Both the position numbers and the translations under genes were made by a program. A stretch of 64,000 bases of DNA, from NCBI RefSeq assembly GCF_001298105.1, contig NZ_LGJH01000149.1:1-64000 (forward strand). Reading direction: 5' to 3'. The notes beneath the pieces were generated by a model. It did not search any database. It saw nothing but the letters and a program-made list of their open reading frames with translations, and was not told the origin of the DNA. Below are positions 1 through 64,000 of this stretch, piece after piece; positions within the stretch are counted from its first letter, which is position 1; every line of letters begins with the position of its first letter. Source of the DNA: Novosphingobium sp. ST904. GTDB taxonomy: Bacteria > Pseudomonadota > Alphaproteobacteria > Sphingomonadales > Sphingomonadaceae.

Positions 1-650
1 GCCTCGGCCAAGCGCTGGGTATAGTTCATCGCAAGATATTGAACTCCCCTATCGCTATGGTGGATCAGTCCATCATCGGGATCTGGCCTGCGGGCATGAA
101 TCGCCTGCTCCAGGGCATCCAGAACGAAGCTGGCAGTGGCTGACGTGCTGACCTTCCATCCGACAATCCGCCGGGCAAAAGCATCAATCACGAAGGCGAC
201 ATAGACGAAGCCTGCCCAAGTATGCACGTAGGTGAAATCGACGACCCACAGGGCGTTTGGCCGGCTGACGCGAAATGCCCGATTGACCTTGTCCAGCGGA
301 CACGGCGCCTTCGGGTTGCTGATGGTGGTGATCGTCTTCTTCCCACGACGGACGCCTGCCAGCCCCATGGCGCGCATTAATCGTTCCACCGTGCATTTCG
401 CCACCATGATGCCTTCACGCCGCATCTGGTGCCAGACCTTGCGTGCGCCATAGAGACCGAAGCTGGCCTCATGGACCCGCTTGATCTGCTCCCTGATCTC
501 GTCATCACGCTGCGCACGTGCTGGACGCCTGCCGGGATCGGCACTACGCGCGGCGTGTTCATGGTAGGAGGATGGGGCGATTGCCAGTTCCCGGCAGATC
601 GGCTCGATACCCAAATCCTCGCGATGGACGTCGATGAACGCCATCATCAT
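1..650 (-). CDS. IS3-family transposase OrfB, 3' end outside window
   Basis: DDE integrase-type catalytic subunit of the IS3 transposase, normally made as an OrfAB fusion by -1 frameshifting. From ATG at 650 it gives 216 residues before the window edge. It has the HTH_21-type N-terminal region, then the rve domain with the first Asp in WVVDFTYV (about residue 138) and the second in HHSDRGVQY (about residue 200), the spacing expected for IS3. The catalytic Glu lies outside the window. The start overlaps the orfA stop (ATGATGATG), consistent with coupling or frameshifting. Confidence 0.88.
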
Positions 651-970
651 CTCCCGGGGCGGTCGAGCTCCGCCATCGCAAAATACGCAGATGCCTTGCG
701 CAAAATCTCGTTGGCCCGGCGTAGTTCCTTCACTTCGCGCTCCAGCAATCTCAGGCGTTCCCGGTCATCCGCCGCCAGCGCCGCTGGCCCCGCTCGTCGG
801 CTCGCCTCCTCGCGGCACCACCGGCGCAGCGTCTCCAGCGAGCAGCCGATCTTCGCCGCGATCGACTTCATCACTTCCCATTCCGAGCCGTACTCGGCCC
901 GCTGCTCCACCACCATACGAACCGCCCGCTCGCGGACTTCAGGTGAAAATTTGTTGGTTGTCTTGCTCAT
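647..970 (-). CDS. IS3-family transposase OrfA (DNA-binding subunit)
   Basis: This 107-residue protein recognises the IS ends and regulates transposition as a partner of OrfB. It has a helix-turn-helix around residues 40-56 ([14 protein letters not shown]) and then a leucine-zipper segment ([18 protein letters not shown]) for oligomerisation, the standard HTH_Tnp_1 architecture. The start lies 25 bp inside the terminal repeat. Length is normal for the family, and the reading frame is intact. Confidence 0.9.
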
Positions 971-994
971 AACGGATGCTCCTTCTCACAAGTT

Positions 995-1023
995 GGAGCC
1001 TCCTGGAAACCCGGGGCGCTTCA
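995..1023 (-). repeat. Terminal inverted repeat (right end) of the IS3 element
   Basis: Read on the minus strand, this 29-bp segment starts TGAAGCGCCCCGGGTTTCC, typical of IS3-family ends, and marks the upstream boundary of orfA. The matching left repeat is outside the window, so the boundary is inferred from family resemblance. Confidence 0.6.
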
Positions 1024-1030
1024 AACCGAC

Positions 1031-1288
1031 ATGATCACGGAAACCACCAACAGCCCTGCCTTCATGCTCTATCGCGTAGACGGCAACGGCCCCGAGGCGC
1101 GCTGGACCAAGATTGGCGCAGCATGGCCGAACCGCGACGGCAAGGGTTTCAATATCCTCTGCGACGCCGTTCCGCTGCAAGGCCGTATCGTCATGAGGGA
1201 ATACACGCCAAAACCCAAAGGCGACGCCACAGCGGACGCGGCAGTTCCGAAGGCGCGGGCGACCGCCAAGAAGGCCGGTGGGCGCTAA
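1031..1288 (+). CDS. Small plasmid/island-type hypothetical protein
   Basis: This 85-residue protein has a compact core (ARWTKIGAAWPNRDGKGFNI) followed by a basic, Ala-rich tail. Short proteins with this kind of core occur in the accessory regions of alphaproteobacterial plasmids and conjugative elements, from recollection rather than a search. I do not recognise a function. The ATG at 1031 is only 7 bp from the IS end and has no clear ribosome binding site, so expression may now depend on the IS or be lost. Confidence 0.55.
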   Translation: MITETTNSPAFMLYRVDGNGPEARWTKIGAAWPNRDGKGFNILCDAVPLQGRIVMREYTPKPKGDATADAAVPKARATAKKAGGR

Positions 1289-1299
1289 CGCGCCCCCGG

Positions 1300-2013
1300 C
1301 TATCCGGCCTCATCAACCGTGGTGTCCTCGACAGCATATTTTTTAAGCTGACTGACGAGGTGGAAGATAAAGTCCGCCATGATGATGGTGTTCAGGCTCG
1401 TCTGCTGTGTCTTGTAGCAAATGATGCCGTGCAAAGCGCCATGTCGGTTGGGAACGGGGTCGGCGCGGTATTTCTCGCGCATCGTATCATCATCGCCAAC
1501 CTCGTCATACAAGTGATCTTCCACCTTCCTGAACAACTGCCATGAATACTCATATGCCGCCAGATCGCCGAGCGGCATTTCGCGGACCATTTCCCAAACC
1601 TCTTTCAGCCGCGTGATCCGCAGGCGGGATTGCTTGCCATTCTTTGTAGGGACGGTGATCGTCCGCTTGCCGTCAAAGAACGCATCGCTGCATACCCGTT
1701 CAATCTCTGGGAATAGTAGCCGAGGTGCGACACGGAACATGCCCTGCCGGTGCGCCGCCAATGCTTCGTTCATCGTTTCCTTCGCTTCCTCGTCAACGTC
1801 ATAGTCGGCGAGTTTTGCAAGGAACGCTTGTTCTACCGCAGCCCATTGCAGGGCCAGCCCCGTGCCGTCGTCATGCACCAGAAAAATGGGCGCGAGCATA
1901 TCCATGTTGTGTGGGCGCGCACCGACCTCGATACGATGACGTTGCGATCCGACAGCCAGAATTATCATGCCCATGAGCGGGCCAGTCTCAGGCTTGAACA
2001 GGAGTTCGGGCAT
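1300..2013 (-). CDS. Hypothetical protein with HEPN-like C-terminal segment
   Basis: From ATG at 2013 this gives 237 residues. The frame stays open to 2115, but the extra N-terminus is Arg-rich and looks non-coding. The body is charged and helical. Near the C-terminus is VPNRHGALHG followed by a helical hydrophobic stretch. This 'NRH..LHG' pattern is seen at the C-termini of several uncharacterised, HEPN-like accessory proteins; that link is inference. It runs convergently toward the 1031 gene in the mobile block. Function is unknown, and a start at 1974 or 1968 is also possible. Confidence 0.5.
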   Translation of the reverse strand: MPELLFKPETGPLMGMIILAVGSQRHRIEVGARPHNMDMLAPIFLVHDDGTGLALQWAAVEQAFLAKLADYDVDEEAKETMNEALAAHRQGMFRVAPRLLFPEIERVCSDAFFDGKRTITVPTKNGKQSRLRITRLKEVWEMVREMPLGDLAAYEYSWQLFRKVEDHLYDEVGDDDTMREKYRADPVPNRHGALHGIICYKTQQTSLNTIIMADFIFHLVSQLKKYAVEDTTVDEAG

Positions 2014-2580
2014 GAGCTGGTTCCCGGCAAACACGCCAGGAGCGCGCACAAGACATGGCCCGTGACGCCCGGGGCGAGATGACCGCGCACGCTGACAGGC
2101 TCGCGTTTCTTGCAATCACAACCGGGCCTGCTGCTAGAACAGATTGCCAGCCTTGTGCCTCAGGCCGCGAAATCGGTTTCGCGCTTTGTGCGCTCAACGG
2201 CGCTTGCACTTATACCGAGCCTTACATCGCGTTTCATGGCGTTTGCCCGACGCGCCAAGAAGGGCAAAGGTGACGCTGGTAGTGCCAGCCATAGCGAGGT
2301 TACGTCCAGCTTCCTTTCAACTTCCGGCAGCGCGTCCGAAGGCGCGGTTGACGGAGCAGATTTTAGGTCAATGTTCCTGTCCCCGCCGTTCGCGCCCCGA
2401 CCCAGCCCACGGCCGCGATCCACGCGCCGCCGCTTACGGGCACGATTCCGCGCCCGTCACTTCTTCAAACCGCCATAGATGCAGTGAACCTAAAAACTCT
2501 CGGGGACAGGCTCAAATAGGTGGGCATTTGGATTTAGATAGGTTGCACCGTCTTGCTTTGCCAGATTGCGATGGATGGCT
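2014..2580. other. Intergenic stretch, no convincing gene
   Basis: About 570 bp between the unknown gene and merA. Open frames on both strands (for example 2110-2478 and 2160-2423) are Arg/Pro/Ser-rich and lack recognisable motifs, so I treat them as non-coding. Two copies of CGGGGACAGG in opposite orientation (near 2380 and 2499) could be remnants of transposon ends; this is weak. Confidence 0.4.
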
Positions 2581-4041
2581 CTACCCGGCACAGCAGGACA
2601 ACTTGGCCACATCCTTGTCGAATGTTTGCGCTGCCAATTTTAAGCCTTCAACCGTGGTCAGATAGGGAAAAATCGTCGCGCCGAGATCGACTGCGGTCAT
2701 TCCACACTTGATCGCCAGCACCAGCGTCTGGATCGAATCTGCGCCTTCGGGGGCCACGATTTGCCCGCCGAGCAGCCGGTCACTTGCCTTGTCGGCGACC
2801 AGCTTGATGAGCCCGCGCGTGTCACGCGCCGCCAAGGCCCGAGGCACCGCATCGAGCGGTAGCAGCGAAACCTTGACCTCAAGCCCTTGCGCACGCGCCG
2901 CCGTTTCAGTGAGGCCGACACTGGCAACCTGCGGATCGGTGAACACAACCGATGGCATGGTGCTATTGTCGTAGCGGTCCTGATTGCCTTCGACAGCATT
3001 GCGCGCGGCCAGCTTCGCGCCATAGGCGGCCATATAGACGAACTGGTCGCGGCCAGTGATATCGCCTGCCGCGTAAATGCCCGGAACGCTGGATTCGAGA
3101 TAGTCATCAACCACGATGCCGCCGCTCTGGCCCAGCGCGATGCCATGATCTTCGAGACCCATCCCGTCGCTATTGGGGCGACGTCCGGTGGCGATCAACA
3201 CTTGCTCGGCCGCAATGGTCTGAACCGCAGCAACGGTGTCGCAATGGCCTTCGCCGTCGCAAGACAGGCTTTCGCAAATCAACTCTATTCCGTTGCCCGT
3301 CGGGTCGATGCGCTGATAGCCGATACCCGAACACACGCGCACGCCCTCAGCTTCGAGATAGCTTTGCAGTGCCGCGCCGACTTCCGGGTCCATTTCGGGC
3401 AGCAGGCGGCTGCGGCAGCAGATGGTGACGGTAACACCAAGCCGCGCGAACATCTGCCCCAGCTCGACGCCGATCACGCCGCCGCCGATGACCAGCAAGG
3501 ATTTCGGCAGACGCTCAAGCGCCAGCGCCGATGTGCTGGTCAGATAGGGAACATTGTCGAGACCCGGAATTGGCGGCACAGCGGCGCGCGCGCCCATCGC
3601 CAATATGACCTTGCTTGTCTCCATCGGCGCATCGCCAACCAGCAACTTGCCATCGGCAAAGCGGGCCTTGCCGTCGATATAGGTCACGCCTTCATAAGCT
3701 GGCAGCAGATCGATATATTTCTTCTGCCTCAACTCCGTAACCAGTTCATCTTTCGACGTGGCGAGCGCGGTCCAATTGTCCAGACTGACACTGCCGCCAA
3801 GGCCCGGAAAGCGTGCGGAGGCCTTTCCGCCATGCACCGCTTCTGCGGCACGGATCAGGGTCTTGGACGGGACGCAGCCCACATTGACGCAGGTGCCGCC
3901 AATGATGCCGTGGCCGATCAGTGCGACCTTAGCACCAAGTTCGGCGGCGGTAATCGCGGCGGAAAATCCCGCCGAACCCGCGCCGACAACGGCCACATCG
4001 TATCCCTCCCGCCCAACAGGGCGGTTACAAAGGTCTTTCAT
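2581..4041 (-). CDS. merA: Mercuric reductase MerA
   Basis: Cytoplasmic FAD/NADPH flavoenzyme that reduces Hg(II) to volatile Hg(0). The 486-residue protein starts with a Rossmann FAD motif (VVGAGSAGFSAAITAAELG). The redox-active pair is in GGTCVNVGCVPSK (Cys51, Cys56), followed by an NAD(P) site (LLVIGGGVIGVELG) and the C-terminal Cys pair LSCCAG (Cys483-484) that hands over Hg(II). It lacks the N-terminal MerP-like NmerA domain of longer MerA proteins. A Cys-containing insertion (ESLSCDGEGHCDT) sits before the ATGR motif. It is the last gene of merT-merP-merA, 41 bp after merP. Confidence 0.96.
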   Translation of the reverse strand: MKDLCNRPVGREGYDVAVVGAGSAGFSAAITAAELGAKVALIGHGIIGGTCVNVGCVPSKTLIRAAEAVHGGKASARFPGLGGSVSLDNWTALATSKDELVTELRQKKYIDLLPAYEGVTYIDGKARFADGKLLVGDAPMETSKVILAMGARAAVPPIPGLDNVPYLTSTSALALERLPKSLLVIGGGVIGVELGQMFARLGVTVTICCRSRLLPEMDPEVGAALQSYLEAEGVRVCSGIGYQRIDPTGNGIELICESLSCDGEGHCDTVAAVQTIAAEQVLIATGRRPNSDGMGLEDHGIALGQSGGIVVDDYLESSVPGIYAAGDITGRDQFVYMAAYGAKLAARNAVEGNQDRYDNSTMPSVVFTDPQVASVGLTETAARAQGLEVKVSLLPLDAVPRALAARDTRGLIKLVADKASDRLLGGQIVAPEGADSIQTLVLAIKCGMTAVDLGATIFPYLTTVEGLKLAAQTFDKDVAKLSCCAG

Positions 4042-4082
4042 TACAGGTCGCTTTCCTCCGGTGCGCGGTTTGCCGCCCGATT

Positions 4083-4412
4083 TCAGTTGTTGACGGCGCG
4101 TGCCGGATAGCCTGCATTGGTCGAAGCAGCGGCAATCGCTGTCGCATTGGTCCGGCGCGGATCATAAGTCGCACGCGCAGTCTTGGCACCAAAATCAACA
4201 CTGACGGCGCTAACCCCGGTCACACCTTCCATAGCCTTCTTCACAGTGATGGGACAGGTGGCGCAGGTCATGTTCTGAATCGCGAAAGTGGTTTGCGTTT
4301 GCGCGCTTGCAGCAGTCGAAGGGTGATCCTGAGTCGTGCCGCCAACTGCGAATGCGACCCCGCCCCCTGCCATTGCCAGCACGGCAAGTCCGATAAGCAA
4401 TATCTTTTTCAT
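4083..4412 (-). CDS. merP: Periplasmic mercury-binding protein MerP
   Basis: Periplasmic Hg(II) scavenger that passes the ion to MerT. The 109 residues comprise an N-terminal signal peptide (about 1-22, with KKILLIGLAVLAMAGGGVAF) and a heavy-metal-associated domain with MTCATCPITV (Cys50, Cys53). The Hg-binding Cys pair and the downstream VKKAMEGVTGV helix are standard. It lies 12 bp after merT in the same operon. Confidence 0.95.
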   Translation of the reverse strand: MKKILLIGLAVLAMAGGGVAFAVGGTTQDHPSTAASAQTQTTFAIQNMTCATCPITVKKAMEGVTGVSAVSVDFGAKTARATYDPRRTNATAIAAASTNAGYPARAVNN

Positions 4413-4424
4413 GTGTATTTCCTT

Positions 4425-4820
4425 TCAATAGAACAGGGGCGCCCACCAATCGATAGAGAGCGCGAGGATGACGATGGCAAGCCCCAGCCACAGCACCACT
4501 TTGGTGGTGCGAGCCGACTGCGGACGGGCACAGTATGACCCGTCTTCGCAAGGAGGCATCGCCTTGAAATAAATATGCCAGAAGCCAAATCCGAGCAGCG
4601 CGAGCGTTATCACCGCAACATAGGGCTTGTAGGGTTCGAGTGCCGTCAGATTTGCAATCCACGCCCCCGAAATGCCTAGCGTGACGAACAGCAACGGCAC
4701 GACACAACAAGCCGAGGCCAGCCCCGCGCCGATCAGAGCACCCGTAGCAAGCCAGCCCGATCGGTCGCCCTTCGGGAGTTCGGTAACCACGGGAGTTCCC
4801 TTTTCAGGCGTTAAAGCCAC
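4425..4820 (-). CDS. merT: Mercuric transport protein MerT
   Basis: Inner-membrane Hg(II) importer. In 131 residues it has three hydrophobic segments; the first contains the Cys pair LASACCVVP (Cys38-39), and the loop between segments two and three carries PCEDGSYC (Cys91, Cys97), which relays Hg(II) to MerA. It is slightly longer than the classical 116-residue MerT because of an N-terminal leader. It is the first gene behind the mer promoter at 4855-4885. Confidence 0.94.
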   Translation of the reverse strand: MALTPEKGTPVVTELPKGDRSGWLATGALIGAGLASACCVVPLLFVTLGISGAWIANLTALEPYKPYVAVITLALLGFGFWHIYFKAMPPCEDGSYCARPQSARTTKVVLWLGLAIVILALSIDWWAPLFY

Positions 4821-4854
4821 GACGCGATTCCTTTCTTTTGGACTAATGATTCTC

Positions 4855-4885
4855 AGTGTAAGCTCTGTAGCAGCTACAGACTCAA
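4855..4885 (-). promoter_or_regulatory. MerR-type mer promoter/operator with 19-bp spacer
   Basis: On the minus strand there is a -35 TTGAGT (4885-4880), a 19-bp spacer (4879-4861) and a -10 TACACT (4860-4855). The spacer contains a perfect 7-1-7 palindrome CTGTAGCTGCTACAG (4865-4879). A 19-bp spacer with a central dyad is the hallmark of MerR-family promoters: MerR bound here would repress, and with Hg(II) would untwist DNA and activate merTPA. It lies between the divergent merT and merR. Confidence 0.85.
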
Positions 4886-4897
4886 GAGGTATTTTTC

Positions 4898-5311
4898 ATG
4901 GAACAACAAGGCGGCATCTTGCGTGCCCAACTCGCCGGGAAGACCGGCTGCAACCTTGAAACCATCCGCTATTACGAGAAGGTCGGATTGCTCCCACCGA
5001 CACCGCGCGCCGCCAATGGTTACAGGGTCTATTCGCCGGAACTGGTGCAAAGGTTGCAGTTTATCCTCCGCGCGCGTGAGCTTGGATACGCGATGGAGGA
5101 AATACGCTCGCTCCTGTCGCTCACCGACACGGGCACACAAACTTGCGGCGAGGTTATGGCGCGAACCCAATCTCACCTTGAAGATGTTCGTCACCGTATT
5201 GCCGACTTACAAAAGATCGAGACAACGCTGGCGATGACCTTGGAGAAATGCTCAGGCGAGGACGTGCCTGAATGCCCCGTCCTCGACGCGCTCCAGTTTC
5301 CAGTGACGTAG
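4898..5311 (+). CDS. merR: Mercury-responsive regulator MerR
   Basis: Dimeric MerR-family activator/repressor of the mer operon. The 137 residues have an N-terminal winged helix-turn-helix (TGCNLETIRYYEKVGLLPP and NGYRVY), a dimerisation helix and a C-terminal metal loop CSGEDVPEC. Cys83, Cys118 and Cys126 match the Hg(II)-binding trio of MerR. The loop is CX7C rather than the CX8C of Tn501 MerR, but Cys83 argues for a divalent-metal sensor and against a Cu(I) CueR type. It is transcribed divergently from merT. Confidence 0.93.
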   Translation: MEQQGGILRAQLAGKTGCNLETIRYYEKVGLLPPTPRAANGYRVYSPELVQRLQFILRARELGYAMEEIRSLLSLTDTGTQTCGEVMARTQSHLEDVRHRIADLQKIETTLAMTLEKCSGEDVPECPVLDALQFPVT

Positions 5312-5617
5312 GCTATTAATGACACCTTCGCTCTATTGAATATTGAGGTTCGCGGGCGTCCCCTTCGGGCCGCGCTCTATCGCTCGCGCGACGAAACCCC
5401 GTGCCGGGTTTTCGCCCATCCGGGTTGCGATCCCTGACGTATAAGACTGGGGCGCTGCCCCTCGCGCGCTGCGAAGCCCCTTCCGCCCAGCTTCCTCCGC
5501 TTTGCTCCGTGCAGCCGGTTCCCCGCGAAGGGGCTTACTCCGCTTGCCCCCCGCTGTTCGCCACGAGGCAGGGTTTCAGAGCGCGTCCCTGAAACCCAAG
5601 CCCAATGGAGCCGAACA
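5312..5617. other. Intergenic region between merR and ardA
   Basis: About 300 bp, GC-rich after the first 40 bp. The open frames here (5377-5634 minus, 5401-5592 plus) look like chance frames. No promoter stands out. It may hold the ardA leader. Confidence 0.4.
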
Positions 5618-6151
5618 ATGGAAACCACCCTCAATCACAAAACTGAACCCCGAATCTATGTGGCCTGTCTTGCCGCTTACAATAACGGCTATTTGCATGG
5701 CGCGTGGATCAACGCGGCGCAGGAGCCGTGGGCGATCTATGACGCGGTGCGCGTCATGTTGGCAGCATCGCCCATCGCCGGAGCGGAAGAATGGGCCATC
5801 CATGATTACGAGGGCTTTGGCGGAATCCGCATCGAGGAATACACCAGCTTTGACCGCCTGAGCGCACTTGCCAGCTTTCTTGCCGAACATGGTGTGATGG
5901 GCGCGGCCTTGCTGGAACACTATTGCGGCGATCTTGATGAAGCGCGGGAGGCCTTGGCCGACCGCTACCTTGGAGAGCATCCCAGCCTTGCCGACTATGT
6001 ACAGGAGGTGACGGAGGAAACCACCGCCATCCCGCAGCCGCTGCGCTATTACATCGACTACGCCGCTATGGCGCGGGATGCCGAATTGAACGGCGACCTC
6101 TTCACCGTCAGCACCGCATGGGACGCTGTGCACGTATTCGCGGGGTGCTGA
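5618..6151 (+). CDS. ardA: Antirestriction protein ArdA
   Basis: ArdA mimics B-form DNA and blocks type I restriction enzymes, protecting incoming plasmids and conjugative elements. The 177-residue acidic protein begins with the typical core (RIYVACLAAYNNGYLHGAWI), followed by AEEWAIHDYEGFGG and a strongly acidic surface (DLDEAREALADRYLG), all characteristic of the family. Its presence supports a conjugative-element origin for bases 1-6695. The next gene starts 2 bp after its stop. Confidence 0.92.
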   Translation: METTLNHKTEPRIYVACLAAYNNGYLHGAWINAAQEPWAIYDAVRVMLAASPIAGAEEWAIHDYEGFGGIRIEEYTSFDRLSALASFLAEHGVMGAALLEHYCGDLDEAREALADRYLGEHPSLADYVQEVTEETTAIPQPLRYYIDYAAMARDAELNGDLFTVSTAWDAVHVFAGC

Positions 6152-6153
6152 CC

Positions 6154-6450
6154 ATGGAACAGCAACCCCAAGTCTACCGCTTCACATGGCGCGGCATTGA
6201 GATCGAGGCTACCTATAGTCCCGTTCAATGGGGCGTCATCGCCCATCTTGAAATCCGCAGCATCGAGCCGCCACGTGCCCCGCTGCCTATCACCGAAACG
6301 GGCTACCTCTCGCATTTCCACCCTTGTGGAACAGTTGAAGCCAACGGCGGCGATGTTGTCGCGCAGGTCACAGCATGGCTGGACGAGGATGCGACAAAGC
6401 CTGCATGGCGCGCCTATGTTGCCAAGAGCCGCCAAGGCGAATTGTTCTGA
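6154..6450 (+). CDS. Small conserved accessory protein downstream of ardA
   Basis: This 98-residue protein (MEQQPQVYRFTWRGIEIEA) starts 2 bp after the ardA stop, so it is probably translated with it. The sequence suggests a small beta-rich domain (IEIEATYSPVQWGVIAHLEI). I recall similar small proteins next to ardA on alphaproteobacterial plasmids, but I know no function; a role in antirestriction or plasmid maintenance is a guess from position. The upstream in-frame ATG at 6118 lies inside ardA and is not preferred. Confidence 0.7.
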   Translation: MEQQPQVYRFTWRGIEIEATYSPVQWGVIAHLEIRSIEPPRAPLPITETGYLSHFHPCGTVEANGGDVVAQVTAWLDEDATKPAWRAYVAKSRQGELF

Positions 6451-6454
6451 CGAG

Positions 6455-6483
6455 GGGAAACCGCGCCAACAGCGCGGGTTTCC
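6455..6483 (+). terminator. Hairpin after the ardA operon, possible terminator
   Basis: GGGAAACCGCGC (6455-6466) pairs with GCGCGGGTTTCCC (6471-6483) with one bulged G, 5 bp after the stop at 6450. There is no T-run, so intrinsic termination is uncertain. Confidence 0.4.
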
Positions 6484-6695
6484 CATTCCGCCCCAAGCCC
6501 CGGAACCCCGCCCGAGAATCGCGGCAAAGCCGCAACGTGTCTGTGATGACGAGATTGCTCGCCGCCGCTGTTGTCGGCATCAAGCGACGAACGAATCAGA
6601 ATCAATTCCGCAAATTTTTCTGCACAATACCTACACAGGCAAAAATTAGTGATTTTTACCGTTATATTTCAGGTATTTAATGAAATCCAAAGATA

Positions 6696-6769
6696 TGGAG
6701 CGGGTGAAGGGAATCGAACCCTCGTATTCAGCTTGGGAAGCTGCTGCTCTACCATTGAGCTACACCCGC
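6696..6769 (-). tRNA. tRNA-Gly (anticodon CCC)
   Basis: On the minus strand the gene reads GCGGGTGTAGCTCAATGG with loop TTCCCAA (anticodon CCC), T-arm GGTTCGATTCC and acceptor CACCCGC, then T and an encoded CCA (6698-6696). It is 74 nt including CCA. The 3' end faces the mer/ardA island, as expected if that island integrated at this tRNA. The outermost anticodon-stem pair is a G-A mismatch. Confidence 0.95.
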
Positions 6770-6872
6770 GGATGGCGGCAAGACTGCTGCCTTTGCGCTA
6801 TCGCAAGGTCGCGCTCTGGCACAGGGAGGCTGGGTGGTCAATGGGTTGCAAGCGCCTGGCGCCTGCATCGGA

Positions 6873-6903
6873 GGAGACGCCGACCCGGGGCCGGCGCCTC
6901 TCC
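6873..6903 (-). terminator. Hairpin just beyond accA, possible operon end
   Basis: A GC-rich stem (GGAGACGCCG against CGGCGCCTCTCC, with a 2-nt bulge) lies 6 bp beyond the accA stop. No T-run follows on the minus strand, so this is only a candidate. Confidence 0.3.
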
Positions 6904-6908
6904 TGAAA

Positions 6909-7856
6909 TCACGCCCGGCCGATGGCCAGGAAGCGTTCCTCACGGCGGGCGAGCAAATCGCGGGCGGTAAGGGCAGACAGGGTATCGAGTTCCTCGTCAA
7001 TGGCGCTGAACAGTGACCGGGCCGCGGCCGGGGCATCGCGCTGGGCACCGCCGACGGGCTCAGGCACGATGCGTTCGATGACGCCCAGCGAAAGCAGGTC
7101 CTGAGCCGTCACCTTCATGGCCTCGGCGGCGTCAGGCGCCTTGTCCGGGGTCCGCCACAGGATCGACGAGGCGCCTTCGGGCGAAATCACCGAATAGATC
7201 GAGTGTTCGAGCATCAGCACGCGGTCGGCAGCGGCCAACGCTACTGCGCCGCCGGAACCGCCTTCGCCGACGATGGCCGAAACGATCGGCACCGGCACCG
7301 CAAGACAGGCCTCGATCGAACGGGCGATGGCTTCCGCCTGCCCGCGCTCTTCCGCCTCGACGCCGGGGAAGGCGCCGGCGGTATCGACCAGGGTGACGAC
7401 CGGCAGGCCGAACTTGCCCGCCATCTCCATCAGGCGGATCGCCTTGCGATAGCCTTCGGGCTTCGCAGAACCGAAGTTGTGCTTGATGCGGCTGGGCGTG
7501 TCGTGGCCCTTTTCATGCCCAAGAACCATGACCTTGCGGCCGTTGAGCCGCGCGAGGCCACCAACGATCGCCTCATCTTCGCCATAGACGCGGTCGCCCG
7601 CCAGCGGGATGAAGTCGGTGAACCCCAGGCGCAGATAGTCCACGAAGTGCGGCCGCTGCGGATGGCGCGCCACTTGCGTCTTCTGCCAGGGCGTCAGCTT
7701 GGCATAAGTGCCCGCCAGCATGCCGGCGCTCTTCTTCTCGAGGCGCGCGATTTCTCCCGCGATATCGAGATCGCTGTCGCTGGCAGTGGTGCGCAGCTCT
7801 GCAATGCGCGCCTCGAGCGCGGCGATCGGCTTTTCGAATTCAAGGAACGAGATCAT
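6909..7856 (-). CDS. accA: Acetyl-CoA carboxylase carboxyltransferase subunit alpha
   Basis: Alpha subunit of the carboxyltransferase that moves CO2 from carboxybiotin to acetyl-CoA, giving malonyl-CoA for fatty-acid synthesis. The 315-residue protein opens FLEFEKPIAALEARIAEL, then has the crotonase-like core (GGLARLNGRKVMVLGHEKG; TLVDTAGAFPGVEAEERG; GEGGSGGAVALAAADRV) and the YSVISPEGASSILWR signature. Length is normal. It is the last gene of a D-B-C-A run, 35 bp after accC. Confidence 0.95.
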   Translation of the reverse strand: MISFLEFEKPIAALEARIAELRTTASDSDLDIAGEIARLEKKSAGMLAGTYAKLTPWQKTQVARHPQRPHFVDYLRLGFTDFIPLAGDRVYGEDEAIVGGLARLNGRKVMVLGHEKGHDTPSRIKHNFGSAKPEGYRKAIRLMEMAGKFGLPVVTLVDTAGAFPGVEAEERGQAEAIARSIEACLAVPVPIVSAIVGEGGSGGAVALAAADRVLMLEHSIYSVISPEGASSILWRTPDKAPDAAEAMKVTAQDLLSLGVIERIVPEPVGGAQRDAPAAARSLFSAIDEELDTLSALTARDLLARREERFLAIGRA

Positions 7857-7891
7857 GCTCTTTTCCGTTTACATGCCTGGTTCAGCGCGCC

Positions 7892-9241
<1,350 letters not shown>

Positions 9242-9254
9242 GAAGCTACTGTCC

Positions 9255-9701
9255 TCAGGCGATAACGACGAGCGGCTGGTCGAATTCGACCGGCTGCTGG
9301 TTGTCGACGAGGATGGCCTGGATCGTGCCGCTCTTGGGGGCGTTGATCTGGTTCATGACCTTCATGGCCTCGACGATGAGCAGAACGTCGCCAGCCTTGA
9401 CCTGCTGGCCAACGCTGATGAAGTTCGCCGCGCTGGGTTCGGGCGCGAGATAGACGGTGCCAACCATCGGCGACTTCACGGCGTCAACCGGGGCGGCAGG
9501 CGCAGCCTCGGCTGCCGGAGCGGCGGCTGCAGCCGGAGCGGCGACCTGCGGCAGTGCCGGGGCCGCGGCAGCAACGATCTGCTGTGCAACCTGACGCACG
9601 ACCTTGATCTTGCGTTCGCCGTCCTCGACCTCGATTTCGGTCAGGCCGGTTTCAGCGAGGAGCTCGGCGAGCTCGCGTACCAGCGCGCTGTCGATGTTCA
9701 C
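9255..9701 (-). CDS. accB: Biotin carboxyl carrier protein (BCCP)
   Basis: Carries biotin between AccC and AccA/D. The 148 residues consist of a short N-terminal domain, an Ala/Pro-rich linker (about 44-72) and a C-terminal biotinyl domain with EAMKVMNQI; Lys114 is the biotinylation site. The start is GTG (9701-9699), overlapping the accD stop as GTGA, so the two are translationally coupled. Confidence 0.95.
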
Positions 9702-10546
9702 GCAACTTCCTTTCGTTCAAGATAACCGAGCAGCGAGGCCAGCGTGCCTTTGAGGTCCTGGCGGTGGACCACCATGTCCACCATGCCGTGGGCATGGAGG
9801 TACTCGGCGCGCTGGAAGCCGTCGGGGAGTTTTTCGCGGATGGTGTCCTGGATCACGCGCTGGCCGGCGAAGCCGATGAGCGCGCCCGGCTCGGCGATCT
9901 GGATATCGCCCAGCATCGCGTAGCTGGCGGTGACGCCGCCGGTGGTGGGATCGGTCAGGACGACGATATAGGGAAGACCCGCCCGTGCGAGGCGGCGGAT
10001 CGCCACGGTCGCCTTGGGCATCTGCATGAGCGAGAGGATACCCTCCTGCATGCGGGCGCCGCCGGCGGCAGTGCAGATCACGTAGGCGCAATCCTCGGCG
10101 ATGGCCCGTTCGACGGCCTCGACGAAAGCCTCACCCACCGCCATGCCCATCGACCCGCCCATGAAGGCGAAGTCCTGGACGCCGAGCACCACCTTCTGCC
10201 CCTCGATCGCGCCGAGCGCATTGGTCAGCGCATCGGGGAAGGGATTGGCGGCGCGCGCGGCGCGGATGCGGTCGGAATACTTCTTGCTGTCGCGGAAGTT
10301 CAGCGGATTTTCCGGAACCTTCGCGGCAGGCAGGACGGAATAACCGGCGTCGAGCAACTGGTCGAAGCGCGTCTGCGCACCGATGCGGCCGTGGTACTGG
10401 CAGCGCGGGCAGACCGACAGATTGTCCTCGAACTCCTTGGTGAAGAGCATCTCGCCGCAACCGGGACACTTGGTCCACAGGTTGTCGGGCGTGTCCCGCT
10501 TCTTCAGGCTCCCGAGGGAATTGCGTACCTTGCTAAGCCAACTCAT
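9698..10546 (-). CDS. accD: Acetyl-CoA carboxylase carboxyltransferase subunit beta
   Basis: Beta subunit of the carboxyltransferase. From ATG at 10546 ([20 protein letters not shown]) it gives 282 residues, the usual length; the frame extends upstream to 10714, but that part has no AccD features. The zinc finger is CPGC (27-30) and CPRC (46-49). The catalytic part includes [20 protein letters not shown] and [19 protein letters not shown]. It heads the accD-accB-accC-accA run. Confidence 0.96.
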
Positions 10547-10989
10547 GACGAACCCTTGCGTGAAACTCGTGCGGCCCGGTGAGTCCGGGCTCGCATGCTG
10601 GATCGACCGGGCGCAGTATCGAGGGCTTGTTTTCCAGCGCCCCTTGCGACCGAACGATCTCTGTGTGCGACGTGCTCCGCGCTGGCCTGTCGGGCCCGCC
10701 GCCGAGCGCGGCAATACGCGGCAGATATGGGTAGATCAATCGCCAGTACACTCCGGCATGCGCAAAAAGTGCCCCGCGGCGGTGCACGAGGAGCCTGAAA
10801 GGCGCAGAAATCCGCGAATCCGACAGGTTAATCGGCACCCCCGCAAAAGATGAGTGGAAGCGGCGAAAACAGGCTTTTTTCACCCCTTTACCATTACGTC
10901 AAGGCGGAATTCGTGGCCTTTGGAGCACGCTTCGGATCTTTCGGAGCGCGGTTGAAGGTGGGCCTGGAGGGGTTCAGAAGGGGTAGAAC
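10547..10989. other. Divergent intergenic region upstream of accD and yjbQ
   Basis: About 440 bp between divergently transcribed accD and yjbQ. Open frames here (10533-10883 minus, 10595-10798 plus) have no recognisable motif and I do not accept them. The region should hold the acc operon promoter, but I cannot point to convincing -35/-10 boxes. Confidence 0.4.
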
Positions 10990-11406
10990 ATGAAACAGGC
11001 CACCGCGATCCTCTCCTTCGACACGCCCGGCCGCGGGCTTTGCGATATCACCCGCACGATTGCCGACTGGCATCGCGAGACCGGCATCGGAGAGGGCCTG
11101 CTCACCCTGCTCTGCCGCCACACATCCGCCTCGCTCCTGATCCAGGAGAACGCCGCGCGCGAAGTGAGGGGCGACATCGTCGACTGGCTGGACCGCATGG
11201 CGCCGGAAGGCCGCCACTACGCCCATGACGACGAAGGCCCTGACGACATGCCCGCCCATCTCAAGGCAACGCTGACCGGCGTGAACCTCTCGATCCCGGT
11301 TATCGGCGGACGCCTGGCGCTGGGCACCTGGCAAGGCATCTACCTTGCCGAGCATCGCCGCGCCCCGCACCGGCGGCAGGTTGCGCTCCATCTGATCGGG
11401 ACCTGA
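10990..11406 (+). CDS. YjbQ/UPF0047 family protein
   Basis: Small trimeric beta-sandwich protein of the YjbQ family, reported to have weak thiamine-phosphate synthase activity; the true role is unsettled. The 138 residues contain the family signatures LLTLLCRHTSASLLIQENA, DDEGPDDMPAHLKATLTG and GTWQGIYLAEHR, with the conserved His residues of the putative metal/active site. A GGGG-type ribosome site precedes ATG 10990. No functional link to its neighbours is evident. Confidence 0.9.
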   Translation: MKQATAILSFDTPGRGLCDITRTIADWHRETGIGEGLLTLLCRHTSASLLIQENAAREVRGDIVDWLDRMAPEGRHYAHDDEGPDDMPAHLKATLTGVNLSIPVIGGRLALGTWQGIYLAEHRRAPHRRQVALHLIGT

Positions 11407-11533
11407 CGCCGAACCTGCGGCGATTCTCCCACACCTGCCGCAATCGCCGGCGCTTTATCTGGCCCGGCTGAATTGGACCATTGCATCCGCCCACGCGATG
11501 CCTATCCACGCTGCCTTGTTGTAATCGGAGAGT

Positions 11534-12952
11534 ATGCCGTGCCCTTCCCCGCCAGCGAGCGCGAGTCCGTCCTTTGATCTCGGCGCTGACCTGTTCCGCA
11601 TCGGCCTGGGCCCTTCCAGTTCGCACACTGTCGGCCCGATGCGCATCGCCGCGCGTTTCCTCCAGACGCTCGAGGAAGCCGGGCAGTTCGAATCGATCGC
11701 CCGCATAAGGGTGGAACTGCAAGGCTCGCTCGCGCTGACCGGCGAAGGCCACGGCACGCCGGATGCCTGCCTCATGGGCCTGATCGGGTTCCAGCCGGAA
11801 ACCGCCGATCCGGCCGAAGCGCACGAGGCCGCCGCCCAAGTCCGCGCGACCGGCCGGATCGCCCTGCTCGGCCGCCGCGAAGTCGCCTTCGATCCCGCGA
11901 CCGATCTCGTGCTGGACTTCGACCACATTCCCGATCTCCATCCCAACGGCATGGTCGTGACCGCCTTCGACGCGGTGGGCGGCGAAATCGCCCGGAATGA
12001 GTATTTCTCGACCGGCGGGGGCTTCTTCTCCAGCCGCCACCAGCTCGAACAGCCCGCACCGGACGACCAGGTGACTCACGGCCCACCGGTTGCCTACCCG
12101 TTCGGCTCAGGCGCGCAGCTCCTGGAAGTCTGTGCCACCAGCGGGCTCGACATCGCCTCGGTCATGCTCGCCAACGAGGCGGCGCGCCGGCCGGAGGACG
12201 AGACGCTGGCCGGGCTGGACGCGATCGCGGAAGCCATGAACCAGTGCATCGACAGCGGCCTCGAACGCGAGGGGCTGCTGCCCGGCGCGCTCAAGGTCCG
12301 CCGCCGCGCCCGCGCGATTCACCAGAACCTGATCTCGCGCCCGCAGGACAACCAGGCCGAGACCCTGATGGACTGGCTCAACCTCTATGCCATGGCGGTG
12401 AACGAGGAGAACGCCAGCGGCGGCCGCGTCGTCACCGCCCCCACCAACGGGGCGGCGGGCATCGTGCCCTCGCTGCTGCGCCAGTATTGCAGCGAGGGGC
12501 GCAAGGCGGTTCCCGCCAAGGCCCGCCGCTACCTGCTGACCGCAGCCGGGATCGGTCTGCTCTACAAGCAGCGCGCCTCGATCTCGGGCGCGGAGATGGG
12601 CTGCCAGGGCGAAGTGGGCGTGGCCTGCTCGATGGCGGCGGCAGGGCTCGCGGCGGTCTGGGGCGGCACGCCGGAGCAAGTCTGCGCCGCCGCCGAGATC
12701 GGCATGGAACACAACCTCGGGCTCACCTGCGATCCGGTGGGCGGCCTCGTGCAGATCCCCTGCATCGAGCGCAACGCCATCGCCTCGGTCAAGGCCGTCA
12801 ATGCCGCCAAGCTGGCGCTCCACGCGGGTGAGACCCCGCGCGTCTCGCTCGACCAGGTGATCGAGACGATGCGCCAGACCGGGCTCGACATGTCCAGCAA
12901 GTACAAGGAAACCAGCCAGGGCGGCCTCGCCATCAACGTGGTGGCCTGCTGA
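11534..12952 (+). CDS. sdaA: L-serine ammonia-lyase, iron-sulfur type
   Basis: Converts L-serine to pyruvate and ammonia with an oxygen-sensitive [4Fe-4S] cluster. The 472-residue single-chain form has the beta domain first ([19 protein letters not shown]) and then the alpha domain ([16 protein letters not shown]), with cluster cysteines in [18 protein letters not shown] and VQIPCIERN. Length and architecture match E. coli SdaA. The first about 12 residues are low-complexity, so the true start may lie slightly downstream of 11534. Confidence 0.95.
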
Positions 12953-12976
12953 GGGCGAGCATGCCCCTTCCCCTCA

Positions 12977-13000
12977 GGCTTTCGGTCGCACCGAAAAGCC
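12977..13000 (+). terminator. Hairpin downstream of sdaA
   Basis: GGCTTTCGGT, a 3-nt loop and ACCGAAAAGCC form a stem with one bulge, 24 bp after the sdaA stop. It lacks a T-run, so it is a weak terminator candidate. Confidence 0.35.
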
Positions 13001-13208
13001 GTCGCTGGGGCGGACGGAACGTCGATGCGGGGCGCTCCGCCGCTTCCCCGCAATCCGGCCGCGTTTCATGCGGTCCGCACCTTTTTCACAGCCTGTTTTA
13101 CCACGTTCACGGCAACTTCAGCCGGGCCGGTGCTTTGATCGACATGCAGCGGGTGCGACGCTGTGGCCGCAAGGCCGCCTGAATGTCGAATTTCAAAGGA
13201 CAGGAACA

Positions 13209-13438
13209 ATGAAGAAGACCGGCACCACCCTCCTCGCCGCCCTCGCACTCGGCGCCCTCATCCCCGCCTCGGGCGCCATGGCGCAGCAGCCGGCTCCCCA
13301 CCCCAGCGCGCATCCCACGAAGGCGCGGTCGTGAAGAAGACCACGACGCGCCAGACCACGGTCAAGAAGACCACGCACAAGAAGGTCACCTGCCGCTACG
13401 TCATGCAGCATGGCAAGAAGGTGAAGGTCTGCAAGTAA
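13209..13438 (+). CDS. Small exported basic protein, apparent frameshift
   Basis: ATG 13209 (after an AGGA site) opens a signal peptide (KKTGTTLLAALALGALIPAS, cleavage near AMA-QQ) and a short Pro/His spacer, then stops at 13334. The other frame continues at once with a Lys/Thr-rich tail (VVKKTTTRQTTVKKTTHKK) to a stop at 13438. Adding one G near 13322 joins them into one exported basic protein of about 76 residues with a final Cys pair (VTCRYVMQHGKKVKVCK). A GTG at 13331 overlapping the TGA could instead start a second small ORF. Function is unknown. Confidence 0.55.
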
Positions 13439-13446
13439 GGCTTTCC

Positions 13447-13468
13447 GGCCCCCGTTCCGGCGGGGGCC
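13447..13468. terminator. Strong GC hairpin between convergent genes
   Basis: A perfect 8-bp stem, GGCCCCCG with CGGGGGCC around a 6-nt loop, lies 9 bp after the small exported protein gene and 65 bp beyond the wecC stop. Position suggests a shared terminator, although there is no T-run. Confidence 0.45.
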
Positions 13469-13532
13469 CAGGCTGGGAGAAGTTCCGAGAGCCGGCCGTT
13501 CCCGGCCTGCCCCGGTTTCCTAGCCGCCAGTC

Positions 13533-14834
13533 TTAGCCCGCGAGCGCCATCCGGGCCTCGTCCTCGCGCACGACACGGGGCTGGTCGGGCCAGATGCCGC
13601 GGGTATCGTAGACCAGCTTTTCCGAACGCTCCGCCAGCGGAACCACGCGGAACACGTCGTGATCGACCAATACGATCAGGATCTCGCAAGTCTCCAGCGC
13701 ATCGTCGATATCGATCTGGACAGCCCCGGTATCGGTGAACTCGATCGGCAGCTGCGCCGCATAGGGCTCCACCACATGGATGCGGCTGCCGAACTTGCGG
13801 GCGAGCCGGCTGGTGACAAAGCGCGCCGGGCTTTCACGGAAATCGTCGATATTGGCCTTGAAGGCGAGCCCGAGGCAGGCGACTTTCGCCTCCGGGTTGG
13901 CTTCCACCAGAGCCTCGGCCTTGGCGATGACATGGCTCATCTTGTGATCGTTGACGCCGCGCGCAGTGCGGATCAGCGGGGTTTCCTCCGGCGCGCCGTG
14001 AACGATGAACCAGGGATCGACGGCGATGCAGTGCCCGCCCACGCCGGGGCCGGGCGTCAGGATATTGACGCGCGGGTGACGGTTGGCGAGGCGGATCACT
14101 TCCCACACGTCCAGCCCCATGCGGTCCGCCACCATGGAAAGCTCGTTGGCGAAAGCAATGTTCACATCGCGATAGGCATTCTCGACCAGCTTGGTCATCT
14201 CGGCCGCGCGGGCATCGGTGGTCACGCATTCGCCGCGCACGAAGCGCTTGTAGAAGGCCAGCGCCTTGCGCGCGCAGCGCGGGGTGATGCCGCCGATCGA
14301 GCGATCGTTGTTGGTCAGTTCCTCAAGGATGCGGCCGGGCAGCACGCGCTCGGGACAATAGGCGATCGAAACGTCCGGCGTATCGCGGGTCAGGCCGGGA
14401 ATCTTCAGGTCCGGGCGCAGTTCGGCGATCAGGTCGCGAAGCTGCTCGGTCGTCCCCACCGGCGAAGTGGATTCGAGGATCACCACGTCGCCCGCCTTGA
14501 GCACGGCAGCGACAGAGCGGCCCGCCGCCAGCACATAGGAGATATCCGGCGCGTGATTCTTGTCGAACGGCGTGGGAACCGCGATCACGAAGACATCCGC
14601 CGGCGCGATCGCGGTCGAAGCCGAAAGCAGCCCGCGCGAAACGACACCCTGCACCAATCCGTCAAGGTCGACTTCCTCGATATGGATCTCGCCCCGGTTG
14701 ATGGTGTCGACGACATCCTGCGAGACGTCGAGGCCGAGCACCCTGCACCCGGCCCGGGCGATCACGGCGGCGGTGGGAAGTCCGATATAGCCGAGACCGA
14801 CAACACAGACGTCAGGCTTCGATTCCGATTTCAT
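13533..14834 (-). CDS. wecC: UDP-N-acetyl-D-mannosamine dehydrogenase
   Basis: NAD-dependent enzyme that oxidises UDP-ManNAc twice to UDP-ManNAcA for surface polysaccharide. From ATG 14834 it gives 433 residues; the frame extends to 15047, but only inside wecB and without homologous content. It has the Rossmann motif VVGLGYIGLPTAAVIARAG, the central TKLVENAYRDVNIAFANE helix, the catalytic Cys in PGPGVGGHCIAVDPWF and the C-terminal half GLAFKANIDDFRESPA. The start overlaps the wecB 3' end by 23 bp, so the pair forms an operon. Confidence 0.93.
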   Translation of the reverse strand: MKSESKPDVCVVGLGYIGLPTAAVIARAGCRVLGLDVSQDVVDTINRGEIHIEEVDLDGLVQGVVSRGLLSASTAIAPADVFVIAVPTPFDKNHAPDISYVLAAGRSVAAVLKAGDVVILESTSPVGTTEQLRDLIAELRPDLKIPGLTRDTPDVSIAYCPERVLPGRILEELTNNDRSIGGITPRCARKALAFYKRFVRGECVTTDARAAEMTKLVENAYRDVNIAFANELSMVADRMGLDVWEVIRLANRHPRVNILTPGPGVGGHCIAVDPWFIVHGAPEETPLIRTARGVNDHKMSHVIAKAEALVEANPEAKVACLGLAFKANIDDFRESPARFVTSRLARKFGSRIHVVEPYAAQLPIEFTDTGAVQIDIDDALETCEILIVLVDHDVFRVVPLAERSEKLVYDTRGIWPDQPRVVREDEARMALAG

Positions 14835-15963
14835 GCGCGAGCAGCTCCACGATTCGGCGCGAGGTCTGCCCGTCCCCGAACGGATTGTGGGCGCGCGCCA
14901 TGGTCTCGTATGCCTGTTTATCGTCCAGCAAGGTTGATATTTCGGTAACGATCGTCTCGGCCGAAGTTCCGACGAGTTTCGCCGTCCCCGCGGCGACCCC
15001 CTCGGGCCGCTCGGTGGTCTCGCGCATGACCAGCACCGGCTTGCCAAGCGCGGGGGCCTCCTCCTGCACGCCGCCCGAATCGGTCAGCATGATTTCGGCA
15101 ATCGCCAGCAGCCGCGCGAAGTGCGGATAGTCCAGCGGCTCGATCAGGGCCACGTTGTCCAGCCCGGAGAGGCGCTCGTTCATGACCGTGCGCACATTGG
15201 GATTGAGGTGGACGGGGAAGATCACCGCCGTGTCGGGCCGCTCCGCGATCGTGCGCACCGCGCGCGCGATCTGCTCCATGCCCTCGCCGAAGTTCTCGCG
15301 CCGGTGGCTGGTGACGCCGACGATCCGCTTGCCCGCAAAGCGTGCCTCAAGGTCGGCCAGGCCCGCCGCCAGCGAGGGATCGCGCCCGATCTGCGCCGTG
15401 ACCCAGTGCAGCGCGTCGATCACGGTATTCCCGGTAACGTGGACGCGTGCGGGATCGACATTCTCCCGCAGCAGCGCGGCTTGCGAGGTCTCGGTCGGCG
15501 CGAAGTGCAGGCTGGCCATGGCGCCGATGATCTTGCGGTTCACCTCCTCCGGCCAGGGATGGTGGATATTGCCCGAGCGCAGACCCGCCTCGACATGATC
15601 GACCGGCAGCTTGCGGTAATAGGCCGCCAGCGCGCCCGCCATGGCGGTGGCGGTGTCGCCCTGCACGATCACCCGGTCCGGCCGCACCGCGTCCATCACC
15701 TTGCCCAGCCCGGTCAGCAGGTTCGCGGTGAGCGAGTCGAGCGTCTGGTCGGGCTGCATCACGTCGAGATCGTGATCGGGCACGATCCCGGCGATCTCCA
15801 GGACCTGGTCCAGCATCTGGCGGTGCTGCGCCGAAACGCAGACGACGCATTCGAAGCGCGGATCGGCCTTGAGCGCATGGATCACGGGGAACAGCTTGAT
15901 CGCCTCTGGGCGCGTGCCGAAGACGACGAGGATGCGGGTCTGAGCGGTCATGGCGGCGGGCAT
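14812..15963 (-). CDS. wecB: UDP-N-acetylglucosamine 2-epimerase, non-hydrolysing
   Basis: Interconverts UDP-GlcNAc and UDP-ManNAc, supplying WecC. The 383-residue protein shows the family signatures VVFGTRPEAIKLFPVIHAL, VQGDTATAMAGALAAYY, DHVEAGLRSG, VTSHRRENFG and LTDSGGVQEEAPALGKP. It is the upstream member of a two-gene operon. No glycosyltransferases are adjacent, so the destination of the sugar (O-antigen, capsule or other) is unknown. Confidence 0.95.
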   Translation of the reverse strand: MPAAMTAQTRILVVFGTRPEAIKLFPVIHALKADPRFECVVCVSAQHRQMLDQVLEIAGIVPDHDLDVMQPDQTLDSLTANLLTGLGKVMDAVRPDRVIVQGDTATAMAGALAAYYRKLPVDHVEAGLRSGNIHHPWPEEVNRKIIGAMASLHFAPTETSQAALLRENVDPARVHVTGNTVIDALHWVTAQIGRDPSLAAGLADLEARFAGKRIVGVTSHRRENFGEGMEQIARAVRTIAERPDTAVIFPVHLNPNVRTVMNERLSGLDNVALIEPLDYPHFARLLAIAEIMLTDSGGVQEEAPALGKPVLVMRETTERPEGVAAGTAKLVGTSAETIVTEISTLLDDKQAYETMARAHNPFGDGQTSRRIVELLAHEIGIEA

Positions 15964-16070
15964 AGCAGCGAGTGGTTAATGTTGCGGTTAAAAGAGAGTC
16001 CCCGCCGCATTCGTGGACAAGATTTCCCGGGGACTTGTCGCGCTTGCCCGCATCGGGAAAGACTTGTCCC

Positions 16071-16625
16071 ATGTCTATCCTGAGCGACAAGTGGATCCGC
16101 GAGCAGGCGCTCGAAAACGGAATGATCGAGCCTTTCGTCGAGGCCCAGCGCCGCGATGGATGCATCTCCTACGGCCTTTCGTCCTACGGCTACGACGCCC
16201 GCGTCGCGCCGGAGTTCAAGATCTTCACCAATGTCGATTCGGCGGTGGTCGATCCCAAGGACTTCGCCAGCAATTCCTTCGTGGACCGGCATACCGACGT
16301 CTGCGTGATTCCGCCGAACTCGTTCGCACTGGCCCGCACGGTCGAATATTTCCGCGTGCCGCGCGACGTGCTGGTGATCTGCCTCGGCAAGAGCACTTAT
16401 GCCCGCTGCGGAATCATCGTAAACGTCACCCCGCTGGAGCCGGGCTGGGAAGGGCACGTCACGCTGGAATTCTCGAACACCACGCCGCTGCCCGCCAAGA
16501 TCTACGCGAACGAGGGCGCCTGCCAGTTCCTCTTCCTCAAGGGGAACGAACCCTGCGAGACGAGCTACGCCGACCGGGCCGGCAAATACATGGGCCAGCG
16601 CGGCGTGACCCTGCCCCGGCTCTAG
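16071..16625 (+). CDS. dcd: dCTP deaminase
   Basis: Deaminates dCTP to dUTP, a precursor for dTMP. ATG 16071 ([20 protein letters not shown]) gives 184 residues, the standard length; an upstream in-frame ATG at 15972 would add an atypical leader. Signatures include [36 protein letters not shown] (with the catalytic Glu) and GVTLPRL at the C-terminus. It is divergent from wecB. Confidence 0.95.
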
Positions 16626-16697
16626 GTTAAGGCCCAGGGAACAATCCGCCGCCATATCCGCTTCTCCGGGCATGAATGCCATGTCGGGAGAGAAGAC

Positions 16698-17279
16698 ATG
16701 TCCAAGATCGCAGCCATAATCGGGCGATTCCTGATCGCCCTGATCTTCGTGATTTCCGGCGCCTCCAAGCTGATGGACGTCGCTTCTACCGAAACCATGA
16801 TCGTCGCCACCGGCCTGCCTGCCGGCCTCGCGATTCCCACCGGCCTGTTCGAACTGATCGCCGGCCTCTGCCTCGCCGCCGGCTTCATGGTGCGGCTGGT
16901 CGCGGTGCTGCTGGCGCTGTTTACCGCGGCGACGATCCTGTTCTTCCACAACCGCTTCACCGACCCGATGCAGCAGATCATGGCGCTAAAGAACGTCGCG
17001 ATCATCGGCGGCCTGTGCCTGGCCTTCGCGCACAGCCAGATGTGGAACCACTACTACGCGATTACCCGCGAGCGCCGGGGAGAACTGGCCGCGCGCGATG
17101 CCGAGGAACGTATCCGCGACGCCGAACTGCGCGCCGCGCGGGCCGAGGCACGGGCCGAAGCCATGACCGATGGCCATGTGGCCCCCGGCTATGTCGAGGC
17201 CGCACCGCGCACCGTCATTACCGACTACAACCATGACGGCGTTCCCGAAGTCCGCCGTCGCCGCTGGTTCGACTGGTAG
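16698..17279 (+). CDS. DoxX family membrane protein
   Basis: Four-helix inner-membrane protein of the DoxX/DoxD family (about residues 1-120: FLIALIFVISGASKLMDV, then three further hydrophobic helices), followed by a charged cytoplasmic tail of about 70 residues rich in Ala, Glu and Arg. Family members are linked to quinone and oxidative-stress functions, but no reaction is established here. It stands alone between dcd and the SnoaL-like gene. Confidence 0.85.
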   Translation: MSKIAAIIGRFLIALIFVISGASKLMDVASTETMIVATGLPAGLAIPTGLFELIAGLCLAAGFMVRLVAVLLALFTAATILFFHNRFTDPMQQIMALKNVAIIGGLCLAFAHSQMWNHYYAITRERRGELAARDAEERIRDAELRAARAEARAEAMTDGHVAPGYVEAAPRTVITDYNHDGVPEVRRRRWFDW

Positions 17280-17343
17280 TTGCGCTTGACCCGCCTTCCT
17301 GCATTCGTGACTCCTTGTAGGAGCACACTGCGGGAGGGCGGAA

Positions 17344-17859
17344 TTGACAATGGAAGACATGCTCGCGCGCGAGGCGATCCGTGACGTGATCGCCCGCTAC
17401 ACCATGGCCGGCGATCGCCTGAAGATCGATGACTTCGCCGCCTGCTTCACCGCCGACGCCATCCTGGAAAGCGAGCACGTTCCGGCAGACCGCGCGTTCC
17501 GCTTCGAAGGCCATTCGCAAATCCGCGCCTGGCAGCAGGGCTGGCTGGACAGCGCCGCCACCGGCACCCCGGTCCACGCCGCCACCTTCGTGCGTCATCA
17601 CCTCACGACCTCGCAGATCGAGATCACCGGCGATGGAAACGCGGCGGCGCGCACTTACTGGCAGGCCTGGACGAACATCGGCCCCGACCATGCCGGAATC
17701 TACCTGGACCGGCTGCGCAAGGAGGCGGATGGCCGCTGGCTTATCGCCCATCGCCGCGTGCGGATGGACTGGGAAGCGGAGAACAGCCTGTTCCGCACGG
17801 CGATCCCCCTTTCGCGCGAGGCGAAAGGAAACGGCACAAACCACGCTTCACCCGGTTGA
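17344..17859 (+). CDS. SnoaL-like (NTF2-fold) protein
   Basis: This 171-residue protein has the alpha+beta cone of the SnoaL_4 type: helix LAREAIRDVIARYTMAGDRL, then FAACFTADAILE, VRHHLTTSQIEITGD and a final sheet (DGRWLIAHRRVRMDWEAE). Relatives include dehydratases, isomerases and proteins without catalytic activity, so no substrate is proposed. The start could be 17344 or the next ATG at 17350. It is the last chromosomal gene before the prophage and ends at the tRNA-Val promoter. Confidence 0.8.
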   Translation: MTMEDMLAREAIRDVIARYTMAGDRLKIDDFAACFTADAILESEHVPADRAFRFEGHSQIRAWQQGWLDSAATGTPVHAATFVRHHLTTSQIEITGDGNAAARTYWQAWTNIGPDHAGIYLDRLRKEADGRWLIAHRRVRMDWEAENSLFRTAIPLSREAKGNGTNHASPG

Positions 17860-17883
17860 CCCGGCCGAAAATTGTCGTAAAGC
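17856..17883 (+). promoter_or_regulatory. Original tRNA-Val promoter left of the prophage
   Basis: TTGACC (17856-17861) and TAAAGC (17878-17883) are 16 bp apart, about 30 bp before the tRNA 5' half. The same TTGAC-CGGCCG-AAAAT pattern precedes the intact tRNA-Val at 58246, which supports both as real tRNA promoters. This copy now drives only a truncated tRNA. Confidence 0.55.
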
Positions 17884-17914
17884 GGCGTCCACCAAGCACT
17901 TCACGAAGTGCTCA

Positions 17915-17952
17915 GGGCGGTTAGCTCAGTTGGTAGAGCATCTCGTTTACAC
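17915..17952 (+). repeat. attL core: 5' half of tRNA-Val
   Basis: These 38 bp are identical to bases 1-38 of the tRNA-Val at 58246, from the acceptor stem to the end of the anticodon loop (TTTACAC), and then diverge into phage DNA. This is the left copy of the attachment core. A 6-bp inverted repeat (GGCGAT/ATCGCC, 17953-17969) follows immediately. Confidence 0.9.
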
Positions 17953-17987
17953 GGCGATCATCTATCGCCCCGAGAGCCGCAGGAAAG

Positions 17988-19058
17988 CTAGGCTTTCTTC
18001 TTCACATCATCCATCTGGTCGGGACTATGTCGGGACTCGCTCGCTTCGAGCGCGTTGCGGACGTCGTCGTCCAGGACGTGGGCATAGCGCAGAGTGGTCT
18101 CGATGCGCTTGTGCTTCAGGGCCTCCTTCGCGGCCGCCAGCGAGCCGGTGGCGCGCACGATGCGAGTGCCGCGCGTGTGGCGCAGATCGTGGATGCGAAA
18201 GTTGTCGACGCCGGCGTCGCTGCGAGCCTTGGCAAAAGGTTTGCGCAGCGCGGTGGGCGTGAGCGGGTAGCGCTTGCCCTTCCGACGGTTCCCCCTGCTC
18301 TTCTGGCAAATGTACGTGAAGACGAAGGGCTTCCCCTCCTCGTCCTCGCATTGCTCCTGCCGGGCGATGATTTCGACCAAGGCCGTGGTGAGCGGCCGGG
18401 TGACGATGTCCCCGCCCTTGATGCGCGTCACCGCGACCTTGCGCGGAATGCTCACGTCCTGCCAGCGGAGGCCGAGCACCTCGCCTCTACGCCATCCGGA
18501 CTTGAGCAGGAATTCGACCGCGTCGGACACGTCATTGCGCAGGGCGAGGAACAGCTTGGCTTCCTCAAGCACCTCCAACTCGCGCGGCGGCCTATTCGGC
18601 ACTTTCAGCATGAGCTGCGACCACTTGGGCATTTTGCCGATGTCGTATTCGGTCTCGTTGGCCCGGCGCCATACCGAGCGCGCGTTCTCGATCTCGCGGT
18701 TCACCGATGCGCTCGAACGCTCATCGCGCCGTTTCGCGAAGTAGACCTGAAGGTCGCGCTGGCTGACTTCCGAGACCAGCTTGTTCGCGCCCAGCCCATC
18801 GACCAGCTCGGCCAGCATGTATTTGATGGTCGGCCAGCTCGGCAGCAGTTCGGCATGGTCCTGGTACAGGCTCGCCGCTTCATTCATCGTGATCGGGGGA
18901 AGCTGCTCGTTCGGCAGGGCAGCCTTACGCCTTTCGCGCCGCTCGAATTCCTCGGCGGCGCGTTTGGTGGGGCAACCAGTGGAGCCGTAATAGCGACGGC
19001 CCTTGAACTGGAAATCGTAGAGGTAATGGGGTTTGCCCGCAGGCTTGTAGACACTCAA
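17988..19058 (-). CDS. int: Phage integrase, tyrosine recombinase
   Basis: Catalyses integration and excision at the tRNA-Val core. In 356 residues there is an N-terminal arm-binding region (YLYDFQFKGRRYYGSTG), a core-binding SAM-like domain (about 55-150) and the catalytic domain with GWRRGEVLGLRW (Arg191), HDLRHTRGTR (His290, Arg293), LKHKRIETTLRYAHV (His316, nucleophile Tyr325). Its 3' end is 36 bp from attL and contains the left copy of a 26-bp repeat (18013-18038) also found near attR. Confidence 0.95.
   Translation of the reverse strand: MSVYKPAGKPHYLYDFQFKGRRYYGSTGCPTKRAAEEFERRERRKAALPNEQLPPITMNEAASLYQDHAELLPSWPTIKYMLAELVDGLGANKLVSEVSQRDLQVYFAKRRDERSSASVNREIENARSVWRRANETEYDIGKMPKWSQLMLKVPNRPPRELEVLEEAKLFLALRNDVSDAVEFLLKSGWRRGEVLGLRWQDVSIPRKVAVTRIKGGDIVTRPLTTALVEIIARQEQCEDEEGKPFVFTYICQKSRGNRRKGKRYPLTPTALRKPFAKARSDAGVDNFRIHDLRHTRGTRIVRATGSLAAAKEALKHKRIETTLRYAHVLDDDVRNALEASESRHSPDQMDDVKKKA
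18013..18038 (+). repeat. 26-bp direct repeat near attL, possible integrase arm site
   Basis: The sequence contains GTCGGGACT twice, 11 bp apart, and is identical to 58112-58137 on the other side of the prophage in the same orientation. One copy beside each core is what arm-type integrase sites would look like. Here it lies inside the 3' end of the integrase gene. Confidence 0.6.
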
Positions 19059-19062
19059 CGAA

Positions 19063-19335
19063 TCACCGATCGGCGTTGCGCACCGTAAACGGCACGATCT
19101 GTCCTCGCCCCTTGGGCGACGTAGATCGGCGGGTTGGATGGCGCGGCGGGCATGTCGGTTGAACCTGTCTGAGGCGTTCGATGTATGATTCGAGGTCGGA
19201 CATAGTGTACCGAATGGCGCGTCCGATCAAAACGTAGTGCAACAGCCCATTCTGACGGGCTTTGCGGAGGGTGCGCGTGCAAACTCGCAATCGCGCCGCA
19301 GCTTCGGCTTCGGTAAGGAGAAGCTGATCGCTCAT
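19063..19335 (-). CDS. Excisionase-like winged-helix DNA-binding protein
   Basis: A 90-residue protein with a MerR-like/excisionase helix-turn-helix (LLLTEAEAAARLRVCTRTL, then GRAIRYTMSDLESYIERL), the form of DNA-binding 'AlpA/Xis' proteins next to integrases. ATG 19335 overlaps the methyltransferase stop as ATGA, which fixes the start; an earlier ATG at 19353 is less likely. It probably directs excision together with the integrase 4 bp downstream. Confidence 0.75.
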   Translation of the reverse strand: MSDQLLLTEAEAAARLRVCTRTLRKARQNGLLHYVLIGRAIRYTMSDLESYIERLRQVQPTCPPRHPTRRSTSPKGRGQIVPFTVRNADR

Positions 19336-20060
19336 GCCTGCCATTGCTCCCACGCCGAAGTGATGCGCTCGACAGCGGTGGCAAAGTGCCTGGGGTTCTT
19401 TTCGATGCCCGTGAAGATCTTGCCTTGGCGGATCGCGGCAACGCCGGTTGAGCCGGTGCCCATGAAGGGATCAATCAAGGTGCGGCCCGCGAGATTGCGC
19501 ATGATCTTGTCCATCACGTCGAGCGGCTTGACCGTAGGGTGGCCGAACACCTTCGCCGGCATGGTGCCCGACGACACCCAGCGGTGCATATCGTGATGCT
19601 CGCCCACCGGGTGGAAGCCCGGGTTCCATGCGTGAACGAACGGCTCCACGTCCGCGAGATAGTGCTTGTTCCGCATGGGGCTGGGGTTCTTCTTGATCCA
19701 GCCCAGCAGGCAGAACCGCTTGTATCGCGGGTTGAGGTAGCCGAGCAGCTCGGGAAGCTGATCGTTATGGCAGAAGACCACGATGGAACCTGCCAGCAGC
19801 GGGTTGATGATCGACATTTCGAAGCCCTGGTCGAGTTCTTCGGTAACGATCTGGTCGCTGGCGCCGCGCGCCTTTCGGAACGCGCCGCCGCCGCTGTTGT
19901 CGAACCTATACGGCGGGTCCATGAACTCGGCGTCGAAGCGGCCGAGGCTATCCCGGATCCAGTATGCATCCGCGCAGTACAGCGTGTGCGGGCCGATCTT
20001 GACAACAGTCCTATCGCCGCCCGGCGCGCCGGGATCGAAGCCGATGAAAGAAGCCTGCAT
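19332..20060 (-). CDS. Phage DNA methyltransferase, beta-type (N6-Ade/N4-Cyt)
   Basis: AdoMet-dependent DNA methylase of 242 residues. The catalytic motif IV comes first (EFMDPPYRFD, DPPY at 48-51) and the AdoMet motif I near the C-terminus (LIDPFMGTGSTGVAAI), the order of group-beta amino-methyltransferases; DPPY favours N6-adenine. No endonuclease is adjacent, so it is an orphan enzyme, probably protecting phage DNA from host restriction or affecting regulation. It overlaps both neighbours by 1-4 bp. Confidence 0.88.
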   Translation of the reverse strand: MQASFIGFDPGAPGGDRTVVKIGPHTLYCADAYWIRDSLGRFDAEFMDPPYRFDNSGGGAFRKARGASDQIVTEELDQGFEMSIINPLLAGSIVVFCHNDQLPELLGYLNPRYKRFCLLGWIKKNPSPMRNKHYLADVEPFVHAWNPGFHPVGEHHDMHRWVSSGTMPAKVFGHPTVKPLDVMDKIMRNLAGRTLIDPFMGTGSTGVAAIRQGKIFTGIEKNPRHFATAVERITSAWEQWQA

Positions 20061-20332
20061 CAGAACCTCCGCGCCCGCTCGAGGAATTCCTCAAGCTTGT
20101 CGGGATGCGTGATCGCGGTGCCGTCCTGGTTGGCAAAGAAATAGCCGGGCAGCTCCGAGCCGTTCGGGCGCCCGCCCTCAATCCAGCCAAGCTTGCGCTT
20201 CTCCAGACTGCGGGCGGTGCGCCAGTTGCGTGCGCTCATGAGCTGGACGCCGAAACCGCAGCCGTCCTTCCGGTCGAAACCGGAAGTGCGGAGCATGGTC
20301 AGCTGGTCGAATGATAGTTTCACGGCCGACAT
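20060..20332 (-). CDS. Early phage protein of unknown function
   Basis: This 90-residue protein (SAVKLSFDQLTMLRTSGFDR) has mixed charge and no cysteine cluster or membrane segment. The stop overlaps the methyltransferase start (TGATG), so it belongs to the early operon. The GWIEGGRPNG segment might mark a small winged-helix or DNA-binding fold, but I do not recognise the family. Confidence 0.65.
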   Translation of the reverse strand: MSAVKLSFDQLTMLRTSGFDRKDGCGFGVQLMSARNWRTARSLEKRKLGWIEGGRPNGSELPGYFFANQDGTAITHPDKLEEFLERARRF

Positions 20333-20396
20333 GGTCGAGTGCTCCGGCCAGCGGGACGACGGATGGTGGCGGCGCTGAACAGATCAAGCATTTCGA

Positions 20397-20914
20397 TCAC
20401 GCGGCTTCTCCCAGCAGTTGGGCCGGGGTCGGCCAGTTCCAGAAGCCCTGCGCGCCGCGCATCGGGACGGGGGTCGCCCATTCTTCGACCTCAAGCATTG
20501 GCCATCCGAAAAGGGCGTGTTCCTTGCGGTCGCTGTCGTTGACGTAGGGGACGCCGAATTCTTCAGCGATCTCGGCCGCCGGGCGGGGCTCGCCGAGAAT
20601 GGCAGTGCCGATGCCGGCGGCGATCGGCAGATGGTCCTGGTATGGCATCCACGCGCGGCGCAGGATCGGGAGGGCAGCGCGGGCCTTAAGGCACGTCTGC
20701 GCGGTGGCGAGTGCCATGTCGGCGTCGCTGTGGCGGGCGCGGATTGCGTGATAGATGTTGCATGCCTCGGTGCGAACGACCTCGCGGGCGCGGCGTGGAT
20801 GACGATACGCTGTCCGATGAGCGAGCGCGGGGCGCGCCAGCTTCGGAATTCATAGGGCTTGGCGCCCGTGACGATCAGCGATGCCCATGGCTGGTGGACG
20901 GTGAGCGCTTTCAT
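20397..20914 (-). CDS. ASCH-domain protein, apparent frameshift
   Basis: The N-terminus (MKALTVHQPWASLIVTGAKP, with YEFRSW and IVIHAA) is a clear ASCH domain, a PUA-like fold proposed to bind RNA or modified nucleotides. The frame is lost near 20785. One extra C there restores REVVRTEACNIYHAIRARHS and a normal C-terminus (FGWPMLEVEEWATPVPM, ending LLGEAA at 20397), giving about 172 residues. ATG 20914 overlaps the upstream stop (ATGA). The intact downstream part argues for a recent or artefactual lesion. Confidence 0.7.
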
Positions 20915-21477
20915 CGCGAGGCCTCCCCGGCAAACCACTCCGGCTTGGGGAAGCGACTGGTGAAGACGTATCCTTCGCTTTCGGTCGAATCGAGATTTTC
21001 AGCCTCGGGCCAATTGGCGAGAATTTCCGCTTCATCATCGGCGTAGGCGACGACGATATGGTATCCAAAGCCCTCGCCACTCACCCAATACGGGTGCTTT
21101 ATGGGCCAATTCACCGGGCGCGAATCGTCAACGGGAAGTTGGAAGCGGCAGCGAATCATACGAGGTCGCTCGTCTGCCGGCGCGAGAGGGCAGCGGCGCC
21201 CACCTCGCCCTTCACATGGTTGCGGGCGTTTCCGGCCGCAGTCCATGCAGGTAAGCAATTCCTCGAAATGGATGTGCGGCTCGGACGGGCGTCGTGCCCG
21301 CTTGCCTTCTGCGAAATCGATTTCGTGCAGAATGCGGTTGGCTATCGCGCGGGCCTGACGCTTCGGAATGCCAAGGATAAGGCACTTTCCGTGTGCGGGT
21401 TCGCCGGTATCCCGGAAGGCGGAGATCTGGATATCTCCGCCGCCAAGATTTTCGATCCAGATGCTTGAGCGCTTCAT
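20911..21477 (-). CDS. Early phage hypothetical protein, possibly two-domain
   Basis: A 188-residue protein from ATG 21477, which overlaps the upstream stop (ATGA). The first part (SSIWIENLGGGDIQISAF, ILHEIDFAEGKRARR) is followed by a cysteine cluster (CMDCGRKRPQPC) and then a C-terminal half (MIRCRFQLPVDDSRPVNWPI, FGYHIVVAYADDEAE, FTSRFPKPEWF) that resembles small stand-alone proteins I recall from other sphingomonad phages. It may therefore be a fusion of two small early proteins. Function is unknown. Confidence 0.6.
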   Translation of the reverse strand: MKRSSIWIENLGGGDIQISAFRDTGEPAHGKCLILGIPKRQARAIANRILHEIDFAEGKRARRPSEPHIHFEELLTCMDCGRKRPQPCEGRGGRRCPLAPADERPRMIRCRFQLPVDDSRPVNWPIKHPYWVSGEGFGYHIVVAYADDEAEILANWPEAENLDSTESEGYVFTSRFPKPEWFAGEASR

Positions 21478-22160
21478 GCGGCACCGCCTTCCGGTGCGGA
21501 CGCGATCATGAAGTTCGTCTCGCCCCATTTCGCGGCGTTGCGCAGCAGCTGCTCCGCGTGTTCAGCGAACATCACCTTTGTCTGATAGTGACCCCAGCTG
21601 AACTGCACACCGCCCCCACCGCCCAGCGGCTTCATCATCGGGTTGGCGGCAATGCCGATCCATCCGCTGATATGCTTTCGCGCGGCAGCGGCGCAGAGTT
21701 CGTCGAAGGCCATATCCCAGTCGGCCTGACCACCTTTATACAGGTCGTCCTTGGTGCGTTCGTCCAGGCTGGACACCAATGCGCGCAGAGGTTCCGGGAA
21801 GTCTTCGTGCTCATCCGCGTATTCGAATATCTCGGCGATAGCTTCCGGAGCGGGCGACACAGGGAATGGCCACATCCCTTCGATCCGCACGCTGGCGTCG
21901 ATAAGGCGTTGGTAGATGTCAGCCTCGGCGGGTTTCGCGGGCTGAGGCGCGTAGCGCTGGCCGCAGAACGGGCAGAATGTCGGGGCCGCGATGACAGGGC
22001 CGACGCGCTTGCGGGTTTCGATCTTGCTGGTCGCGATCTTGGGGAGGGCCCGCATGGGGCCGCCATCGCGCGGGATCGTGAAGGTGACGTCGATCTCGGT
22101 GTTATGCTTTTTGAGCATCTCGTTGAATTTCGAGAGGCAGGTGCATTCTTGGTGTGTCAT
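21474..22160 (-). CDS. Early phage hypothetical protein with zinc-ribbon
   Basis: 228 residues. A two-Cys knuckle (FCPFCGQRY, about 62-70), with more cysteines at the N-terminus (CTCL), suggests a zinc ribbon. The rest is an acidic helical region (IYQRLIDASVRIEGMWPF) and a Gly-rich segment (KPLGGGGGVQFSWG). It is coupled to the next gene by ATGA. It resembles Lar-like restriction-alleviation proteins only in having an N-terminal CPFC knuckle, so no function is assigned. Confidence 0.6.
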   Translation of the reverse strand: MTHQECTCLSKFNEMLKKHNTEIDVTFTIPRDGGPMRALPKIATSKIETRKRVGPVIAAPTFCPFCGQRYAPQPAKPAEADIYQRLIDASVRIEGMWPFPVSPAPEAIAEIFEYADEHEDFPEPLRALVSSLDERTKDDLYKGGQADWDMAFDELCAAAARKHISGWIGIAANPMMKPLGGGGGVQFSWGHYQTKVMFAEHAEQLLRNAAKWGETNFMIASAPEGGAA

Positions 22161-22186
22161 TTGCGGGGCACTCCTGGTTGGAAAAG

Positions 22187-22483
22187 TCAGTCGGCGCCGG
22201 CCGCGAGTTCGCGGTCGATGCGTTCGATTTCGGCGAGGCAGAGCGCGGCGGCCTGAACGGCCTTGCGGCGCACGCGGGTGAGTTCGGCGGGATTGGGGCG
22301 GCGGCTGAGCAGGTCGGCCGCGTCCAGCAGGAAGACATGGCCAAGGCGCAGCAGATGCTGGCGGGGCGCCGCGTCATCGGCATCGGCCGTGTGGCCGTAG
22401 CGCGTGATCTGGCGCTGACGTTCGGCCAGGACGGCGAGCGCGGCGGTCGAGACTTCTGCGAGTGGAGGGAGCGGGGTTTCCAT
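22187..22483 (-). CDS. Small helical early phage protein
   Basis: ATG 22483 gives 98 residues (METPLPPLAEVSTAALAVLA); the upstream extension to 22618 is Arg/Pro-rich and overlaps the previous small gene, so it is not used. The protein is helical, with ERQRQITRYGHTADADDAAP, a motif common in small phage proteins that include an 'ERQRQ...GwT..hDD' segment, and then two amphipathic helices. Function is unknown. Confidence 0.6.
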   Translation of the reverse strand: METPLPPLAEVSTAALAVLAERQRQITRYGHTADADDAAPRQHLLRLGHVFLLDAADLLSRRPNPAELTRVRRKAVQAAALCLAEIERIDRELAAGAD

Positions 22484-22485
22484 GG

Positions 22486-22664
22486 TCAGGCCCCCACGCG
22501 CATCAGATCGGCGACGGCCAGCTCGGCCCGGCGCGCGCCCATGTTCCACCAGAGATGGCGGCGGGTCGCCTTGCGGTAGGGGTTGGCCGGCGCGGCGCGT
22601 TCCGGAAGCGGGCGGCAATGACGGCGTCGCGTGCTTCGCGCTGGACGATTCGGGCCGTGGTCAT
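22486..22664 (-). CDS. Small basic early protein, apparent frameshift
   Basis: ATG 22664 overlaps the upstream stop (ATGA), like its neighbours, and begins TTARIVQREARDAVIAARF. The frame then goes off. Adding one G near 22603 continues it as ERAAPANPYRKATRRHLWW and ends GARRAELAVADLMRVGA at 22486, 2 bp before the next start. The restored product is about 59 residues, very basic, with a WW pair. I do not recognise it. The tight fit between neighbours supports the restored reading. Confidence 0.5.
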
Positions 22665-22861
22665 GCGCCGATCCACTTCGCGAGCTGGGCGCAGGCGCAG
22701 ATTAAGCCGAGCAAAGCGATTGCGGCGAAGTATGCCCGCGTCACGCTGGTGGCGAAGGGGCGAACAATACGGCGAAGGCGCGCATTTTCGGCGGGGGCGG
22801 CGGGATCAAGTTCCTGATCCCATGCCCATCCCTGAACCGCGATGCGGTGCCGGCGGCTCAC
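22661..22861 (-). CDS. Small single-pass membrane protein
   Basis: 66 residues: a polar N-terminus (RHRIAVQGWAWDQELDPAAP) followed by one C-terminal membrane helix (YFAAIALLGLICACAQLAKW). It is coupled by ATGA overlaps to the genes on both sides. Function is unknown; it is an early-operon member, not a late lysis gene. Confidence 0.6.
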   Translation of the reverse strand: MSRRHRIAVQGWAWDQELDPAAPAENARLRRIVRPFATSVTRAYFAAIALLGLICACAQLAKWIGA

Positions 22862-23067
22862 TGGACGGACCTTCCGGGCAGATCCTGCGCGTCATCAGGG
22901 CAATAGGCGTGGACGACATCGCCGATCACTTCGGTGCCCCAACCATCCGGCAGGGCATGGACGCAGCGGCGCTCCACAGTGCCGCAGGCGCTGCATTCGA
23001 ATTCGAAGGGCATCGGAAGCGCGGCGGCGCGCTGGGCAAGGGCGGGGTGTTTCAGGCGCATGTGCAT
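22858..23067 (-). CDS. Small putative zinc-binding protein
   Basis: 69 residues with cysteines in a zinc-ribbon-like arrangement (FECSACG ... RRCVHAL ... AYCPDD). Its stop overlaps the start of the membrane protein gene (ATGA). This could be a small DNA- or protein-binding early protein; the family is not recognised. Confidence 0.6.
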   Translation of the reverse strand: MHMRLKHPALAQRAAALPMPFEFECSACGTVERRCVHALPDGWGTEVIGDVVHAYCPDDAQDLPGRSVQ

Positions 23068-23077
23068 TCTCCCCGGC

Positions 23078-23266
23078 TCAGAGGCCGTTCCAGACGAAGT
23101 GGGCGGTGATGCCGATCGCCATGGCGAGCAGGCCCATGGCCGCGATCGCGGCGATGAAGGCGTGCAGCGCGAGCGACTTGGCGGGCGAAAGCGGGCGGCG
23201 CGCAGCCGGGTGGCGGGGCGCGCAGCGGAGGCAGGGGCAGTCAGACGGGTGGATGGTGCTTTTCAT
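23078..23266 (-). CDS. Small membrane protein with N-terminal CPC..C motif
   Basis: 62 residues. SDCPCLRCAPRH near the N-terminus could bind a metal. A membrane helix follows (ALHAFIAAIAAMGLLAMAIG). The start overlaps the upstream stop (TGATG). It resembles the preceding membrane ORF in size and placement, but function is unknown. Confidence 0.6.
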   Translation of the reverse strand: MKSTIHPSDCPCLRCAPRHPAARRPLSPAKSLALHAFIAAIAAMGLLAMAIGITAHFVWNGL

Positions 23267-23769
23267 CAGGCAGCACTCCTCAGGGCCTGAGCAGCGCGTT
23301 CGGCCTGCCAGGCGTGGTTGATGCGGGCGGTGTGGTGGATGGCGGGACCGGCGCGGCCGTCACCAAGGTGCCAGGCCAGTGCGAGCAGCAGGTGGCGCTG
23401 GTAGAGAAGGTCGTGGCTGTAGTTGCGCTGCAGCTCGGCTTCGGCGCGGCCGAGGGCGACGGACACCGCCTCGATCCGGGCGGCGAGCGTAGGCAGGCCG
23501 GGCGCTTCGCCCTCGCCCGTGACGATCCAGTGCCATTCGGCCGCCAGCAGCTTCCACGCGTCGAGATCGGCGCGGGCATCGGCTTCGTCCAGGCGCTTGG
23601 CCGCCACGAGCTGCGGGTACATTTCCTCCCGCCGGGCGACGGCGCGGCGGCATTGGCCCAACAGCTCCGGCCAGTCATGGCGGAAGATCGGGGCGTCCTC
23701 GCTGCCATCCGGCCGCCAGTCGTCGCTGCGCCAGATCACGATGGGTTCGAAAGGATCCTGCCGGCGCAT
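23266..23769 (-). CDS. Early phage hypothetical protein
   Basis: ATG 23769, overlapping the primase-helicase stop (TGATG), gives 167 residues (MRRQDPFEPIVIWRSDDWRP); the longer open frame to 24219 lies inside the helicase gene and is rejected. The body is helical with several Trp/His residues (ADLDAWKLLAAEWHWIVTG, LLYQRHLLLALAWHLGDG). No motif is recognised. Its place right after the helicase suggests a role in replication. Confidence 0.6.
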   Translation of the reverse strand: MRRQDPFEPIVIWRSDDWRPDGSEDAPIFRHDWPELLGQCRRAVARREEMYPQLVAAKRLDEADARADLDAWKLLAAEWHWIVTGEGEAPGLPTLAARIEAVSVALGRAEAELQRNYSHDLLYQRHLLLALAWHLGDGRAGPAIHHTARINHAWQAERAAQALRSAA

Positions 23770-26416
23770 CAGATGACCCTCCCGGCGTCGAGAGGCTGCG
23801 CGAACACCCAGCAGGACATGACCTTGTCCGCAGGGTTGTTGACGTTCTTGTTCGCGATCCATTTGCGCGACTTCGAATTGCGCAGCAGCTTCTTGAGCTG
23901 GTCCATGTTCGGCGGCGGAAAACCGGCGTTGCGGCACCGCGCTTCGAAATCGACCAGGTTGATGGCGATCAGCTTGTCCGGGGTGCGGCTCTGGTTGACC
24001 GACTTGCCATCGACGTGATCGTCCGGCTTTTCGCGGCCGAGCAGCCACTGCACCTTTTCCCAGAAATCGGAGACGGTGGGATGATCGCCGCCGCAGGCGT
24101 TCTGGCGATCGAGCGCCATCTGATCGACCAGTTGCAGGGTTTCCTCGATCCATTCGGGCTGGATCACGGGGAACAGGCCCTGCAGCGCTTCGACCCCGGC
24201 GGCGAGCTGGCTGTGGCACTTGATGGGGCGCGTGTTGTTCAGGCCCTCAACCCGCCTGGGCATGTCCTGGTCGTGATGGGTGAAGCGTTCGAAGAAGTAC
24301 GAGAGGTACTTGGCCTCCTGCCGGATCACGTGAACGATCGTCCCCGACAGTTCTTCGATGGGCCAGTTTTCCAGCTTTACCGCTGCCGTCTTGGTGGCGG
24401 CCGACCAGCGCGACTTATCGACGTCCATCGACATGAGGCGTTCGAGCACGGCGGGAATCGCATCGATCCGCTCGTTCTGCATGAGGTAGATCGAACCGAG
24501 GAACGGGGGTTCCACCGTCTCGAAACCGCCGGTCTTCTGGCCGGTGCCGCGCGGCGAGCGGCCGTTGTAGAGCACCAGCAGCTCGTTGTAGTCGAACTGC
24601 TTGAAGCCCTTCCCCTTGTCATCGTCGCGGCCGCCTTCGATCAGGCCGACCGGGAGGTTCGCCACCTTCATCAGGTTGCGGGCGAGGAAGGCGACGGTGC
24701 CCTTGTTCGGGTCAAACCCTTCGTACCCGGCGCGGCCAGCCAGCTTCCACAGGAACTCGATCAGGGTGGACTTGCCGCGCCGGGCAAGCCCGTGACTTCA
24801 AGGAAGCCGAGGGACTTGTGCCGTTCGCGGATCTGCACCGCGAAGAACGACATCGTGAAGAATGCGAGCGCGGCCAGCCCCTTGGGACCAAAGGCGGTCC
24901 ACAGCGCCGGAACCCAATCGAATGCGATCTTGTCCGCATCGTAATCGATATCGAGCATCCGCTCCGAGCTGCGGAGCTTCACGGCCTGCTTGCCGAAATC
25001 GAAGTATTTTTCCTGATTGAGCGCCACCAGGCGGCCTTCGCGCACGGCAATATCGCCCAGCAGCCAAGCCCGGTGAGCGGCCGAGTAACCCGTGAAGGGA
25101 ATGGGCTCGACCACCTTGAGCGCGCGGGTCTGGTTCCGGATGATCCGGTCCAGCTGATCGCCGCTGCCGGTCCACGTGCCGGCGAACGCCATGAGGCGCT
25201 TCTTGAATTCGCCCGAGTTGGCGCAGGCCGAGGATGAGAACCGCGCCTTCACGGTGGGTTCGGCGCCGGGGAAATCGATCTGGAGGAAGTAGTTCGTCTC
25301 GTCCGCGATCTCGTCCCGCTCACGATAGAGCAGGCGGAAGGCGCAATTCGCGATCTCTTCGATCAGCAGGTTGCGCTTTTCGCCCTCTTCGTAGGAGACC
25401 TTGCACCACCACAGGGTGTTCTTGTGGCGGAAGTCGAACGAGGCCAGCGCGCGCCGCTCGTGCAGCATCTTGGCCTTTTCGCGCGGCGATTCGGCGATGG
25501 TGACCGCACCGTTCCAGAGGAAGGTGTCGATCGCATCGGGCCCCAAAGGCGCCCGGTCCTTTTCTCCGCGCCATTCCAGATGATCGAGGAGAAGATCGTT
25601 CCAGTCCTTGGTCGTGCCTTCGCCATCGGGGCGCACCTGTGCGGCGGTGGCATCCCAGCCTTCCGCCTTGGCCCGCTTCACGAACCGGCGGGACCATTGG
25701 ACGCCCGCTTCTCCGGGATCGAAAGCGAAGACCAGGCGCGGCCGGGTGGCGCGCTTGATCTCCTGCAGGGCGCTGCGCAGCATCGTCAGGAAATGTTCGG
25801 GCCAGAAGCTGCACGACATCGCCGAAACGGCGGTCAGGTGCGCGCCCTGGTGCAGGGCGACGGCGTTGAAGATGCCTTCTGTGATCCAGATGTCATCAGC
25901 GCGGGCGAGTTCGTCCAGCGTGATCTTCGGCGGAATCCAGCAATGGCCGCCCGGCTTTCCGCCGTAGGCGAAATGCGCCTTGCCTTTGAAGCGGCCCGGC
26001 TTGTCGATGATCCGTTCCCAATAGGTATCGCCCACCGGGAAGCGCACGGTCGCGCTGGTTTCGTGCGTCTTGCTGTCGCGGTAGAGTTCCTGCGTGTAGG
26101 AACCGCGCAGCAGGCGCAGATCGAGGCCGCGCTCGTTGGAAAGATAGGCATCGGCGGCGGCGTGCGGATCCTTCTCCGTGGCCGGGTACCGCTTGGACCA
26201 ATCTTCGAACAGATCGGGCAGCAGGTTGCGGACGCTGTCTTCCCAGCGGCAATTGCCCTGCCGGCCACAGCGCACGATCTTCGGCTCTTTCGCGGCGCAG
26301 AAGACCTCGGCCTTCTTGCAATCCGGGCAAATGCCCTCCTGCATCCATTCGCCGGACGTCTTCTTGAACTTGAAGCGTGCCTGCAGGCCTTTGATGATGT
26401 CGTCTTGGAGGCTCAC
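23769..26416 (-). CDS. Phage primase-helicase, frameshift inside Walker A
   Basis: The N-terminal part (26416 down to about 24775) has a primase-type zinc ribbon (CPDCKKAEVFC, KIVRCGRQGNCRWED), a Toprim-like core (DDIWITEGIFNAVALHQGAH; RLVFAFDPGEAGVQWSRRF) and the start of a helicase domain. It stops just after EVTGLPGA. One added G near 24775 turns the sequence into GLPGAGKSTLIEFLWKL, a perfect Walker A, and leads into the frame that ends at 23769 (NYSC-terminal part begins KVANLPVGLIEGGRDDDKGK). The whole product would be about 882 residues and would replicate the phage genome, replacing the P2 gpA system. Confidence 0.8.
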
Positions 26417-26643
26417 TGGAGGAGGCCCTCCATGATCGCCTTGCAGCGACCTTCCGCGTGAACGACCTCGGCGATGATCCGAGCCGCATCATCGTTCTCA
26501 AGCTTGCCGGCCTTGTGCAGCGCGATGACGCGATCGACGATCGCCACGCCGGCTGTCACGTAGATTTCAAGGCATTCGGAATAGCCTTTCATCTCGCGGT
26601 GGGTGCGCCCTGTACGGCGACTGATGGTGCGGAAAATACGCAA
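26413..26643 (-). CDS. Small helical early protein upstream of the primase
   Basis: 76 residues, mostly helical and charged (VTAGVAIVDRVIALHKAGKL, DDAARIIAEVVHAEGRC). Its stop overlaps the primase start (ATGA), so it is translated together with replication. Function is unknown. Confidence 0.6.
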   Translation of the reverse strand: MRIFRTISRRTGRTHREMKGYSECLEIYVTAGVAIVDRVIALHKAGKLENDDAARIIAEVVHAEGRCKAIMEGLLQ

Positions 26644-26717
26644 AGGTTCCCCCTCGGCCGGATCGCGGCCGTTAAAATTTACGGGTTGTGGGATGGGTGG
26701 GCCGGGCTGGCGGCGGG

Positions 26718-27092
26718 CTAGGTGCCGAACATGCTCAACTGGTCGGGATCGCCGTCGCTACTGTCCCGCGTGGGGGGCAGCACTTGCGGGATCTGGTCGC
26801 TGGGGCACTGCGGCAGGTCCAAGCCCTCGCGCCTGATCAGGCTGGGGTTGAACGTGTGAACGAAGGCGATTTCGGCCATGTAGGTCATGCCGCACCCGGT
26901 GTTCGTGCAGTGGCAATGGATGTGCTTCACCGTGGGCGTATGGCGCACGCTGCGGCGGATGAAGGCCGGGGCCTCGCACACCGGGCAGATGATCAGCGCG
27001 CTGTCCTTGGCCGGGGCACCGCCCGATCGCAGGCGGAATTCCAGCGGCGCATAGATCAGCGGTTTACCGTGAAGGATGCCTTCGCCGCTCAT
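26718..27092 (-). CDS. Ogr/Delta-like zinc-finger late-gene activator
   Basis: 124 residues with the Ogr/Delta signature: CPVCEAPAFIRRSVRHTP, then IHCHCTNTGCGMTYMAE. In P2 and satellite P4, such short zinc-binding proteins activate late promoters through the RNA polymerase alpha subunit. The C-terminal tail (PQVLPPTRDSSDGDPDQLSM) is longer than in P2 Ogr. Its location in the early operon rather than next to gene D differs from P2. Confidence 0.8.
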   Translation of the reverse strand: MSGEGILHGKPLIYAPLEFRLRSGGAPAKDSALIICPVCEAPAFIRRSVRHTPTVKHIHCHCTNTGCGMTYMAEIAFVHTFNPSLIRREGLDLPQCPSDQIPQVLPPTRDSSDGDPDQLSMFGT

Positions 27093-27544
27093 ACGTTGTC
27101 CCCCTGTTCGGCGCGGTCGAGGGAGGCGAGTCCATCCGTCAGGCTGTCGATCGCCTCGTGCACTTCCTTTCGCGCCCGGCGGCGGGCGCGAGGATCGCCT
27201 GATCCGCTGGCGGTGATGAGCGCAGCCACCGCTTCACCCGTTTCCTTTGCCGCCTTGCCTGCCACGGAAACGAGGCAGTGATCGGGCGTATCGCGGGCAG
27301 CGAGGTCAAGGCGCAGCGCATGGAGGCGGTGGAACGGCGCGTGATCGCCGCCACGTTCCATAAATGCATGATCAAGGCGTTCCGCGTCGATCAGGCGGAT
27401 TTCGGTTTCGCAGTCCGGATCCGACCAGTTGCGCACGCTGCGCTCGGAAACGCCGCAGATGGCGGCGCAACGATCCCATCCGATCACGGCTGCAATTTGG
27501 GTCAGCGTGCGCTGGTACGTGAGGGGCTCGCGCAGCTTGGTCAT
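27089..27544 (-). CDS. CII-like phage regulatory protein
   Basis: 151 residues with an N-terminal helix-turn-helix (QIAAVIGWDRCAAICGVSER, SVRNWSDPDCE) and a long helical C-terminus. Composition and place in the operon resemble the CII regulators of P2-like phages such as 186 (Phage_CP76 family), which help set up lysogeny. This identification is from pattern memory. It overlaps the Ogr-like gene by 4 bp. Confidence 0.6.
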   Translation of the reverse strand: MTKLREPLTYQRTLTQIAAVIGWDRCAAICGVSERSVRNWSDPDCETEIRLIDAERLDHAFMERGGDHAPFHRLHALRLDLAARDTPDHCLVSVAGKAAKETGEAVAALITASGSGDPRARRRARKEVHEAIDSLTDGLASLDRAEQGDNV

Positions 27545-27945
27545 ATTTTGATGCCTTCGTATGCGAAAATGATCATGCCATCGCGAACCTCAATGGCGTC
27601 TATGCCAAGGGCGGTCCGGTTGCAGAACGTGAAGTGCTGGAGGGAAACCACACTAGGAAGGTGGACCCGGTAGCTATTGCGATAAGCCTGCACGCGGTAA
27701 TCCCAATCCGCGCCAGTGACGAAGCGGAGCGCGCATTTGCCCAGATCATCCCCTTTGCCGATGAATAACTGGGCGCTTGCTTGCCCGCCTTTGAGGCCGG
27801 CAGATCGCGCCAGTTGCGCGCCCACGTAAATCGTGAGGCACGGCGAGGGCGGCGAATCCTTCCATTGCAGGACGATCCTATCGGGTTCGACGGGGAAAGG
27901 CTTTGGTTGATCAACCAGCCTGCGGCGGACGCGACTGAAGCTCAT
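27541..27945 (-). CDS. Early phage hypothetical protein
   Basis: ATG 27945 overlaps the Cro-like stop (ATGA) and gives 134 residues (SFSRVRRRLVDQPKPFPVEP). The rest is beta-rich (DRIVLQWKDSPPSPCLTIYV, DWDYRVQAYRNSYRVHLPSV), suggesting a small sandwich or barrel. A longer frame to 28032 would run through the Cro-like gene. Function is unknown. Confidence 0.55.
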   Translation of the reverse strand: MSFSRVRRRLVDQPKPFPVEPDRIVLQWKDSPPSPCLTIYVGAQLARSAGLKGGQASAQLFIGKGDDLGKCALRFVTGADWDYRVQAYRNSYRVHLPSVVSLQHFTFCNRTALGIDAIEVRDGMIIFAYEGIKI

Positions 27946-28286
27946 GCGACGACTCCCTGCGATCCGTCGCCGAGATCGAAGGATACGCGCTGGGCGCGAC
28001 GATCTACCCCGCTCGAGCGATTGCTTATGCATTCATCGGTACCCGTCCAGCGCGAGCACCGCTCGGTTGCTTGAATGGGATAGATGTCAGGACGGAGTAG
28101 ATGACGAGACACATCGTAAAGGCGTTCGGCCTCAAGCACGTACTCGGCGGGCAATTGCTTAGACTGGTTGATGATCCGCGACATCGTAGATTGCGGAATG
28201 CGGAGGTCCCGGCCGAGCTGGCTAATCGAACCAGCTTGATCGCGACAAGCGAGCAGTGCCTGATAGCGGGTCAGCGTCATATCCAT
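27942..28286 (-). CDS. Cro/YdaS-type repressor
   Basis: A helix-turn-helix protein divergent from the CI gene: LTRYQALLACRDQAGSISQL, then GRDLRIPQSTMSRIINQS. The layout fits a Cro-like regulator that opens the early operon. I prefer ATG 28286 (MDMTLTRYQ, 114 residues); ATG 28304 would add six residues and start inside the spacer between two operator-like repeats. The C-terminal tail is basic and disordered. Confidence 0.75.
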   Translation of the reverse strand: MDMTLTRYQALLACRDQAGSISQLGRDLRIPQSTMSRIINQSKQLPAEYVLEAERLYDVSRHLLRPDIYPIQATERCSRWTGTDECISNRSSGVDRRAQRVSFDLGDGSQGVVA

Positions 28287-28372
28287 AAGCGGGTAGATGC
28301 CCATTTATGGATATGTGGTCAACCCGAAAAAGCATCGCGCTTGTCTATTCACTTTTGGGTAGGTGATTGCGC
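28278..28372. promoter_or_regulatory. CI/Cro switch region with 11-bp inverted repeat
   Basis: CATATCCATAA (28278-28288) and its exact complement TTATGGATATG (28305-28315) flank a 16-bp spacer in the Cro-side leader. TTGACC on the minus strand (28322-28317) with CATCTA 17 bp on (28299-28294) is a weak early promoter. On the plus strand TTGTCT near 28341 could serve the repressor gene. The region is AT-rich compared with its surroundings and is the expected site for repressor binding. Confidence 0.5.
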
Positions 28373-29038
28373 GTGGCAAAGCTGATCCCTGAAAGACTGG
28401 CTGAACGGCGCAAAGCTGTCGGTTTGAGCCAGGCCGAATTGGCCCGACGTGTCGGGATCGGGCAATCGTCTGCGAATCGCCTTGAAACCGGGGGAACCCG
28501 AAACCCTCGGCAGATTATTGAAATCGCTCGCGTACTTTCGACGACGCCCGAATACCTGACCGGCGCAACCGATGATGTGGCCGAGGGATACGTCCCAGCG
28601 CCTTCTGCGCAAGATGTTGCGGAAGAGTTGGGCTTGGTTCCCGTACGAGAGTTGGACCTGACGCTCGGCATGGGCGCGACCTATCTGGACGTACCGGTCA
28701 CTGAAACTATTCGCCTTTTCCCGATAGAGTTCCTGCGCGCCTACACGCGGGCATCGCCTGACCTGCTATTCTTCGCGCACGGCATGGGCGATTCCATGGA
28801 GCCGACATTACGAGATAGCGACCTTCTCTTGGTCGATTGTTCGCAAAAGTCGCTCAACATTTCCGAAAAGATTTGGGTGATTACCTACGGCGGGGTCAGC
28901 GCAATCAAGCGTCTGCGGCCGCTACCTACTGGCGGCGTGGAGATGATGGCAGACAACCTGCACGTTCCAAACGCAATCGCTTACGACGGAGAAATGCAAA
29001 TAATAGGCCGCGTTGTTGCGGTGATAAGAAAGGTCTGA
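28373..29038 (+). CDS. CI-type repressor with S24 peptidase-like domain
   Basis: From GTG 28373 it gives 221 residues. The N-terminal HTH is KAVGLSQAELARRVGIGQSS, and the C-terminal LexA/S24 fold has Ser in HGMGDSMEPTL (Ser141) and Lys in SAIKRLRP (Lys179), the usual catalytic dyad. I see no clear Ala-Gly or Cys-Gly cleavage site in the linker, so RecA-driven self-cleavage is uncertain. It maintains lysogeny and is divergent from the Cro-like gene. A TTG at 28367 is the only earlier alternative. Confidence 0.88.
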   Translation: MAKLIPERLAERRKAVGLSQAELARRVGIGQSSANRLETGGTRNPRQIIEIARVLSTTPEYLTGATDDVAEGYVPAPSAQDVAEELGLVPVRELDLTLGMGATYLDVPVTETIRLFPIEFLRAYTRASPDLLFFAHGMGDSMEPTLRDSDLLLVDCSQKSLNISEKIWVITYGGVSAIKRLRPLPTGGVEMMADNLHVPNAIAYDGEMQIIGRVVAVIRKV

Positions 29039-29104
29039 GGCCACAGGTCTGCTCTTTCCCTGCCGTCTACGGGTCGCACCGATGATGAATACAGGGGACT
29101 TTCA

Positions 29105-29635
29105 GTGAGTGATGAACAAAAGAAGCCGGGCTTCGGTAAGAAGATCGGTATGGGGTGCCTTATTATTCTGGGCATTTTCATCGCCTTGGCCGTGCTTGGC
29201 GCGATCGTGGGCGACAGAAACAAAACGGCCAGTAGCGAATCCGCGCCTGCCCCCGCTGGCGCATCTAGTGGCGAGCCTGCTTTCGAAACACCTCAAGAGT
29301 CTGAAGAGGAACCCGCAAGCACTTTGACGGGCCCACAGAGCAACGCTGCCAGAACTGCGGCGAACTACATCAGCATGTCCGGATTTTCTCGAGAGGGGCT
29401 GATCGGCCAACTCTCGTCTGACGCGGGGGAAGGATACGATGTGGGAGACGCGACCGTCGCCGTTGATAGCTTGAACATCGACTGGAACGAGCAGGCAGTC
29501 AGGTCTGCAAAGCAGTACCTCAGCATGACCGGCTTCTCCTGCAAGGGACTAATCCAGCAGCTTTCGTCTAGCGCCGGTGAAAAATACACTGCGAGCCAGG
29601 CGAAGTATGGGGCCGAGCAGGCTGGGGCTTGCTGA
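29105..29635 (+). CDS. Ltp-type membrane-anchored superinfection-exclusion protein
   Basis: 176 residues: a short cytoplasmic start, one membrane helix (about 16-36, CLIILGIFIALAVLGAIVG), an acidic Pro/Ser/Glu linker, and two tandem repeats (79-125 and 129-175) sharing AANYISMSGFSREGLIGQLS and AKQYLSMTGFSCKGLIQQLS. Such paired helix-turn-helix repeats define the Ltp family (PF07553); in phage TP-J34 Ltp blocks DNA injection by infecting phages. Here the anchor is a helix, not a lipobox. It lies directly after the repressor, the usual site of lysogenic-conversion genes. Confidence 0.8.
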   Translation: MSDEQKKPGFGKKIGMGCLIILGIFIALAVLGAIVGDRNKTASSESAPAPAGASSGEPAFETPQESEEEPASTLTGPQSNAARTAANYISMSGFSREGLIGQLSSDAGEGYDVGDATVAVDSLNIDWNEQAVRSAKQYLSMTGFSCKGLIQQLSSSAGEKYTASQAKYGAEQAGAC

Positions 29636-29636
29636 G

Positions 29637-29954
29637 ATGCTGCTGATCTATCTGGCTGCCGTGACAGCCGACGTCGATGCATGCGCAAAAGCGGTCCATT
29701 CAAACCTGCCGGGGGCGGAGGCGGCGTGCGATTCCTCGGGCGTCAAAATCGACTTGTTCGACAGCAAGAGCATGTCTGACGCATGTCTCTCTGCGCTGAA
29801 ATCTGGTGCGGAAGCGGGGAAGTATGGACCGAACTTGCCCATAGCCGCACGCAATGGCCTCATCCGCGAATTCGACAAGAAGTTGGAAGCCTGCCGCACG
29901 CCTAGTCAGGGGCCGAAAACTCCTGTTCGCGAAACCACGAAACTATGGGACTGA
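29637..29954 (+). CDS. Small exported protein of the conversion module
   Basis: ATG 29637 follows the Ltp stop by 1 bp and gives 105 residues: a short hydrophobic N-terminus (LLIYLAAVTADVDACAKAV) and a helical region with four cysteines (DACAK, EAACDSSG, SDACLSAL, LEACRTP) that could form disulfides in the periplasm. The family is not recognised. Tight spacing suggests it works with the Ltp protein; this is inference. Confidence 0.6.
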   Translation: MLLIYLAAVTADVDACAKAVHSNLPGAEAACDSSGVKIDLFDSKSMSDACLSALKSGAEAGKYGPNLPIAARNGLIREFDKKLEACRTPSQGPKTPVRETTKLWD

Positions 29955-29966
29955 GGAGATCAACAC

Positions 29967-30173
29967 GTGCTTTCAATATTGACCGAATGGCTCTCCATGA
30001 GAGCAAATCATGCGCCAGTGACGGTGCGCTTTCATGATTCAGAAAATAGCTCCGAACGGATCATGCTTCGTGTCGATGCTACCGGTGTGGTGCTTGCACG
30101 ACGGGAAAATATTTCCGGTTGGTCTGCATACCCTTGGCGGGAAATCGCTGCTATTTCGCCTGTCCTTAACTAA
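29967..30173 (+). CDS. Small hypothetical protein at the end of the conversion module
   Basis: 68 residues (LSILTEWLSMRANHAPVTVR), a small beta-rich domain (RIMLRVDATGVVLARRENIS). It starts 12 bp after the previous stop, and its own stop overlaps the convergent gpD gene by 4 bp. Function is unknown. Confidence 0.5.
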   Translation: MLSILTEWLSMRANHAPVTVRFHDSENSSERIMLRVDATGVVLARRENISGWSAYPWREIAAISPVLN

Positions 30174-31168
30174 GCACTCTCAAGCGAAATCCGCTGCTTG
30201 ATCCCACCGCCGCCCGCGACGGACGTATCGACTGAGGACAGCAGCCACTTGATCCCGTCGACGGTCGTGTTCCAGCCCGACAGCGTTACCTGCTGGTTGG
30301 GCTGGAGCGCAGTATCCGCGAAGGCCAGTTCGTATTCGAACTGGTAGGCGCCGCGCTTCCGCTTGGCCGCTTCAGCCTCGGCCGCCTGCTCCGCATCCGC
30401 TTCGCTGGCATAGGCGCGTTTGAGGCGCTTGCGCTTGGTGCCGCCGGTCGACGTGGTCTTTTTCTTCCCGCTGTCCTGATCGTGCCATGATGCCTCCGCA
30501 CCATCGTATTCATCCCGCTGGGCGCGGGTGAAGCGCCAGGACCATCCATCCCGCTTAGTCAGAGTCTTCGCAGCCAGTGTCTTCCCGCCCGCCGTGGTAG
30601 CGCTGCCCACGGGCATGAAGACCAGTTTGCGATCCTTCCACGTCGCCACCGCATCATACCGGCTCCCCAGATCCTTGACCAAGAGCATGTCGCTTTTGCC
30701 GTGTTGATCGAGCGCGGTGATGGGCTTGCCGGCGAGATCGGGATGGACCTGTGCCGTGATGCTGTTGCGGCGCGCGATTTCGCCCAGCACAGCGCCGAGT
30801 GTGGTGTCCTTCCACGATTGGGTGCGGCGCTTGCGATAGTCGCCGTTGAGGTCCGCCGATCGGGCGGTGATGCGGATGACGTCCGGCGGCCCGGTGGCTT
30901 CCACCTCGTCCACGGTGAAACGGCCTTTCTCGACCAGGCCGAGCGTTACGTCCGTGCCCGAGGTCCAGCCCAGCGCCAGCGTGATGACCTTGCCCGGTTC
31001 GGGCAGTGCCATCTTGCCATCGCTGTTGTGCAGGGTGAGCGACAGTTCATCCGCGCTGCCATCCCGCTTTTCGGAAAGGGACAGATCGATGAAGCGCGGT
31101 TCGATCTTATCGGCAAGGTCCACACCGTCCAGCGTGAGCCGCACGGCCGCGACGTTGGCGTCTGCCAT
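30170..31168 (-). CDS. D: P2 gpD-like tail protein (late control D family)
   Basis: 332-residue tail-tip/hub protein of the P2 D family, the structural counterpart of T4 gp27. It begins AAVRLTLDGVDLADKIEPRF and contains the typical LTLHNSDGKMALPEPGKVI, GLVEKGRFTVDEVEATGPPD and PDLAGKPITALDQHGKSDML. The stop of gpU overlaps its start by 1 bp. It is the last gene in the late leftward transcription unit. Confidence 0.92.
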   Translation of the reverse strand: MADANVAAVRLTLDGVDLADKIEPRFIDLSLSEKRDGSADELSLTLHNSDGKMALPEPGKVITLALGWTSGTDVTLGLVEKGRFTVDEVEATGPPDVIRITARSADLNGDYRKRRTQSWKDTTLGAVLGEIARRNSITAQVHPDLAGKPITALDQHGKSDMLLVKDLGSRYDAVATWKDRKLVFMPVGSATTAGGKTLAAKTLTKRDGWSWRFTRAQRDEYDGAEASWHDQDSGKKKTTSTGGTKRKRLKRAYASEADAEQAAEAEAAKRKRGAYQFEYELAFADTALQPNQQVTLSGWNTTVDGIKWLLSSVDTSVAGGGGIKQRISLESA

Positions 31169-31572
31169 CAGTCCACCCGCGTGAGCTTGAGCGAGAAATT
31201 GACGGCGCGCGGGATACCGCCGGCCAGCACCATGCGGTGTTCCCGGTCGAGCTGGTCGATCCGGTAATGGCCGAGGACGAGGCCGGTGCCATCGATCAGC
31301 GGCCAGTTGCCGCCGGTGTCCGCCATCTCCACCAGGCGTTCCAACGCGCTGTAGCTTCCGGCGATTTCCGGAACGAGCAGGCCGGCCAGCGTGATCGTGT
31401 CCTCTCCCGGGCCGGTAAACTGGCTGGCGGGGCGCGCCATGTGCCGATCGCTGCCTTCATGCCGCCAAGCCTGCGAGCGCTGGAATTCCGAATAGGCGGC
31501 AGAATCCATGCCGAAAATGAACATGCCCAGCGTGAGCAGCTTGGCGGGCGAGAGGAAGGGGACGGAAGCCAT
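31168..31572 (-). CDS. U: P2 gpU-like tail terminator
   Basis: 134 residues (KLLTLGMFIFGMDSAAYSEF, then GEDTITLAGLLVPEIAGSYS), matching the P2 gpU family, whose members end or join the tail tube. It sits between the tape measure and gpD, as in P2, overlapping both by 1 bp. Confidence 0.9.
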   Translation of the reverse strand: MASVPFLSPAKLLTLGMFIFGMDSAAYSEFQRSQAWRHEGSDRHMARPASQFTGPGEDTITLAGLLVPEIAGSYSALERLVEMADTGGNWPLIDGTGLVLGHYRIDQLDREHRMVLAGGIPRAVNFSLKLTRVD

Positions 31573-33818
31573 CAGTGATCCACATATTCGCTGCGAGCTT
31601 GCTGAGCCTGCAAGCGTTTGAACTTTCGTAATGCGGCATCGACCAGTTCATCGACGTTCATGCCGGGCGCAGCGTGGATATGGATCGCGATCGGGGCCGC
31701 TCCGGCACCACCAACGGAACCTTGGACCGGGCGCGCGGCTGCGGCCATCGGGGTGAGCGAGATCGCGCCGGCAGCGGCAACGCCCGTAGCCATACGGCGC
31801 ACGGCACGGGTGGGGCCGTGGCGGTTCTTGTCGATGCCATGTTCAAGGCCGGTTGCCACATGCCCGCCCATGGCCATGAAGACGCGGGAGGGAGACTTGA
31901 TGCCGAGGTACTTCCTGAAGGCGGTGACGCCGTTCTTCGCCATCTCCACCAGTTTCCACGCCAGCGCCATCGGGTTGATCGCCATGAGCAGGCCCTGCAT
32001 CATCATGCTGCCGATGGACTTGAGCCAATCCGGCAGGCCTTGCACGGCGTTCTTCACCCAAGCCACGCCCTTCATGAACGCGCCGCTGATCTGGCTCCAG
32101 TGGGCGTAGACGAGGTACACGGCTCCCGCGAGCGCGGCGACGATCAGGCTGATGACCAGGACGATCGGGTTGGCCATCATCATCATGCCCGCGCGCATCA
32201 CGCCCTGGGCAAGAAACATGGCGGCCACGCGCATCATGCCAAAGGCCCGCACGGCAAGGCCAGCGCTCTTGATGGCGACATTGGCGAACCTGCCGAGCAG
32301 GGCCCCGGCGCGCGATGCGCCATCAACCTTGCGGAAAAAGGGAATGACCTTGGCAAACGGCCCCAGCAGGCCGCCCAGCGCGAACTGCGCGGCGCCAAGG
32401 CCGATGCGGAAGGCGACAAGGCTGGTCAGCACGGTCGTGATGCCGGAGGCAAGCTGGGGATGAGCTTTGGACCAGGCGCGTACCGAATTGGCGATCGAGA
32501 CGATCTTCGTGGATGCCGACATGACCGTGGGCAGCAGTTCCTGCCCCAGTGTGATGTTGAGCGCCTTCAAGGCGTTCAGGGCCAGCCCGGTGGCGCCTTC
32601 AGTCGTGGCGATGCGGGCCATGTATTCGGCCTGCATCGACCCGGCGTACTGCGCCTTGTCACCGACCAGTTGCAGGTTCGTCTGCAGCTTGCCGAGGTTG
32701 GTGAGCATCGGCGCGATCGCGCCCACCGATTCTGAGCCGAACAGGTTGGTCAGGATTCCCGTCCGCTGGGCCTTGGGCACCTTGGCGAGCCGCTGCAGCA
32801 CGTCCGTGATGGCCCCGCCGGCATCCTTCTGCATGCGTTCGGCAAGGTCGGTAGCTTTCAGGCCGAGCGAGTCCAGCGCCGTGGTCTGGCTTTTGGTGGC
32901 CGATTCACCCTTGGTGAGCGCCAGCATCATGTTCTTGATGCCGGTGGCCGCTACTTCCTCTTCCACGCCCACGCTGTTGAGCAGCTGGGCCATGGCCGCG
33001 ACTTGCGGGGCGGTGACACCGGCCACTTCGCCCAGTGCGCCGATGCGGGTAACGATGCCGGAAACGGCAGTGGCGTTGCCGCCATAGGCATTGGTCAGCG
33101 CATTGATCTGGTCTGCCAGGCGCGTCACGTCCCCCTGCCCCATGGAGAAGGCCGTCCGCCACTTCGCCATCATGTTACCGGCATCGTCCCCCGAGATATC
33201 GAAGGCGACGCCCATCTTCGCCGCGTCTTCCGCGAAACCGAGCAGTTCCTTGCGGGGAATATTGGCGCGGCCAGCGGCGGCGACGATCGCGGCGATACCC
33301 TCGGCCGCCATCGGAATCCGGGTGCTGAGGTTCAGCACTTCATCCGACATCTGGGCGAAGGCCTTGGGGCTGGGGAAATTCACCACCTTGCGCACATCGG
33401 CCATGGCGCTTTCGAAGGTCATGGCCTGTTTCGTGGCCATGACCAGCGGCAGCGACATGGCCACGCCCGCCAGGAGGTTATCCTTGCCCTTGTTCTTCCA
33501 TTCCTGCGCCTTGCCCAGCATCGCCATGCGATCGGCGTTGATCACGGCGAGCCGGCGCTGGTTGCGCAATTGCTCGTTTGTACCGGCAATCTGGCGTTCC
33601 AGCGCGCGCTCCCGGTTCGTGAGTTCGGTGATGTTGCCGGCGGCGCTGCCCAGCTCTCGGCGGACCTTGGCCAGTTCACGCTCCAGCTTCTTCGATTCGC
33701 CAGTGAGCGAGCGGATCGACTTCGATCCCTTGTTGCCGAGGCCGACGATGTTGCGCAGCGAGCCGGACATCTTGTCTACGCCGAGGAAGTTCACGATCAG
33801 GGAAAGCTTGTTACTCAT
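31572..33818 (-). CDS. T: Tail tape-measure protein (gpT)
   Basis: 748 residues. A coiled-coil N-terminus (SLTGESKKLERELAKVRREL) leads into the phage-tail minor domain (QAMTFESAMADVRKVVNFPS), a long helical region, and hydrophobic segments (about 410-580: LIVAALAGAVYLVYAHW) that can cross the inner membrane during DNA injection. Length sets tail length. The start overlaps the E' stop (ATGA), keeping the P2 order E-E'-T. Confidence 0.93.
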   Translation of the reverse strand: MSNKLSLIVNFLGVDKMSGSLRNIVGLGNKGSKSIRSLTGESKKLERELAKVRRELGSAAGNITELTNRERALERQIAGTNEQLRNQRRLAVINADRMAMLGKAQEWKNKGKDNLLAGVAMSLPLVMATKQAMTFESAMADVRKVVNFPSPKAFAQMSDEVLNLSTRIPMAAEGIAAIVAAAGRANIPRKELLGFAEDAAKMGVAFDISGDDAGNMMAKWRTAFSMGQGDVTRLADQINALTNAYGGNATAVSGIVTRIGALGEVAGVTAPQVAAMAQLLNSVGVEEEVAATGIKNMMLALTKGESATKSQTTALDSLGLKATDLAERMQKDAGGAITDVLQRLAKVPKAQRTGILTNLFGSESVGAIAPMLTNLGKLQTNLQLVGDKAQYAGSMQAEYMARIATTEGATGLALNALKALNITLGQELLPTVMSASTKIVSIANSVRAWSKAHPQLASGITTVLTSLVAFRIGLGAAQFALGGLLGPFAKVIPFFRKVDGASRAGALLGRFANVAIKSAGLAVRAFGMMRVAAMFLAQGVMRAGMMMMANPIVLVISLIVAALAGAVYLVYAHWSQISGAFMKGVAWVKNAVQGLPDWLKSIGSMMMQGLLMAINPMALAWKLVEMAKNGVTAFRKYLGIKSPSRVFMAMGGHVATGLEHGIDKNRHGPTRAVRRMATGVAAAGAISLTPMAAAARPVQGSVGGAGAAPIAIHIHAAPGMNVDELVDAALRKFKRLQAQQARSEYVDH

Positions 33819-33949
33819 TCCTCGCCTTCCTTGCCCTGCATTCGGTTCCAGATCGCGATGGCGCGCTCACGCCAATCGAAGAGTTCGTCGATCGGCAATC
33901 GGGACAGCTCGCTAAGCGGCCAGTGAAAGACGGCCGCGATATCGGCCAT
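33815..33949 (-). CDS. P2 GpE'-like tail protein, short
   Basis: Only 44 residues, starting MADIAAVFHWPLSELSR and containing IDELFDWRERAIAIWNR, the pattern of the small P2 GpE' family. ATG 33949 overlaps the gpE stop (TGATG), and its stop overlaps the tape-measure start. It lies in the -1 frame relative to gpE and can be joined to it by frameshifting at 34012-34018; the fusion would be the second tail-assembly chaperone. Confidence 0.85.
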   Translation of the reverse strand: MADIAAVFHWPLSELSRLPIDELFDWRERAIAIWNRMQGKEGEE

Positions 33950-34299
33950 CAGGTCTTCGGCAGATGTTCCGCGATCATTGCCTCGAGAGCTGTCCGCTCC
34001 GCTGGGGTCAGAAAAAAACCACGGATGGTACCGCCGATCTGGGCAAGATCGTCCGCAGGCAGTCGATCCGCCTCATCCTGCAGCAGCGGCGGATTGGAAA
34101 TGCGGGGGATGACCTTGAGGATTGCGGTAACGTCCGTCTGCAGCAAGTCCTGCAGGGCAAGGCCGCGCAGCTCGCCGCCCATGGGTTTCTTGAGCGTGAT
34201 CGACGTGATATGCGTTTCGCCCCGGATGATCGGAGTGGCGAGCGTGACGGTTTCGAAGACGAGGCCGTTTTGAGCGGCGGTATCGGGCTGGGTTGCCAT
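33949..34299 (-). CDS. E: Tail assembly chaperone gpE
   Basis: ATG 34299 gives 116 residues (MATQPDTAAQNGLVFETVTL); the open frame to 34338 adds an unlikely leader. The sequence ITSITLKKPMGGELRGLALQ is typical of the Phage_TAC family of tail chaperones, which coat the tape measure during assembly. Near the 3' end is a GGT-TTT-TTT-CTG run, the place expected for a -1 frameshift into E'. Confidence 0.88.
   Translation of the reverse strand: MATQPDTAAQNGLVFETVTLATPIIRGETHITSITLKKPMGGELRGLALQDLLQTDVTAILKVIPRISNPPLLQDEADRLPADDLAQIGGTIRGFFLTPAERTALEAMIAEHLPKT
34012..34018 (-). promoter_or_regulatory. Slippery heptamer for programmed -1 frameshift (gpE to gpE')
   Basis: In the gpE frame the mRNA reads GGU UUU UUU CUG, a U-UUU-UUU heptamer. 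A -1 slip enters the E' frame with no stop before its start, continuing through SDPSGADSSRGNDRGTSAED into MADIAAVFHW. Frame arithmetic confirms that E' is -1 to E. P2 and many tailed phages use this mechanism for the tail chaperone pair. Confidence 0.8.
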
Positions 34300-34429
34300 G
34301 TGCGGGGCTCCTGCGTTGCGGTGGATCGGGCGGGGCATCAGGCCGGAGAGGGGGAGAGGTTACCGATCCTCCCCGGCCCACCACCGCGACGGCGCCCCGC
34401 AAAGGACCGCCCGGTGAATCTCGAATGGA

Positions 34430-34939
34430 TCAGCCGGTGAGGATGGCCATGATCTCGGCGTAACGGTCGATGCCGTTCACCAGGAAGACGCCGTTGATCA
34501 TGTCGATCTCCACCTCGACCACGCCGTCCACCTCGCGGCGATAGTACGAGGCCGGGAGCGTGTATTTGTGCTCGGTGGCATCGCCGGCTTTCGCCTTGCC
34601 TTCGTCGATTTCGGAGAAACGGCCGCCGAGGTAGATCTCGACAGCTTGCGCGGCAGTGCCGTCATCGGCGCGATAGGCGCCGACCAGGCGCAGCTGCACA
34701 CCGTCGATAGCCGCGGTGCCGAACATGCGGATCAGCGCGGCAACGTGGCCAGCCATGGTCATCGTGGCTTCCAGAGCCTCAAGCCCCATATCGAGCTTGA
34801 CCGCCCCCAGCATGCCGCCGCCCCGATGATCTTCGGTAGCGATGGCCAGCTTGGGCTGTTCGAATTCCGAGATGACGCCGAGGTAACCCTCGCCATCGAC
34901 GAAACCATTCATGTTCACGAGCTTGCGCGGCAGGCCCAT
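34430..34939 (-). CDS. FII: Major tail tube protein FII
   Basis: 169 residues (MGLPRKLVNMNGFVDGEGYL), with the P2 FII-type core KLDMGLEALEATMTMAGHVA, a beta-hairpin (GVQLRLVGAYRADDGTAAQA) and KYTLPASYYRREVDGVVEVE. It polymerises as the inner tube of the contractile tail. It follows the sheath gene by 37 bp, and a GAAAGG-like ribosome site precedes it. Confidence 0.93.
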   Translation of the reverse strand: MGLPRKLVNMNGFVDGEGYLGVISEFEQPKLAIATEDHRGGGMLGAVKLDMGLEALEATMTMAGHVAALIRMFGTAAIDGVQLRLVGAYRADDGTAAQAVEIYLGGRFSEIDEGKAKAGDATEHKYTLPASYYRREVDGVVEVEIDMINGVFLVNGIDRYAEIMAILTG

Positions 34940-34976
34940 GGCCGAATCCTTTCAGAAAGAGGGGATGGGCTCGGGC

Positions 34977-36134
34977 TCAGACCAACTGGTCGGCGAAGTC
35001 CGAGTAGTAATAGTCCGTGATCTGCAGATCGATGGTAGGGTTCTCCATCGGTGCGCAGGGGGTGTAGCGGAAACGGAAGTTGGGCTTGCCGGCGGCGAGC
35101 TGCGCGGACGAGTTCTTGTCCCGATCGAAAAAGAATTCTGCGCCGACGATCTTCCCGGCGGCTTTGAGCGCGCGGGCTGCGGCGTTCATCTTTTCCAGCA
35201 GGTTCTTGATCAGGCCCACAGTCATGGGCTTGTCCACGAAGGGCTGGATGGTGGTGGCGATCACGTCCTGCAGCGCAAAGCTGGTACGCACGGCGCTTTC
35301 GAAGGCAAAGTCCGGTTCATCATCGCCCGCCGTGGTGCGGTTGCCCCAAGGGCGATAGCCGTCCGTGCGGACGAACGTGGTGACCGGGGCATCATTCAGA
35401 ACGCCGGCATCGGTAGACGAATCCAGCAGATCGAAGTGAACGTCCTTCGTGATCGCCAGCACACCGTCCATCGCCACGTTCGAAATCGTCTTGTGCCATC
35501 CGGTCTCTTCATCGATCCGGGCGCGCAGGCCGAGGACGCGGGCAACGGCATCGCCGCTCCAGTCGTTGGTGTCCGGCCAGAACAGCATCAGCTCGCGCGC
35601 CGAGAAGTTGTCGCGATAGGTGACGGCAGCGGCCACGGTTTCGCCGATCGCGCGGGCATAGGCCATGCCGCGCAGCTTCTTGGCCGCGATGACCAGTTCG
35701 GTGGTGACGGCCTGCGTATCGAGGCCGGGTGCGCCGAGGATGCGAGGAGCGACGCCGAGCAGCGCCTTGGCCGCAAGCAGGGCCTGCATGCCGGTCTTCT
35801 GGCCGGTGGCGGTGGTGGTGCCGATCACGTTGGCGTCGGTTCCCGCCTGATCATCGCCCTCTTCCACGCGGACGACGACGACGATCGGGCTCGACTGGTC
35901 GCCGATAGCCTCAAGCGACCTCTTCAGCGTGCCGAGGCTCCCGGCCTTGCCCGCCGAGATATCGACGCTGGTGACCAGGACCGGAGTGTTGAGAGGGAAG
36001 GCTGCATCGATATCGGCGGCAACGTCCCCGGCGCCGGCCATGCTGGTGGCGATCAGGCCGATCACCGCCATGCTGGCGGGCGAAGCCGAGACGGTGCTGT
36101 CGGACGATTCGGTAATGGTCAGGCCGTGGGTCAT
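34977..36134 (-). CDS. FI: Tail sheath protein FI
   Basis: ATG 36134 (MTHGLTITESSDSTVSASPA) gives 385 residues; the longer frame to 36317 is an Arg/Ser-rich overlap with gpW and is not used. Sheath signatures include IGLIATSMAGAGDVAADIDA near the N-terminus, ILGAPGLDTQAVTTELVIAA, the GYRPWGNRTT turn and a C-terminal domain ending YYYSDFADQLV. It forms the contractile sleeve. Confidence 0.94.
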   Translation of the reverse strand: MTHGLTITESSDSTVSASPASMAVIGLIATSMAGAGDVAADIDAAFPLNTPVLVTSVDISAGKAGSLGTLKRSLEAIGDQSSPIVVVVRVEEGDDQAGTDANVIGTTTATGQKTGMQALLAAKALLGVAPRILGAPGLDTQAVTTELVIAAKKLRGMAYARAIGETVAAAVTYRDNFSARELMLFWPDTNDWSGDAVARVLGLRARIDEETGWHKTISNVAMDGVLAITKDVHFDLLDSSTDAGVLNDAPVTTFVRTDGYRPWGNRTTAGDDEPDFAFESAVRTSFALQDVIATTIQPFVDKPMTVGLIKNLLEKMNAAARALKAAGKIVGAEFFFDRDKNSSAQLAAGKPNFRFRYTPCAPMENPTIDLQITDYYYSDFADQLV

Positions 36135-36144
36135 CAGGGCTTCC

Positions 36145-36495
36145 TCAGCTCGCGATGGGAATGGAAAGGGTGACCTTCGAATTCGGCGCAGCCACATCCG
36201 TGCGCTTGCCCGAAATCGAGATCGTGAGATTGCCCGCCGCGAAGGTGCCCGAAATGTCGACCTTGCTGATGGCGATGCGGGGTTCCCACTGCCGCAGGGC
36301 CACGGCCGTAGCCGCACGCAGCAGCATCACGGTGGCGGCGTTTATGGGACGGTCGATCAGGTCGAACAGCATTGAGCCGAAGTCGCGGCGCATCACCCGG
36401 GTGCCCAGCGGGGTGCAAAGGATCTTGCCGATGGACTGCGCAAGGTGCGCGGTACCGTCCAGGGCTTTTCCGGTCGTGGCGTTCATCCCGATCAT
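36145..36495 (-). CDS. W: Baseplate protein gpW (gp25-like)
   Basis: ATG 36495 gives 116 residues (MIGMNATTGKALDGTAHLAQ); ATG 36486 is possible. It shows the GPW/gp25 fold (SIGKILCTPLGTRVMRRDFG, then EPRIAISKVDISGTFAAGNL). gp25-like proteins start sheath assembly at the baseplate. It lies immediately upstream of FI and is divergent from gpV, whose start is 143 bp away. Confidence 0.9.
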   Translation of the reverse strand: MIGMNATTGKALDGTAHLAQSIGKILCTPLGTRVMRRDFGSMLFDLIDRPINAATVMLLRAATAVALRQWEPRIAISKVDISGTFAAGNLTISISGKRTDVAAPNSKVTLSIPIAS

Positions 36496-36637
36496 GGGAA
36501 GCACCAAGCCCGGTCGCGGGCGCGAAAACCAGAGGCCGCCGGGGTAGAGGGCAGCGTTACCTGCCGCCCCCCGCGCTTGTCGGCGCTCGGCGGGGTAATC
36601 CTGCCCTTCCCGCCCCATCACAAGGCACAGCGCACCG

Positions 36638-37198
36638 ATGAAAGACCAGGAAGACATCCCCGCCGACGTGTCGGAGCTGATCCGTCTGGGCACGATCGCC
36701 AGCGTCACGCTGGATCCGCCGCGCTGCACGGTGGACTATGGCGACGAGGAAGATGGAGAAGGCGCTGCCGTGACGCCGCCGATTCGCTGGCTGATGCCCC
36801 GCGCAGGCGACACGCAGGTGTGGTCCCCGCCAACGGTAGGCGAACAGGTCGTGCTGCTGGTGCCCGACGGACAGATCGCGGCGGCCGTGGCATTGCTTGG
36901 CCTGACGCAAGATGCGTTCCCTCCCGGATGGTCCAGCCTGACGGAAGGGATGAAGTTCAAGGACGGCGCGCGGATCTCGTATGACCCGGAAGGGCACGCC
37001 CTGCTTGCGGAGCTGCCGGCCGGCGCGACGGCTGCGATCATAGCCACGGGAGGGATCAGGATCACGGGCGCAGTGACTATCGAGGGCACGGTGACAGTGA
37101 CCGGCGACGTGGTGGCGGATGGCATCAGCCTGAAGGACCATCGGCACAAGGACGTTCAGGCGGGCACTGCAGTGAGCGGACCGCCAAAAACCGCGTAA
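36638..37198 (+). CDS. V: Baseplate assembly protein gpV (spike), inverted orientation
   Basis: 186 residues: an N-terminal OB-like domain (IRLGTIASVTLDPPRCTVDY, RWLMPRAGDTQVWSPPTVGE), a triple-stranded beta-helix region (ITGAVTIEGTVTVTGDVVAD) and an apex with DHRHKDV, whose His residues can hold the iron of the membrane-piercing tip. In P2, V, W, J and I share a strand; here V is on the opposite strand from all other tail genes, beside a cargo gene. Confidence 0.88.
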   Translation: MKDQEDIPADVSELIRLGTIASVTLDPPRCTVDYGDEEDGEGAAVTPPIRWLMPRAGDTQVWSPPTVGEQVVLLVPDGQIAAAVALLGLTQDAFPPGWSSLTEGMKFKDGARISYDPEGHALLAELPAGATAAIIATGGIRITGAVTIEGTVTVTGDVVADGISLKDHRHKDVQAGTAVSGPPKTA

Positions 37199-37321
37199 GA
37201 CACCTAATTACCAGTATTTTTTATAAGTTTCCAAATTTCCTTCTTATAATCAAAATTGGTAATTGATTTAAATCCCCCCGGAGCACTTTATAAAAAGATA
37301 ATATATCAGGGGATCATTGTG

Positions 37322-38398
37322 ATGGAGAGACTGCCAGCTATCGCTGCCTGCCTTATGGCCGCCACGCTATCAACCTCCTGCACCACGCCTAACCCCGGAG
37401 CTAAAGGAGGAGGAAAGAATTATCTGGAAACCGTAAGTACGGCAGATGAGTTGATGGCGCGCCTCGCCATGCGCGCGGCGACAAAATTTAACGGAGATCG
37501 ACCAGGGTCGCCCGACTTTCAGGTCATCGTAACTGGCAACGCATATCCCATTGGAACGCTTATCCGACGGGGGACATCGATTCCCGTGGATTACAATGCA
37601 TGTCAGATTGCGGAGCCACCGAAAGTCTCCTCGCCCAATATCTTTCCCGACTACCTTTTGATGCAGAAGACCGGGTTCAATTTTGGCCTTGATAGCAACG
37701 CCGTTGCCAAGGTTGCCTCTGCGGGTGTGGATTTTAGCAATACCGATAATAGCACTTTAACATTCAGCGGCACACAGACCGGCTTTCTGTCAGATAACGA
37801 TCTAAAACGCCTAATGTCCTCAAAAGAATGTCGCGACGCAATTTCTTCGACAGATGCGTGGCTAGTAAGAGGCTACATAGAAGGAAAAAGAACATTTGAA
37901 CTCAAGAAAGAGTCCAACAAAGAAGTGAAAATCGGATTCAATAAGATAGGTTCGTTTGATTTAAATTTTGGATCAGGCAACGCATCATTAAGTTTTACTG
38001 ACGAAGAGCCAACTCAGTTCCTACAAGTAGTATCACAGCTGACTATCGATCAGAGCGGAACCATACAAAGTGCCATTCCGTCTCCCGGACCTAGTGCCAG
38101 CCAAGCTGGAAAAATCTACATCCAACGCGACAAAGCGGACACCTCCGGCAACGGAACTGCTGTTCGAGCTGCTCTGGGTGCTTTGCCCTCGCAGGTAGCG
38201 CAGGGCATCGAAGCAATTGATTCTCAGAAAATGCCAACATTGGCACAGGTAAGATATTTTAACGTCGCTGACGAAGGACTGGCTCAGCAGGCACTTACAA
38301 TACTTAAGCTGACATACTCCAACGCGATCATGAAGCGCGTCCCTTTGCCATCACCTTCGGGGCAGCTTGAAATTTGGCTCCCCAGAGTCGGGCAATAG
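37322..38398 (+). CDS. AT-rich cargo gene: putative secreted lipoprotein
   Basis: ATG 37322 gives 358 residues: a signal peptide (ERLPAIAACLMAATLSTSC) with a possible lipid-attachment Cys, then a polar region (SAGVDFSNTDNSTLTFSGTQ; FNKIGSFDLNFGSGNASLSF) and a C-terminal domain (KIYIQRDKADTSG, VRYFNVADEGLAQQALTILK, GQLEIWLPR) that resembles LytR_C/SPOR-like domains of envelope proteins. That last match is inference. Base composition is clearly AT-richer than the flanking tail genes, and the strand is opposite to the late genes, so it is probably an acquired 'moron'. Function is unknown. Confidence 0.65.
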   Translation: MERLPAIAACLMAATLSTSCTTPNPGAKGGGKNYLETVSTADELMARLAMRAATKFNGDRPGSPDFQVIVTGNAYPIGTLIRRGTSIPVDYNACQIAEPPKVSSPNIFPDYLLMQKTGFNFGLDSNAVAKVASAGVDFSNTDNSTLTFSGTQTGFLSDNDLKRLMSSKECRDAISSTDAWLVRGYIEGKRTFELKKESNKEVKIGFNKIGSFDLNFGSGNASLSFTDEEPTQFLQVVSQLTIDQSGTIQSAIPSPGPSASQAGKIYIQRDKADTSGNGTAVRAALGALPSQVAQGIEAIDSQKMPTLAQVRYFNVADEGLAQQALTILKLTYSNAIMKRVPLPSPSGQLEIWLPRVGQ

Positions 38399-38418
38399 CG
38401 TACAAACTAAATCAAGCT

Positions 38419-38997
38419 TCAGAGTCGGCCCTCCCCCAATGCCACTACGGCAGCTATCAGCGCATCAAGCTGCATCGCCTGTTCTGCCGCGATCAATCGT
38501 TCGCTTGGGCCGAGGCATTCCGCAGGGGCGCCAGCCAGTCGTATGTCGGGCGCCTGAGCAGTTCCGCCGGGGGAAGCGGGTAGGCCGGGCACTGCGATGC
38601 CTGCGCTCGCACTGCCAGCGGGGCTTCCGGCTTTGGCGCCGTCGAGCAGGCGCTGATAGCGAGCGCGCAAAGCGGCAAGGCGCTGCGCATAATCCTTCGA
38701 AGCGGCATCGTTGATCTCCTGCTGGCGCGCCATTTCGCGCGCGATCCGTTCGGCATCGAGCCGCGCCGCCTCTGCCTGGGCCGCGCGATAATCGTCCTTC
38801 GTCCTCTGGTGGGCAGTCTTCTCGGCCGCCGCCTTCTGGTTCGCCGCGTCGCGCTCTGCCGTCAGCTGCCCGCATTCGGCCCACAAAGCGATTGCGGCGA
38901 TGCCAAGGGCGATCACCCCGCGATGCCGCCAGATCGCGCCCCATGCCCACGAGAGGACAGATTTCGCGATAGCGGCGAGAGGCAGCGCCCCCATCAC
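38419..38997 (-). CDS. i-spanin Rz-like protein
   Basis: 192 residues: an N-terminal membrane helix (RGVIALGIAAIALWAECGQL), a long periplasmic coiled coil (RDAANQKAAAEKTAHQRTKD, ARLDAERIAREMARQQEIND) and a Gly/Pro-rich C-terminus. This is the layout of the inner-membrane spanin Rz, which together with Rz1 fuses the membranes in lysis. It overlaps the lysozyme stop by 4 bp (ATGA) and contains Rz1 in another frame. Confidence 0.82.
   Translation of the reverse strand: MMGALPLAAIAKSVLSWAWGAIWRHRGVIALGIAAIALWAECGQLTAERDAANQKAAAEKTAHQRTKDDYRAAQAEAARLDAERIAREMARQQEINDAASKDYAQRLAALRARYQRLLDGAKAGSPAGSASAGIAVPGLPASPGGTAQAPDIRLAGAPAECLGPSERLIAAEQAMQLDALIAAVVALGEGRL
38493..38708 (-). CDS. o-spanin Rz1-like lipoprotein embedded in Rz
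   Basis: Within the Rz gene another frame encodes a lipoprotein: RIMRSALPLCALAISACSTA has a signal peptide with lipobox ISAC, followed by a Pro-rich mature part (APKPEAPLAVRA, AYPLPPAELLRRPTYDW). Starts at 38708 (71 residues) or 38690 (65 residues) are likely; the frame opens at 38756. Full nesting of Rz1 in Rz is known from lambda-type and P2-type phages. Confidence 0.8.
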   Translation of the reverse strand: MPLRRIMRSALPLCALAISACSTAPKPEAPLAVRAQASQCPAYPLPPAELLRRPTYDWLAPLRNASAQAND

Positions 38998-39470
38998 GCG
39001 GCGGCCTGATAGAGCGCGGCCTCATCGGCGCGGCGGCGGCGCAGGCCTTCCAGCGGCTTGCCGTCGTTGTTGATCCACTTGCCGAACTCGGCCGCTGCCC
39101 CGGCATGCTTCCCGGCGACGTGCAGCTTCGTCAGCGTGGCCTTGAAGATGGCCCCGGTGTTGTAGTGGAACGAGACCAGTGCATCGAACTGGTTGGGCGT
39201 GGTCGGGGCGGAACCGATGGCCTTGGCGACCTCGTTCACATAGCGCACGATTTCGCGCTCGAACCGCGCATCGCACTGCGCCTGTGTCCAGACGGTGCCC
39301 TTGGCGATGTCCGGCCCGGTCGATCCCCAACCGATCGTCCAGGGCTTGCCATCCTTGCTGCCGGGGTCGGGATAGGCTTCGAAGCGGCCATCGGCGCGCT
39401 TTTTTGCGCAGCCTTCCCACTTGTGGATCAGGGCCTTGCCCTTCGGGCCGAGGGTGCGTGCGTCAGTCAT
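38994..39470 (-). CDS. Phage lysozyme (T4-type muramidase, GH24)
   Basis: 158 residues. The GH24 catalytic triad is visible: Glu19 in HKWEGC, Asp35 in AYPDPG and Thr51 in WTIGWGST; FDALVSFHYNTGA is the conserved helix. There is no signal peptide or SAR helix, so a holin is required for export. It starts within the end of the small membrane protein gene. Confidence 0.93.
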   Translation of the reverse strand: MTDARTLGPKGKALIHKWEGCAKKRADGRFEAYPDPGSKDGKPWTIGWGSTGPDIAKGTVWTQAQCDARFEREIVRYVNEVAKAIGSAPTTPNQFDALVSFHYNTGAIFKATLTKLHVAGKHAGAAAEFGKWINNDGKPLEGLRRRRADEAALYQAAA

Positions 39471-39636
39471 GGCGCTTTTCCTTTCGGTGCGCGAGGTAGT
39501 CGAGGAGGTGGGAGATCAGCGGCCGGGCCAGCGGATCGAGCGCGGTCATGCGAAGGTGGAGCCGCAGCACCCGCCAGTATCCGAAGCCGGACGCGGCAAG
39601 CGAAAGCGTGACCACGAGGGCGAACGGGTCGTTCAC
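39463..39636 (-). CDS. Small membrane protein in the lysis cassette (holin candidate)
   Basis: GTG 39636, overlapping the upstream stop (GTGA), gives 57 residues with one hydrophobic segment (FALVVTLSLAASGFGYW) and a basic C-terminus (HLLDYLAHRKEKRHD). It overlaps the lysozyme start by 8 bp. The context suggests a holin or an antiholin-like partner. Confidence 0.6.
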   Translation of the reverse strand: MNDPFALVVTLSLAASGFGYWRVLRLHLRMTALDPLARPLISHLLDYLAHRKEKRHD

Positions 39637-39995
39637 GGCGTGGCATCCTTGGGCGCGCCTTCGTCCATGCCCACACGCTTGCGAACGATCGTCTGCAGCG
39701 CATCGAGGAAGAAGGCGAAGCCGAGGGCGCCCAGCACCATGGAGAGCAGGACCACGCCCTCCATCGGCCAATCGCGCAGCCGCCCGATGACGACGGACAG
39801 GGTGGCGAAAGCTGGCAGGGCCGACAGTTCGGAGAACACCAGCCAGCGGCGCTTGCGCTGCCAGAGGCCGAACGCCACCGGGTCCGATGGCGGTTCGGGC
39901 GCGACGCCGAACAGCATCCAGCCAAGCCGCGCGCCGCACAGGGCCATCCCGCCGAACAGCGACATCAGCCAGAGCAGGAAATCGTCCAGCTTCAT
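39633..39995 (-). CDS. Membrane protein in the lysis cassette (holin candidate)
   Basis: 120 residues with three hydrophobic segments (about 5-30 FLLWLMSLFGGMALCGARLG; 50-70 LVFSELSALPAFATLSVVIG; 78-98 VVLLSMVLGALGFAFFLDAL) and a charged C-terminus. This topology and the position upstream of the lysozyme fit a class I-type holin. No specific holin family is recognised. Confidence 0.65.
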   Translation of the reverse strand: MKLDDFLLWLMSLFGGMALCGARLGWMLFGVAPEPPSDPVAFGLWQRKRRWLVFSELSALPAFATLSVVIGRLRDWPMEGVVLLSMVLGALGFAFFLDALQTIVRKRVGMDEGAPKDATP

Positions 39996-39998
39996 GGC

Positions 39999-40943
39999 TC
40001 AGCTTCCGATCTGCGGGTTGGCGGCCCTGATGGCGGCGCGCACTGCGGCGCGGGTGGCGGCATCGATCGTGGGCAGGATCGCGAAAGTGGAGAACAGGCA
40101 GTTCGCCTTCCCCGATCCGCCGTTGCCGCCATAGAGCATGTCCATGGTCACCTGATTGACCAGCGCGCCCGGCGCCGCCGAAAAGCCCGCGACCGTGGCG
40201 ATGGCCACGCCGTCCATCAGCAGGGTGGCGTTGTCGTTCAGGTAGTCCACCGCGATTTCAAGGATGCCCCATTTGCGGTTGGCCAGCGCCACCGGCGCGG
40301 CTTCGGTCAGTGTCCAGCTGGTCCCGCCGCCCAAGCGCCGGATCACGGCATAGTAGGTCGAGCCATCGGCGGTGATGCCCAGCTGGAGGAAGTCCTTGGC
40401 GTTGCCGGTGCGCAGGGCGAACATCGTGCGGTTCGCGCCCATCGCGGTCTTGGGCTTCACGGCCAGCATGATCGTGCATTCGTTGGTCAGCGCCAGCGCG
40501 CCGGGCAGCGCGCCGGTCAGCACCGAGGCGGCCTGCCCGTTGATCGTCATGTCGATGATCGGTCGCTGCGACACGGTGGCCGCGCCGGGCTGGTTGGCCT
40601 CGGTCGCCTGATCCAGCCTCAGCGCATAGGGCGCCAGGCTGTACATGTTCTTCATGTAGACGCTCCCCGCCGCGCGCGGATTGCACAGCCACGGATCGAC
40701 GAAGGCATAGCAGCTGGCCAGCGCATCCCCGGCTGCGGCGGCGGCATCGAGCGCCATCTGCATCTGCGCGGACATGTCCATGTTGCTGGCATCGCCGCGC
40801 CAGCCAGCGTCCAGCGCCAGGCGCACGCCGGTCTTGAGCGAGGCCTTGTAATTGGCGATTTCCCAGCGGGTGAGGCCGACCTTTTCCAAGGCGCCCGCCA
40901 CGGGCATCTGGCGGTTGCGGATGATCTTGGACAGGACGCTCAT
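39999..40943 (-). CDS. Tail-fibre-associated protein with LamG-like domain
   Basis: ATG 40943 (MSVLSKIIRNRQMPVAGALE) gives 314 residues, overlapping the tailspike stop (ATGA). The first half is helical (LTRWEIANYKASLKTGVRLA). The second half looks like a concanavalin/LamG jelly-roll (NECTIMLAVKPKTAMGANRT; LEIAVDYLNDNATLLMDGVA), a fold used for glycan binding. It is probably an additional adhesin working with the sialidase-like spike upstream. Confidence 0.65.
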   Translation of the reverse strand: MSVLSKIIRNRQMPVAGALEKVGLTRWEIANYKASLKTGVRLALDAGWRGDASNMDMSAQMQMALDAAAAAGDALASCYAFVDPWLCNPRAAGSVYMKNMYSLAPYALRLDQATEANQPGAATVSQRPIIDMTINGQAASVLTGALPGALALTNECTIMLAVKPKTAMGANRTMFALRTGNAKDFLQLGITADGSTYYAVIRRLGGGTSWTLTEAAPVALANRKWGILEIAVDYLNDNATLLMDGVAIATVAGFSAAPGALVNQVTMDMLYGGNGGSGKANCLFSTFAILPTIDAATRAAVRAAIRAANPQIGS

Positions 40944-42661
40944 GCAAGGAGGCTCCGGACGGTATGGAAGGAGAGGAAGAAGGCGTGGTGCATGCCGGCG
41001 TTGCCGTTGCTGAACAGGCCGCGGGCTTCCTTGAAGTCGAGGATGCGATCGCCGAGCTGGCCCAGATCGCTGTACCCGGTGTTGCGGGCGAGATCGGAGT
41101 TCGTGTCGTTGCGGTTGAGCACATCCCGGTACGCCACGTCGGACGGCCGGTAGAGCGGCCCATTGTTCAGCCATGAGCCCTGCGCACCCAACCGGTAGCT
41201 GATCGACAGGGTGAGGTTGTAGCGAAGCTCGGACGTGGTTTCGTCCACGCGCGGCGCCTGGTTGTTGGACACGATCACGCGCGGCACGCCGTCCCCGCCG
41301 TCGAAGGTTAGGATCGCCCCGGCCGCCACGATGTCCGGCAGCGATGGCTCGGGGTAATGATCCAGCATCTGCGTGCCTTCGGCGTTGTAGATGATCGTGT
41401 AGCGCAGGCCGTCCGCATAGCGGGAATTGACCATGAGGCGCCCGGCATCCTCGGGAAGCTGGCAGATCGACTGTTCGGACGTGGGGATGCCCGCCAGCGC
41501 GGCATCGGCAGAAGGCATCGTGAACGAGCGCTTCCACGTGCCGTGGGGCGTCTCGCTGGTGTCGGCGCGGTCCAGCGTGGCAAGGCTCAGGCCCTGATTG
41601 CCGCGAATGGGATAGAACAGCCGCCCTTCGCGGGTAGCGATGCCGTGCGCCGGGCAGAACAGGTTGTCCTGCCCCAGCGTCAGCATCTGCTTGGCGTTTT
41701 CGCCGCTGATCGGCAGGGCCAGCGGAGTATCCGCCTGTCCCTTCCACGTCAGCAGATTGTCATCGCTGTAGATGCCCACGATCTGCTGCGGGATGCGGCG
41801 GCCCGCCATCAGCCACCAGACGTCCGCCACCGGGTCATAAACCGGCGCCGGATCGGCGAAGCCATAGCCAAGGGTCGAAACCTCGTCCGCTTCGCGCATC
41901 AGTTCGAACTGCGGGTTGGTGGCCGAAAGGGTTTCCAGCATCGTCAGGAAGCTGGCGGTGGGATCGGTGCGGATCGTCTTTTCGATCCAGCGCACCTGTT
42001 CGAAGGTGAGCACGCGCGCGATCACGCGGCGGGTGGCGGCATCGCTGCTGGCGCCCACGCGGCCTTCGCCGACGAACAGCACCTTGTCCTTGCCCACCGC
42101 GAAGGCGGGGATGCGCACATAGCTGGTGGTGCCCCGGATGGAGGCGGGCCACTGCGCGTTGGACGAGAACAGGATCGGGAATTCGCGCGAACGGTAGAGC
42201 AGGCCCTCGATCATGTCATTGTAGCGGCGCTGGTCTTCGGTGGTACCGTTCGGCAGCGTCACCTTGCGGTGAATGTCCTCGCCGTTCGGCCCCACGACCA
42301 TGCCCAGCGCGTCTTCACAGAAGAACCGGGGGCTACCGTCCGGCAGGGCGGCATATGCGCTGTCGTTCAGCCGGTTATCGACGGCCGCGAACCTGGTGAC
42401 GATGCCGTCCAGTTCGGTCGTCAGGTTGCGGTTGCCCACCAGAACCATTTCGCCCTTGGCGTTCACCGCCAGATGGACTTCGCCCAGCGGCCCTTCGATC
42501 AGGGACTGGAGTGCGGAATCGAAGGTGGCCGCCGCATCGAGCTGGCGCGAGCCGAAGACCGTCGCGAGCGGTGCCTTCACCATCGCGCCGTCCTTCACGA
42601 ACGGGACGAGTTCGGTGCCGGTCACGGTGTCGGCATTGGGAAGCAGGGAAATCTTGGTCAT
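40940..42661 (-). CDS. Tailspike with GH33-like sialidase beta-propeller
   Basis: 573 residues. The N-terminus (TKISLLPNADTVTGTELVPF) is a typical virion-attachment domain. The body matches the exo-sialidase plan: RIP motif VRIPAFAVGKDKVLFVGEGR (Arg183), an Asp at 207, an Asp-box-like YSDDNLLTW (298-306), Glu396 in EQSICQLPEDAGRLMVNSRY, Arg420, Arg480 in ELRYNLTLSISYR, and Tyr530 in GYSDLGQLGDRIL with Glu545. These correspond to the arginine triad, acid/base Asp, and Tyr/Glu nucleophile pair. It probably cleaves sialic acid or another nonulosonic acid on the host surface; the substrate is inferred. Confidence 0.78.
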   Translation of the reverse strand: MTKISLLPNADTVTGTELVPFVKDGAMVKAPLATVFGSRQLDAAATFDSALQSLIEGPLGEVHLAVNAKGEMVLVGNRNLTTELDGIVTRFAAVDNRLNDSAYAALPDGSPRFFCEDALGMVVGPNGEDIHRKVTLPNGTTEDQRRYNDMIEGLLYRSREFPILFSSNAQWPASIRGTTSYVRIPAFAVGKDKVLFVGEGRVGASSDAATRRVIARVLTFEQVRWIEKTIRTDPTASFLTMLETLSATNPQFELMREADEVSTLGYGFADPAPVYDPVADVWWLMAGRRIPQQIVGIYSDDNLLTWKGQADTPLALPISGENAKQMLTLGQDNLFCPAHGIATREGRLFYPIRGNQGLSLATLDRADTSETPHGTWKRSFTMPSADAALAGIPTSEQSICQLPEDAGRLMVNSRYADGLRYTIIYNAEGTQMLDHYPEPSLPDIVAAGAILTFDGGDGVPRVIVSNNQAPRVDETTSELRYNLTLSISYRLGAQGSWLNNGPLYRPSDVAYRDVLNRNDTNSDLARNTGYSDLGQLGDRILDFKEARGLFSNGNAGMHHAFFLSFHTVRSLLA

Positions 42662-42673
42662 CGTATCGCTCTC

Positions 42674-43633
42674 TCAGACGCCGATCGTGCGGATCCACAC
42701 GGTGATCGTGCGGTTGTCGGCATTCCAAAGGCGGATGCCGGTGGGCGGGGCGCCAACGATGGCGGTGATGCCGGTGTTGTCCTGGACGTCGGTGATGCCG
42801 CCCGCCGTGCTGACGGCGAGCGATGGATTGACCCATTCGGTGTGGGCCACCGGCAGATTGAAGGTGACGTAAGTGTCCTGGGGGATATCGACTTTCCCCC
42901 AAGTCACCTTCTTGCCCGAGGCGTAGACCTCATAGCCGCCGTTCTCGATCAGGCTTCTTTCGACGATCCGGTCATATGCAGAGCCGTGGAAGCCATCGAG
43001 AAGATCGGCATCGAGCGCGGACCCGGCACCATGGACGGTCAGCAGCTTCGCGAGCACATCGGCGGCGGTGTAGGCATCGGCATCGAGCGGCGTGAAGCCC
43101 AGCCAATCGAGCAGCGATGCCTTGGCGACGGCGGCCGTGAGCGCACGCAGTTCGTCCAGCCCGGCCTTGGCTTCGGCCAGCGTGGCCAGTTCCACCACGC
43201 CGCGCATTTCCGTGGTGGCGGGCGGGTTCGTGAACAGGGCGTTCCCGTATTCGATGTTCGCGGCAACGTCGCTGCCGAACGAGATATCGAAAGCCAGCAG
43301 GGCGAAGGCCAGCGCCGCCTTGCTCAGGATCACGTCGGCGCCGGTATAGATCGCAAAGAGCACGCCGTCCGACATGAACAGGCCAAGCCCGGTGGCGGAC
43401 CACACATCGGCGGAATAGTCGTAGGCGGTGAGGTGCGTGATGTTTGCCGCCGCCGCGAGGCCGGATGTCACATCGATCCGCTTGAATTCGCCCGGCAGCA
43501 CGGTGAGCGTGGGGGCATAGTCGAACGGGGTGGCGGTGAGGCCAAGGTGGGACAGGACCACCTTGTCGGAGCCGGCGGCGCCCTGCACGGCGGCAAGGCC
43601 CGCGTCAGTCAGCTTGAGGGCAAGCGAGGCCAT
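42674..43633 (-). CDS. H: Phage tail fibre protein gpH-like
   Basis: ATG 43633 gives 319 residues. The N-terminus (ASLALKLTDAGLAAVQGAAG) is the standard P2 gpH attachment domain (Phage_tail_fib). Further on are the repeat-linker motif TNPPATTEMRGVVELATLAE and LDADLLDGFHGSAYDR, common in fibre shafts, and a beta C-terminal tip. It overlaps the gpI stop (TGATG). It probably joins the baseplate to the spike. Confidence 0.85.
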   Translation of the reverse strand: MASLALKLTDAGLAAVQGAAGSDKVVLSHLGLTATPFDYAPTLTVLPGEFKRIDVTSGLAAAANITHLTAYDYSADVWSATGLGLFMSDGVLFAIYTGADVILSKAALAFALLAFDISFGSDVAANIEYGNALFTNPPATTEMRGVVELATLAEAKAGLDELRALTAAVAKASLLDWLGFTPLDADAYTAADVLAKLLTVHGAGSALDADLLDGFHGSAYDRIVERSLIENGGYEVYASGKKVTWGKVDIPQDTYVTFNLPVAHTEWVNPSLAVSTAGGITDVQDNTGITAIVGAPPTGIRLWNADNRTITVWIRTIGV

Positions 43634-44265
43634 CAATGGGTCTCCAGATAATCGAGCCCGTCCTCGGTCAGAACGGGCTCACCGATTTCGGTTTGAAGGA
43701 CGAGCGACCAGTCGCGGCTTGCATCGTGCTGCGCCTGGTAGTCGGCGCGGTGCGTGCCCCCGGCGAGCCCGCCAGCGGCCATGAACAGAGTGGCCTGTGC
43801 TTCCAGCGACTGGACGAAATCGAAGTGGGAGCGCAGCGGCTTGGCGGCGGCCACATCGCGGATGATGGATTCTGCCGTCTCGGCGGTCAGGAACTCGGCG
43901 CCGATCTCCAGCGCCGGGGCGCGCACTTCGAAGGTATGGGGAACGCCCACCGGGTCCATCTGCCACCATTCGACAACCGACAGCAGCGGATGGAAGCGGG
44001 CGAGCACTTCCTCAACAGCGGCGCGCGTGCCCTTGCGTTTGTGGAAGGCCACGGCCCCCGCCACTGCTGCACGCTTTTCGGCGACGGTCCACGTCGTATC
44101 CCAATGGCTGATCGCCAGTTCCCATCCAAGGAAAGGCAAGACGTCTGCCTGACAGGCAAACGGGTTCTTGAGCGCGGCAACCCTGGACAGATCGACGCGG
44201 ACCAGAAGCGCCTGTTCAAGGGCGATTTCGGCGGCAGTGGAGTTGGGCGGAAGCAGGCTGGTCAC
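43633..44265 (-). CDS. I: Baseplate tail protein gpI
   Basis: 210 residues (SLLPPNSTAAEIALEQALLV), with the family core PFACQADVLPFLGWELAISH, WDTTWTVAEKRAAVAGAVAF and HKRKGTRAAVEEVLARF, clear Phage_tail_I features. It overlaps gpJ by 4 bp. The C-terminal portion (TLFMAAGGLAGGTHRADYQA) is longer than in P2 and may contact the fibre. Confidence 0.9.
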   Translation of the reverse strand: MTSLLPPNSTAAEIALEQALLVRVDLSRVAALKNPFACQADVLPFLGWELAISHWDTTWTVAEKRAAVAGAVAFHKRKGTRAAVEEVLARFHPLLSVVEWWQMDPVGVPHTFEVRAPALEIGAEFLTAETAESIIRDVAAAKPLRSHFDFVQSLEAQATLFMAAGGLAGGTHRADYQAQHDASRDWSLVLQTEIGEPVLTEDGLDYLETH

Positions 44266-45268
44266 CAGACAGTGCCCCCGATGGAGACATCGATCGTGTC
44301 CGCGTCGGCGAACTGCGACAGGTCTATAGGACCGTCTACGGCCGGGGAGATCAGTTCGACGCGGGCGACATTGCCCACGAACAGTGCCGCCGTGTGCGCT
44401 GACGGTTCGATATCGCGGCCGAGCCGCCGGGCTTCCTTCAGGTAGGCATCGAGCTTCGCCAGGGCCGTTTCAAGGATCAAGTCCTGGTCAGGCCCGGCGA
44501 AGGGATAGATGCGGGCTTCGATATCGTAGCCGATCCGTTCTGCCGGGCGGACCCGCACGCGATCGGTCATCGGGCGGACGTCGCCCTGAAGCGCGCTGTC
44601 CACAGCGGCCACGACTGCGGCCGGGGGCACGCCCGTGCCGCTGTTCGACATCACGGTGATGTTCACATCGCCCGGCCAGTCTGCCGCGTCCAGCGCGGCG
44701 GTCATGTCCGCTACGAGAGCATCGGATGCGGCATGGGCGGCAAGCACGTCCAGCACCAGCGACCGGATATCCTCCGGCTCCGGGGATTCGGCCGAAACGT
44801 CTGCGACATCACCATGCGCCGACATGGCGTGGAATTTGTAGGCCAGCTCGGGACCGGCAACGGAGAAGCGGTGCGGCGCAAGCTGGATACGCAGCTTGTA
44901 GGGCGCATCCTTTTCCATGACGGCGGCCGCCGTGTCCGTGGCCGGGGTGACGACCAGGCGCGGGCAGTCCACGATCGCGCGAGATGATCGAGGTTCGCCC
45001 CGGTGGCAAAGGCCAGCAGCAGCGCGCGGCCGGTATCGGCGAACGACTGGACAAGGACCGTTTCGTCGTAGCTGTCCGACTCCAGCAGGATCATTGCCGG
45101 ATCGCTTTCCACCAGCGCGGAGAATTCGGGCATCAACGAGATCAGGCGGGCAAGCTTGCCCGCGAGCCGCGTTTCATAGTCCGGCGTATCGACCGATACC
45201 GGCGGGGGCAGCGCGGAAAGGTCCACCGAGGGCGAGGAGGCGATTGATCCGACCATGGCCCATGGCAT
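44262..45268 (-). CDS. J: Baseplate protein gpJ, apparent frameshift
   Basis: The N-terminal part starts at 45268 (or ATG 45256, MVGSIASSPSVDLSALPPPV) and runs through LLLAFATGANLDHLAR, where the frame is lost near 44975. One extra base restores IVDCPRLVVTPATDTAAAVM and the conserved APHRFSVAGPELAYKFHAMS, continuing to 44262. Both halves are clear Baseplate_J (gp6-like) sequence, together about 335 residues. gpJ is essential for baseplate assembly, so the prophage would be defective if the lesion is real. Confidence 0.82.
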
Positions 45269-45363
45269 GGTCCAGCTTCACACGCGCGCGGTAGGGTATG
45301 TGGGGGTAGAGGCTGGCGCTACCTAGCGGCCCGGGCGAGACAACATGCGCCGACCGGCTTGCG

Positions 45364-45382
45364 GATCGGGGCTCCCCCGATC
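45364..45382. repeat. Perfect 8-bp hairpin after brnA
   Basis: GATCGGGG, a 3-nt loop and CCCCGATC lie 14 bp beyond the brnA stop and about 95 bp before the gpJ start. It may end the toxin-antitoxin transcript; no T-run follows. Confidence 0.35.
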
Positions 45383-45395
45383 ACCGCGTGAAAAC

Positions 45396-45668
45396 TCAGT
45401 GTTTGGCGACTATTTCGCGCAGGGCGTCATCGATGCGCGATTGCCAGCCCGGCCCGCCCTTCTTGAAAAAGTCCACAACCTCGGGCGAAAGCCGGATCGT
45501 GGTGCTGACCTTCGTCGGAGCCTTCTGCGCTCCGCGTGCGCGCATGGTCTTCGCCAGATGCGGGAACGCTTCGGCGAAGGGTACGGCCTTGGCGATATCC
45601 GCTTCCGTCCATTCCGGGTTGTCGCTGACCGCGTCCATGTCGGCCTGTGTGATCTTGGGTTCGGTCAT
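45396..45668 (-). CDS. brnA: BrnA-type antitoxin
   Basis: 90 residues with an acidic N-terminus (TEPKITQADMDAVSDNPEWT) and a C-terminal ribbon-helix-helix (KVSTTIRLSPEVVDFFKKGG, PGWQSRIDDALREIVAKH), the BrnA arrangement. BrnA neutralises BrnT and represses the operon by binding its promoter. It overlaps the brnT stop by 4 bp. It is placed between tail genes S and J. Confidence 0.9.
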   Translation of the reverse strand: MTEPKITQADMDAVSDNPEWTEADIAKAVPFAEAFPHLAKTMRARGAQKAPTKVSTTIRLSPEVVDFFKKGGPGWQSRIDDALREIVAKH

Positions 45669-45910
45669 GACATCAGCCTCCGTTCGTTCTTGCTGGCGGG
45701 GCGGGCCGAAATGATCGAGATGCCTTCGGTGCCCAGCGTGGCGAAGATCACCGCGATAACGCCGTTCATGCGCCCGATGGCAGCGAAGCGGCCATCCTTG
45801 GCTTCGCGAACCAGCGCCGAAGCGAAGAAATCCTCGCCAATGTCCGCGAAGTCAATGCCGTGCTTGGCAAGGTTCACGATGCGCTTCGGTTCGTCCCATA
45901 CGATGATCAT
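45665..45910 (-). CDS. brnT: BrnT-type toxin (ribonuclease)
   Basis: From ATG 45910 (MIIVWDEPKRIVNLAKHGID) it gives 81 residues; starts at 45937 or 45964 would be upstream of the -10 box and are less likely. It has the RelE-like BrnT features: KHGIDFADIGEDFF, DGRFAAIGRMNGVIAVIF and the C-terminal ISIISARPASKNERR with basic catalytic residues. The toxin-first order is typical for brnTA. It probably stabilises the prophage or acts in phage defence. Confidence 0.88.
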   Translation of the reverse strand: MIIVWDEPKRIVNLAKHGIDFADIGEDFFASALVREAKDGRFAAIGRMNGVIAVIFATLGTEGISIISARPASKNERRLMS

Positions 45911-45916
45911 GGGTTT

Positions 45917-45958
45917 TTTGTAGTTACGATTTGACATGGCGTCAAGCACTAATCGTAA
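45917..45958 (-). promoter_or_regulatory. brnTA promoter with inverted-repeat operator
   Basis: -35 TTGACG (45945-45940), 17-bp spacer and -10 TACAAA (45922-45917). TTACGATT (45924-45931) and AATCGTAA (45951-45958) are an exact inverted repeat around the -35, with an inner TGAC...GTCA pair (45932-45944). This fits autorepression by BrnA. Transcription would start close to the brnT ATG at 45910, so a leaderless message is possible. Confidence 0.65.
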
Positions 45959-45970
45959 ATACAATTTGAA

Positions 45971-46450
45971 CTATTTACCCGGTTCGATCAGGGATTCGGC
46001 GACTTCCATCACGATGCGCTCATCGCTTGGCGCGAAGCCGAGCAGGCGGCGGATGGGGTAGCGGGCGCGGATCGGGGAATGGTTCGGGCGGTAGCCAATC
46101 GTCGTGGTTTCGCCGAACTGGCTGACCGATGCGACGCGGTCCACGTTGCCGGATGCGGGCCGGATTTCGACTCCGCCCTCGTCCGCGTCGATTTTCCAGT
46201 TTCGGAGGCGGCGCAGGCCCTTGAACATCTTGCCGGTCTGGCGCCTGCGAAGGCGCCCGCGCCTGTCCTTGCGGGGCTTGCGCGGCTCCATGGGGCGGCC
46301 GTCCGGCTCCACGTTTTCGGCAATGCGCTTCACGTTCGCGAGGCGTAGCGCCTGTCCCAGTTTGAGGGAGCCGCGCCGCATCTGTGCAGGTTCCAGCCCC
46401 GCAAGGATGCGGCCAAACCACTCGCTAAACTGGTTCAGGTCTTCGGCCAC
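45971..46450 (-). CDS. S: Tail completion protein gpS
   Basis: 159 residues of the virion morphogenesis (Phage_tail_S) family: WFGRILAGLEPAQMRRGSLK, then the basic RRRQTGKMFKGLRRLRNWKI and VSQFGETTTIGYRPNHSPI. It acts with gpR in finishing the tail. It begins 4 bp after gpR. Confidence 0.88.
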   Translation of the reverse strand: MAEDLNQFSEWFGRILAGLEPAQMRRGSLKLGQALRLANVKRIAENVEPDGRPMEPRKPRKDRRGRLRRRQTGKMFKGLRRLRNWKIDADEGGVEIRPASGNVDRVASVSQFGETTTIGYRPNHSPIRARYPIRRLLGFAPSDERIVMEVAESLIEPGK

Positions 46451-46454
46451 GGGC

Positions 46455-46943
46455 TCAATCGTCCCAAGGTGGCAGGTCTTCGGTCGCCTCGAAGCCGGTC
46501 AGCGCCGGGGGCGGCTGCGTGCCAGTGATGCTGAGCGGATCCGTGAACAGCGGATCGGGCTCGCCGCGATAATCAAGCGCAACGCTGCCATCGGGATTGG
46601 GCGTAGCGACCACCACCTGATCAAGCTGAAGTTGGATCAGAACGTCGGCAGTCTTGTTGTCGAGGATATCAGCGTCGAAGCTGAAACCTTCGGCGTTCGG
46701 CACCATCAGTTCCGGCTGATTGGTGCGCAGCCACATGAACACGGCCAGCGCCAGGACGGCAAGATCGGTGGCCATCTCCACGACCAGGACGTTGAGCTGG
46801 AATGCAAAGCAGAGGCCGCGATTCTCGGTCAGCGTGGATTTCGCGGAGCCGCGCTCGATCCAGATGCGGATGCGATCAGGATCGCGCTTCAGTTCGGGCA
46901 GCGCGCCATAGATGGCGTCGCGCAGGGTTTCGATCTTGCGCAT
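46455..46943 (-). CDS. R: Tail completion protein gpR
   Basis: 162 residues (MRKIETLRDAIYGALPELKR), with the P2 gpR-type pattern RIWIERGSAKSTLTENRGLC and FQLNVLVVEMATDLAVLALA. It starts 3 bp after gpX. The Asp-rich tail (GFEATEDLPPWDD) is longer than in P2. Confidence 0.85.
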   Translation of the reverse strand: MRKIETLRDAIYGALPELKRDPDRIRIWIERGSAKSTLTENRGLCFAFQLNVLVVEMATDLAVLALAVFMWLRTNQPELMVPNAEGFSFDADILDNKTADVLIQLQLDQVVVATPNPDGSVALDYRGEPDPLFTDPLSITGTQPPPALTGFEATEDLPPWDD

Positions 46944-46946
46944 GGG

Positions 46947-47162
46947 TCAGTCCCAGAGCTTGACGGTTTCGAGGATGGCGGGCGCGGCGGTGGCGAGGTC
47001 CGGCAAGGTGACCACGGTTCCGGCGGGCAGGCGCGTGCCGAGCGCGGCAAGGCCGGGATTGAGCGCCAGCACCTGTTCGGTAACGCCGCGCGTGCGGCCC
47101 AGCTCGCGCCAGCAAATGGCGTCCACGGTGTCACCGTCGAGCGCGGTGGCGGTCGTGGTCAT
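46947..47162 (-). CDS. X: Tail protein gpX (LysM-like)
   Basis: 71 residues with the LysM-like fold of P2 gpX: ALDGDTVDAICWRELGRTRG, VLALNPGLAALGTRLPAGTV and a final hydrophobic strand. Members of this family attach the tail tube or baseplate to other parts. It overlaps the upstream small gene (GTGA-type overlap) by 4 bp. Confidence 0.88.
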   Translation of the reverse strand: MTTTATALDGDTVDAICWRELGRTRGVTEQVLALNPGLAALGTRLPAGTVVTLPDLATAAPAILETVKLWD

Positions 47163-47359
47163 TGCTGTGCCGGGTGATTGATCGCGCGGCGAGCCGGGCG
47201 ACCGAGGATCATGTACTGCAGATCATGGACCTTGTTACAGAATTCGGCGCGATCCCGCACATGCTCTTCGGGTAGTTTTAGAAACGCGTTCCAGACTTCG
47301 CCAATCATCGTGACCAGAGCGTGTTCCTCATCGGTCAAACGTTCATCGCCGGACATCAT
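47159..47359 (-). CDS. Small acidic phage protein between gpL and gpX
   Basis: 66 residues, helical and acidic (DERLTDEEHALVTMIGEVWN, ELPEEHVRDRAEFCN-like segment). No family is recognised. Overlap with gpX and a 1-bp gap to its upstream neighbour place it in the late operon. Confidence 0.55.
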   Translation of the reverse strand: MMSGDERLTDEEHALVTMIGEVWNAFLKLPEEHVRDRAEFCNKVHDLQYMILGRPARRAINHPAQQ

Positions 47360-47360
47360 G

Positions 47361-47576
47361 TCAAAACCTGCTAATAAATTCGATCAGGGCCGCTTCGATC
47401 GCATAACCATCGGAGCCGTCTGGCGTGTCCGTGACCTCAAGACTGATCTGCTTGCCGTTGCGCATGGAGATGCACAGAGAGGGGCCGCCAATTGCCATCG
47501 GCGCGACCCACCAGTGCGAGATTTCCTCGATCACGATGGCTTTCGAGCCGACGCGATAAATACGCATGCTCTTCAT
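47361..47576 (-). CDS. Small beta-rich phage protein after gpL
   Basis: 71 residues (MRIYRVGSKAIVIEEISHWW, LCISMRNGKQISLEVTDTPD) with a strand-rich pattern resembling single-domain proteins that bind other proteins; no family is identified. The start overlaps the gpL stop (TGATG). Confidence 0.55.
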   Translation of the reverse strand: MKSMRIYRVGSKAIVIEEISHWWVAPMAIGGPSLCISMRNGKQISLEVTDTPDGSDGYAIEAALIEFISRF

Positions 47577-48070
47577 CAGATAAGTTCCACCCGGTTGCGC
47601 GGCACCGGCTTGTCGGCGCCGATGCTGCGGAGGTCCGCCACGGCGCCGAGCGCCAGCGCTCGCTGATCGTCAGCCGAGGTATCCTTCTCGGCCGCGCGGT
47701 CGAGGCCGTCGTCAGTGGCCGAGATATCGCGGTACTGGTCGTACAGCTCGGCCCCGGCGAAATAGCGCACCACGCGCTCCCACAGGACCTCCGCGATGTT
47801 GCGGTCGTTGATCGTGGTGGTGGTGACGGCGGCAAGCGAGGCGGCGCCCTCGGCGACGCGGGCGCTGCGCCATTGCGACAATTCGCGGAAGGCATGCAGC
47901 ATCCCGCCTTCGATTGCGGCGGTGAGCCGGGGTTCGGGCACGGTGCCATCGCCAATGCGGATCACGTCGCGCACGGCGGCGAGCTTGACCGGGGGGAACC
48001 AGCCATCGGCCACAACCTGCGCATCAGGCGAATCGGCTTCTGGGGCGGGAAAGGCGATCAGGCCGGTCAT
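47576..48070 (-). CDS. L: Head completion protein gpL
   Basis: 164 residues. The core VKLAAVRDVIRIGDGTVPEP and IAEVLWERVVRYFAGAELYD fits the P2 gpL family, which closes the head after DNA packaging. It sits between M and X, as in P2. Confidence 0.88.
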   Translation of the reverse strand: MTGLIAFPAPEADSPDAQVVADGWFPPVKLAAVRDVIRIGDGTVPEPRLTAAIEGGMLHAFRELSQWRSARVAEGAASLAAVTTTTINDRNIAEVLWERVVRYFAGAELYDQYRDISATDDGLDRAAEKDTSADDQRALALGAVADLRSIGADKPVPRNRVELI

Positions 48071-48189
48071 GGGCGATCCTTTGGCGAGGGCGAGAGCGGT
48101 TTTCGGGGGGTGGGGACGGTTTGGTTCGGCATGGCCGCAAGCGGATCCCGATCAGACCGTCCGCCCCCCGAGCGCCGTGGGGCGGTCCG

Positions 48190-48948
48190 TTATTCGGTGG
48201 GGGCGCCTGTGGGCGTCAGCTTCTTGAGCTGGGCGTCGAGGCGCTTGATATCGGTCTTCACGCCGACGCCGGGATCCAGCACGCGGGCACGGTTGAGATG
48301 GACGAGCGCTTCCGTGACGAAAGCCGCCTTCCCACCGGCGGGCGCATTGTCGGCGGCGGGATCGAGATCCTCGGCCTTGCGGTCGTAGGCGCGGCCGATG
48401 GCCTTGTGCAGCTTGGCCTTGGCTTGATCGGGCATGTCGGCGCCGTCCACCAGTGCCAGGACGTGCAAGAGCTGTTCGAGCGAGATGAGTTCGTGCTGCT
48501 CCAGCGCGGTATCGGCAAAGCTTTCGGCGAGGAAGCACGCGGGGGTGCGCTTGAAGCGTTCGGGCAGGACGAGGCCGAACTTGATGACGTGGGCACCGAT
48601 CCGCAACGCGTAATCGTAGTCGCGGTAGTCCAGCGCCCAGATCATGTTGGTCACGAGGATTTCGTCCTGCGCGGCCAGTCCCTGTTCGCCGGCAGTGAGG
48701 ACGCCTTCGATCCAGTCCGCGAACGTCTTGGCGAATTCGGCCTTCATCGGGTTGCGTGCTTCGACCGAATCGATGTCGTGCATCGTGCGGATGTTGTCGT
48801 GCAGCACGACGCGCAGCGTGGCGTATTCGAGGCCGGCTTCGCTGTCCGGCTTGGGTTCGGCCGGTGCAGCGCGATGGCTGACGTGGTTGGGGCCCGCGCT
48901 CTTGAGGCCACGGACCATCTGCTGATGGCGACGGAAGGGGCTGACCAT
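48190..48948 (-). CDS. M: Terminase small subunit gpM
   Basis: ATG 48948 (MVSPFRRHQQMVRGLKSAGP) gives 252 residues; ATG 48984 is possible but gives an atypical leader. The core ADWIEGVLTAGEQGLAAQDE and MIWALDYRDYDYALRIGAHV matches P2 gpM, which recognises packaging sites and provides endonuclease function with gpP. Confidence 0.88.
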   Translation of the reverse strand: MVSPFRRHQQMVRGLKSAGPNHVSHRAAPAEPKPDSEAGLEYATLRVVLHDNIRTMHDIDSVEARNPMKAEFAKTFADWIEGVLTAGEQGLAAQDEILVTNMIWALDYRDYDYALRIGAHVIKFGLVLPERFKRTPACFLAESFADTALEQHELISLEQLLHVLALVDGADMPDQAKAKLHKAIGRAYDRKAEDLDPAADNAPAGGKAAFVTEALVHLNRARVLDPGVGVKTDIKRLDAQLKKLTPTGAPTE

Positions 48949-49109
48949 GCGGGGCTCTCCTATGATCTGGGGAAATGGCCGCATATCCGGCGGCGGCCGC
49001 CGCAGACAGGAAGGTGCGAAACCATCTGCCCCCGGCCTATGTTCTGGGCTCTTGCGGATGCCGGCCCGGATGCCAGCATTCCGCCATCAATGCCCTCTCC
49101 GGGGTGGTA

Positions 49110-50231
49110 TTAGGGGCGGTCACCGAAGGTGATGTTCTCGGCCATCACGGCGAAGTCGGTGTCTTCGATCACGTAGCCTTCGTTGACCGAGTTGTAGTCG
49201 ACCAGGCCCGCCATGTTTTCCGGTTCATCCTTGATGTACCGGCGGCGCGATTCCTCCTGGTAGTACATCGACAGGTTCGAGCTGTTTTCCGCATTGGGCT
49301 TGCCCAGCGGCGTGATCAGCATCGTGCCTTCGGGGAAGAAAGGCGCGATAGCTGCCGGACGGCCGCCGATCTGCTTGGACGACATGACGATATCGGAAAC
49401 GGTCTGGTCGCTGGTGGACTTTCCACCGTCGATCGTGTCCGCAAGCGGGCGGTTGACCATCGGGAAGTACTTCTCGTCCACCAGATCCTGGCTGACGACC
49501 ACCACATGATCGGTTGACTGGCGCGCGTAGCTCGGCATGCCGGCGATCAGGTCATAGGCGAGCGCGTCGATGTTCTTGTAGTCGCCGTCTGCCGTGTCCG
49601 AGTTCTTGCCGATGTAGATCGGCTTGGCGGCGCCGGTCGCGGTCGTGACATCGCCGTTGGTGACAGTTTCGCGGCCCATGACATGGCTGGCCTTTTCGAC
49701 GCGCAGCTTCTGCAGCCAACCGATATTGAGGTCTTCGCCAAGCGGGTTCTCCTCGGGATCGGAATCCGTCGCCGCTTCGACGCCGTTCCAACCGACCATG
49801 ATGCGGGTAAGGCCGATGGAGGTGGCGACGTGCTTGGCATAGCGCTGGGCGAAGTCAGGGAACTTCGACCATGCATCGATGACTTCCCACGGCAGGTACG
49901 TGTCGAACAGCGTGCTGTAGAGCTTGTATTCGCGGTCCTGCAGGTTGCCCACGTAGGCGGGCTTGCGCGGCAGGTTCGGGCGCGAAATGCGGCGACCGAC
50001 CATGTTGTTGGTGCCGAGGCCGAGAACTTCGCCGATCAGATCGCGGCGCGGCATGATGTTGATGCGCGACAAGAAGCCGACGCTTTCGCGCTGCAAATCC
50101 TCAAGGCGCTGTTCGCTGGTGGGCGAAAGGGAGAACTGGCGGCCGATGTTGGTGACGCCATTTGCATGCCCGATGGCATTGAAAAGGCCGTCCAGGCGCT
50201 CGCGGCCGCGATCGGAGAGAGAGTAACCCAT
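49110..50231 (-). CDS. N: Major capsid protein gpN
   Basis: 373 residues. The P2 gpN pattern is seen in the N-terminus (LFNAIGHANGVTNIGRQFSL), GRRISRPNLPRKPAYVGNLQ, MVGWNGVEAATDSDPEENPL and DLNIGWLQKLRVEKASHVMG. Length and position between O and M are as in P2. Confidence 0.94.
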   Translation of the reverse strand: MGYSLSDRGRERLDGLFNAIGHANGVTNIGRQFSLSPTSEQRLEDLQRESVGFLSRINIMPRRDLIGEVLGLGTNNMVGRRISRPNLPRKPAYVGNLQDREYKLYSTLFDTYLPWEVIDAWSKFPDFAQRYAKHVATSIGLTRIMVGWNGVEAATDSDPEENPLGEDLNIGWLQKLRVEKASHVMGRETVTNGDVTTATGAAKPIYIGKNSDTADGDYKNIDALAYDLIAGMPSYARQSTDHVVVVSQDLVDEKYFPMVNRPLADTIDGGKSTSDQTVSDIVMSSKQIGGRPAAIAPFFPEGTMLITPLGKPNAENSSNLSMYYQEESRRRYIKDEPENMAGLVDYNSVNEGYVIEDTDFAVMAENITFGDRP

Positions 50232-50280
50232 GGTCTATGGTCCTGTTTAGAAAATGCGGGGCGGCGGTGGATGGATCGGC

Positions 50281-51117
50281 TCAGAAGACGCCGGCGAAAT
50301 CGCCCGCGCCACCATCACTCGGGGGGCGGCGGCTGAACTTGTTGGACGGGGTTTCTTCCTGCACCTTCTCGACCTTGCTCAGCTTTACGCCGATGGCATC
50401 GACCTCGGAGCGGAGTTCGGTGCGGAGGGCGCCGATCTCGTCCGAGAAGGACTTGCCGAGTTCGCCGAAGAGCACCTTGATCTGGCTGAAATCGAACGCG
50501 GCCGGTGCTGAGGGTTCCGCTTCCTTGGGCGGGGTAACTTCGGCCTTCGGAGGGGTGAACTTGGCCGAGAAGCTATCGAGCATGGCGCCGAACTTGGTCA
50601 GGAAGCTGTCGCCGCTGGCACTGCTGCCTTCGTTGGCGAACTCGATAGTGTCGGCGATGTCGCGCGAATAGACTTCGGTGCCGGGGAGCTGGCGGTTGAA
50701 CTGCAGGCGTTCGGTGGCGATCGAGGCTGGGCTGTCGGTGAGCGCGCAGCCCATGAGGTAAGCGAAGCCCTTTCCCGCGAAGTTGGGCTCGATCTCGATC
50801 GAGGGATAGACCTTCTGGCCGGCATCGTTGAGCGCCTTGGCATCCTCGTTGATGTCGAACACGCCGTAGAGGCCGGTGCGCTTTTCCTTCTTGCCGTTGA
50901 AATCGACCTCGACCTCGGCCGTTGAAAGTTCGGTCACGTCGCCGAACGCGCGGAACGGGGCCTGCCCGGTTGCGCCGCGAATATGCTCGATGTTGAGACG
51001 CGCGCCGTAGGTCTTCGGGTTGTAGCTTTCCGCCATTTCAGTGAGCAGCTTGGGCTCAATGTTGCGGCCGTCCACGGTCGGGCCGGAAGTGGCGAGAAGG
51101 AAGGCTTTGGTCTTCAT
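50281..51117 (-). CDS. O: Capsid scaffold/protease gpO
   Basis: ATG 51117 (MKTKAFLLATSGPTVDGRNI) gives 278 residues; the frame open to 51276 is not coding by content. The N-terminal serine protease part has NIEHIRGATGQAPFRAFGDV (candidate catalytic His) and ALTDSPASIATERLQF (candidate Ser). The C-terminal coiled coil (IGALRTELRSEVDAIGVKLS) is the scaffold. It shapes and then degrades itself during capsid assembly. It is divergent from gpP. Confidence 0.9.
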   Translation of the reverse strand: MKTKAFLLATSGPTVDGRNIEPKLLTEMAESYNPKTYGARLNIEHIRGATGQAPFRAFGDVTELSTAEVEVDFNGKKEKRTGLYGVFDINEDAKALNDAGQKVYPSIEIEPNFAGKGFAYLMGCALTDSPASIATERLQFNRQLPGTEVYSRDIADTIEFANEGSSASGDSFLTKFGAMLDSFSAKFTPPKAEVTPPKEAEPSAPAAFDFSQIKVLFGELGKSFSDEIGALRTELRSEVDAIGVKLSKVEKVQEETPSNKFSRRPPSDGGAGDFAGVF

Positions 51118-51264
51118 GGTTCGGGCTCCGCGTTCGGTCCTGATCTGGGCGATTACGGCGCCCGGCGTTCGATGAGGACTTGAAGCCCGACCGCCTGCAT
51201 TCTCGCAACGCGCGGGCGCGGTGACGCTGGGCTTTACCCGCGCAGGCCATGCCCGAGGGGGGCG

Positions 51265-53220
51265 GTGCCGGTGCATGGCATGGTCATGCCCAATGCCCGC
51301 CCTGCCAAAAGCGCGAAGAACGCTGCGACGGTTAGCCGTCAGGTGGGGCGTGCCCTGCGCCGGGAAGCCCGCTCGCTATTCTGGCGCGGGTGGCAACTGA
51401 CCCAGATCGAGGAGGAGCTGGGGGTCAATTACAACACGCTGGCGAGCTGGTCGCGCCGGGATGGGTGGGAGACCCATCCAGCGGTGGACATCATCGACGA
51501 CCGGATCGAGGTGAAGGTTGCCAACCTGCTCGACAAGGAGCCCCTGACCGAAGGGGACATGAAGCGTATCGACTTCCTGACGCGCCAGCTTGAGCGGACG
51601 GCGCGGATCCGCAAGTACAACGAGACCGGCCGGGAGGGCGATCTCAACCCCAAGGTCGGCAATCGGAACAACGATCAGGCCAAGGCCAAGCGTGCGGAGA
51701 AGCGCAAGAATTTCCTGACGCTGGAGCAGTGGCAGGCGCTGCTTGACGACTTCCACAAGCGCAATTTCGAATACCAGGAACTGTGGTGGGAACAGCGCAA
51801 TCAGCGCACCCGCAAGATCCGGAAGAGCCGTCAGGTCGGCGCGACGTGGTACTTCGCCCGCGAGGCGCTGGCCAAGGTGGCCGAGGCTGTGCTTGCCGGT
51901 GTGGGCCGAGAAGAGCTGTCGCTCGAAGAAGCTCCGCGCAACCAGATCTTCCTTTCCGCATCAGAGCGGCAGGCCCTCAAGTTCCGGCGCGAGATCACGG
52001 GATGGGTTCGCCGCGTCACCGGCGTGGAACTCAAGGGCAAGATCATCACCCTCGATTTTGCCGGGCAGTACCCGGAAGACGAGGATGGCGATGCCACCGG
52101 CCCCGCGCTCGATCAGGTCGGGTTCTACTTCCTGTCGACCAACTCGGCGACGGCGCAGGGCGAAAGCGGCGACCTCTACTTCGACGAATACGCATGGGTG
52201 CATGGCTTCGCGGAACTGAACCGCGTGGCCAGCGGCATGACCACGCACAAGATCTACAAGGAAACGTACTTCTCGACGCCGTCCACCAAGACGCACGCGA
52301 GTTACGCCTGGTGGTCTGGCGAGGAGTGGAACGCGGGCCGCGATCGTCGCGCGCAAAAGCCGTTCGACATCAGCCTGAAGAACCTGCGGCGCGGCGCCAT
52401 CATGCCCGATGGAAGCTGGCAGCAGATCCTGACGATCCACGACGCCTGCAAGATGGGCCTGGCCAAACTGGTCGACGTGGAGATGCAGCGGGCCAAGTAT
52501 TCGGAGGAGGCGTTCCGCAACCTCTACGAGTGCGAGGACGTAGACGATTCCGAAAGCAGCTTCCCGTTCAACCGGATCGCCCCGGCGCGCGTGGACAGCT
52601 TCTACAGGTGGCGCGATTTCAAGCCTGCGCTGATCGAGATACCGGGCGGGCGCCCGTTCGGCGATCTGCCGGTCTGGATTGGGTACGACCCCAACAAGCA
52701 GGGGCGCGACGACGCGGCGCTGGTGGTGGTGGCGCCGCCCGAACAGGCGGGCAAGGGCAAGTTCCGGGTGCTGGAAAAGCACCGGCTCAACGGGCGCGAT
52801 TTCGAAGGGCAGGCCGATTTCATCAAAAAAGTGGCCCAGCGCTACCGCGTGACGGACATTGCGATCGACACCACCGGCCATGGTCAGGCGGTGTGGGAGA
52901 TCGTGTCCAGGTGGTTCCCGATGGCCCGCAGGATCGAATATTCCGTCGCCGTCAAATCCGCGCTGGTCATGAAGGGCCAGAACATTTTCCGCAATCAGCG
53001 CATCGAGTTCGACCAGGAGTGGACGGACCTCATGGCTGCGCTGATGGCGATCCGCCCGGCGCTGACCGGGAGCCAAAAGGGCGTCACCTACGTCGCCAAG
53101 CGCAATGGCGAGATCGGCCACGCCGACGTCGCATGGGCGCTTCTCAATGCACTTTCCAACGAGCCGCTGGACGTCGCCACTGCCGGTGAAGGCAGCAGCG
53201 GGCGCGTGGTCCCCTTCTGA
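51265..53220 (+). CDS. P: Terminase large subunit gpP
   Basis: Up to 651 residues. An N-terminal HTH (LFWRGWQLTQIEEELGVNYN) precedes the ATPase (KIRKSRQVGATWYFAREALA as the Walker A region and GDLYFDEYAWVHGFAELN as Walker B) and the nuclease domain (WIGYDPNKQGRDDAALVVV, DIAIDTTGHGQAVWEIVSRW). It pumps DNA into the head. Starts at GTG 51265 (close behind a GAGGGGGG site), ATG 51280 or ATG 51286 are all possible. Confidence 0.93.
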   Translation: MPVHGMVMPNARPAKSAKNAATVSRQVGRALRREARSLFWRGWQLTQIEEELGVNYNTLASWSRRDGWETHPAVDIIDDRIEVKVANLLDKEPLTEGDMKRIDFLTRQLERTARIRKYNETGREGDLNPKVGNRNNDQAKAKRAEKRKNFLTLEQWQALLDDFHKRNFEYQELWWEQRNQRTRKIRKSRQVGATWYFAREALAKVAEAVLAGVGREELSLEEAPRNQIFLSASERQALKFRREITGWVRRVTGVELKGKIITLDFAGQYPEDEDGDATGPALDQVGFYFLSTNSATAQGESGDLYFDEYAWVHGFAELNRVASGMTTHKIYKETYFSTPSTKTHASYAWWSGEEWNAGRDRRAQKPFDISLKNLRRGAIMPDGSWQQILTIHDACKMGLAKLVDVEMQRAKYSEEAFRNLYECEDVDDSESSFPFNRIAPARVDSFYRWRDFKPALIEIPGGRPFGDLPVWIGYDPNKQGRDDAALVVVAPPEQAGKGKFRVLEKHRLNGRDFEGQADFIKKVAQRYRVTDIAIDTTGHGQAVWEIVSRWFPMARRIEYSVAVKSALVMKGQNIFRNQRIEFDQEWTDLMAALMAIRPALTGSQKGVTYVAKRNGEIGHADVAWALLNALSNEPLDVATAGEGSSGRVVPF

Positions 53221-53231
53221 TAGGAGTTTTC

Positions 53232-54320
53232 ATGACCGAGACCACCGATGTTGTCCCCGTGGCGCATGCAGAGGGGCAGGCCGCCAAGGCCAGCCCGACC
53301 GTGACCGCTTTCCGCTTCGGCGATCCCGAAAGCGTGATCGATAGCCGCGAGCTGAGCCAGTACTTCGAGATGTGGCACAACGGCCGCTGGTACGAGCCGC
53401 CGCTGCCGATGGGCAAGCTGGCCCAGACCTTCAACATGAGCCCCTATCACCGCAGTGCGATCGCGCTGAAAGTGAACATTCTGGTTGCCCAGCAGACACC
53501 GTCTCGCTGGCTTGGCTCCGATGCTTTCGAACGGTTCGCGCTCGACTTCCTCCAAATGGGCAACGGCTATCTGGAACATGTGCCGAACATGGCGGGCGGG
53601 CTTGCCCGGGCAGACCATGCCCCGGCGCTGCACACGCGGCCGGGCATCGAGGCGGGCAAGTACTGGTTCGTGAACGGTCCGATGGGCGACATCCACGAAT
53701 TCCCGATCGGCCGCATCTTCCACCTGCAGCAGCCGGACGTGGCGCAGGAAATCTTCGGGATGCCGGAGTGGCTGTCGGCGCTGCAATCGGGCCTGCTCAA
53801 CGAGAACGCCACGCTGTTCCGCCGGAAATACTACCTCAACGGGGCGCACGCGGGCTTCGTCTTCTACCTTTCCGAACCGCTGGCCGACACGCAGATGGCG
53901 GACGCGATCACCGATCAGCTCAAGAGCGCCAAGGGCCGGGGGAACTTCCGCAACCTGTTCATGCACATTCCGGGCGGGAAGAAGGACGGTGTGCAGATCG
54001 TGCCGCTCTCGGACGTGACCGCGAAGGACGAGTTCACCAATATCAAGACCATGAGCCGTGACGATATGCTCGCTGCGCACCGCACGCCGCCCCAGCTTAT
54101 CGGCATCGTGCCCACGAACAGCAGCGGGTTCGGCAAGGTGAGTGAAGCCCGGGACGCCTACTACGAGACCGAGATCGTGCCGATCGCGAGGCGCATGCTC
54201 CGCATGAACGACTGGTTCGGCGTGCAGGTCCTGGCCTTCGCCGATTACTTGCTCTCGGATGGGCAGATCATCCGGCAAGTGGGTAACGGGTTCCAGAAGC
54301 TGCCCGCCGGCACGCGGTGA
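53232..54320 (+). CDS. Q: Portal protein gpQ
   Basis: 362 residues. Signatures: VTAFRFGDPESVIDSRELSQ, KVNILVAQQTPSRWLGSDAF, GNGYLEHVPNMAGG, HLQQPDVAQEIFGMPEWLSA and HRTPPQLIGIVPTNSSGFGK, all typical of the P2 portal family (Phage_portal). A clear AGGAG site precedes ATG 53232. It lies just after gpP. Confidence 0.94.
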   Translation: MTETTDVVPVAHAEGQAAKASPTVTAFRFGDPESVIDSRELSQYFEMWHNGRWYEPPLPMGKLAQTFNMSPYHRSAIALKVNILVAQQTPSRWLGSDAFERFALDFLQMGNGYLEHVPNMAGGLARADHAPALHTRPGIEAGKYWFVNGPMGDIHEFPIGRIFHLQQPDVAQEIFGMPEWLSALQSGLLNENATLFRRKYYLNGAHAGFVFYLSEPLADTQMADAITDQLKSAKGRGNFRNLFMHIPGGKKDGVQIVPLSDVTAKDEFTNIKTMSRDDMLAAHRTPPQLIGIVPTNSSGFGKVSEARDAYYETEIVPIARRMLRMNDWFGVQVLAFADYLLSDGQIIRQVGNGFQKLPAGTR

Positions 54321-54439
54321 GTTTGCCCTGCCGAGAGGCGGGGGACAGGGGCGCGGCAACGCCCAAGTCCGACGAGAGAAGTTCGTCATGATCCAGATCG
54401 TCCCGCCCCGGGACCATCCCGCCTGCCGACTCGGCGCGG

Positions 54440-54454
54440 GAACAAATAAGGAAC
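54440..54454. promoter_or_regulatory. Possible LexA box (GAAC-N7-GAAC) upstream of the Dam-like gene
   Basis: GAAC AAATAAG GAAC is the reverse complement of the alphaproteobacterial SOS motif GTTC-N7-GTTC. It ends 7 bp before ATG 54462 and also contains the AAGGA ribosome site. One or two such matches are expected by chance in 64 kb, so this is only a candidate. Confidence 0.4.
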
Positions 54455-54461
54455 ATGATTG

Positions 54462-55274
54462 ATGATGTCGAATCCCGCGCTCGCGCTGTCCCCGGTGGAT
54501 CCAGTGCGGCCGCTCGCGCCCTACATCGGCGGCAAGCGCGCGCTCGCCAAGCGCCTGGTCGCGCTGATCAACTCCATCGAGCATCAGGCCTATGCTGAGG
54601 TGTTCGTGGGCATGGGAGGCGTGTTCCTGCGCCGCGACCAGAAGCCCAAGGCCGAGATCATCAACGACTGGTCGGAGGACGTGGCGACGTTCTTCCGCGT
54701 GATCCAGCACCACTACCTCGCCTTCCTGGACATGTTGCGCTGGCAGATCACGAGTCGCGCCGGTTTCGAGAAGCTGCTGGCGCTGGAGCCCAGCTCACTC
54801 ACCGACATGCAGCGGGCGGCGAGGTTCCTCTATCTCCAGCGTCTGGCATTCGGCGGGAAGGTGCGCGGCAAGACGTTCGGCGTGGTAGTGGATGGCGGGG
54901 CGCGGTTCGACGTGACCAAGCTCGCCCCCATGATCGAGGCGGTGCATGAGCGGCTTGCCGGCGTCGTGATCGAGCGCTTGCCCTGGTCGGATTTCATCAC
55001 CCGGTACGATAGGCCGGGGACGCTGTTCTACCTCGACCCGCCCTACTACGGCAGCGAGGGCGACTATGGCCGCGACATGTTTGATCGCAGCCAGTTCGAA
55101 CAGATGGCCCTGCAGCTGCGCGGCCTGCGCGGCCGGTTCATCCTGTCACTCAACGATCATCCCGAGGTGCGCCGGATCTTCGCCGGGTTCGACTTCCGGG
55201 AGGAGGAGCTGGCCTACACAGTGGGCGGCGGGGGCAATGCCAAGGCCGTGCGCGAGGTAATTGTTTCGAATTGA
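54462..55274 (+). CDS. Dam-type N6-adenine DNA methyltransferase (D12 class)
   Basis: ATG 54462 or 54465 gives about 270 residues, behind AAGGA. The D12/Dam-type order is present: N-terminal AdoMet motif LAPYIGGKRALAKRLVALI, VFVGMGGVFLRRDQKPK and the catalytic LFYLDPPYYGSEGDYG. No restriction enzyme is adjacent, so it is an orphan phage methylase, the second in this prophage. It is followed by a strong terminator. Confidence 0.9.
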   Translation: MMSNPALALSPVDPVRPLAPYIGGKRALAKRLVALINSIEHQAYAEVFVGMGGVFLRRDQKPKAEIINDWSEDVATFFRVIQHHYLAFLDMLRWQITSRAGFEKLLALEPSSLTDMQRAARFLYLQRLAFGGKVRGKTFGVVVDGGARFDVTKLAPMIEAVHERLAGVVIERLPWSDFITRYDRPGTLFYLDPPYYGSEGDYGRDMFDRSQFEQMALQLRGLRGRFILSLNDHPEVRRIFAGFDFREEELAYTVGGGGNAKAVREVIVSN

Positions 55275-55282
55275 TGGCAAGG

Positions 55283-55314
55283 GGCGGCGTCAGATTGGTG
55301 ACGCCGCCTTTTTT
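55283..55314 (+). terminator. Intrinsic terminator after the Dam-like gene
   Basis: A perfect 10-bp stem (GGCGGCGTCA / TGACGCCGCC, 6-nt loop) followed by TTTTTT, 8 bp after the stop. It is the clearest Rho-independent terminator in the window. Confidence 0.9.
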
Positions 55315-55393
55315 GACAAGCGCGCTTCGATCGTTCTGCAACGGCTGAATTGGGTGGTAAGGTGCCAGTTCGCTTTAGCGAGTGTGATGACGC

Positions 55394-56083
55394 TTACAGT
55401 TTGCTTTTATCCCGCTCACCTTGGGCACTAGCTTCGGCTGCTGCGGCCGACGATGCTGCTTGAGCAGCGGTATTGCTCAGGTAGCTCACCTCGAGAGTTG
55501 CCCTCTGACCTCGATCATTTGGACACTTGACTATCTGCGAGTCCACTTCGTTGTTTGCGATATTCTGTGCTAACAGCATCAACTTTCCACTTGCCCCATA
55601 GGTATGCTGAGGAACCGTCCCTGGTTCAAGCCTTAGCAGCACTCGCGTTGGCGTAGTATCGAACGTGTTACGTATAGCTACGAGTTGGCGATCTTCTGTC
55701 ACCTCACGCTGAGCCATAGCGTTTCCATATTTTTGAATTAGCAGTTCACGAAGACTCTCGTACTTCTGAGTGGCGCGGCTCAAGCATGCATCAGTCTGAA
55801 GGTGAACAGTAGTTAAGCCCGACGAACTGAATACAAGGCTTGCCTTGTACTGGAGGCCGTCAACCTCAATGCCATCCCCTACATACCCAATGTTGAGGCG
55901 AGAACCTTTACTTGTCTTCTTGACAGTCACTCCCCCAATGCCGTCGACCGCGCGAAGCGCGCTTGCTGCCTCTTCCACCGACATCCCTTCGCGAAGAGTT
56001 TGCCATAGAACGAGGCGTTGGTCCTCGGTTGGTGCCGAGATCACCCCTGAGGCGGCAGCCACTAAAAGAAGAACAACCGTCAT
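55394..56083 (-). CDS. Cargo gene: secreted protein of unknown function
   Basis: 229 residues: a signal peptide (TVVLLLVAAASGVISAPTED), then an alpha/beta region (REGMSVEEAASALRAVDGIG, LTTVHLQTDACLSRATQKYE) and an Ala-rich tail. The DNA is AT-richer than the structural genes, and the gene sits alone behind the head operon, the profile of a lysogenic-conversion gene. The pattern 'EGMSxEEAAxALR' resembles small outer-membrane lipoprotein folds such as BamE/OmlA only in its first helix; no function is assigned. Confidence 0.6.
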   Translation of the reverse strand: MTVVLLLVAAASGVISAPTEDQRLVLWQTLREGMSVEEAASALRAVDGIGGVTVKKTSKGSRLNIGYVGDGIEVDGLQYKASLVFSSSGLTTVHLQTDACLSRATQKYESLRELLIQKYGNAMAQREVTEDRQLVAIRNTFDTTPTRVLLRLEPGTVPQHTYGASGKLMLLAQNIANNEVDSQIVKCPNDRGQRATLEVSYLSNTAAQAASSAAAAEASAQGERDKSKL

Positions 56084-56300
56084 TAATTAGCTTCCCCATT
56101 GCCCTCAATCTTTTATCGGATTGAGCATGCATCTGTCGAGAGGCTAGAGGCCCTAACGTGGGAACGTCCCGAATGGGCGGTCGCGGACCGACAGCTTTTC
56201 TCGCGTAACATAGGGCGGCCTCGCCTGAACGAGCGGCCTCTTTTGATCAATGGAAAATACCTGCTGTCCGGGGGTAATGGGCGCGAAGCTGACGAATGGC

Positions 56301-56669
56301 CTAACCTCGAAAGCGATTGATCGCCCGCTTCCACACGGGTTCATCCGGCATGGGAAGGCTGATCGTTGGCGGATCGCTGCACGTCTCAAGCGTGATCGCG
56401 GTGAACCTCCAAGAGCGCTGTTTCTTGCACTCGCTGCAGTAGAAGCGCCGCTTGGCCTGGACGAATGACCCGTTCCAGCCGCGCCGTTCGAAGAGCCACC
56501 ACAAGGCGTGCGGATCGAACACGGCCGTGTGCCCGCACTTGCAGGTCAGCCTGATCGAATAGGACCACGCGGCCGCTTCGAAGATGCTGTTCGCAATCTT
56601 CAGGCCATCGGCGCAGCGTGCCACATCAACGCGCGCCCTGGCGCTTGGCCAGTACGGTCGCGCAGGCAA
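56301..56669 (-). CDS. Small zinc-finger phage protein
   Basis: Up to 122 residues; a GTG at 56624, just after the preceding stop, is a plausible alternative start (about 107 residues, MARCADGLKIANSIFEAAAW). It carries a zinc-binding pattern (LTCKCGHTAVFDPHALWWLF ... FYCSECKKQ). I recall similar small proteins in sphingomonad genomes, but no function. It is probably co-transcribed with the 57-residue gene. Confidence 0.65.
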   Translation of the reverse strand: MPARPYWPSARARVDVARCADGLKIANSIFEAAAWSYSIRLTCKCGHTAVFDPHALWWLFERRGWNGSFVQAKRRFYCSECKKQRSWRFTAITLETCSDPPTISLPMPDEPVWKRAINRFRG

Positions 56670-56799
56670 TGGCGCCAGTCATGTAGGGGCCGTCGTCTTG
56701 CTCCCCCGTGCGGATTTGCCTCAGAAACTCGCGGTTATCTAGCCCTCGCTGCTCCAGCGCCCGCGCCACTGCGTCACGGATTTCGGCAATCTGTTCCAT
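56626..56799 (-). CDS. Small SOS-linked phage protein candidate
   Basis: ATG 56799, behind a GGAG site, gives 57 residues (EQIAEIRDAVARALEQRGLD, NREFLRQIRTGEQDDGPYMT); the longer frame to 57111 runs inside yedK and is rejected. The N-terminal half looks helical. It is the first gene behind a promoter whose -10 overlaps a LexA-like box. In phage 186 a LexA-controlled small gene at the genome end (tum) inactivates the repressor; a similar role here is speculation from position. Confidence 0.5.
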   Translation of the reverse strand: MEQIAEIRDAVARALEQRGLDNREFLRQIRTGEQDDGPYMTGAIACATVLAKRQGAR

Positions 56800-56823
56800 T
56801 TTCGCTACTCCGCAAAATGGAAC
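56793..56823. repeat. Perfect 10-bp inverted repeat around a start codon
   Basis: GTTCCATTTT (56793-56802) and AAAATGGAAC (56814-56823) flank 11 bp that includes the ribosome site of the 57-residue gene. It may be an operator or an mRNA hairpin that hides the start codon. Confidence 0.5.
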
Positions 56824-56852
56824 ATATGAAGAACAGAAATCGAGTCGGTCAA
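56820..56852 (-). promoter_or_regulatory. Promoter with LexA-like box over the -10
   Basis: Minus strand: -35 TTGACC (56852-56847), 17-bp spacer, -10 TCATAT (56829-56824). GTTC-N7-GTTC (56834-56820), the alphaproteobacterial LexA motif, covers the -10, the usual place for repression. Sequence and placement agree; binding is not shown. Confidence 0.55.
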
Positions 56853-56879
56853 CAGCAGTGCGACCAATGGATGGCAGCT

Positions 56880-57512
56880 TCAGAGCAGCGTTGCCGACGC
56901 CGCGCTGGATGATCGCTTGAACCAAGGTTCGTCCGTGCGATCGACGATCAGCGGCTCGGAATAGACGCGGCATAGGGCGAGCGCCTCGTCCGGCGTCCCG
57001 GTGGTCCAGCGGTCCCAATCGTCGCGGGAAAGGATGGTCGGCATGCGGTCGTGAACGTCCGCCATCTGATCGCAGCCATCGACCATCACCATGGAGTAGG
57101 CATTGCCCCACTCGGCCGTGGGCCGCCAGATGCCCGCGACCGCGAAGAGATCGTCATCCGGCAGCGAGTACCATGTGCGCGTCATGCTGCCCTTCGCGCC
57201 CTCGGCTTCCGCCCATGCGGTTACCGGGATCAGGCAGCGCCGGTGCCGGAAACTGTCGATCCAGAAGCCGGTGTGCAGCTTGTCCTCGCGCGTGTTGTTC
57301 ACCGGCTTCGGTTTCAGCGGTGCGCCGGTCTTCTTGCTCTTGAGCACGAGGGGGAAGCCCCAGTTCATCGCGCGGACTTCGCCCTCTGCAACGACCAGGC
57401 CGGGATAGCCGGGGTAGATCTCGGCCGCGAAATTCGGCGCGGCCGATGTCCTGGCTCGGAATAGCGCCGCGACCGCGTCGGCCGCCTTCGTCAACCGGTA
57501 GAGATTGCACAT
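56880..57512 (-). CDS. yedK: SOS-response-associated peptidase (SRAP/YedK)
   Basis: From ATG 57512 it gives 210 residues beginning MCNLYRLTKAAD; Cys2 is the residue that forms a thiazolidine cross-link with abasic sites in single-stranded DNA once Met is removed. Further SRAP motifs are KPVNNTREDKL (Asn/Arg), CLIPVTAWAEAEGAKGS (catalytic Glu region) and HDRMPTIL (His). The upstream extension to 57650 is not typical. A phage copy could protect replicating DNA. It lies just upstream of the SOS-like promoter. Confidence 0.92.
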   Translation of the reverse strand: MCNLYRLTKAADAVAALFRARTSAAPNFAAEIYPGYPGLVVAEGEVRAMNWGFPLVLKSKKTGAPLKPKPVNNTREDKLHTGFWIDSFRHRRCLIPVTAWAEAEGAKGSMTRTWYSLPDDDLFAVAGIWRPTAEWGNAYSMVMVDGCDQMADVHDRMPTILSRDDWDRWTTGTPDEALALCRVYSEPLIVDRTDEPWFKRSSSAASATLL

Positions 57513-58111
57513 GCGGGGATGGTGCGCCGAGCGTCGCTGGACGTCAATCGGCTCACCGGGACGCACCTGGGCGAGGGAACCGCGGCTAAGCCTTCGAAAC
57601 GCCCTCACCCCCACGCCTCGCTTTCTCCTTCTTCGTCGAGAATTGTGCATTTGGCCGAGCTGGGCGTGCAGCCGACAGCCACCCCCATTCGTCGCTAAGG
57701 CCTAATGTTTCTAATGCGCCGTCGAGGAAGGCCAAAGACCCGCAGAATTTAGCCATTCTTGCCATTAGAACCGCGATCTAATCTGGCCTAATATTTTCAG
57801 GCCTCAAACCTTATGTCACTGGAAAACAAGGATATTTATCGATCTAGAAATTACCCTCTCTCTCTATAATTTGATTATAACAAGATTAGTAATTTATTAG
57901 ACCGTAAGACATTGAAATTTCGTGCTTATTAGAAACATTAGGCGTTGGCGACGCATACCCCATACCCTTGAGAATTCGACGGTAGGCAGCGGCCTTCAGC
58001 GAAGCGTTCTTGATCGCTAACACCCTGCCCAAGGTCTGAAGCCGATGTGCGGAATTGTGCGCGAGCGTGCGTTCGGAGACCGCATTGCGGGGAGCCTGCG
58101 AGATAGGCGTG
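57513..58111. other. Non-coding right end of the prophage
   Basis: After a GC-rich first 180 bp, an AT-rich stretch (about 57700-57950) contains a 16-bp inverted repeat and several TAAT clusters. The 57886-58203 minus frame (105 codons) is the only sizeable ORF; its central part shares the residues ESRHSPDQ with the integrase C-terminus only because it crosses the duplicated 26-bp repeat. I do not accept it as a gene. The region probably contains integration sites and the end of early transcription. Confidence 0.4.
57700..57943. repeat. 16-bp inverted repeat flanking 212 bp of AT-rich DNA
   Basis: GCCTAATGTTTCTAAT (57700-57715) and its exact complement (57928-57943). The base composition of the segment is unlike the rest of the prophage. 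A partial copy (CCTAATATTTTC) lies between them. Possible roles are a recombination or replication site; no gene is inside. Confidence 0.55.
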
Positions 58112-58137
58112 ATCTGGTCGGGACTATGTCGGGACTC
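58112..58137 (+). repeat. 26-bp direct repeat near attR, possible integrase arm site
   Basis: Exact copy of 18013-18038, 109 bp left of the attR core. A further inverted partial copy (AGGTCCCGA) follows directly. Paired GTCGGGACT motifs on both sides of the joined attP would suit arm-type binding. Confidence 0.6.
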
Positions 58138-58188
58138 TAGGTCCCGATCTGTTCCATCCGAGCCCGCTTTGTTCCGAAACGAGGGGAG

Positions 58189-58216
58189 TTGACGCGGCCG
58201 CAAAATCGCTTATTTG
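58189..58216 (+). promoter_or_regulatory. tRNA-Val promoter on the prophage side of attR
   Basis: TTGACG (58189-58194), 16-bp spacer, TATTTG (58211-58216), 29 bp before the tRNA. The same pattern occurs at 17856. It lies left of the attachment core, so in the integrated state it belongs to phage DNA. Confidence 0.6.
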
Positions 58217-58245
58217 GCGCGTTCTGCGGCGCACACAGCGCGTCC

Positions 58246-58283
58246 GGGCGGTTAGCTCAGTTGGTAGAGCATCTCGTTTACAC
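58246..58283 (+). repeat. attR core: tRNA-Val 5' half
   Basis: Right copy of the 38-bp identity with attL, ending exactly at the last base of the anticodon loop. Strand exchange must have occurred inside this segment, probably at the anticodon stem-loop, as for other tyrosine integrases. Confidence 0.9.
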
Positions 58284-58321
58284 CGAGAGGGTCGGGGGTT
58301 CGAGCCCCTCACCGCCCACCA
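58246..58321 (+). tRNA. tRNA-Val (anticodon UAC), rebuilt by prophage insertion
   Basis: 76 nt including encoded CCA: GGGCGGTTAGCTCAGTTGG, anticodon loop TTTACAC (TAC), T-arm GGTTCGAGCC, and acceptor closing with CCGCCC. The first 38 bp duplicate attL (17915-17952). The 5' half here comes from the phage attachment site and the 3' half from the original gene. Confidence 0.95.
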
Positions 58322-58329
58322 TTTCCTTC

Positions 58330-58631
58330 CTATTCGCAGGCGATTCCATCGCGTCCCGGTCCAGCCCCGGCCGGTATCCCGCGTCGCCACGGCGCAGCGG
58401 AGCGGCGCCCGCTGCCCGCGCGCTGGCGCAATTGGGATAATAGCCCGCTCCGCCCGGGGATCGCTGCGGCCTGACAGGCGCGGGCGCGGGCGCGGCCCTG
58501 CTGCCGTGGCAATGATAATCCCCCGTCTTGCGGTTGCTATGACAACCGGCCGCATTCACGCCGCCCGGATGGGCCGAAACCGCGCCGGGCAAGGACATCA
58601 GGGTGAATGTCAGGCAAATGAGAAAGCGCAT
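58330..58631 (-). CDS. Excalibur-domain exported protein, apparent frameshift
   Basis: ATG 58631 opens a signal peptide (RFLICLTFTLMSLPGAVSA) and a YHYH-like segment (AHPGGVNAAGCHSNRKTGDY, HCHGS), then an Excalibur domain (YYPNCASARAAGAAPLRRGD, AGYRPGLDRD). The frame is lost near 58352. One added G gives DRDGDGIACE and a stop at 58330, the exact normal end of this Ca-binding domain. Without it, translation would run into the tRNA antisense. It is the first chromosomal gene right of the prophage. Confidence 0.75.
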
Positions 58632-58673
58632 CCTGAATGCGCTAGCATTAAATCCTTGAAATGCAGATCATTG

Positions 58674-59597
58674 TCAGGCGGCCGTGGTCGCCCCGCGAAT
58701 CACGCCGAAACCATAGAGAAGGTGTTCGAGCTGCCCATCGGGCACCGGCGGAAACGCCACCGTCTCGCCGCCCTGCCGGATAACGTCGATATCTGCGGAA
58801 ACCTGCTCCAGCGACCAGTCCTGACGGAACGCCCCCTCGTTCTCGGTGATGCGCGCGCGCGCCAGGCGGCCGCCCATCGCCACGAACATTTCGCCGGTGG
58901 CCTCGCAGCTTTCGTGACAGAGATAGCCGACCATCGGCGCCACCTGTTCCGGCTCCATCGGCGGGAACTGGCTGGTGTCGATCCCTTCCGACATGCGGGT
59001 GACGGCGGCAGGAACGATCAGGTTGGATTTCACATCGGCGTGCTGCCCCTCGATCGCGGCGGTGTTGGACAGGCCCATGAAGCCCGCCTTGCACATCGCG
59101 TAAGTCACATTGTCGGACTTGCCGTAGAGCCCGTTGATCGAGCTGGTCAGCACGATGCGGCCATAGCCCTGCGCCATCATGTGCGGGAAAGCCTCACGCA
59201 CGACGTGGTAGGCGCCCTTCAGATGAACATCGAGGACGCTGGTGAAATCCTCGTAGGAAAGCTCGGAAAGGCTGCCCCGCCGCACGTTGCCGGCCGAGTG
59301 GATCAGGATATCGATCCGCCCGAAGGCATCGAGCGCGGCCCCGATGATGGCCTTGCCGCCTTCGGGCGTAGCGACGCTGTCGGTATTGGCCACCGCCTCT
59401 CCGCCGGCCGCGCGGATTTCGGCGGCAAGCGCTTCCGCCGGACCTTCCTCGGTGGCATCGCCCGCCATCGAGACGCCAGGATCGTTGATCACCAGCTTGC
59501 AGCCCCGGCTGGCCAGCAACAGGGCATGAGCCCGGCCAAGCCCGCGCCCGCCGCCGGTGATCACGGCGACTCTATTGTCGAAGCGCAGGTCTGCCAT
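58674..59597 (-). CDS. SDR-family oxidoreductase, MFE-2-like
   Basis: 307 residues. Classical SDR motifs are present: TGGGRGLGRAHAL (cofactor), HSAGN, VLTSSINGLYG (Ser) and YAMCKAG (Tyr-Lys). The long C-terminal part (ARITENEGAFRQDWSLEQVS) is typical of (3R)-hydroxyacyl-CoA dehydrogenases related to multifunctional enzyme type 2. With a CoA-transferase, a MaoC-like hydratase and an acyl-CoA synthetase next to it, a beta-oxidation-type step is likely. Confidence 0.85.
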   Translation of the reverse strand: MADLRFDNRVAVITGGGRGLGRAHALLLASRGCKLVINDPGVSMAGDATEEGPAEALAAEIRAAGGEAVANTDSVATPEGGKAIIGAALDAFGRIDILIHSAGNVRRGSLSELSYEDFTSVLDVHLKGAYHVVREAFPHMMAQGYGRIVLTSSINGLYGKSDNVTYAMCKAGFMGLSNTAAIEGQHADVKSNLIVPAAVTRMSEGIDTSQFPPMEPEQVAPMVGYLCHESCEATGEMFVAMGGRLARARITENEGAFRQDWSLEQVSADIDVIRQGGETVAFPPVPDGQLEHLLYGFGVIRGATTAA

Positions 59598-59647
59598 CTG
59601 GAAATCCTCTCAAGTCTTGTCCCGCCAGCCTTGCCCGATGTGGGGGC

Positions 59648-60868
59648 TCAGGCAACCACTCCGGCGTTCCGCAGCTGCGCAATTCGCTCGGGCGAAAGAT
59701 CGAGCACGTTGCCAAGGATCGCATCGGTGTGCTCGCCCAATACCGGCGGCGCGCTGGGCACGGGCTGGGGCGCGTCGGTGAAGCGGATCGGGCGATTGAC
59801 GATGGGGATCGGGCCCAGTGTGCTGTGCTGCGTTTCCACCACCATCTCGCGCTCCACCGCCTGCGGCTGCGCCAGCGCTTCCGACACGCCGAGGATCGGG
59901 GCATGCGGCACTTCGTGCGCGGTGAATATCGCCACGAGTTCGTCCACGCTGTGCCGCTCGGTAAAGGCGCTGACGATGGCGTTCACCTCGGCCCGCGCAT
60001 CGCGGCGCTTCTCCAGGGTGTCGTAGCGCGGGTCTTCGGTAAGTTCGGGCCGGTCGATCGAGCGGCAGATACGGCTCCAGAAGCCCGGCGTGAGGCAGGC
60101 GACCACGATCGAGCCCTCCCGCGCCGGGAAAATCCCGTAAGGCACGAGATTGGGATGCTGCGACCCTACCCGGTTCGGGTCCGTGCCGTTGAAGAAGGAA
60201 AGCTGCGCGATATAGCCGAGCATCCCGATCAGCCCGTCCATCAGGCTGACGTCGATATGCCGCCCCACCCCGGTCCGCTCGCGTTCGTAGAGCGCCGAAA
60301 GGATGCCGATCGGCCCGTTGATCCCGCCAACCAGATCGCCCAGCGGAATGCCCAGCTTGGTTGGCAGTCCGTCAGGCTCTCCGTTCATCGAAAGCGCGCC
60401 GGACATGGCCTGCAGCACGATGTCGAAACTGGGCCGGTCCTTGAGCGGCCCGGTCTGGCCATAGCCCGAGATCGAACAGTAGATCAGGCGCGGGTTGATG
60501 GCCTTCATCGTATCGTAGCCGAGCCCCAGCCGCTCCATCACACCCGGCCGATAGTTCTCCACCAGCACGTCGCACTTGGCCGCCAGATCGCGAACGAGAG
60601 CCAGCCCTTCCTCCGTCTTGAGATCGACGACGATGGACTGCTTGCCGCGATTGACCGCGAGGTAATAGTGGCTCTCCCCATCGCGAAGCGGCGGGAAGGA
60701 GCGGGTTTCGTCACCCGTGCCGGGCGGCTCGATCTTGAAAACCTCGGCGCCCATGTCGGCCAGCGCGAGGCTGGCGGCGGGGCCTGCCAGCACGCGGGTA
60801 AAGTCGATCACGCGCACACCGGCGAGCGGCCCGGCCCAAGCCCGGTTTACCGGTTCGTCTGCATTCAT
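59648..60868 (-). CDS. Class III (CaiB/BaiF) CoA-transferase
   Basis: 406 residues. The N-terminus (LAGVRVIDFTRVLAGPAASL), YYLAVNRGKQSIVVDLKTEE, DVLVENYRPGVMERLGLGYD and the active-site region RPSFDIVLQAMSG (Asp) are typical. It moves CoA between carboxylic acids. ATG 60868 overlaps the upstream hydrolase stop (ATGA), so they form an operon. The substrate is unknown. Confidence 0.92.
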   Translation of the reverse strand: MNADEPVNRAWAGPLAGVRVIDFTRVLAGPAASLALADMGAEVFKIEPPGTGDETRSFPPLRDGESHYYLAVNRGKQSIVVDLKTEEGLALVRDLAAKCDVLVENYRPGVMERLGLGYDTMKAINPRLIYCSISGYGQTGPLKDRPSFDIVLQAMSGALSMNGEPDGLPTKLGIPLGDLVGGINGPIGILSALYERERTGVGRHIDVSLMDGLIGMLGYIAQLSFFNGTDPNRVGSQHPNLVPYGIFPAREGSIVVACLTPGFWSRICRSIDRPELTEDPRYDTLEKRRDARAEVNAIVSAFTERHSVDELVAIFTAHEVPHAPILGVSEALAQPQAVEREMVVETQHSTLGPIPIVNRPIRFTDAPQPVPSAPPVLGEHTDAILGNVLDLSPERIAQLRNAGVVA

Positions 60869-61920
60869 CGGGACAGGTTCTCGCGAAAGAAGGAGAGGAT
60901 AGCCGCCACGGCATCGCGCCCCTCGGGCATGTGGAGGCCGTAGTGGTAGCAGTGGCCCATGCCCTCGCCGACGATCAGCGTCGAACGGATGCCGGCCTTG
61001 AGCAGCTGCGAATTGGTGAAGATCGCCGGGCTGAGGTCCATCGCGCGGGTGCCGGTGATGATGAGCGTGGGCGGAAAGGTCGCCAGCACGTCCAGGTGAT
61101 AGCCCGGCCAGGCGCTGGGATCGCGCGGATCGCAGCCGTCGAAATAGCCGCGCGTGATATCCATGGGCGTGCTGCCGTCAGCGGGCGGCGGCGGGAAAGA
61201 GGCGTCGATATAGCCTGCGACATAGGCAGACTCTCCGGTTCCGAACGGCACTCCGCCCGCGCCGAAGATGCCCACCGCGCCCGCTTGCGGCAGTCCATGC
61301 GCCGGCAGCCAAGCGGCGGCCTGCGCCGTCAGCGCGCCGCCTGCGGAACCGCCATAGATGCCGATCCGGCCGGGGGCATAGTCCGCCAGCAGCGCGGCAT
61401 AGACCGCCGCGACATCTTCCACGCCTGCCGGATGGCGATGCTCGGGCGCCATGCGATAGTTGACGCTGACGACGCGATATCTGCCAAGCGCGGCAATGGG
61501 GATCGCCTCGAGAAGCGCGATCCCGTCCCACCCGACGGTGAAGGCTCCGCCGTGCAGGTTTATCAGCACGCGCTCGGGATCGTGGCTGCCGTCGGCGGGG
61601 GTGACGTCCAGCACCTCCACGCCGCCGATGGTGCTGGGGACGATCTCTACCGCGAAATTGTCGCGCAGACGGGCGACGCCTTGCGCGGCATAGGCATTGA
61701 TCTGTTCACGCCGGGCGGCGATGTCCGCTTCGTTCTCACCGGCGGCATCGAAAGCGGGGGTGGTGGCACGCATGCGCTGGAAGGCTGCGGCTTCCTCGCT
61801 CAGCAGGCTGGAAACGGGCAAGGTGAAGGCCGGAACCCGCACATTGCCATTGGCCTCGAACTGCGGCGCTGCTGCATCCTGTCCCACTGCCTGCTCTCCC
61901 GTTTTCTCACGGCCACTCAT
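60865..61920 (-). CDS. Alpha/beta hydrolase of the HSL-like group
   Basis: 351 residues. HGG oxyanion motif in NLHGGAFTVGWDG, nucleophile elbow GIYGGSAGGALTAQ (Ser) and C-terminal His in GEGMGHCYHYG indicate an esterase/lipase of the hormone-sensitive-lipase type. It could hydrolyse an ester or lactone feeding the CoA pathway. It is translationally coupled to the CoA-transferase. Confidence 0.88.
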   Translation of the reverse strand: MSGREKTGEQAVGQDAAAPQFEANGNVRVPAFTLPVSSLLSEEAAAFQRMRATTPAFDAAGENEADIAARREQINAYAAQGVARLRDNFAVEIVPSTIGGVEVLDVTPADGSHDPERVLINLHGGAFTVGWDGIALLEAIPIAALGRYRVVSVNYRMAPEHRHPAGVEDVAAVYAALLADYAPGRIGIYGGSAGGALTAQAAAWLPAHGLPQAGAVGIFGAGGVPFGTGESAYVAGYIDASFPPPPADGSTPMDITRGYFDGCDPRDPSAWPGYHLDVLATFPPTLIITGTRAMDLSPAIFTNSQLLKAGIRSTLIVGEGMGHCYHYGLHMPEGRDAVAAILSFFRENLSR

Positions 61921-61996
61921 ACGACACGGCCCGAACCTTCTGACAAAGGTCCGGGCGAAATCGCCATGCCGCTATCGGCGGCAATGCCTCTTGCGA

Positions 61997-63132
61997 TCAG
62001 CCCTTGCTGGGCAGTTCCGCAACGGCGGTGCCGAAGGCCGAGAGTTCGCCGCGATGGGTGGTCGCCTTCTGCGACACTTCGACGAACTTCTTGCCGCCTT
62101 CCTCGAACTTGCGCGTCACTTCGCCGGTGATGATGATGGCATCACCGTCCGGGTTGTGGCGGCGGATCTGGCAGTCCGACCTGGTGAGGAAGCCGTCGTC
62201 GCCGATCCAGTTGGTCATGTGGTGCGTCAGCCACGAGCAACGCTCCGGACCGTAGTCGTAAGCGCCCGGCGCGCCCACTTCGAGAGCGAAAGCTTCGTCC
62301 CAGTGCACGCGCTCGGGGCAGTCCGGCACGTTGAAGCGGTTGCGGATGCCCAGACCCGGGTGGGCCTTCTGCATCTTGTAGGCCAGCTTGTTGGCGCGGA
62401 TGTAGAGGCCGCCCCAGCCTTGCGCGTAGCAGATGAAGCCGGTGACGGTCATCGGGCCCTTCATCATAGGCGGCAGCTTGTCGCCGACGTTCACGTCCTC
62501 GAAGTAGCGCGGGGTGGCGCCGCGGATCTCTTCCTGGTCGTAGATGTCGTAGAATTCGTCGAGCTGTTCCTGGGTGAAGGGCTCAACGCGGCCGCGCGCT
62601 TCGGTGTACTTGGTGCCGCGCTCGCGGGCCTCGTCACGGTCGGTACGGAACACCCACGAATCGGCGCCGGCAACCTGCTCACCGTGCTGGTTGAAGAAGT
62701 CGACGTGGTAGATCTGCTGGAACGAGCGACCGGCGAACTTGGTCTGATGCTCGACCAGATCCTTGAGATAGGCCACCGTGGTGATGGTGTCGTTGCGCAG
62801 CACCGGCTTCTGCCAGGTCCAGTCCGCACCCGCCCACATGGCGTGCACGCCCGAAAGACCGCCGCAGTAGCCCGAGACGATGCGGCTGGTGGTGAAGAGG
62901 AACGAAGGCAGCGCGACGATTGAGCCGTACTTCGTGTTCTTCGCATATTCCGGATCGCACCACAGCGGATTGTCGTCGCCGATGCCGTGGGCATAGTGGC
63001 GGATCGCGTCACGGGTGGCTTCGTAGTTCCACGGCTCGACGGTGTTCTCGATCTTCACGCCGATGCGGGCGCGCAGATCGTCGAGGCCGGCCTCGTGATC
63101 TTGGGGAACTTGGACTCTGCTGTGGTTGCCAT
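61997..63132 (-). CDS. MaoC-like hydratase/dehydratase, apparent frameshift near start
   Basis: The main frame (from GTG 63058, 353 residues) has an N-terminal FAS1-dehydratase-type hotdog (RHYAHGIGDDNPLWCDPEYA, IVALPSFLFTTSRIVSG) and a C-terminal MaoC half (DVNVGDKLPPMMKGPMTVTG). Just upstream, ATG 63132 with a ribosome site starts MATTAE and the frame is lost near 63115. One added G continues VQVPQDHEAGLDDLRARIG straight into KIENTVEPWNYE, about 378 residues. It probably hydrates an enoyl-CoA. Confidence 0.8.
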
Positions 63133-63163
63133 TTCGGTACTCTCCTGAATTTTCGGATTGGGT

Positions 63164-64000
63164 TCAGCCGACCGCTTCGGCGGCCTTCGCCGCTTCGCGA
63201 TCGCGCAGCATCTTGCGGTGGACCTTGCCGGCCGGGTTCTTGGGAAGCTCGTCCACGAACTCCACGATGCGCGGGAATTCATGCTGGGCGAGCTTCTGGC
63301 GGGTGAAGTCCTGAAGCTCCTTGACGAAGGCATCGTCTCCGGCGCGGTTCGCCACGACGAAGGCCTTCACCACTTGCCCGCGCTTCTCGTCCGGCACGCC
63401 GATCACGCCGCATTCGAGCACGTTCTCATGCCGCAGCATGGTGTTCTCGATCTCGACGGCGGACATCGTCCAGCCGGCCGAGATGATCACGTCGTCGGCG
63501 CGGCCGCAGTGGTAGAAATAGCCGTCCTCATCGATCTTCGCGCGGTCCTTGGTGGTCATCCAGGCACCGCCGCGCCAGAGCATCAGCTCACCGATCTCGC
63601 CGGGCGCGGTGGGGGTGCCGTCAGGGCGCTGCACTTCCAGCTTCTGGCCCGGAACCGCCTTGCCCAGCGATCCCGGCTTCACCGTGAAGTCCGGTGCGCC
63701 GGGATAGTTCACCAGCACGACGCCGATCTCGGTGGTGCCGTACATCGAGCAGACGGGCACCTTGAATGCCCCGTCGATGAATTCCAGAGTCGCCGGGTCG
63801 ATCGGCTCCCCGGTGTAGGACAGCTTGCGGAAGTGGAACTTGAAGTCCCCCGCCGCGCCGCTGTTCTTCATCATCCGGTAGTGCGTAGCCGCGGCCGACA
63901 TGTTGGTGATGCCATAATCGTCCAGCGCCTTCATCAGCCGCACCGGATCGAAGCGTCCGGCGAAAGTGCCAGTGGTGACGCCAAGACCGAGCGGCGCCAG
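63164..64000 (-). CDS. Acyl-CoA synthetase, 5' end outside window
   Basis: The C-terminal 278 residues of an AMP-forming ligase of the ANL family. Visible motifs: YGTTEIG (A5), DGYFYHCGRADDVIISAGW (A7/A8) and the catalytic Lys in PKNPAGKVHRK (A10). The frame stays open to the window edge. It activates a carboxylic acid with CoA and is probably the first gene of this catabolic operon. The substrate cannot be told from this part. Confidence 0.92.
   Translation of the reverse strand: MAPLGLGVTTGTFAGRFDPVRLMKALDDYGITNMSAAATHYRMMKNSGAAGDFKFHFRKLSYTGEPIDPATLEFIDGAFKVPVCSMYGTTEIGVVLVNYPGAPDFTVKPGSLGKAVPGQKLEVQRPDGTPTAPGEIGELMLWRGGAWMTTKDRAKIDEDGYFYHCGRADDVIISAGWTMSAVEIENTMLRHENVLECGVIGVPDEKRGQVVKAFVVANRAGDDAFVKELQDFTRQKLAQHEFPRIVEFVDELPKNPAGKVHRKMLRDREAAKAAEAVG

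Follow-up and report, generated by a model that had tools for sequence, protein, structure and literature searches.

The tail operon of an element carried in Novosphingobium sp. ST904 (contig NZ_LGJH01000149.1, positions 1 to 64,000, a 64,000-nucleotide stretch hereafter called the window) raises the question of whether a spike without any family match can be a sialidase of the exo type, and which sugar of which host such an enzyme would act upon. As argued below, the spike is probably a virion-bound, exo-acting nonulosonic-acid hydrolase which binds and trims the coat of its host.

Prophage, cassette and spike gene

The preliminary description presented the ORF at 40940–42661 as a late-gene spike of a myovirus. 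The ORF is real, its boundaries are exact and it lies on the minus strand. Its placement in a tail operon with contractile-tail, P2-like surroundings (Pfam, PHROGs) agrees with that assignment, but the element has to be corrected to a prophage, which harbours an integrase gene at 17988–19058 and the right-hand 38-bp repeat of which lies inside a tRNA-Val gene. As to the sphingomonad label of the preliminary description, the only sphingomonad matches were to mer genes carried by plasmids. The main features are as follows.

17915–58283: prophage between 38-bp direct repeats (17915–17952 and 58246–58283)
39999–44037: common cassette of lectin-like gene, spike, fibre and part of Tail_P2_I (94.2% identity to genome G926)
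42674–43636, minus strand: tail fibre gene directly upstream of the spike (PHROG matches)
40940–42661, minus strand: tailspike gene P0001, 573 aa (ORF)
42524–42661, minus strand: presumed virion-attachment tag, residues 1–46 (MTKISLLPNADTVTGTELVPFVKDG...; likeness to the starts of other long ORFs)
40976–42205, minus strand: predicted GH33-type propeller, residues 153–562, the C-terminal ~410 (hhalign span; AF2 model)
40005–40937, minus strand: downstream partner, 311 aa, weakly concanavalin-type-lectin-like (Laminin_G_3)

The product of the fibre gene matches phrog_15547 (function unknown, E 8e-60) and phrog_8443 (tail fiber protein, E 4.6e-43). Meanwhile, the similarity of the 311-aa partner to the Pfam family Laminin_G_3 (E 0.0017, 19.0 bits) stays below the cut-off of 27.6, and its gene travels together with the spike. 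In G926 the cassette is the sole match to the window within the 19.9 kb examined there; hence a fibre-spike-lectin cassette of ~4 kb is common to prophages with different flanks.

The N-terminus of the spike had been described as a standard virion-attachment module. Residues 1–46 share 40–45% identity with the starts of three long ORFs from other genomes (L004, L007 and L008), the parts of which beyond the tag have no match to P0001. L008 resembles a pectate-lyase family at 26.0 bits, below the cut-off of 27, and L004 and L007 gave no Pfam match. Attachment to the virion would thus proceed through this tag, as we infer from its likeness to these starts.

Copies of P0001 were sought by tblastn in phages and plasmids, by contig scans and in overlapping sets of 61, 396, 385 and 195 genomes. 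Whole-length copies among these phages, plasmids, viral and genome contigs and genome sets were found only in the genome of the window, L001, L002 and G926, with the reservation that exact short peptides, which would miss distant relatives, served as queries for the genome contigs and in the first three scans of viral contigs. Besides the copies, nine weak matches were obtained, three of them to the tag (L004, L007, L008); the other six (L005, L006, L009–L012) were taken, from a brief look at their tblastn alignments, to be chance matches. In the viral contigs, the pattern RIP...EGR at the spacing of P0001 occurred in eight stretches (two own copies and six chance occurrences), and YGFxDP in 12 (two own copies and ten non-relatives). 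Compared with the L002 copy, the spike gene exhibits 45 synonymous and 10 nonsynonymous differences (dN/dS 0.073) and is therefore under purifying selection.

Homology to GH33 sialidases and the catalytic residues

Ordinary searches gave no indication of the nature of the spike. P0001 matched no Pfam family up to E 1, BNR_2 (PF13088) included, no PHROG, and no PDB sequence in a phmmer search at E up to 10, which missed GH33 as well; no single GH33 sequence was significantly similar to it either (best of 14: score 26.8). Such spikes can thus escape domain libraries. A GH33 profile was built from 80 loci, 24 of which were dropped because they had no RIP-type motif at the expected place; the remaining 56, together with six of eight viral GH33 genes (62 in all) and seven plasmid ones, made up 69 sequences. 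Against this profile hhalign aligned P0001 with a probability of 97.7, a P-value of 1.3e-12 and a score of 97.8, while the best of 200 shuffled sequences reached 24.6 and nine other proteins of the window did not exceed 23.9. Masking of the candidate residues lowered the score to 77.2. The aligned span covers residues 153–562 at low stringency and 179–493 at default. On this profile evidence, the C-terminal part of P0001 is homologous to the GH33 catalytic domain, as had been proposed from the conserved catalytic set, and is probably a highly divergent GH33-type (exo-sialidase) propeller.

The nearest solved sequences by profile are 1eur and 1eut, the sialidase of Micromonospora viridifaciens. 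P0001 shares only 18–24% identity with GH33 exo-sialidases and carries an additional segment of ~30 residues (near 230–262); in contrast to these enzymes it also belongs to a phage tail module, lacks a Pfam BNR match and has eroded Asp boxes. Yet the arginine triad, Asp, Glu and Tyr occupy the same columns. The residues concerned, all on the minus strand, are listed below.

42113–42115: R183, triad arginine 1, RIP motif (1eur index 26; R in 36/36)
42041–42043: D207, putative acid/base aspartate (1eur index 50; D in 35/36)
41744–41767: SDDNLLTW, residues 299–306, loose Asp box (pattern match)
41474–41476: E396, putative partner of the nucleophile (1eur index 218; E in 36/36)
41420–41422: R414, triad arginine 2 (1eur index 234; R in 36/36)
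41222–41224: R480, triad arginine 3 (1eur index 300; R in 36/36)
41072–41074: Y530, putative nucleophile tyrosine (1eur index 328, alignment A6)
41027–41029: E545, possible last active-site Glu, uncertain, with S551 as rival (split alignments)

The counts refer to 36 GH33 enzymes left after removal of 26 redundant sequences from the 62, and those for R183, E396, R414, R480 and D207 hold in all four MAFFT modes. All seven residues named in the preliminary description (R183, D207, E396, R420, R480, Y530 and E545) are present in P0001, and the sialidase-like contexts proposed for R183 (YVRIPAF), D207, E396, R480 (LRYNLTLSIS) and Y530 (GYSDL) were retained by the analysis. R420, on the other hand, was replaced as triad arginine by R414 (LMVNSR): although the R420 column holds R in 35/36 enzymes and K in 1/36, the triad is, according to the alignments, R183/R414/R480. 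D207 is less steady elsewhere, meeting D in 25/36 with trimmed sequences (E-INS-i) and in 12 to 19 of 20 in four listed 20-sequence subsets. Y530 meets Y in 36/36 under E-INS-i and G-INS-i, whereas L-INS-i and --auto place Y511 there; HMMER weakly favours YSDL at 530 (-0.1 bits). Six residues (R183, D207, E396, R414, R480 and Y530) align with catalytic residues of 1eur, and the mapping of Y530 carries the choice of alignment A6, which was selected for having Y530 aligned. As aligned, Y530 with its partner E396 and the acid/base D207 are at the GH33 places. The pairing of Y530 with E545, in contrast, could be upheld for the tyrosine only, since the alignments are divided between E545 and S551; P0001 may lack the final Glu of the active site, which in GH33 enzymes supports the first triad arginine.

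Structure prediction and fold comparison, proposed earlier as a check, placed sialidases nearest (VIA Z 28.7–30.6), among them 2ber and 1w8o, the entry titles of which name Micromonospora viridifaciens. The AF2 model obtained with GH33 sequences in the alignment (pLDDT 60.4, pTM 0.69) resembles the GH33 sialidases in fold; 162 of its 431 residues lie below pLDDT 50 and only 174 reach 70, the poor stretches being model residues 1–35, 80–124, 168–190, 224–228, 363–383 and 400–431 (add 142 for P0001 numbering). Its input was drawn from the 36 sequences cut after Tyr+9, of which 24 were picked from random subsets that aligned Y530 and D207; this was the case in 8 of 40 subsets, and all 36 together aligned Y511 instead. 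Neither the model nor A6 is therefore an independent test of Y530 and D207. With two near-identical sequences and no GH33 input, the prediction was useless (pLDDT 29.8). The model is thus consistent with the GH33 fold, a six-bladed propeller, though reliant on the GH33 sequences supplied.

The eroded Asp boxes and the great divergence of the sequence, together with S551, which may stand in the place of the last Glu, would also suit a descendant of GH33 that has lost catalysis and whose pocket binds a nonulosonic acid as receptor without cutting it. A set of 24 GH33 enzymes has 30 invariant columns, however, and of these P0001 keeps 21, the nine lost all being S, D or G of Asp boxes; of 23 further columns conserved to at least 90% it retains only 12, and SDDNLLTW is the sole fit to the loose Asp-box pattern, the remaining boxes being degenerate. 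Retention of the other catalytic residues with loss of the structural boxes is the opposite of what catalytic decay would produce, and these residues are unchanged among three distinct spike copies, which makes a silent pocket rather unlikely. The same pattern may help to find further spikes.

Nonulosonic-acid genes of the host and the proposed mechanism

In the reading favoured here, the tag of P0001 would anchor it to the tail beside the fibre, R183, R414 and R480 would bind a terminal nonulosonic acid by its carboxylate, and the ketosidic bond would be hydrolysed by a retaining sialidase mechanism with Y530 as nucleophile, assisted by E396, and D207 as acid/base. The lectin-like protein encoded behind the spike may aid binding. 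The target would most likely be a nonulosonic acid on the capsule or exopolysaccharide of the host itself, serving as first receptor and trimmed by the phage to reach the cell. Activity, exo mode, sugar identity, surface location and the role in adsorption are all what we infer, and the true target of the spike may be a different sugar or a different host.

The genes for nonulosonic acid synthesis predicted for the host were found on contig C90, in a capsule-type locus coding for Wzc, a glycosyltransferase, a fused CMP-nonulosonate synthetase/KdsC-type phosphatase, NeuB and a flippase; its counterpart in G926 is 99% identical and starts with a polysaccharide-export gene. NeuB occurs in both spike-bearing genomes versus 18 of 193 other genomes of the genus, and since the two belong to one species, the link between NeuB and the spike counts as a single event. 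The full-length Epimerase_2 match of the host genome lies inside the window and was set aside as a candidate NeuC, because an adjoining nucleotide-sugar dehydrogenase gene suggests a ManNAcA-type pair. The G926 copy of the C90 locus contains a weak Epimerase_2 match (24.7 bits, cut-off 30.6), which may represent a NeuC-type epimerase. The host genome also harbours PF02719 genes, with two matches on C90 ~16–17 kb from NeuB, so a Leg/Pse-type route is possible. The prophage's own host carries nonulosonic-acid genes, and by their predicted functions its genome encodes the making of a candidate nonulosonic acid.

GH33 members specific for Kdo-like or other 2-keto-3-deoxy acids exist, and as the pocket chemistry is identical, the spike might hydrolyse such an ulosonic acid rather than a nine-carbon one. 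In the fused host protein, the phosphatase half indeed reaches 108.3 and 106.9 bits with KdsC models and only 83.9 with the model of Kdn-9-phosphatase. The transferase half, however, scores 134.1 with PseF and no more than 70.2 with any Kdo cytidylyltransferase, and the NeuB encoded by the host is of the nonulosonate type, so that this specificity appears unlikely.

Comparison with known phage sialidases

The rarity of exo-type phage sialidases had been overstated, as there are precedents. Gp139 of Kuttervirus Sajous1, named "Exo-alpha-sialidase and tail protein", was detected in virions by mass spectrometry with 113 spectra (PMC10892097). This 744-aa protein of a Salmonella phage likewise contains a GH33-like domain (hhalign score 139.0) and keeps, in three alignment modes, the five residues compared (R1, E, R2, R3 and Y), but a pairwise comparison with P0001 shows no similarity (score 22.7). 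The annotated "Neuraminidase (sialidase)" of Acinetobacter phage MD-2021a (L186, 584 aa), close to P0001 in size, also has a GH33-like domain (hhalign 118.1); it keeps E, R2, R3 and Y, and R1 (motif RMI) in two of three modes, again without pairwise similarity (score 18.0). P0001 would thus represent a separate, very divergent lineage beside the few known phage sialidase-type tail proteins. None of the literature matches listed describes a GH33-type spike in an alphaproteobacterial phage, which is no proof of absence.

The endosialidases of K1 phages (GH58), which act on sialic-acid polymer, are propeller-bearing tailspikes too, but judging by the residues (H350, R549, E581, R596 and R647), stalk and chaperone domain described for K1F (PMC12632334), P0001 is most improbably one of them, as it has kept a tyrosine where retaining sialidases carry theirs and its chain stops at the propeller, leaving no space for a beta-helix stalk and C-terminal chaperone.

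As a more specific version of the nonulosonic-acid hydrolase favoured here, we tentatively suggest, though with less than even confidence, that the spike is a receptor-destroying exo-hydrolase for a non-sialic nonulosonate of the host (given NeuB and the fused C90 enzyme, with Kdn as one candidate), encoded in a swappable tail cassette and evolved apart from the sialidase spikes known in phages of enterobacteria and Acinetobacter. If active, the spike might serve as a tool enzyme where nonulosonic acids differ from Neu5Ac, and it would give direct access to the nature of the sugar worn by the host.

Sialidase genes are found on other phage contigs as well. The standalone GH33 genes of IMG/VR contigs (L068, L074 and six others) differ from P0001 in being ordinary GH33 (hhalign scores 444–507) without a tag of its type; tail genes adjoin that of L068, and next to that of L074 lie an endolysin and a match to a tail fiber PHROG. 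In addition, two tail fibres of Alteromonas phages are given a Phyre2 match to "hydrolase, sialidase" in a table of PMC8228385.

The spike gene and its prophage

The observation made in the preliminary description proved to be real and well placed. The spike ORF lies within the contractile-tail module (Tail_P2_I, baseplate J, sheath and tape-measure proteins, as identified by Pfam and PHROGs) of a prophage with the following features:

17915-17952 and 58246-58283: 38-bp direct repeat bounding the prophage (∼40.4 kb); the right copy lies inside a tRNA-Val gene
17988-19058: integrase of the prophage
40005-40937, minus strand: 311-aa protein on the other side of the spike, with a weak, below cut-off concanavalin-lectin match
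42661-40940, minus strand: spike (P0001), 573 aa
42674-43636, minus strand: tail fibre, adjoining the spike

The segment 39999-44037 recurs with 94.2% identity in G926, a second genome of the same species, and nothing else in the 19.9 kb taken from G926 matched the window. A second locus (L002) shares a 6.2-kb stretch that is 90.6% identical to the window, plus one further short match. Given this identity with so little other match, the genes of the fibre, the spike and the lectin-like protein appear to travel as one unit. The 311-aa weakly lectin-like protein, which accompanies the spike, is a possible partner adhesin. Residues 1-46 of P0001 share 40-45% identity with the starts of three other long ORFs, the rest of which do not match P0001. 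A pectate-lyase-like Pfam match, just under the cut-off, was obtained for one of these ORFs and was absent from the other two, both of which are cut by locus ends.

The spike of a third locus (L001) is identical to P0001, and that of G926 differs by 8 residues, while the L002 gene carries 45 synonymous substitutions against 10 nonsynonymous ones (dN/dS 0.073). The catalytic residues are unchanged in the G926 and L002 copies.

Relationship to GH33 sialidases and the putative active site

P0001 has no match in Pfam, PHROGs or PDB sequences. Alone against a profile of 69 GH33 sequences, it was aligned by hhalign with a probability of 97.7, a score of 97.8 and a P value of 1.3e-12, the latter applying to one comparison. 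The best of 200 shuffled sequences scored 24.6 against this profile, nine other proteins of the window scored at most 23.9, and P0001 with eight candidate residues masked still scored 77.2. The GH33 set comprised 7 sequences from plasmid records, 8 genes of viral contigs found by pattern (6 used) and 80 loci of genome contigs (56 used). An initial profile built from seven sequences gave P0001 a score of 66.0; the best of 200 shuffles reached 24.0 and the reversed P0001 sequence 19.0. None of fourteen single GH33 sequences gave a significant match (best score 26.8), hence the signal needs the profile.

Residues R183, E396 and R480, previously proposed as catalytic, face R, E and R in 36/36 GH33 enzymes in all four alignment modes (L-INS-i, auto, E-INS-i, G-INS-i), and so does R414 face R. 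The other arginine suggested for the triad, R420, is conserved in 35 of the 36, yet the triad residue is R414. The proposed D207 faces Asp in 35/36 in all four modes, but was less steady with trimmed sequences (25/36, E-INS-i) and in four listed 20-sequence subsets (12 to 19 of 20). Meanwhile the suggested Y530 was recovered in two modes and, weakly, by HMMER, whereas the other two modes place Y511 there. As for the final Glu, hhalign on the C-terminal piece alone leans, with very low confidence, to the E545 originally put forward, but the subsets mostly point to S551: among the 19 of 60 random subsets in which Y530 was aligned to Tyr, this Glu fell mostly in the S551 column in 12 and in the E545 column in one.

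The best match of the profile of A6, an alignment with 24 GH33 enzymes, was 1eur. The columns of R183, D207, E396, R414, R480 and Y530 correspond to 1eur indices 26, 50, 218, 234, 300 and 328 (counted along the alignment), which with an offset of 42 become residues 68, 92, 260, 276, 342 and 370; in the Micromonospora viridifaciens sialidase these residues are catalytic. Titles of PDB entries for this enzyme mention Y370, its nucleophilic tyrosine and the Asp of its active site. P0001 keeps 21 of the 30 columns invariant in A6, although Y530 and D207 are not independent counts, as A6 had been selected to align them, and the final Glu falls outside it. The nine lost columns (218, 220, 222, 370, 371, 373, 425, 427, 490) are Asp-box S, D or G; no catalytic position is among them. 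A further 12 of 23 columns conserved at 90% or more are kept; the eleven lost include positions of Asp boxes as well as other glycine, proline and hydrophobic positions.

Modelling from two near-identical sequences gave no usable structure (pLDDT 29.8). With the 24 GH33 sequences in the alignment, pLDDT reached 60.4 and pTM 0.69, with 174 of 431 residues at pLDDT 70 or above and 162 below 50. Sialidases headed the Foldseek results (7qxo, E 3.7e-14, TM 0.51/0.43), and VIA-align superposed the model on human Neu2 with Z 30.6 and an rmsd of 3.0 over 313 residues. All of the 50 VIA-align matches listed are sialidases, including the Aspergillus Kdnase (Z 28.7) and 4j9t, which is titled a designed metalloprotein and matches the GH33 profile with 398 bits. 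The model thus agrees with a sialidase fold, although with GH33 sequences in its alignment this agreement only tests consistency and does not amount to independent proof.

Sialidase-type tail proteins of other phages

Three GH33 queries (tblastn, limits 0.1, 0.1 and 0.001) retrieved 21, 3 and 1 records in named phages, respectively. For the first query, 15 of the 20 matches listed represent one match of 33% coverage that recurs in phages of Salmonella and Escherichia (E 3e-3 to 4e-3). Three of these proteins are annotated as exo-alpha-sialidase and the others as tailspike, tail fiber or hypothetical; the record examined further, Sajous1, is a Kuttervirus. Its gp139 is reported among virion proteins with 113 spectra (PMC10892097). 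Sajous1 gp139 and an Acinetobacter phage protein score 139.0 and 118.1 against the GH33 profile and keep the Glu, the second and third arginines and the Tyr. The first arginine is aligned in all three modes for gp139 and in two of the three for the Acinetobacter phage protein; neither, however, has pairwise similarity to P0001. Prophage Fels-1 also has a GH33-like gene. PHROG 35653 (tail fiber protein) matches 20/38 members of A5, another alignment with GH33 enzymes, and does not match P0001. Additional phage tail proteins with a similar fold occur in BFVD, among them a spike of Pectobacterium phage phiA41 (E 5.0e-7). According to the DepoScope study (PMC11326577), 119 of 984 phage proteins with depolymerase folds are n-bladed propellers. 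Given these precedents, sialidase-type phage tail proteins are a known, if little described, kind, of which P0001, judged by its sequence, is a separate, very divergent lineage and a predicted enzyme.

IMG/VR contigs also carry ordinary standalone GH33 genes (L068, L069, L071, L072, L073, L074, L075, L078). In the two contigs scanned for neighbours, the gene is preceded by genes for tape measure and a minor tail protein (L068) or followed by an endolysin gene (L074).

Nonulosonic acid genes of the host

The expectation that the host would have genes for nonulosonic acid synthesis was sound. One cluster on contig C90 of the same genome encodes Wzc, a glycosyltransferase, a fusion protein of CMP-nonulosonate synthetase and KdsC-type phosphatase, NeuB (294 aa) and a flippase. 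Its counterpart in G926 shares 99.3% identity over 18.9 kb; a polysaccharide-export protein is encoded there, and a GT-B-like ORF of 423 aa that is continuous in G926 lies in two frames in the present genome (nonulosonate locus L049, 11698-12968). A phosphatase beside the synthetase fits the 9-phosphate route as outlined for Kdn (PMC6200933), which would make Kdn one candidate acid. The phosphatase half, however, scores higher with KdsC models (108.3, 106.9) than with the Kdn model (83.9), NeuB scores lower than the equivalog cut-offs for NeuB and PseI, and the synthetase lower than the one for PseF.

NeuB is present in 20/195 genomes of the genus, including both spike-bearing ones (18/193 among the rest), and is common in a wider set (34/98 relatives). 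As both spike-bearing genomes belong to one species, the link counts as one event and is suggestive only.

Mercury-resistance genes, including a MerA-type reductase, occupy window positions 2581-5300, and mer genes of sphingomonad plasmids match 3302-5299 at 78.7%. At 13533-15963, outside the prophage and ∼2 kb from its left att repeat, a UDP-GlcNAc 2-epimerase gene stands beside that of a UDP-sugar dehydrogenase, a pair likely to serve ManNAcA synthesis.
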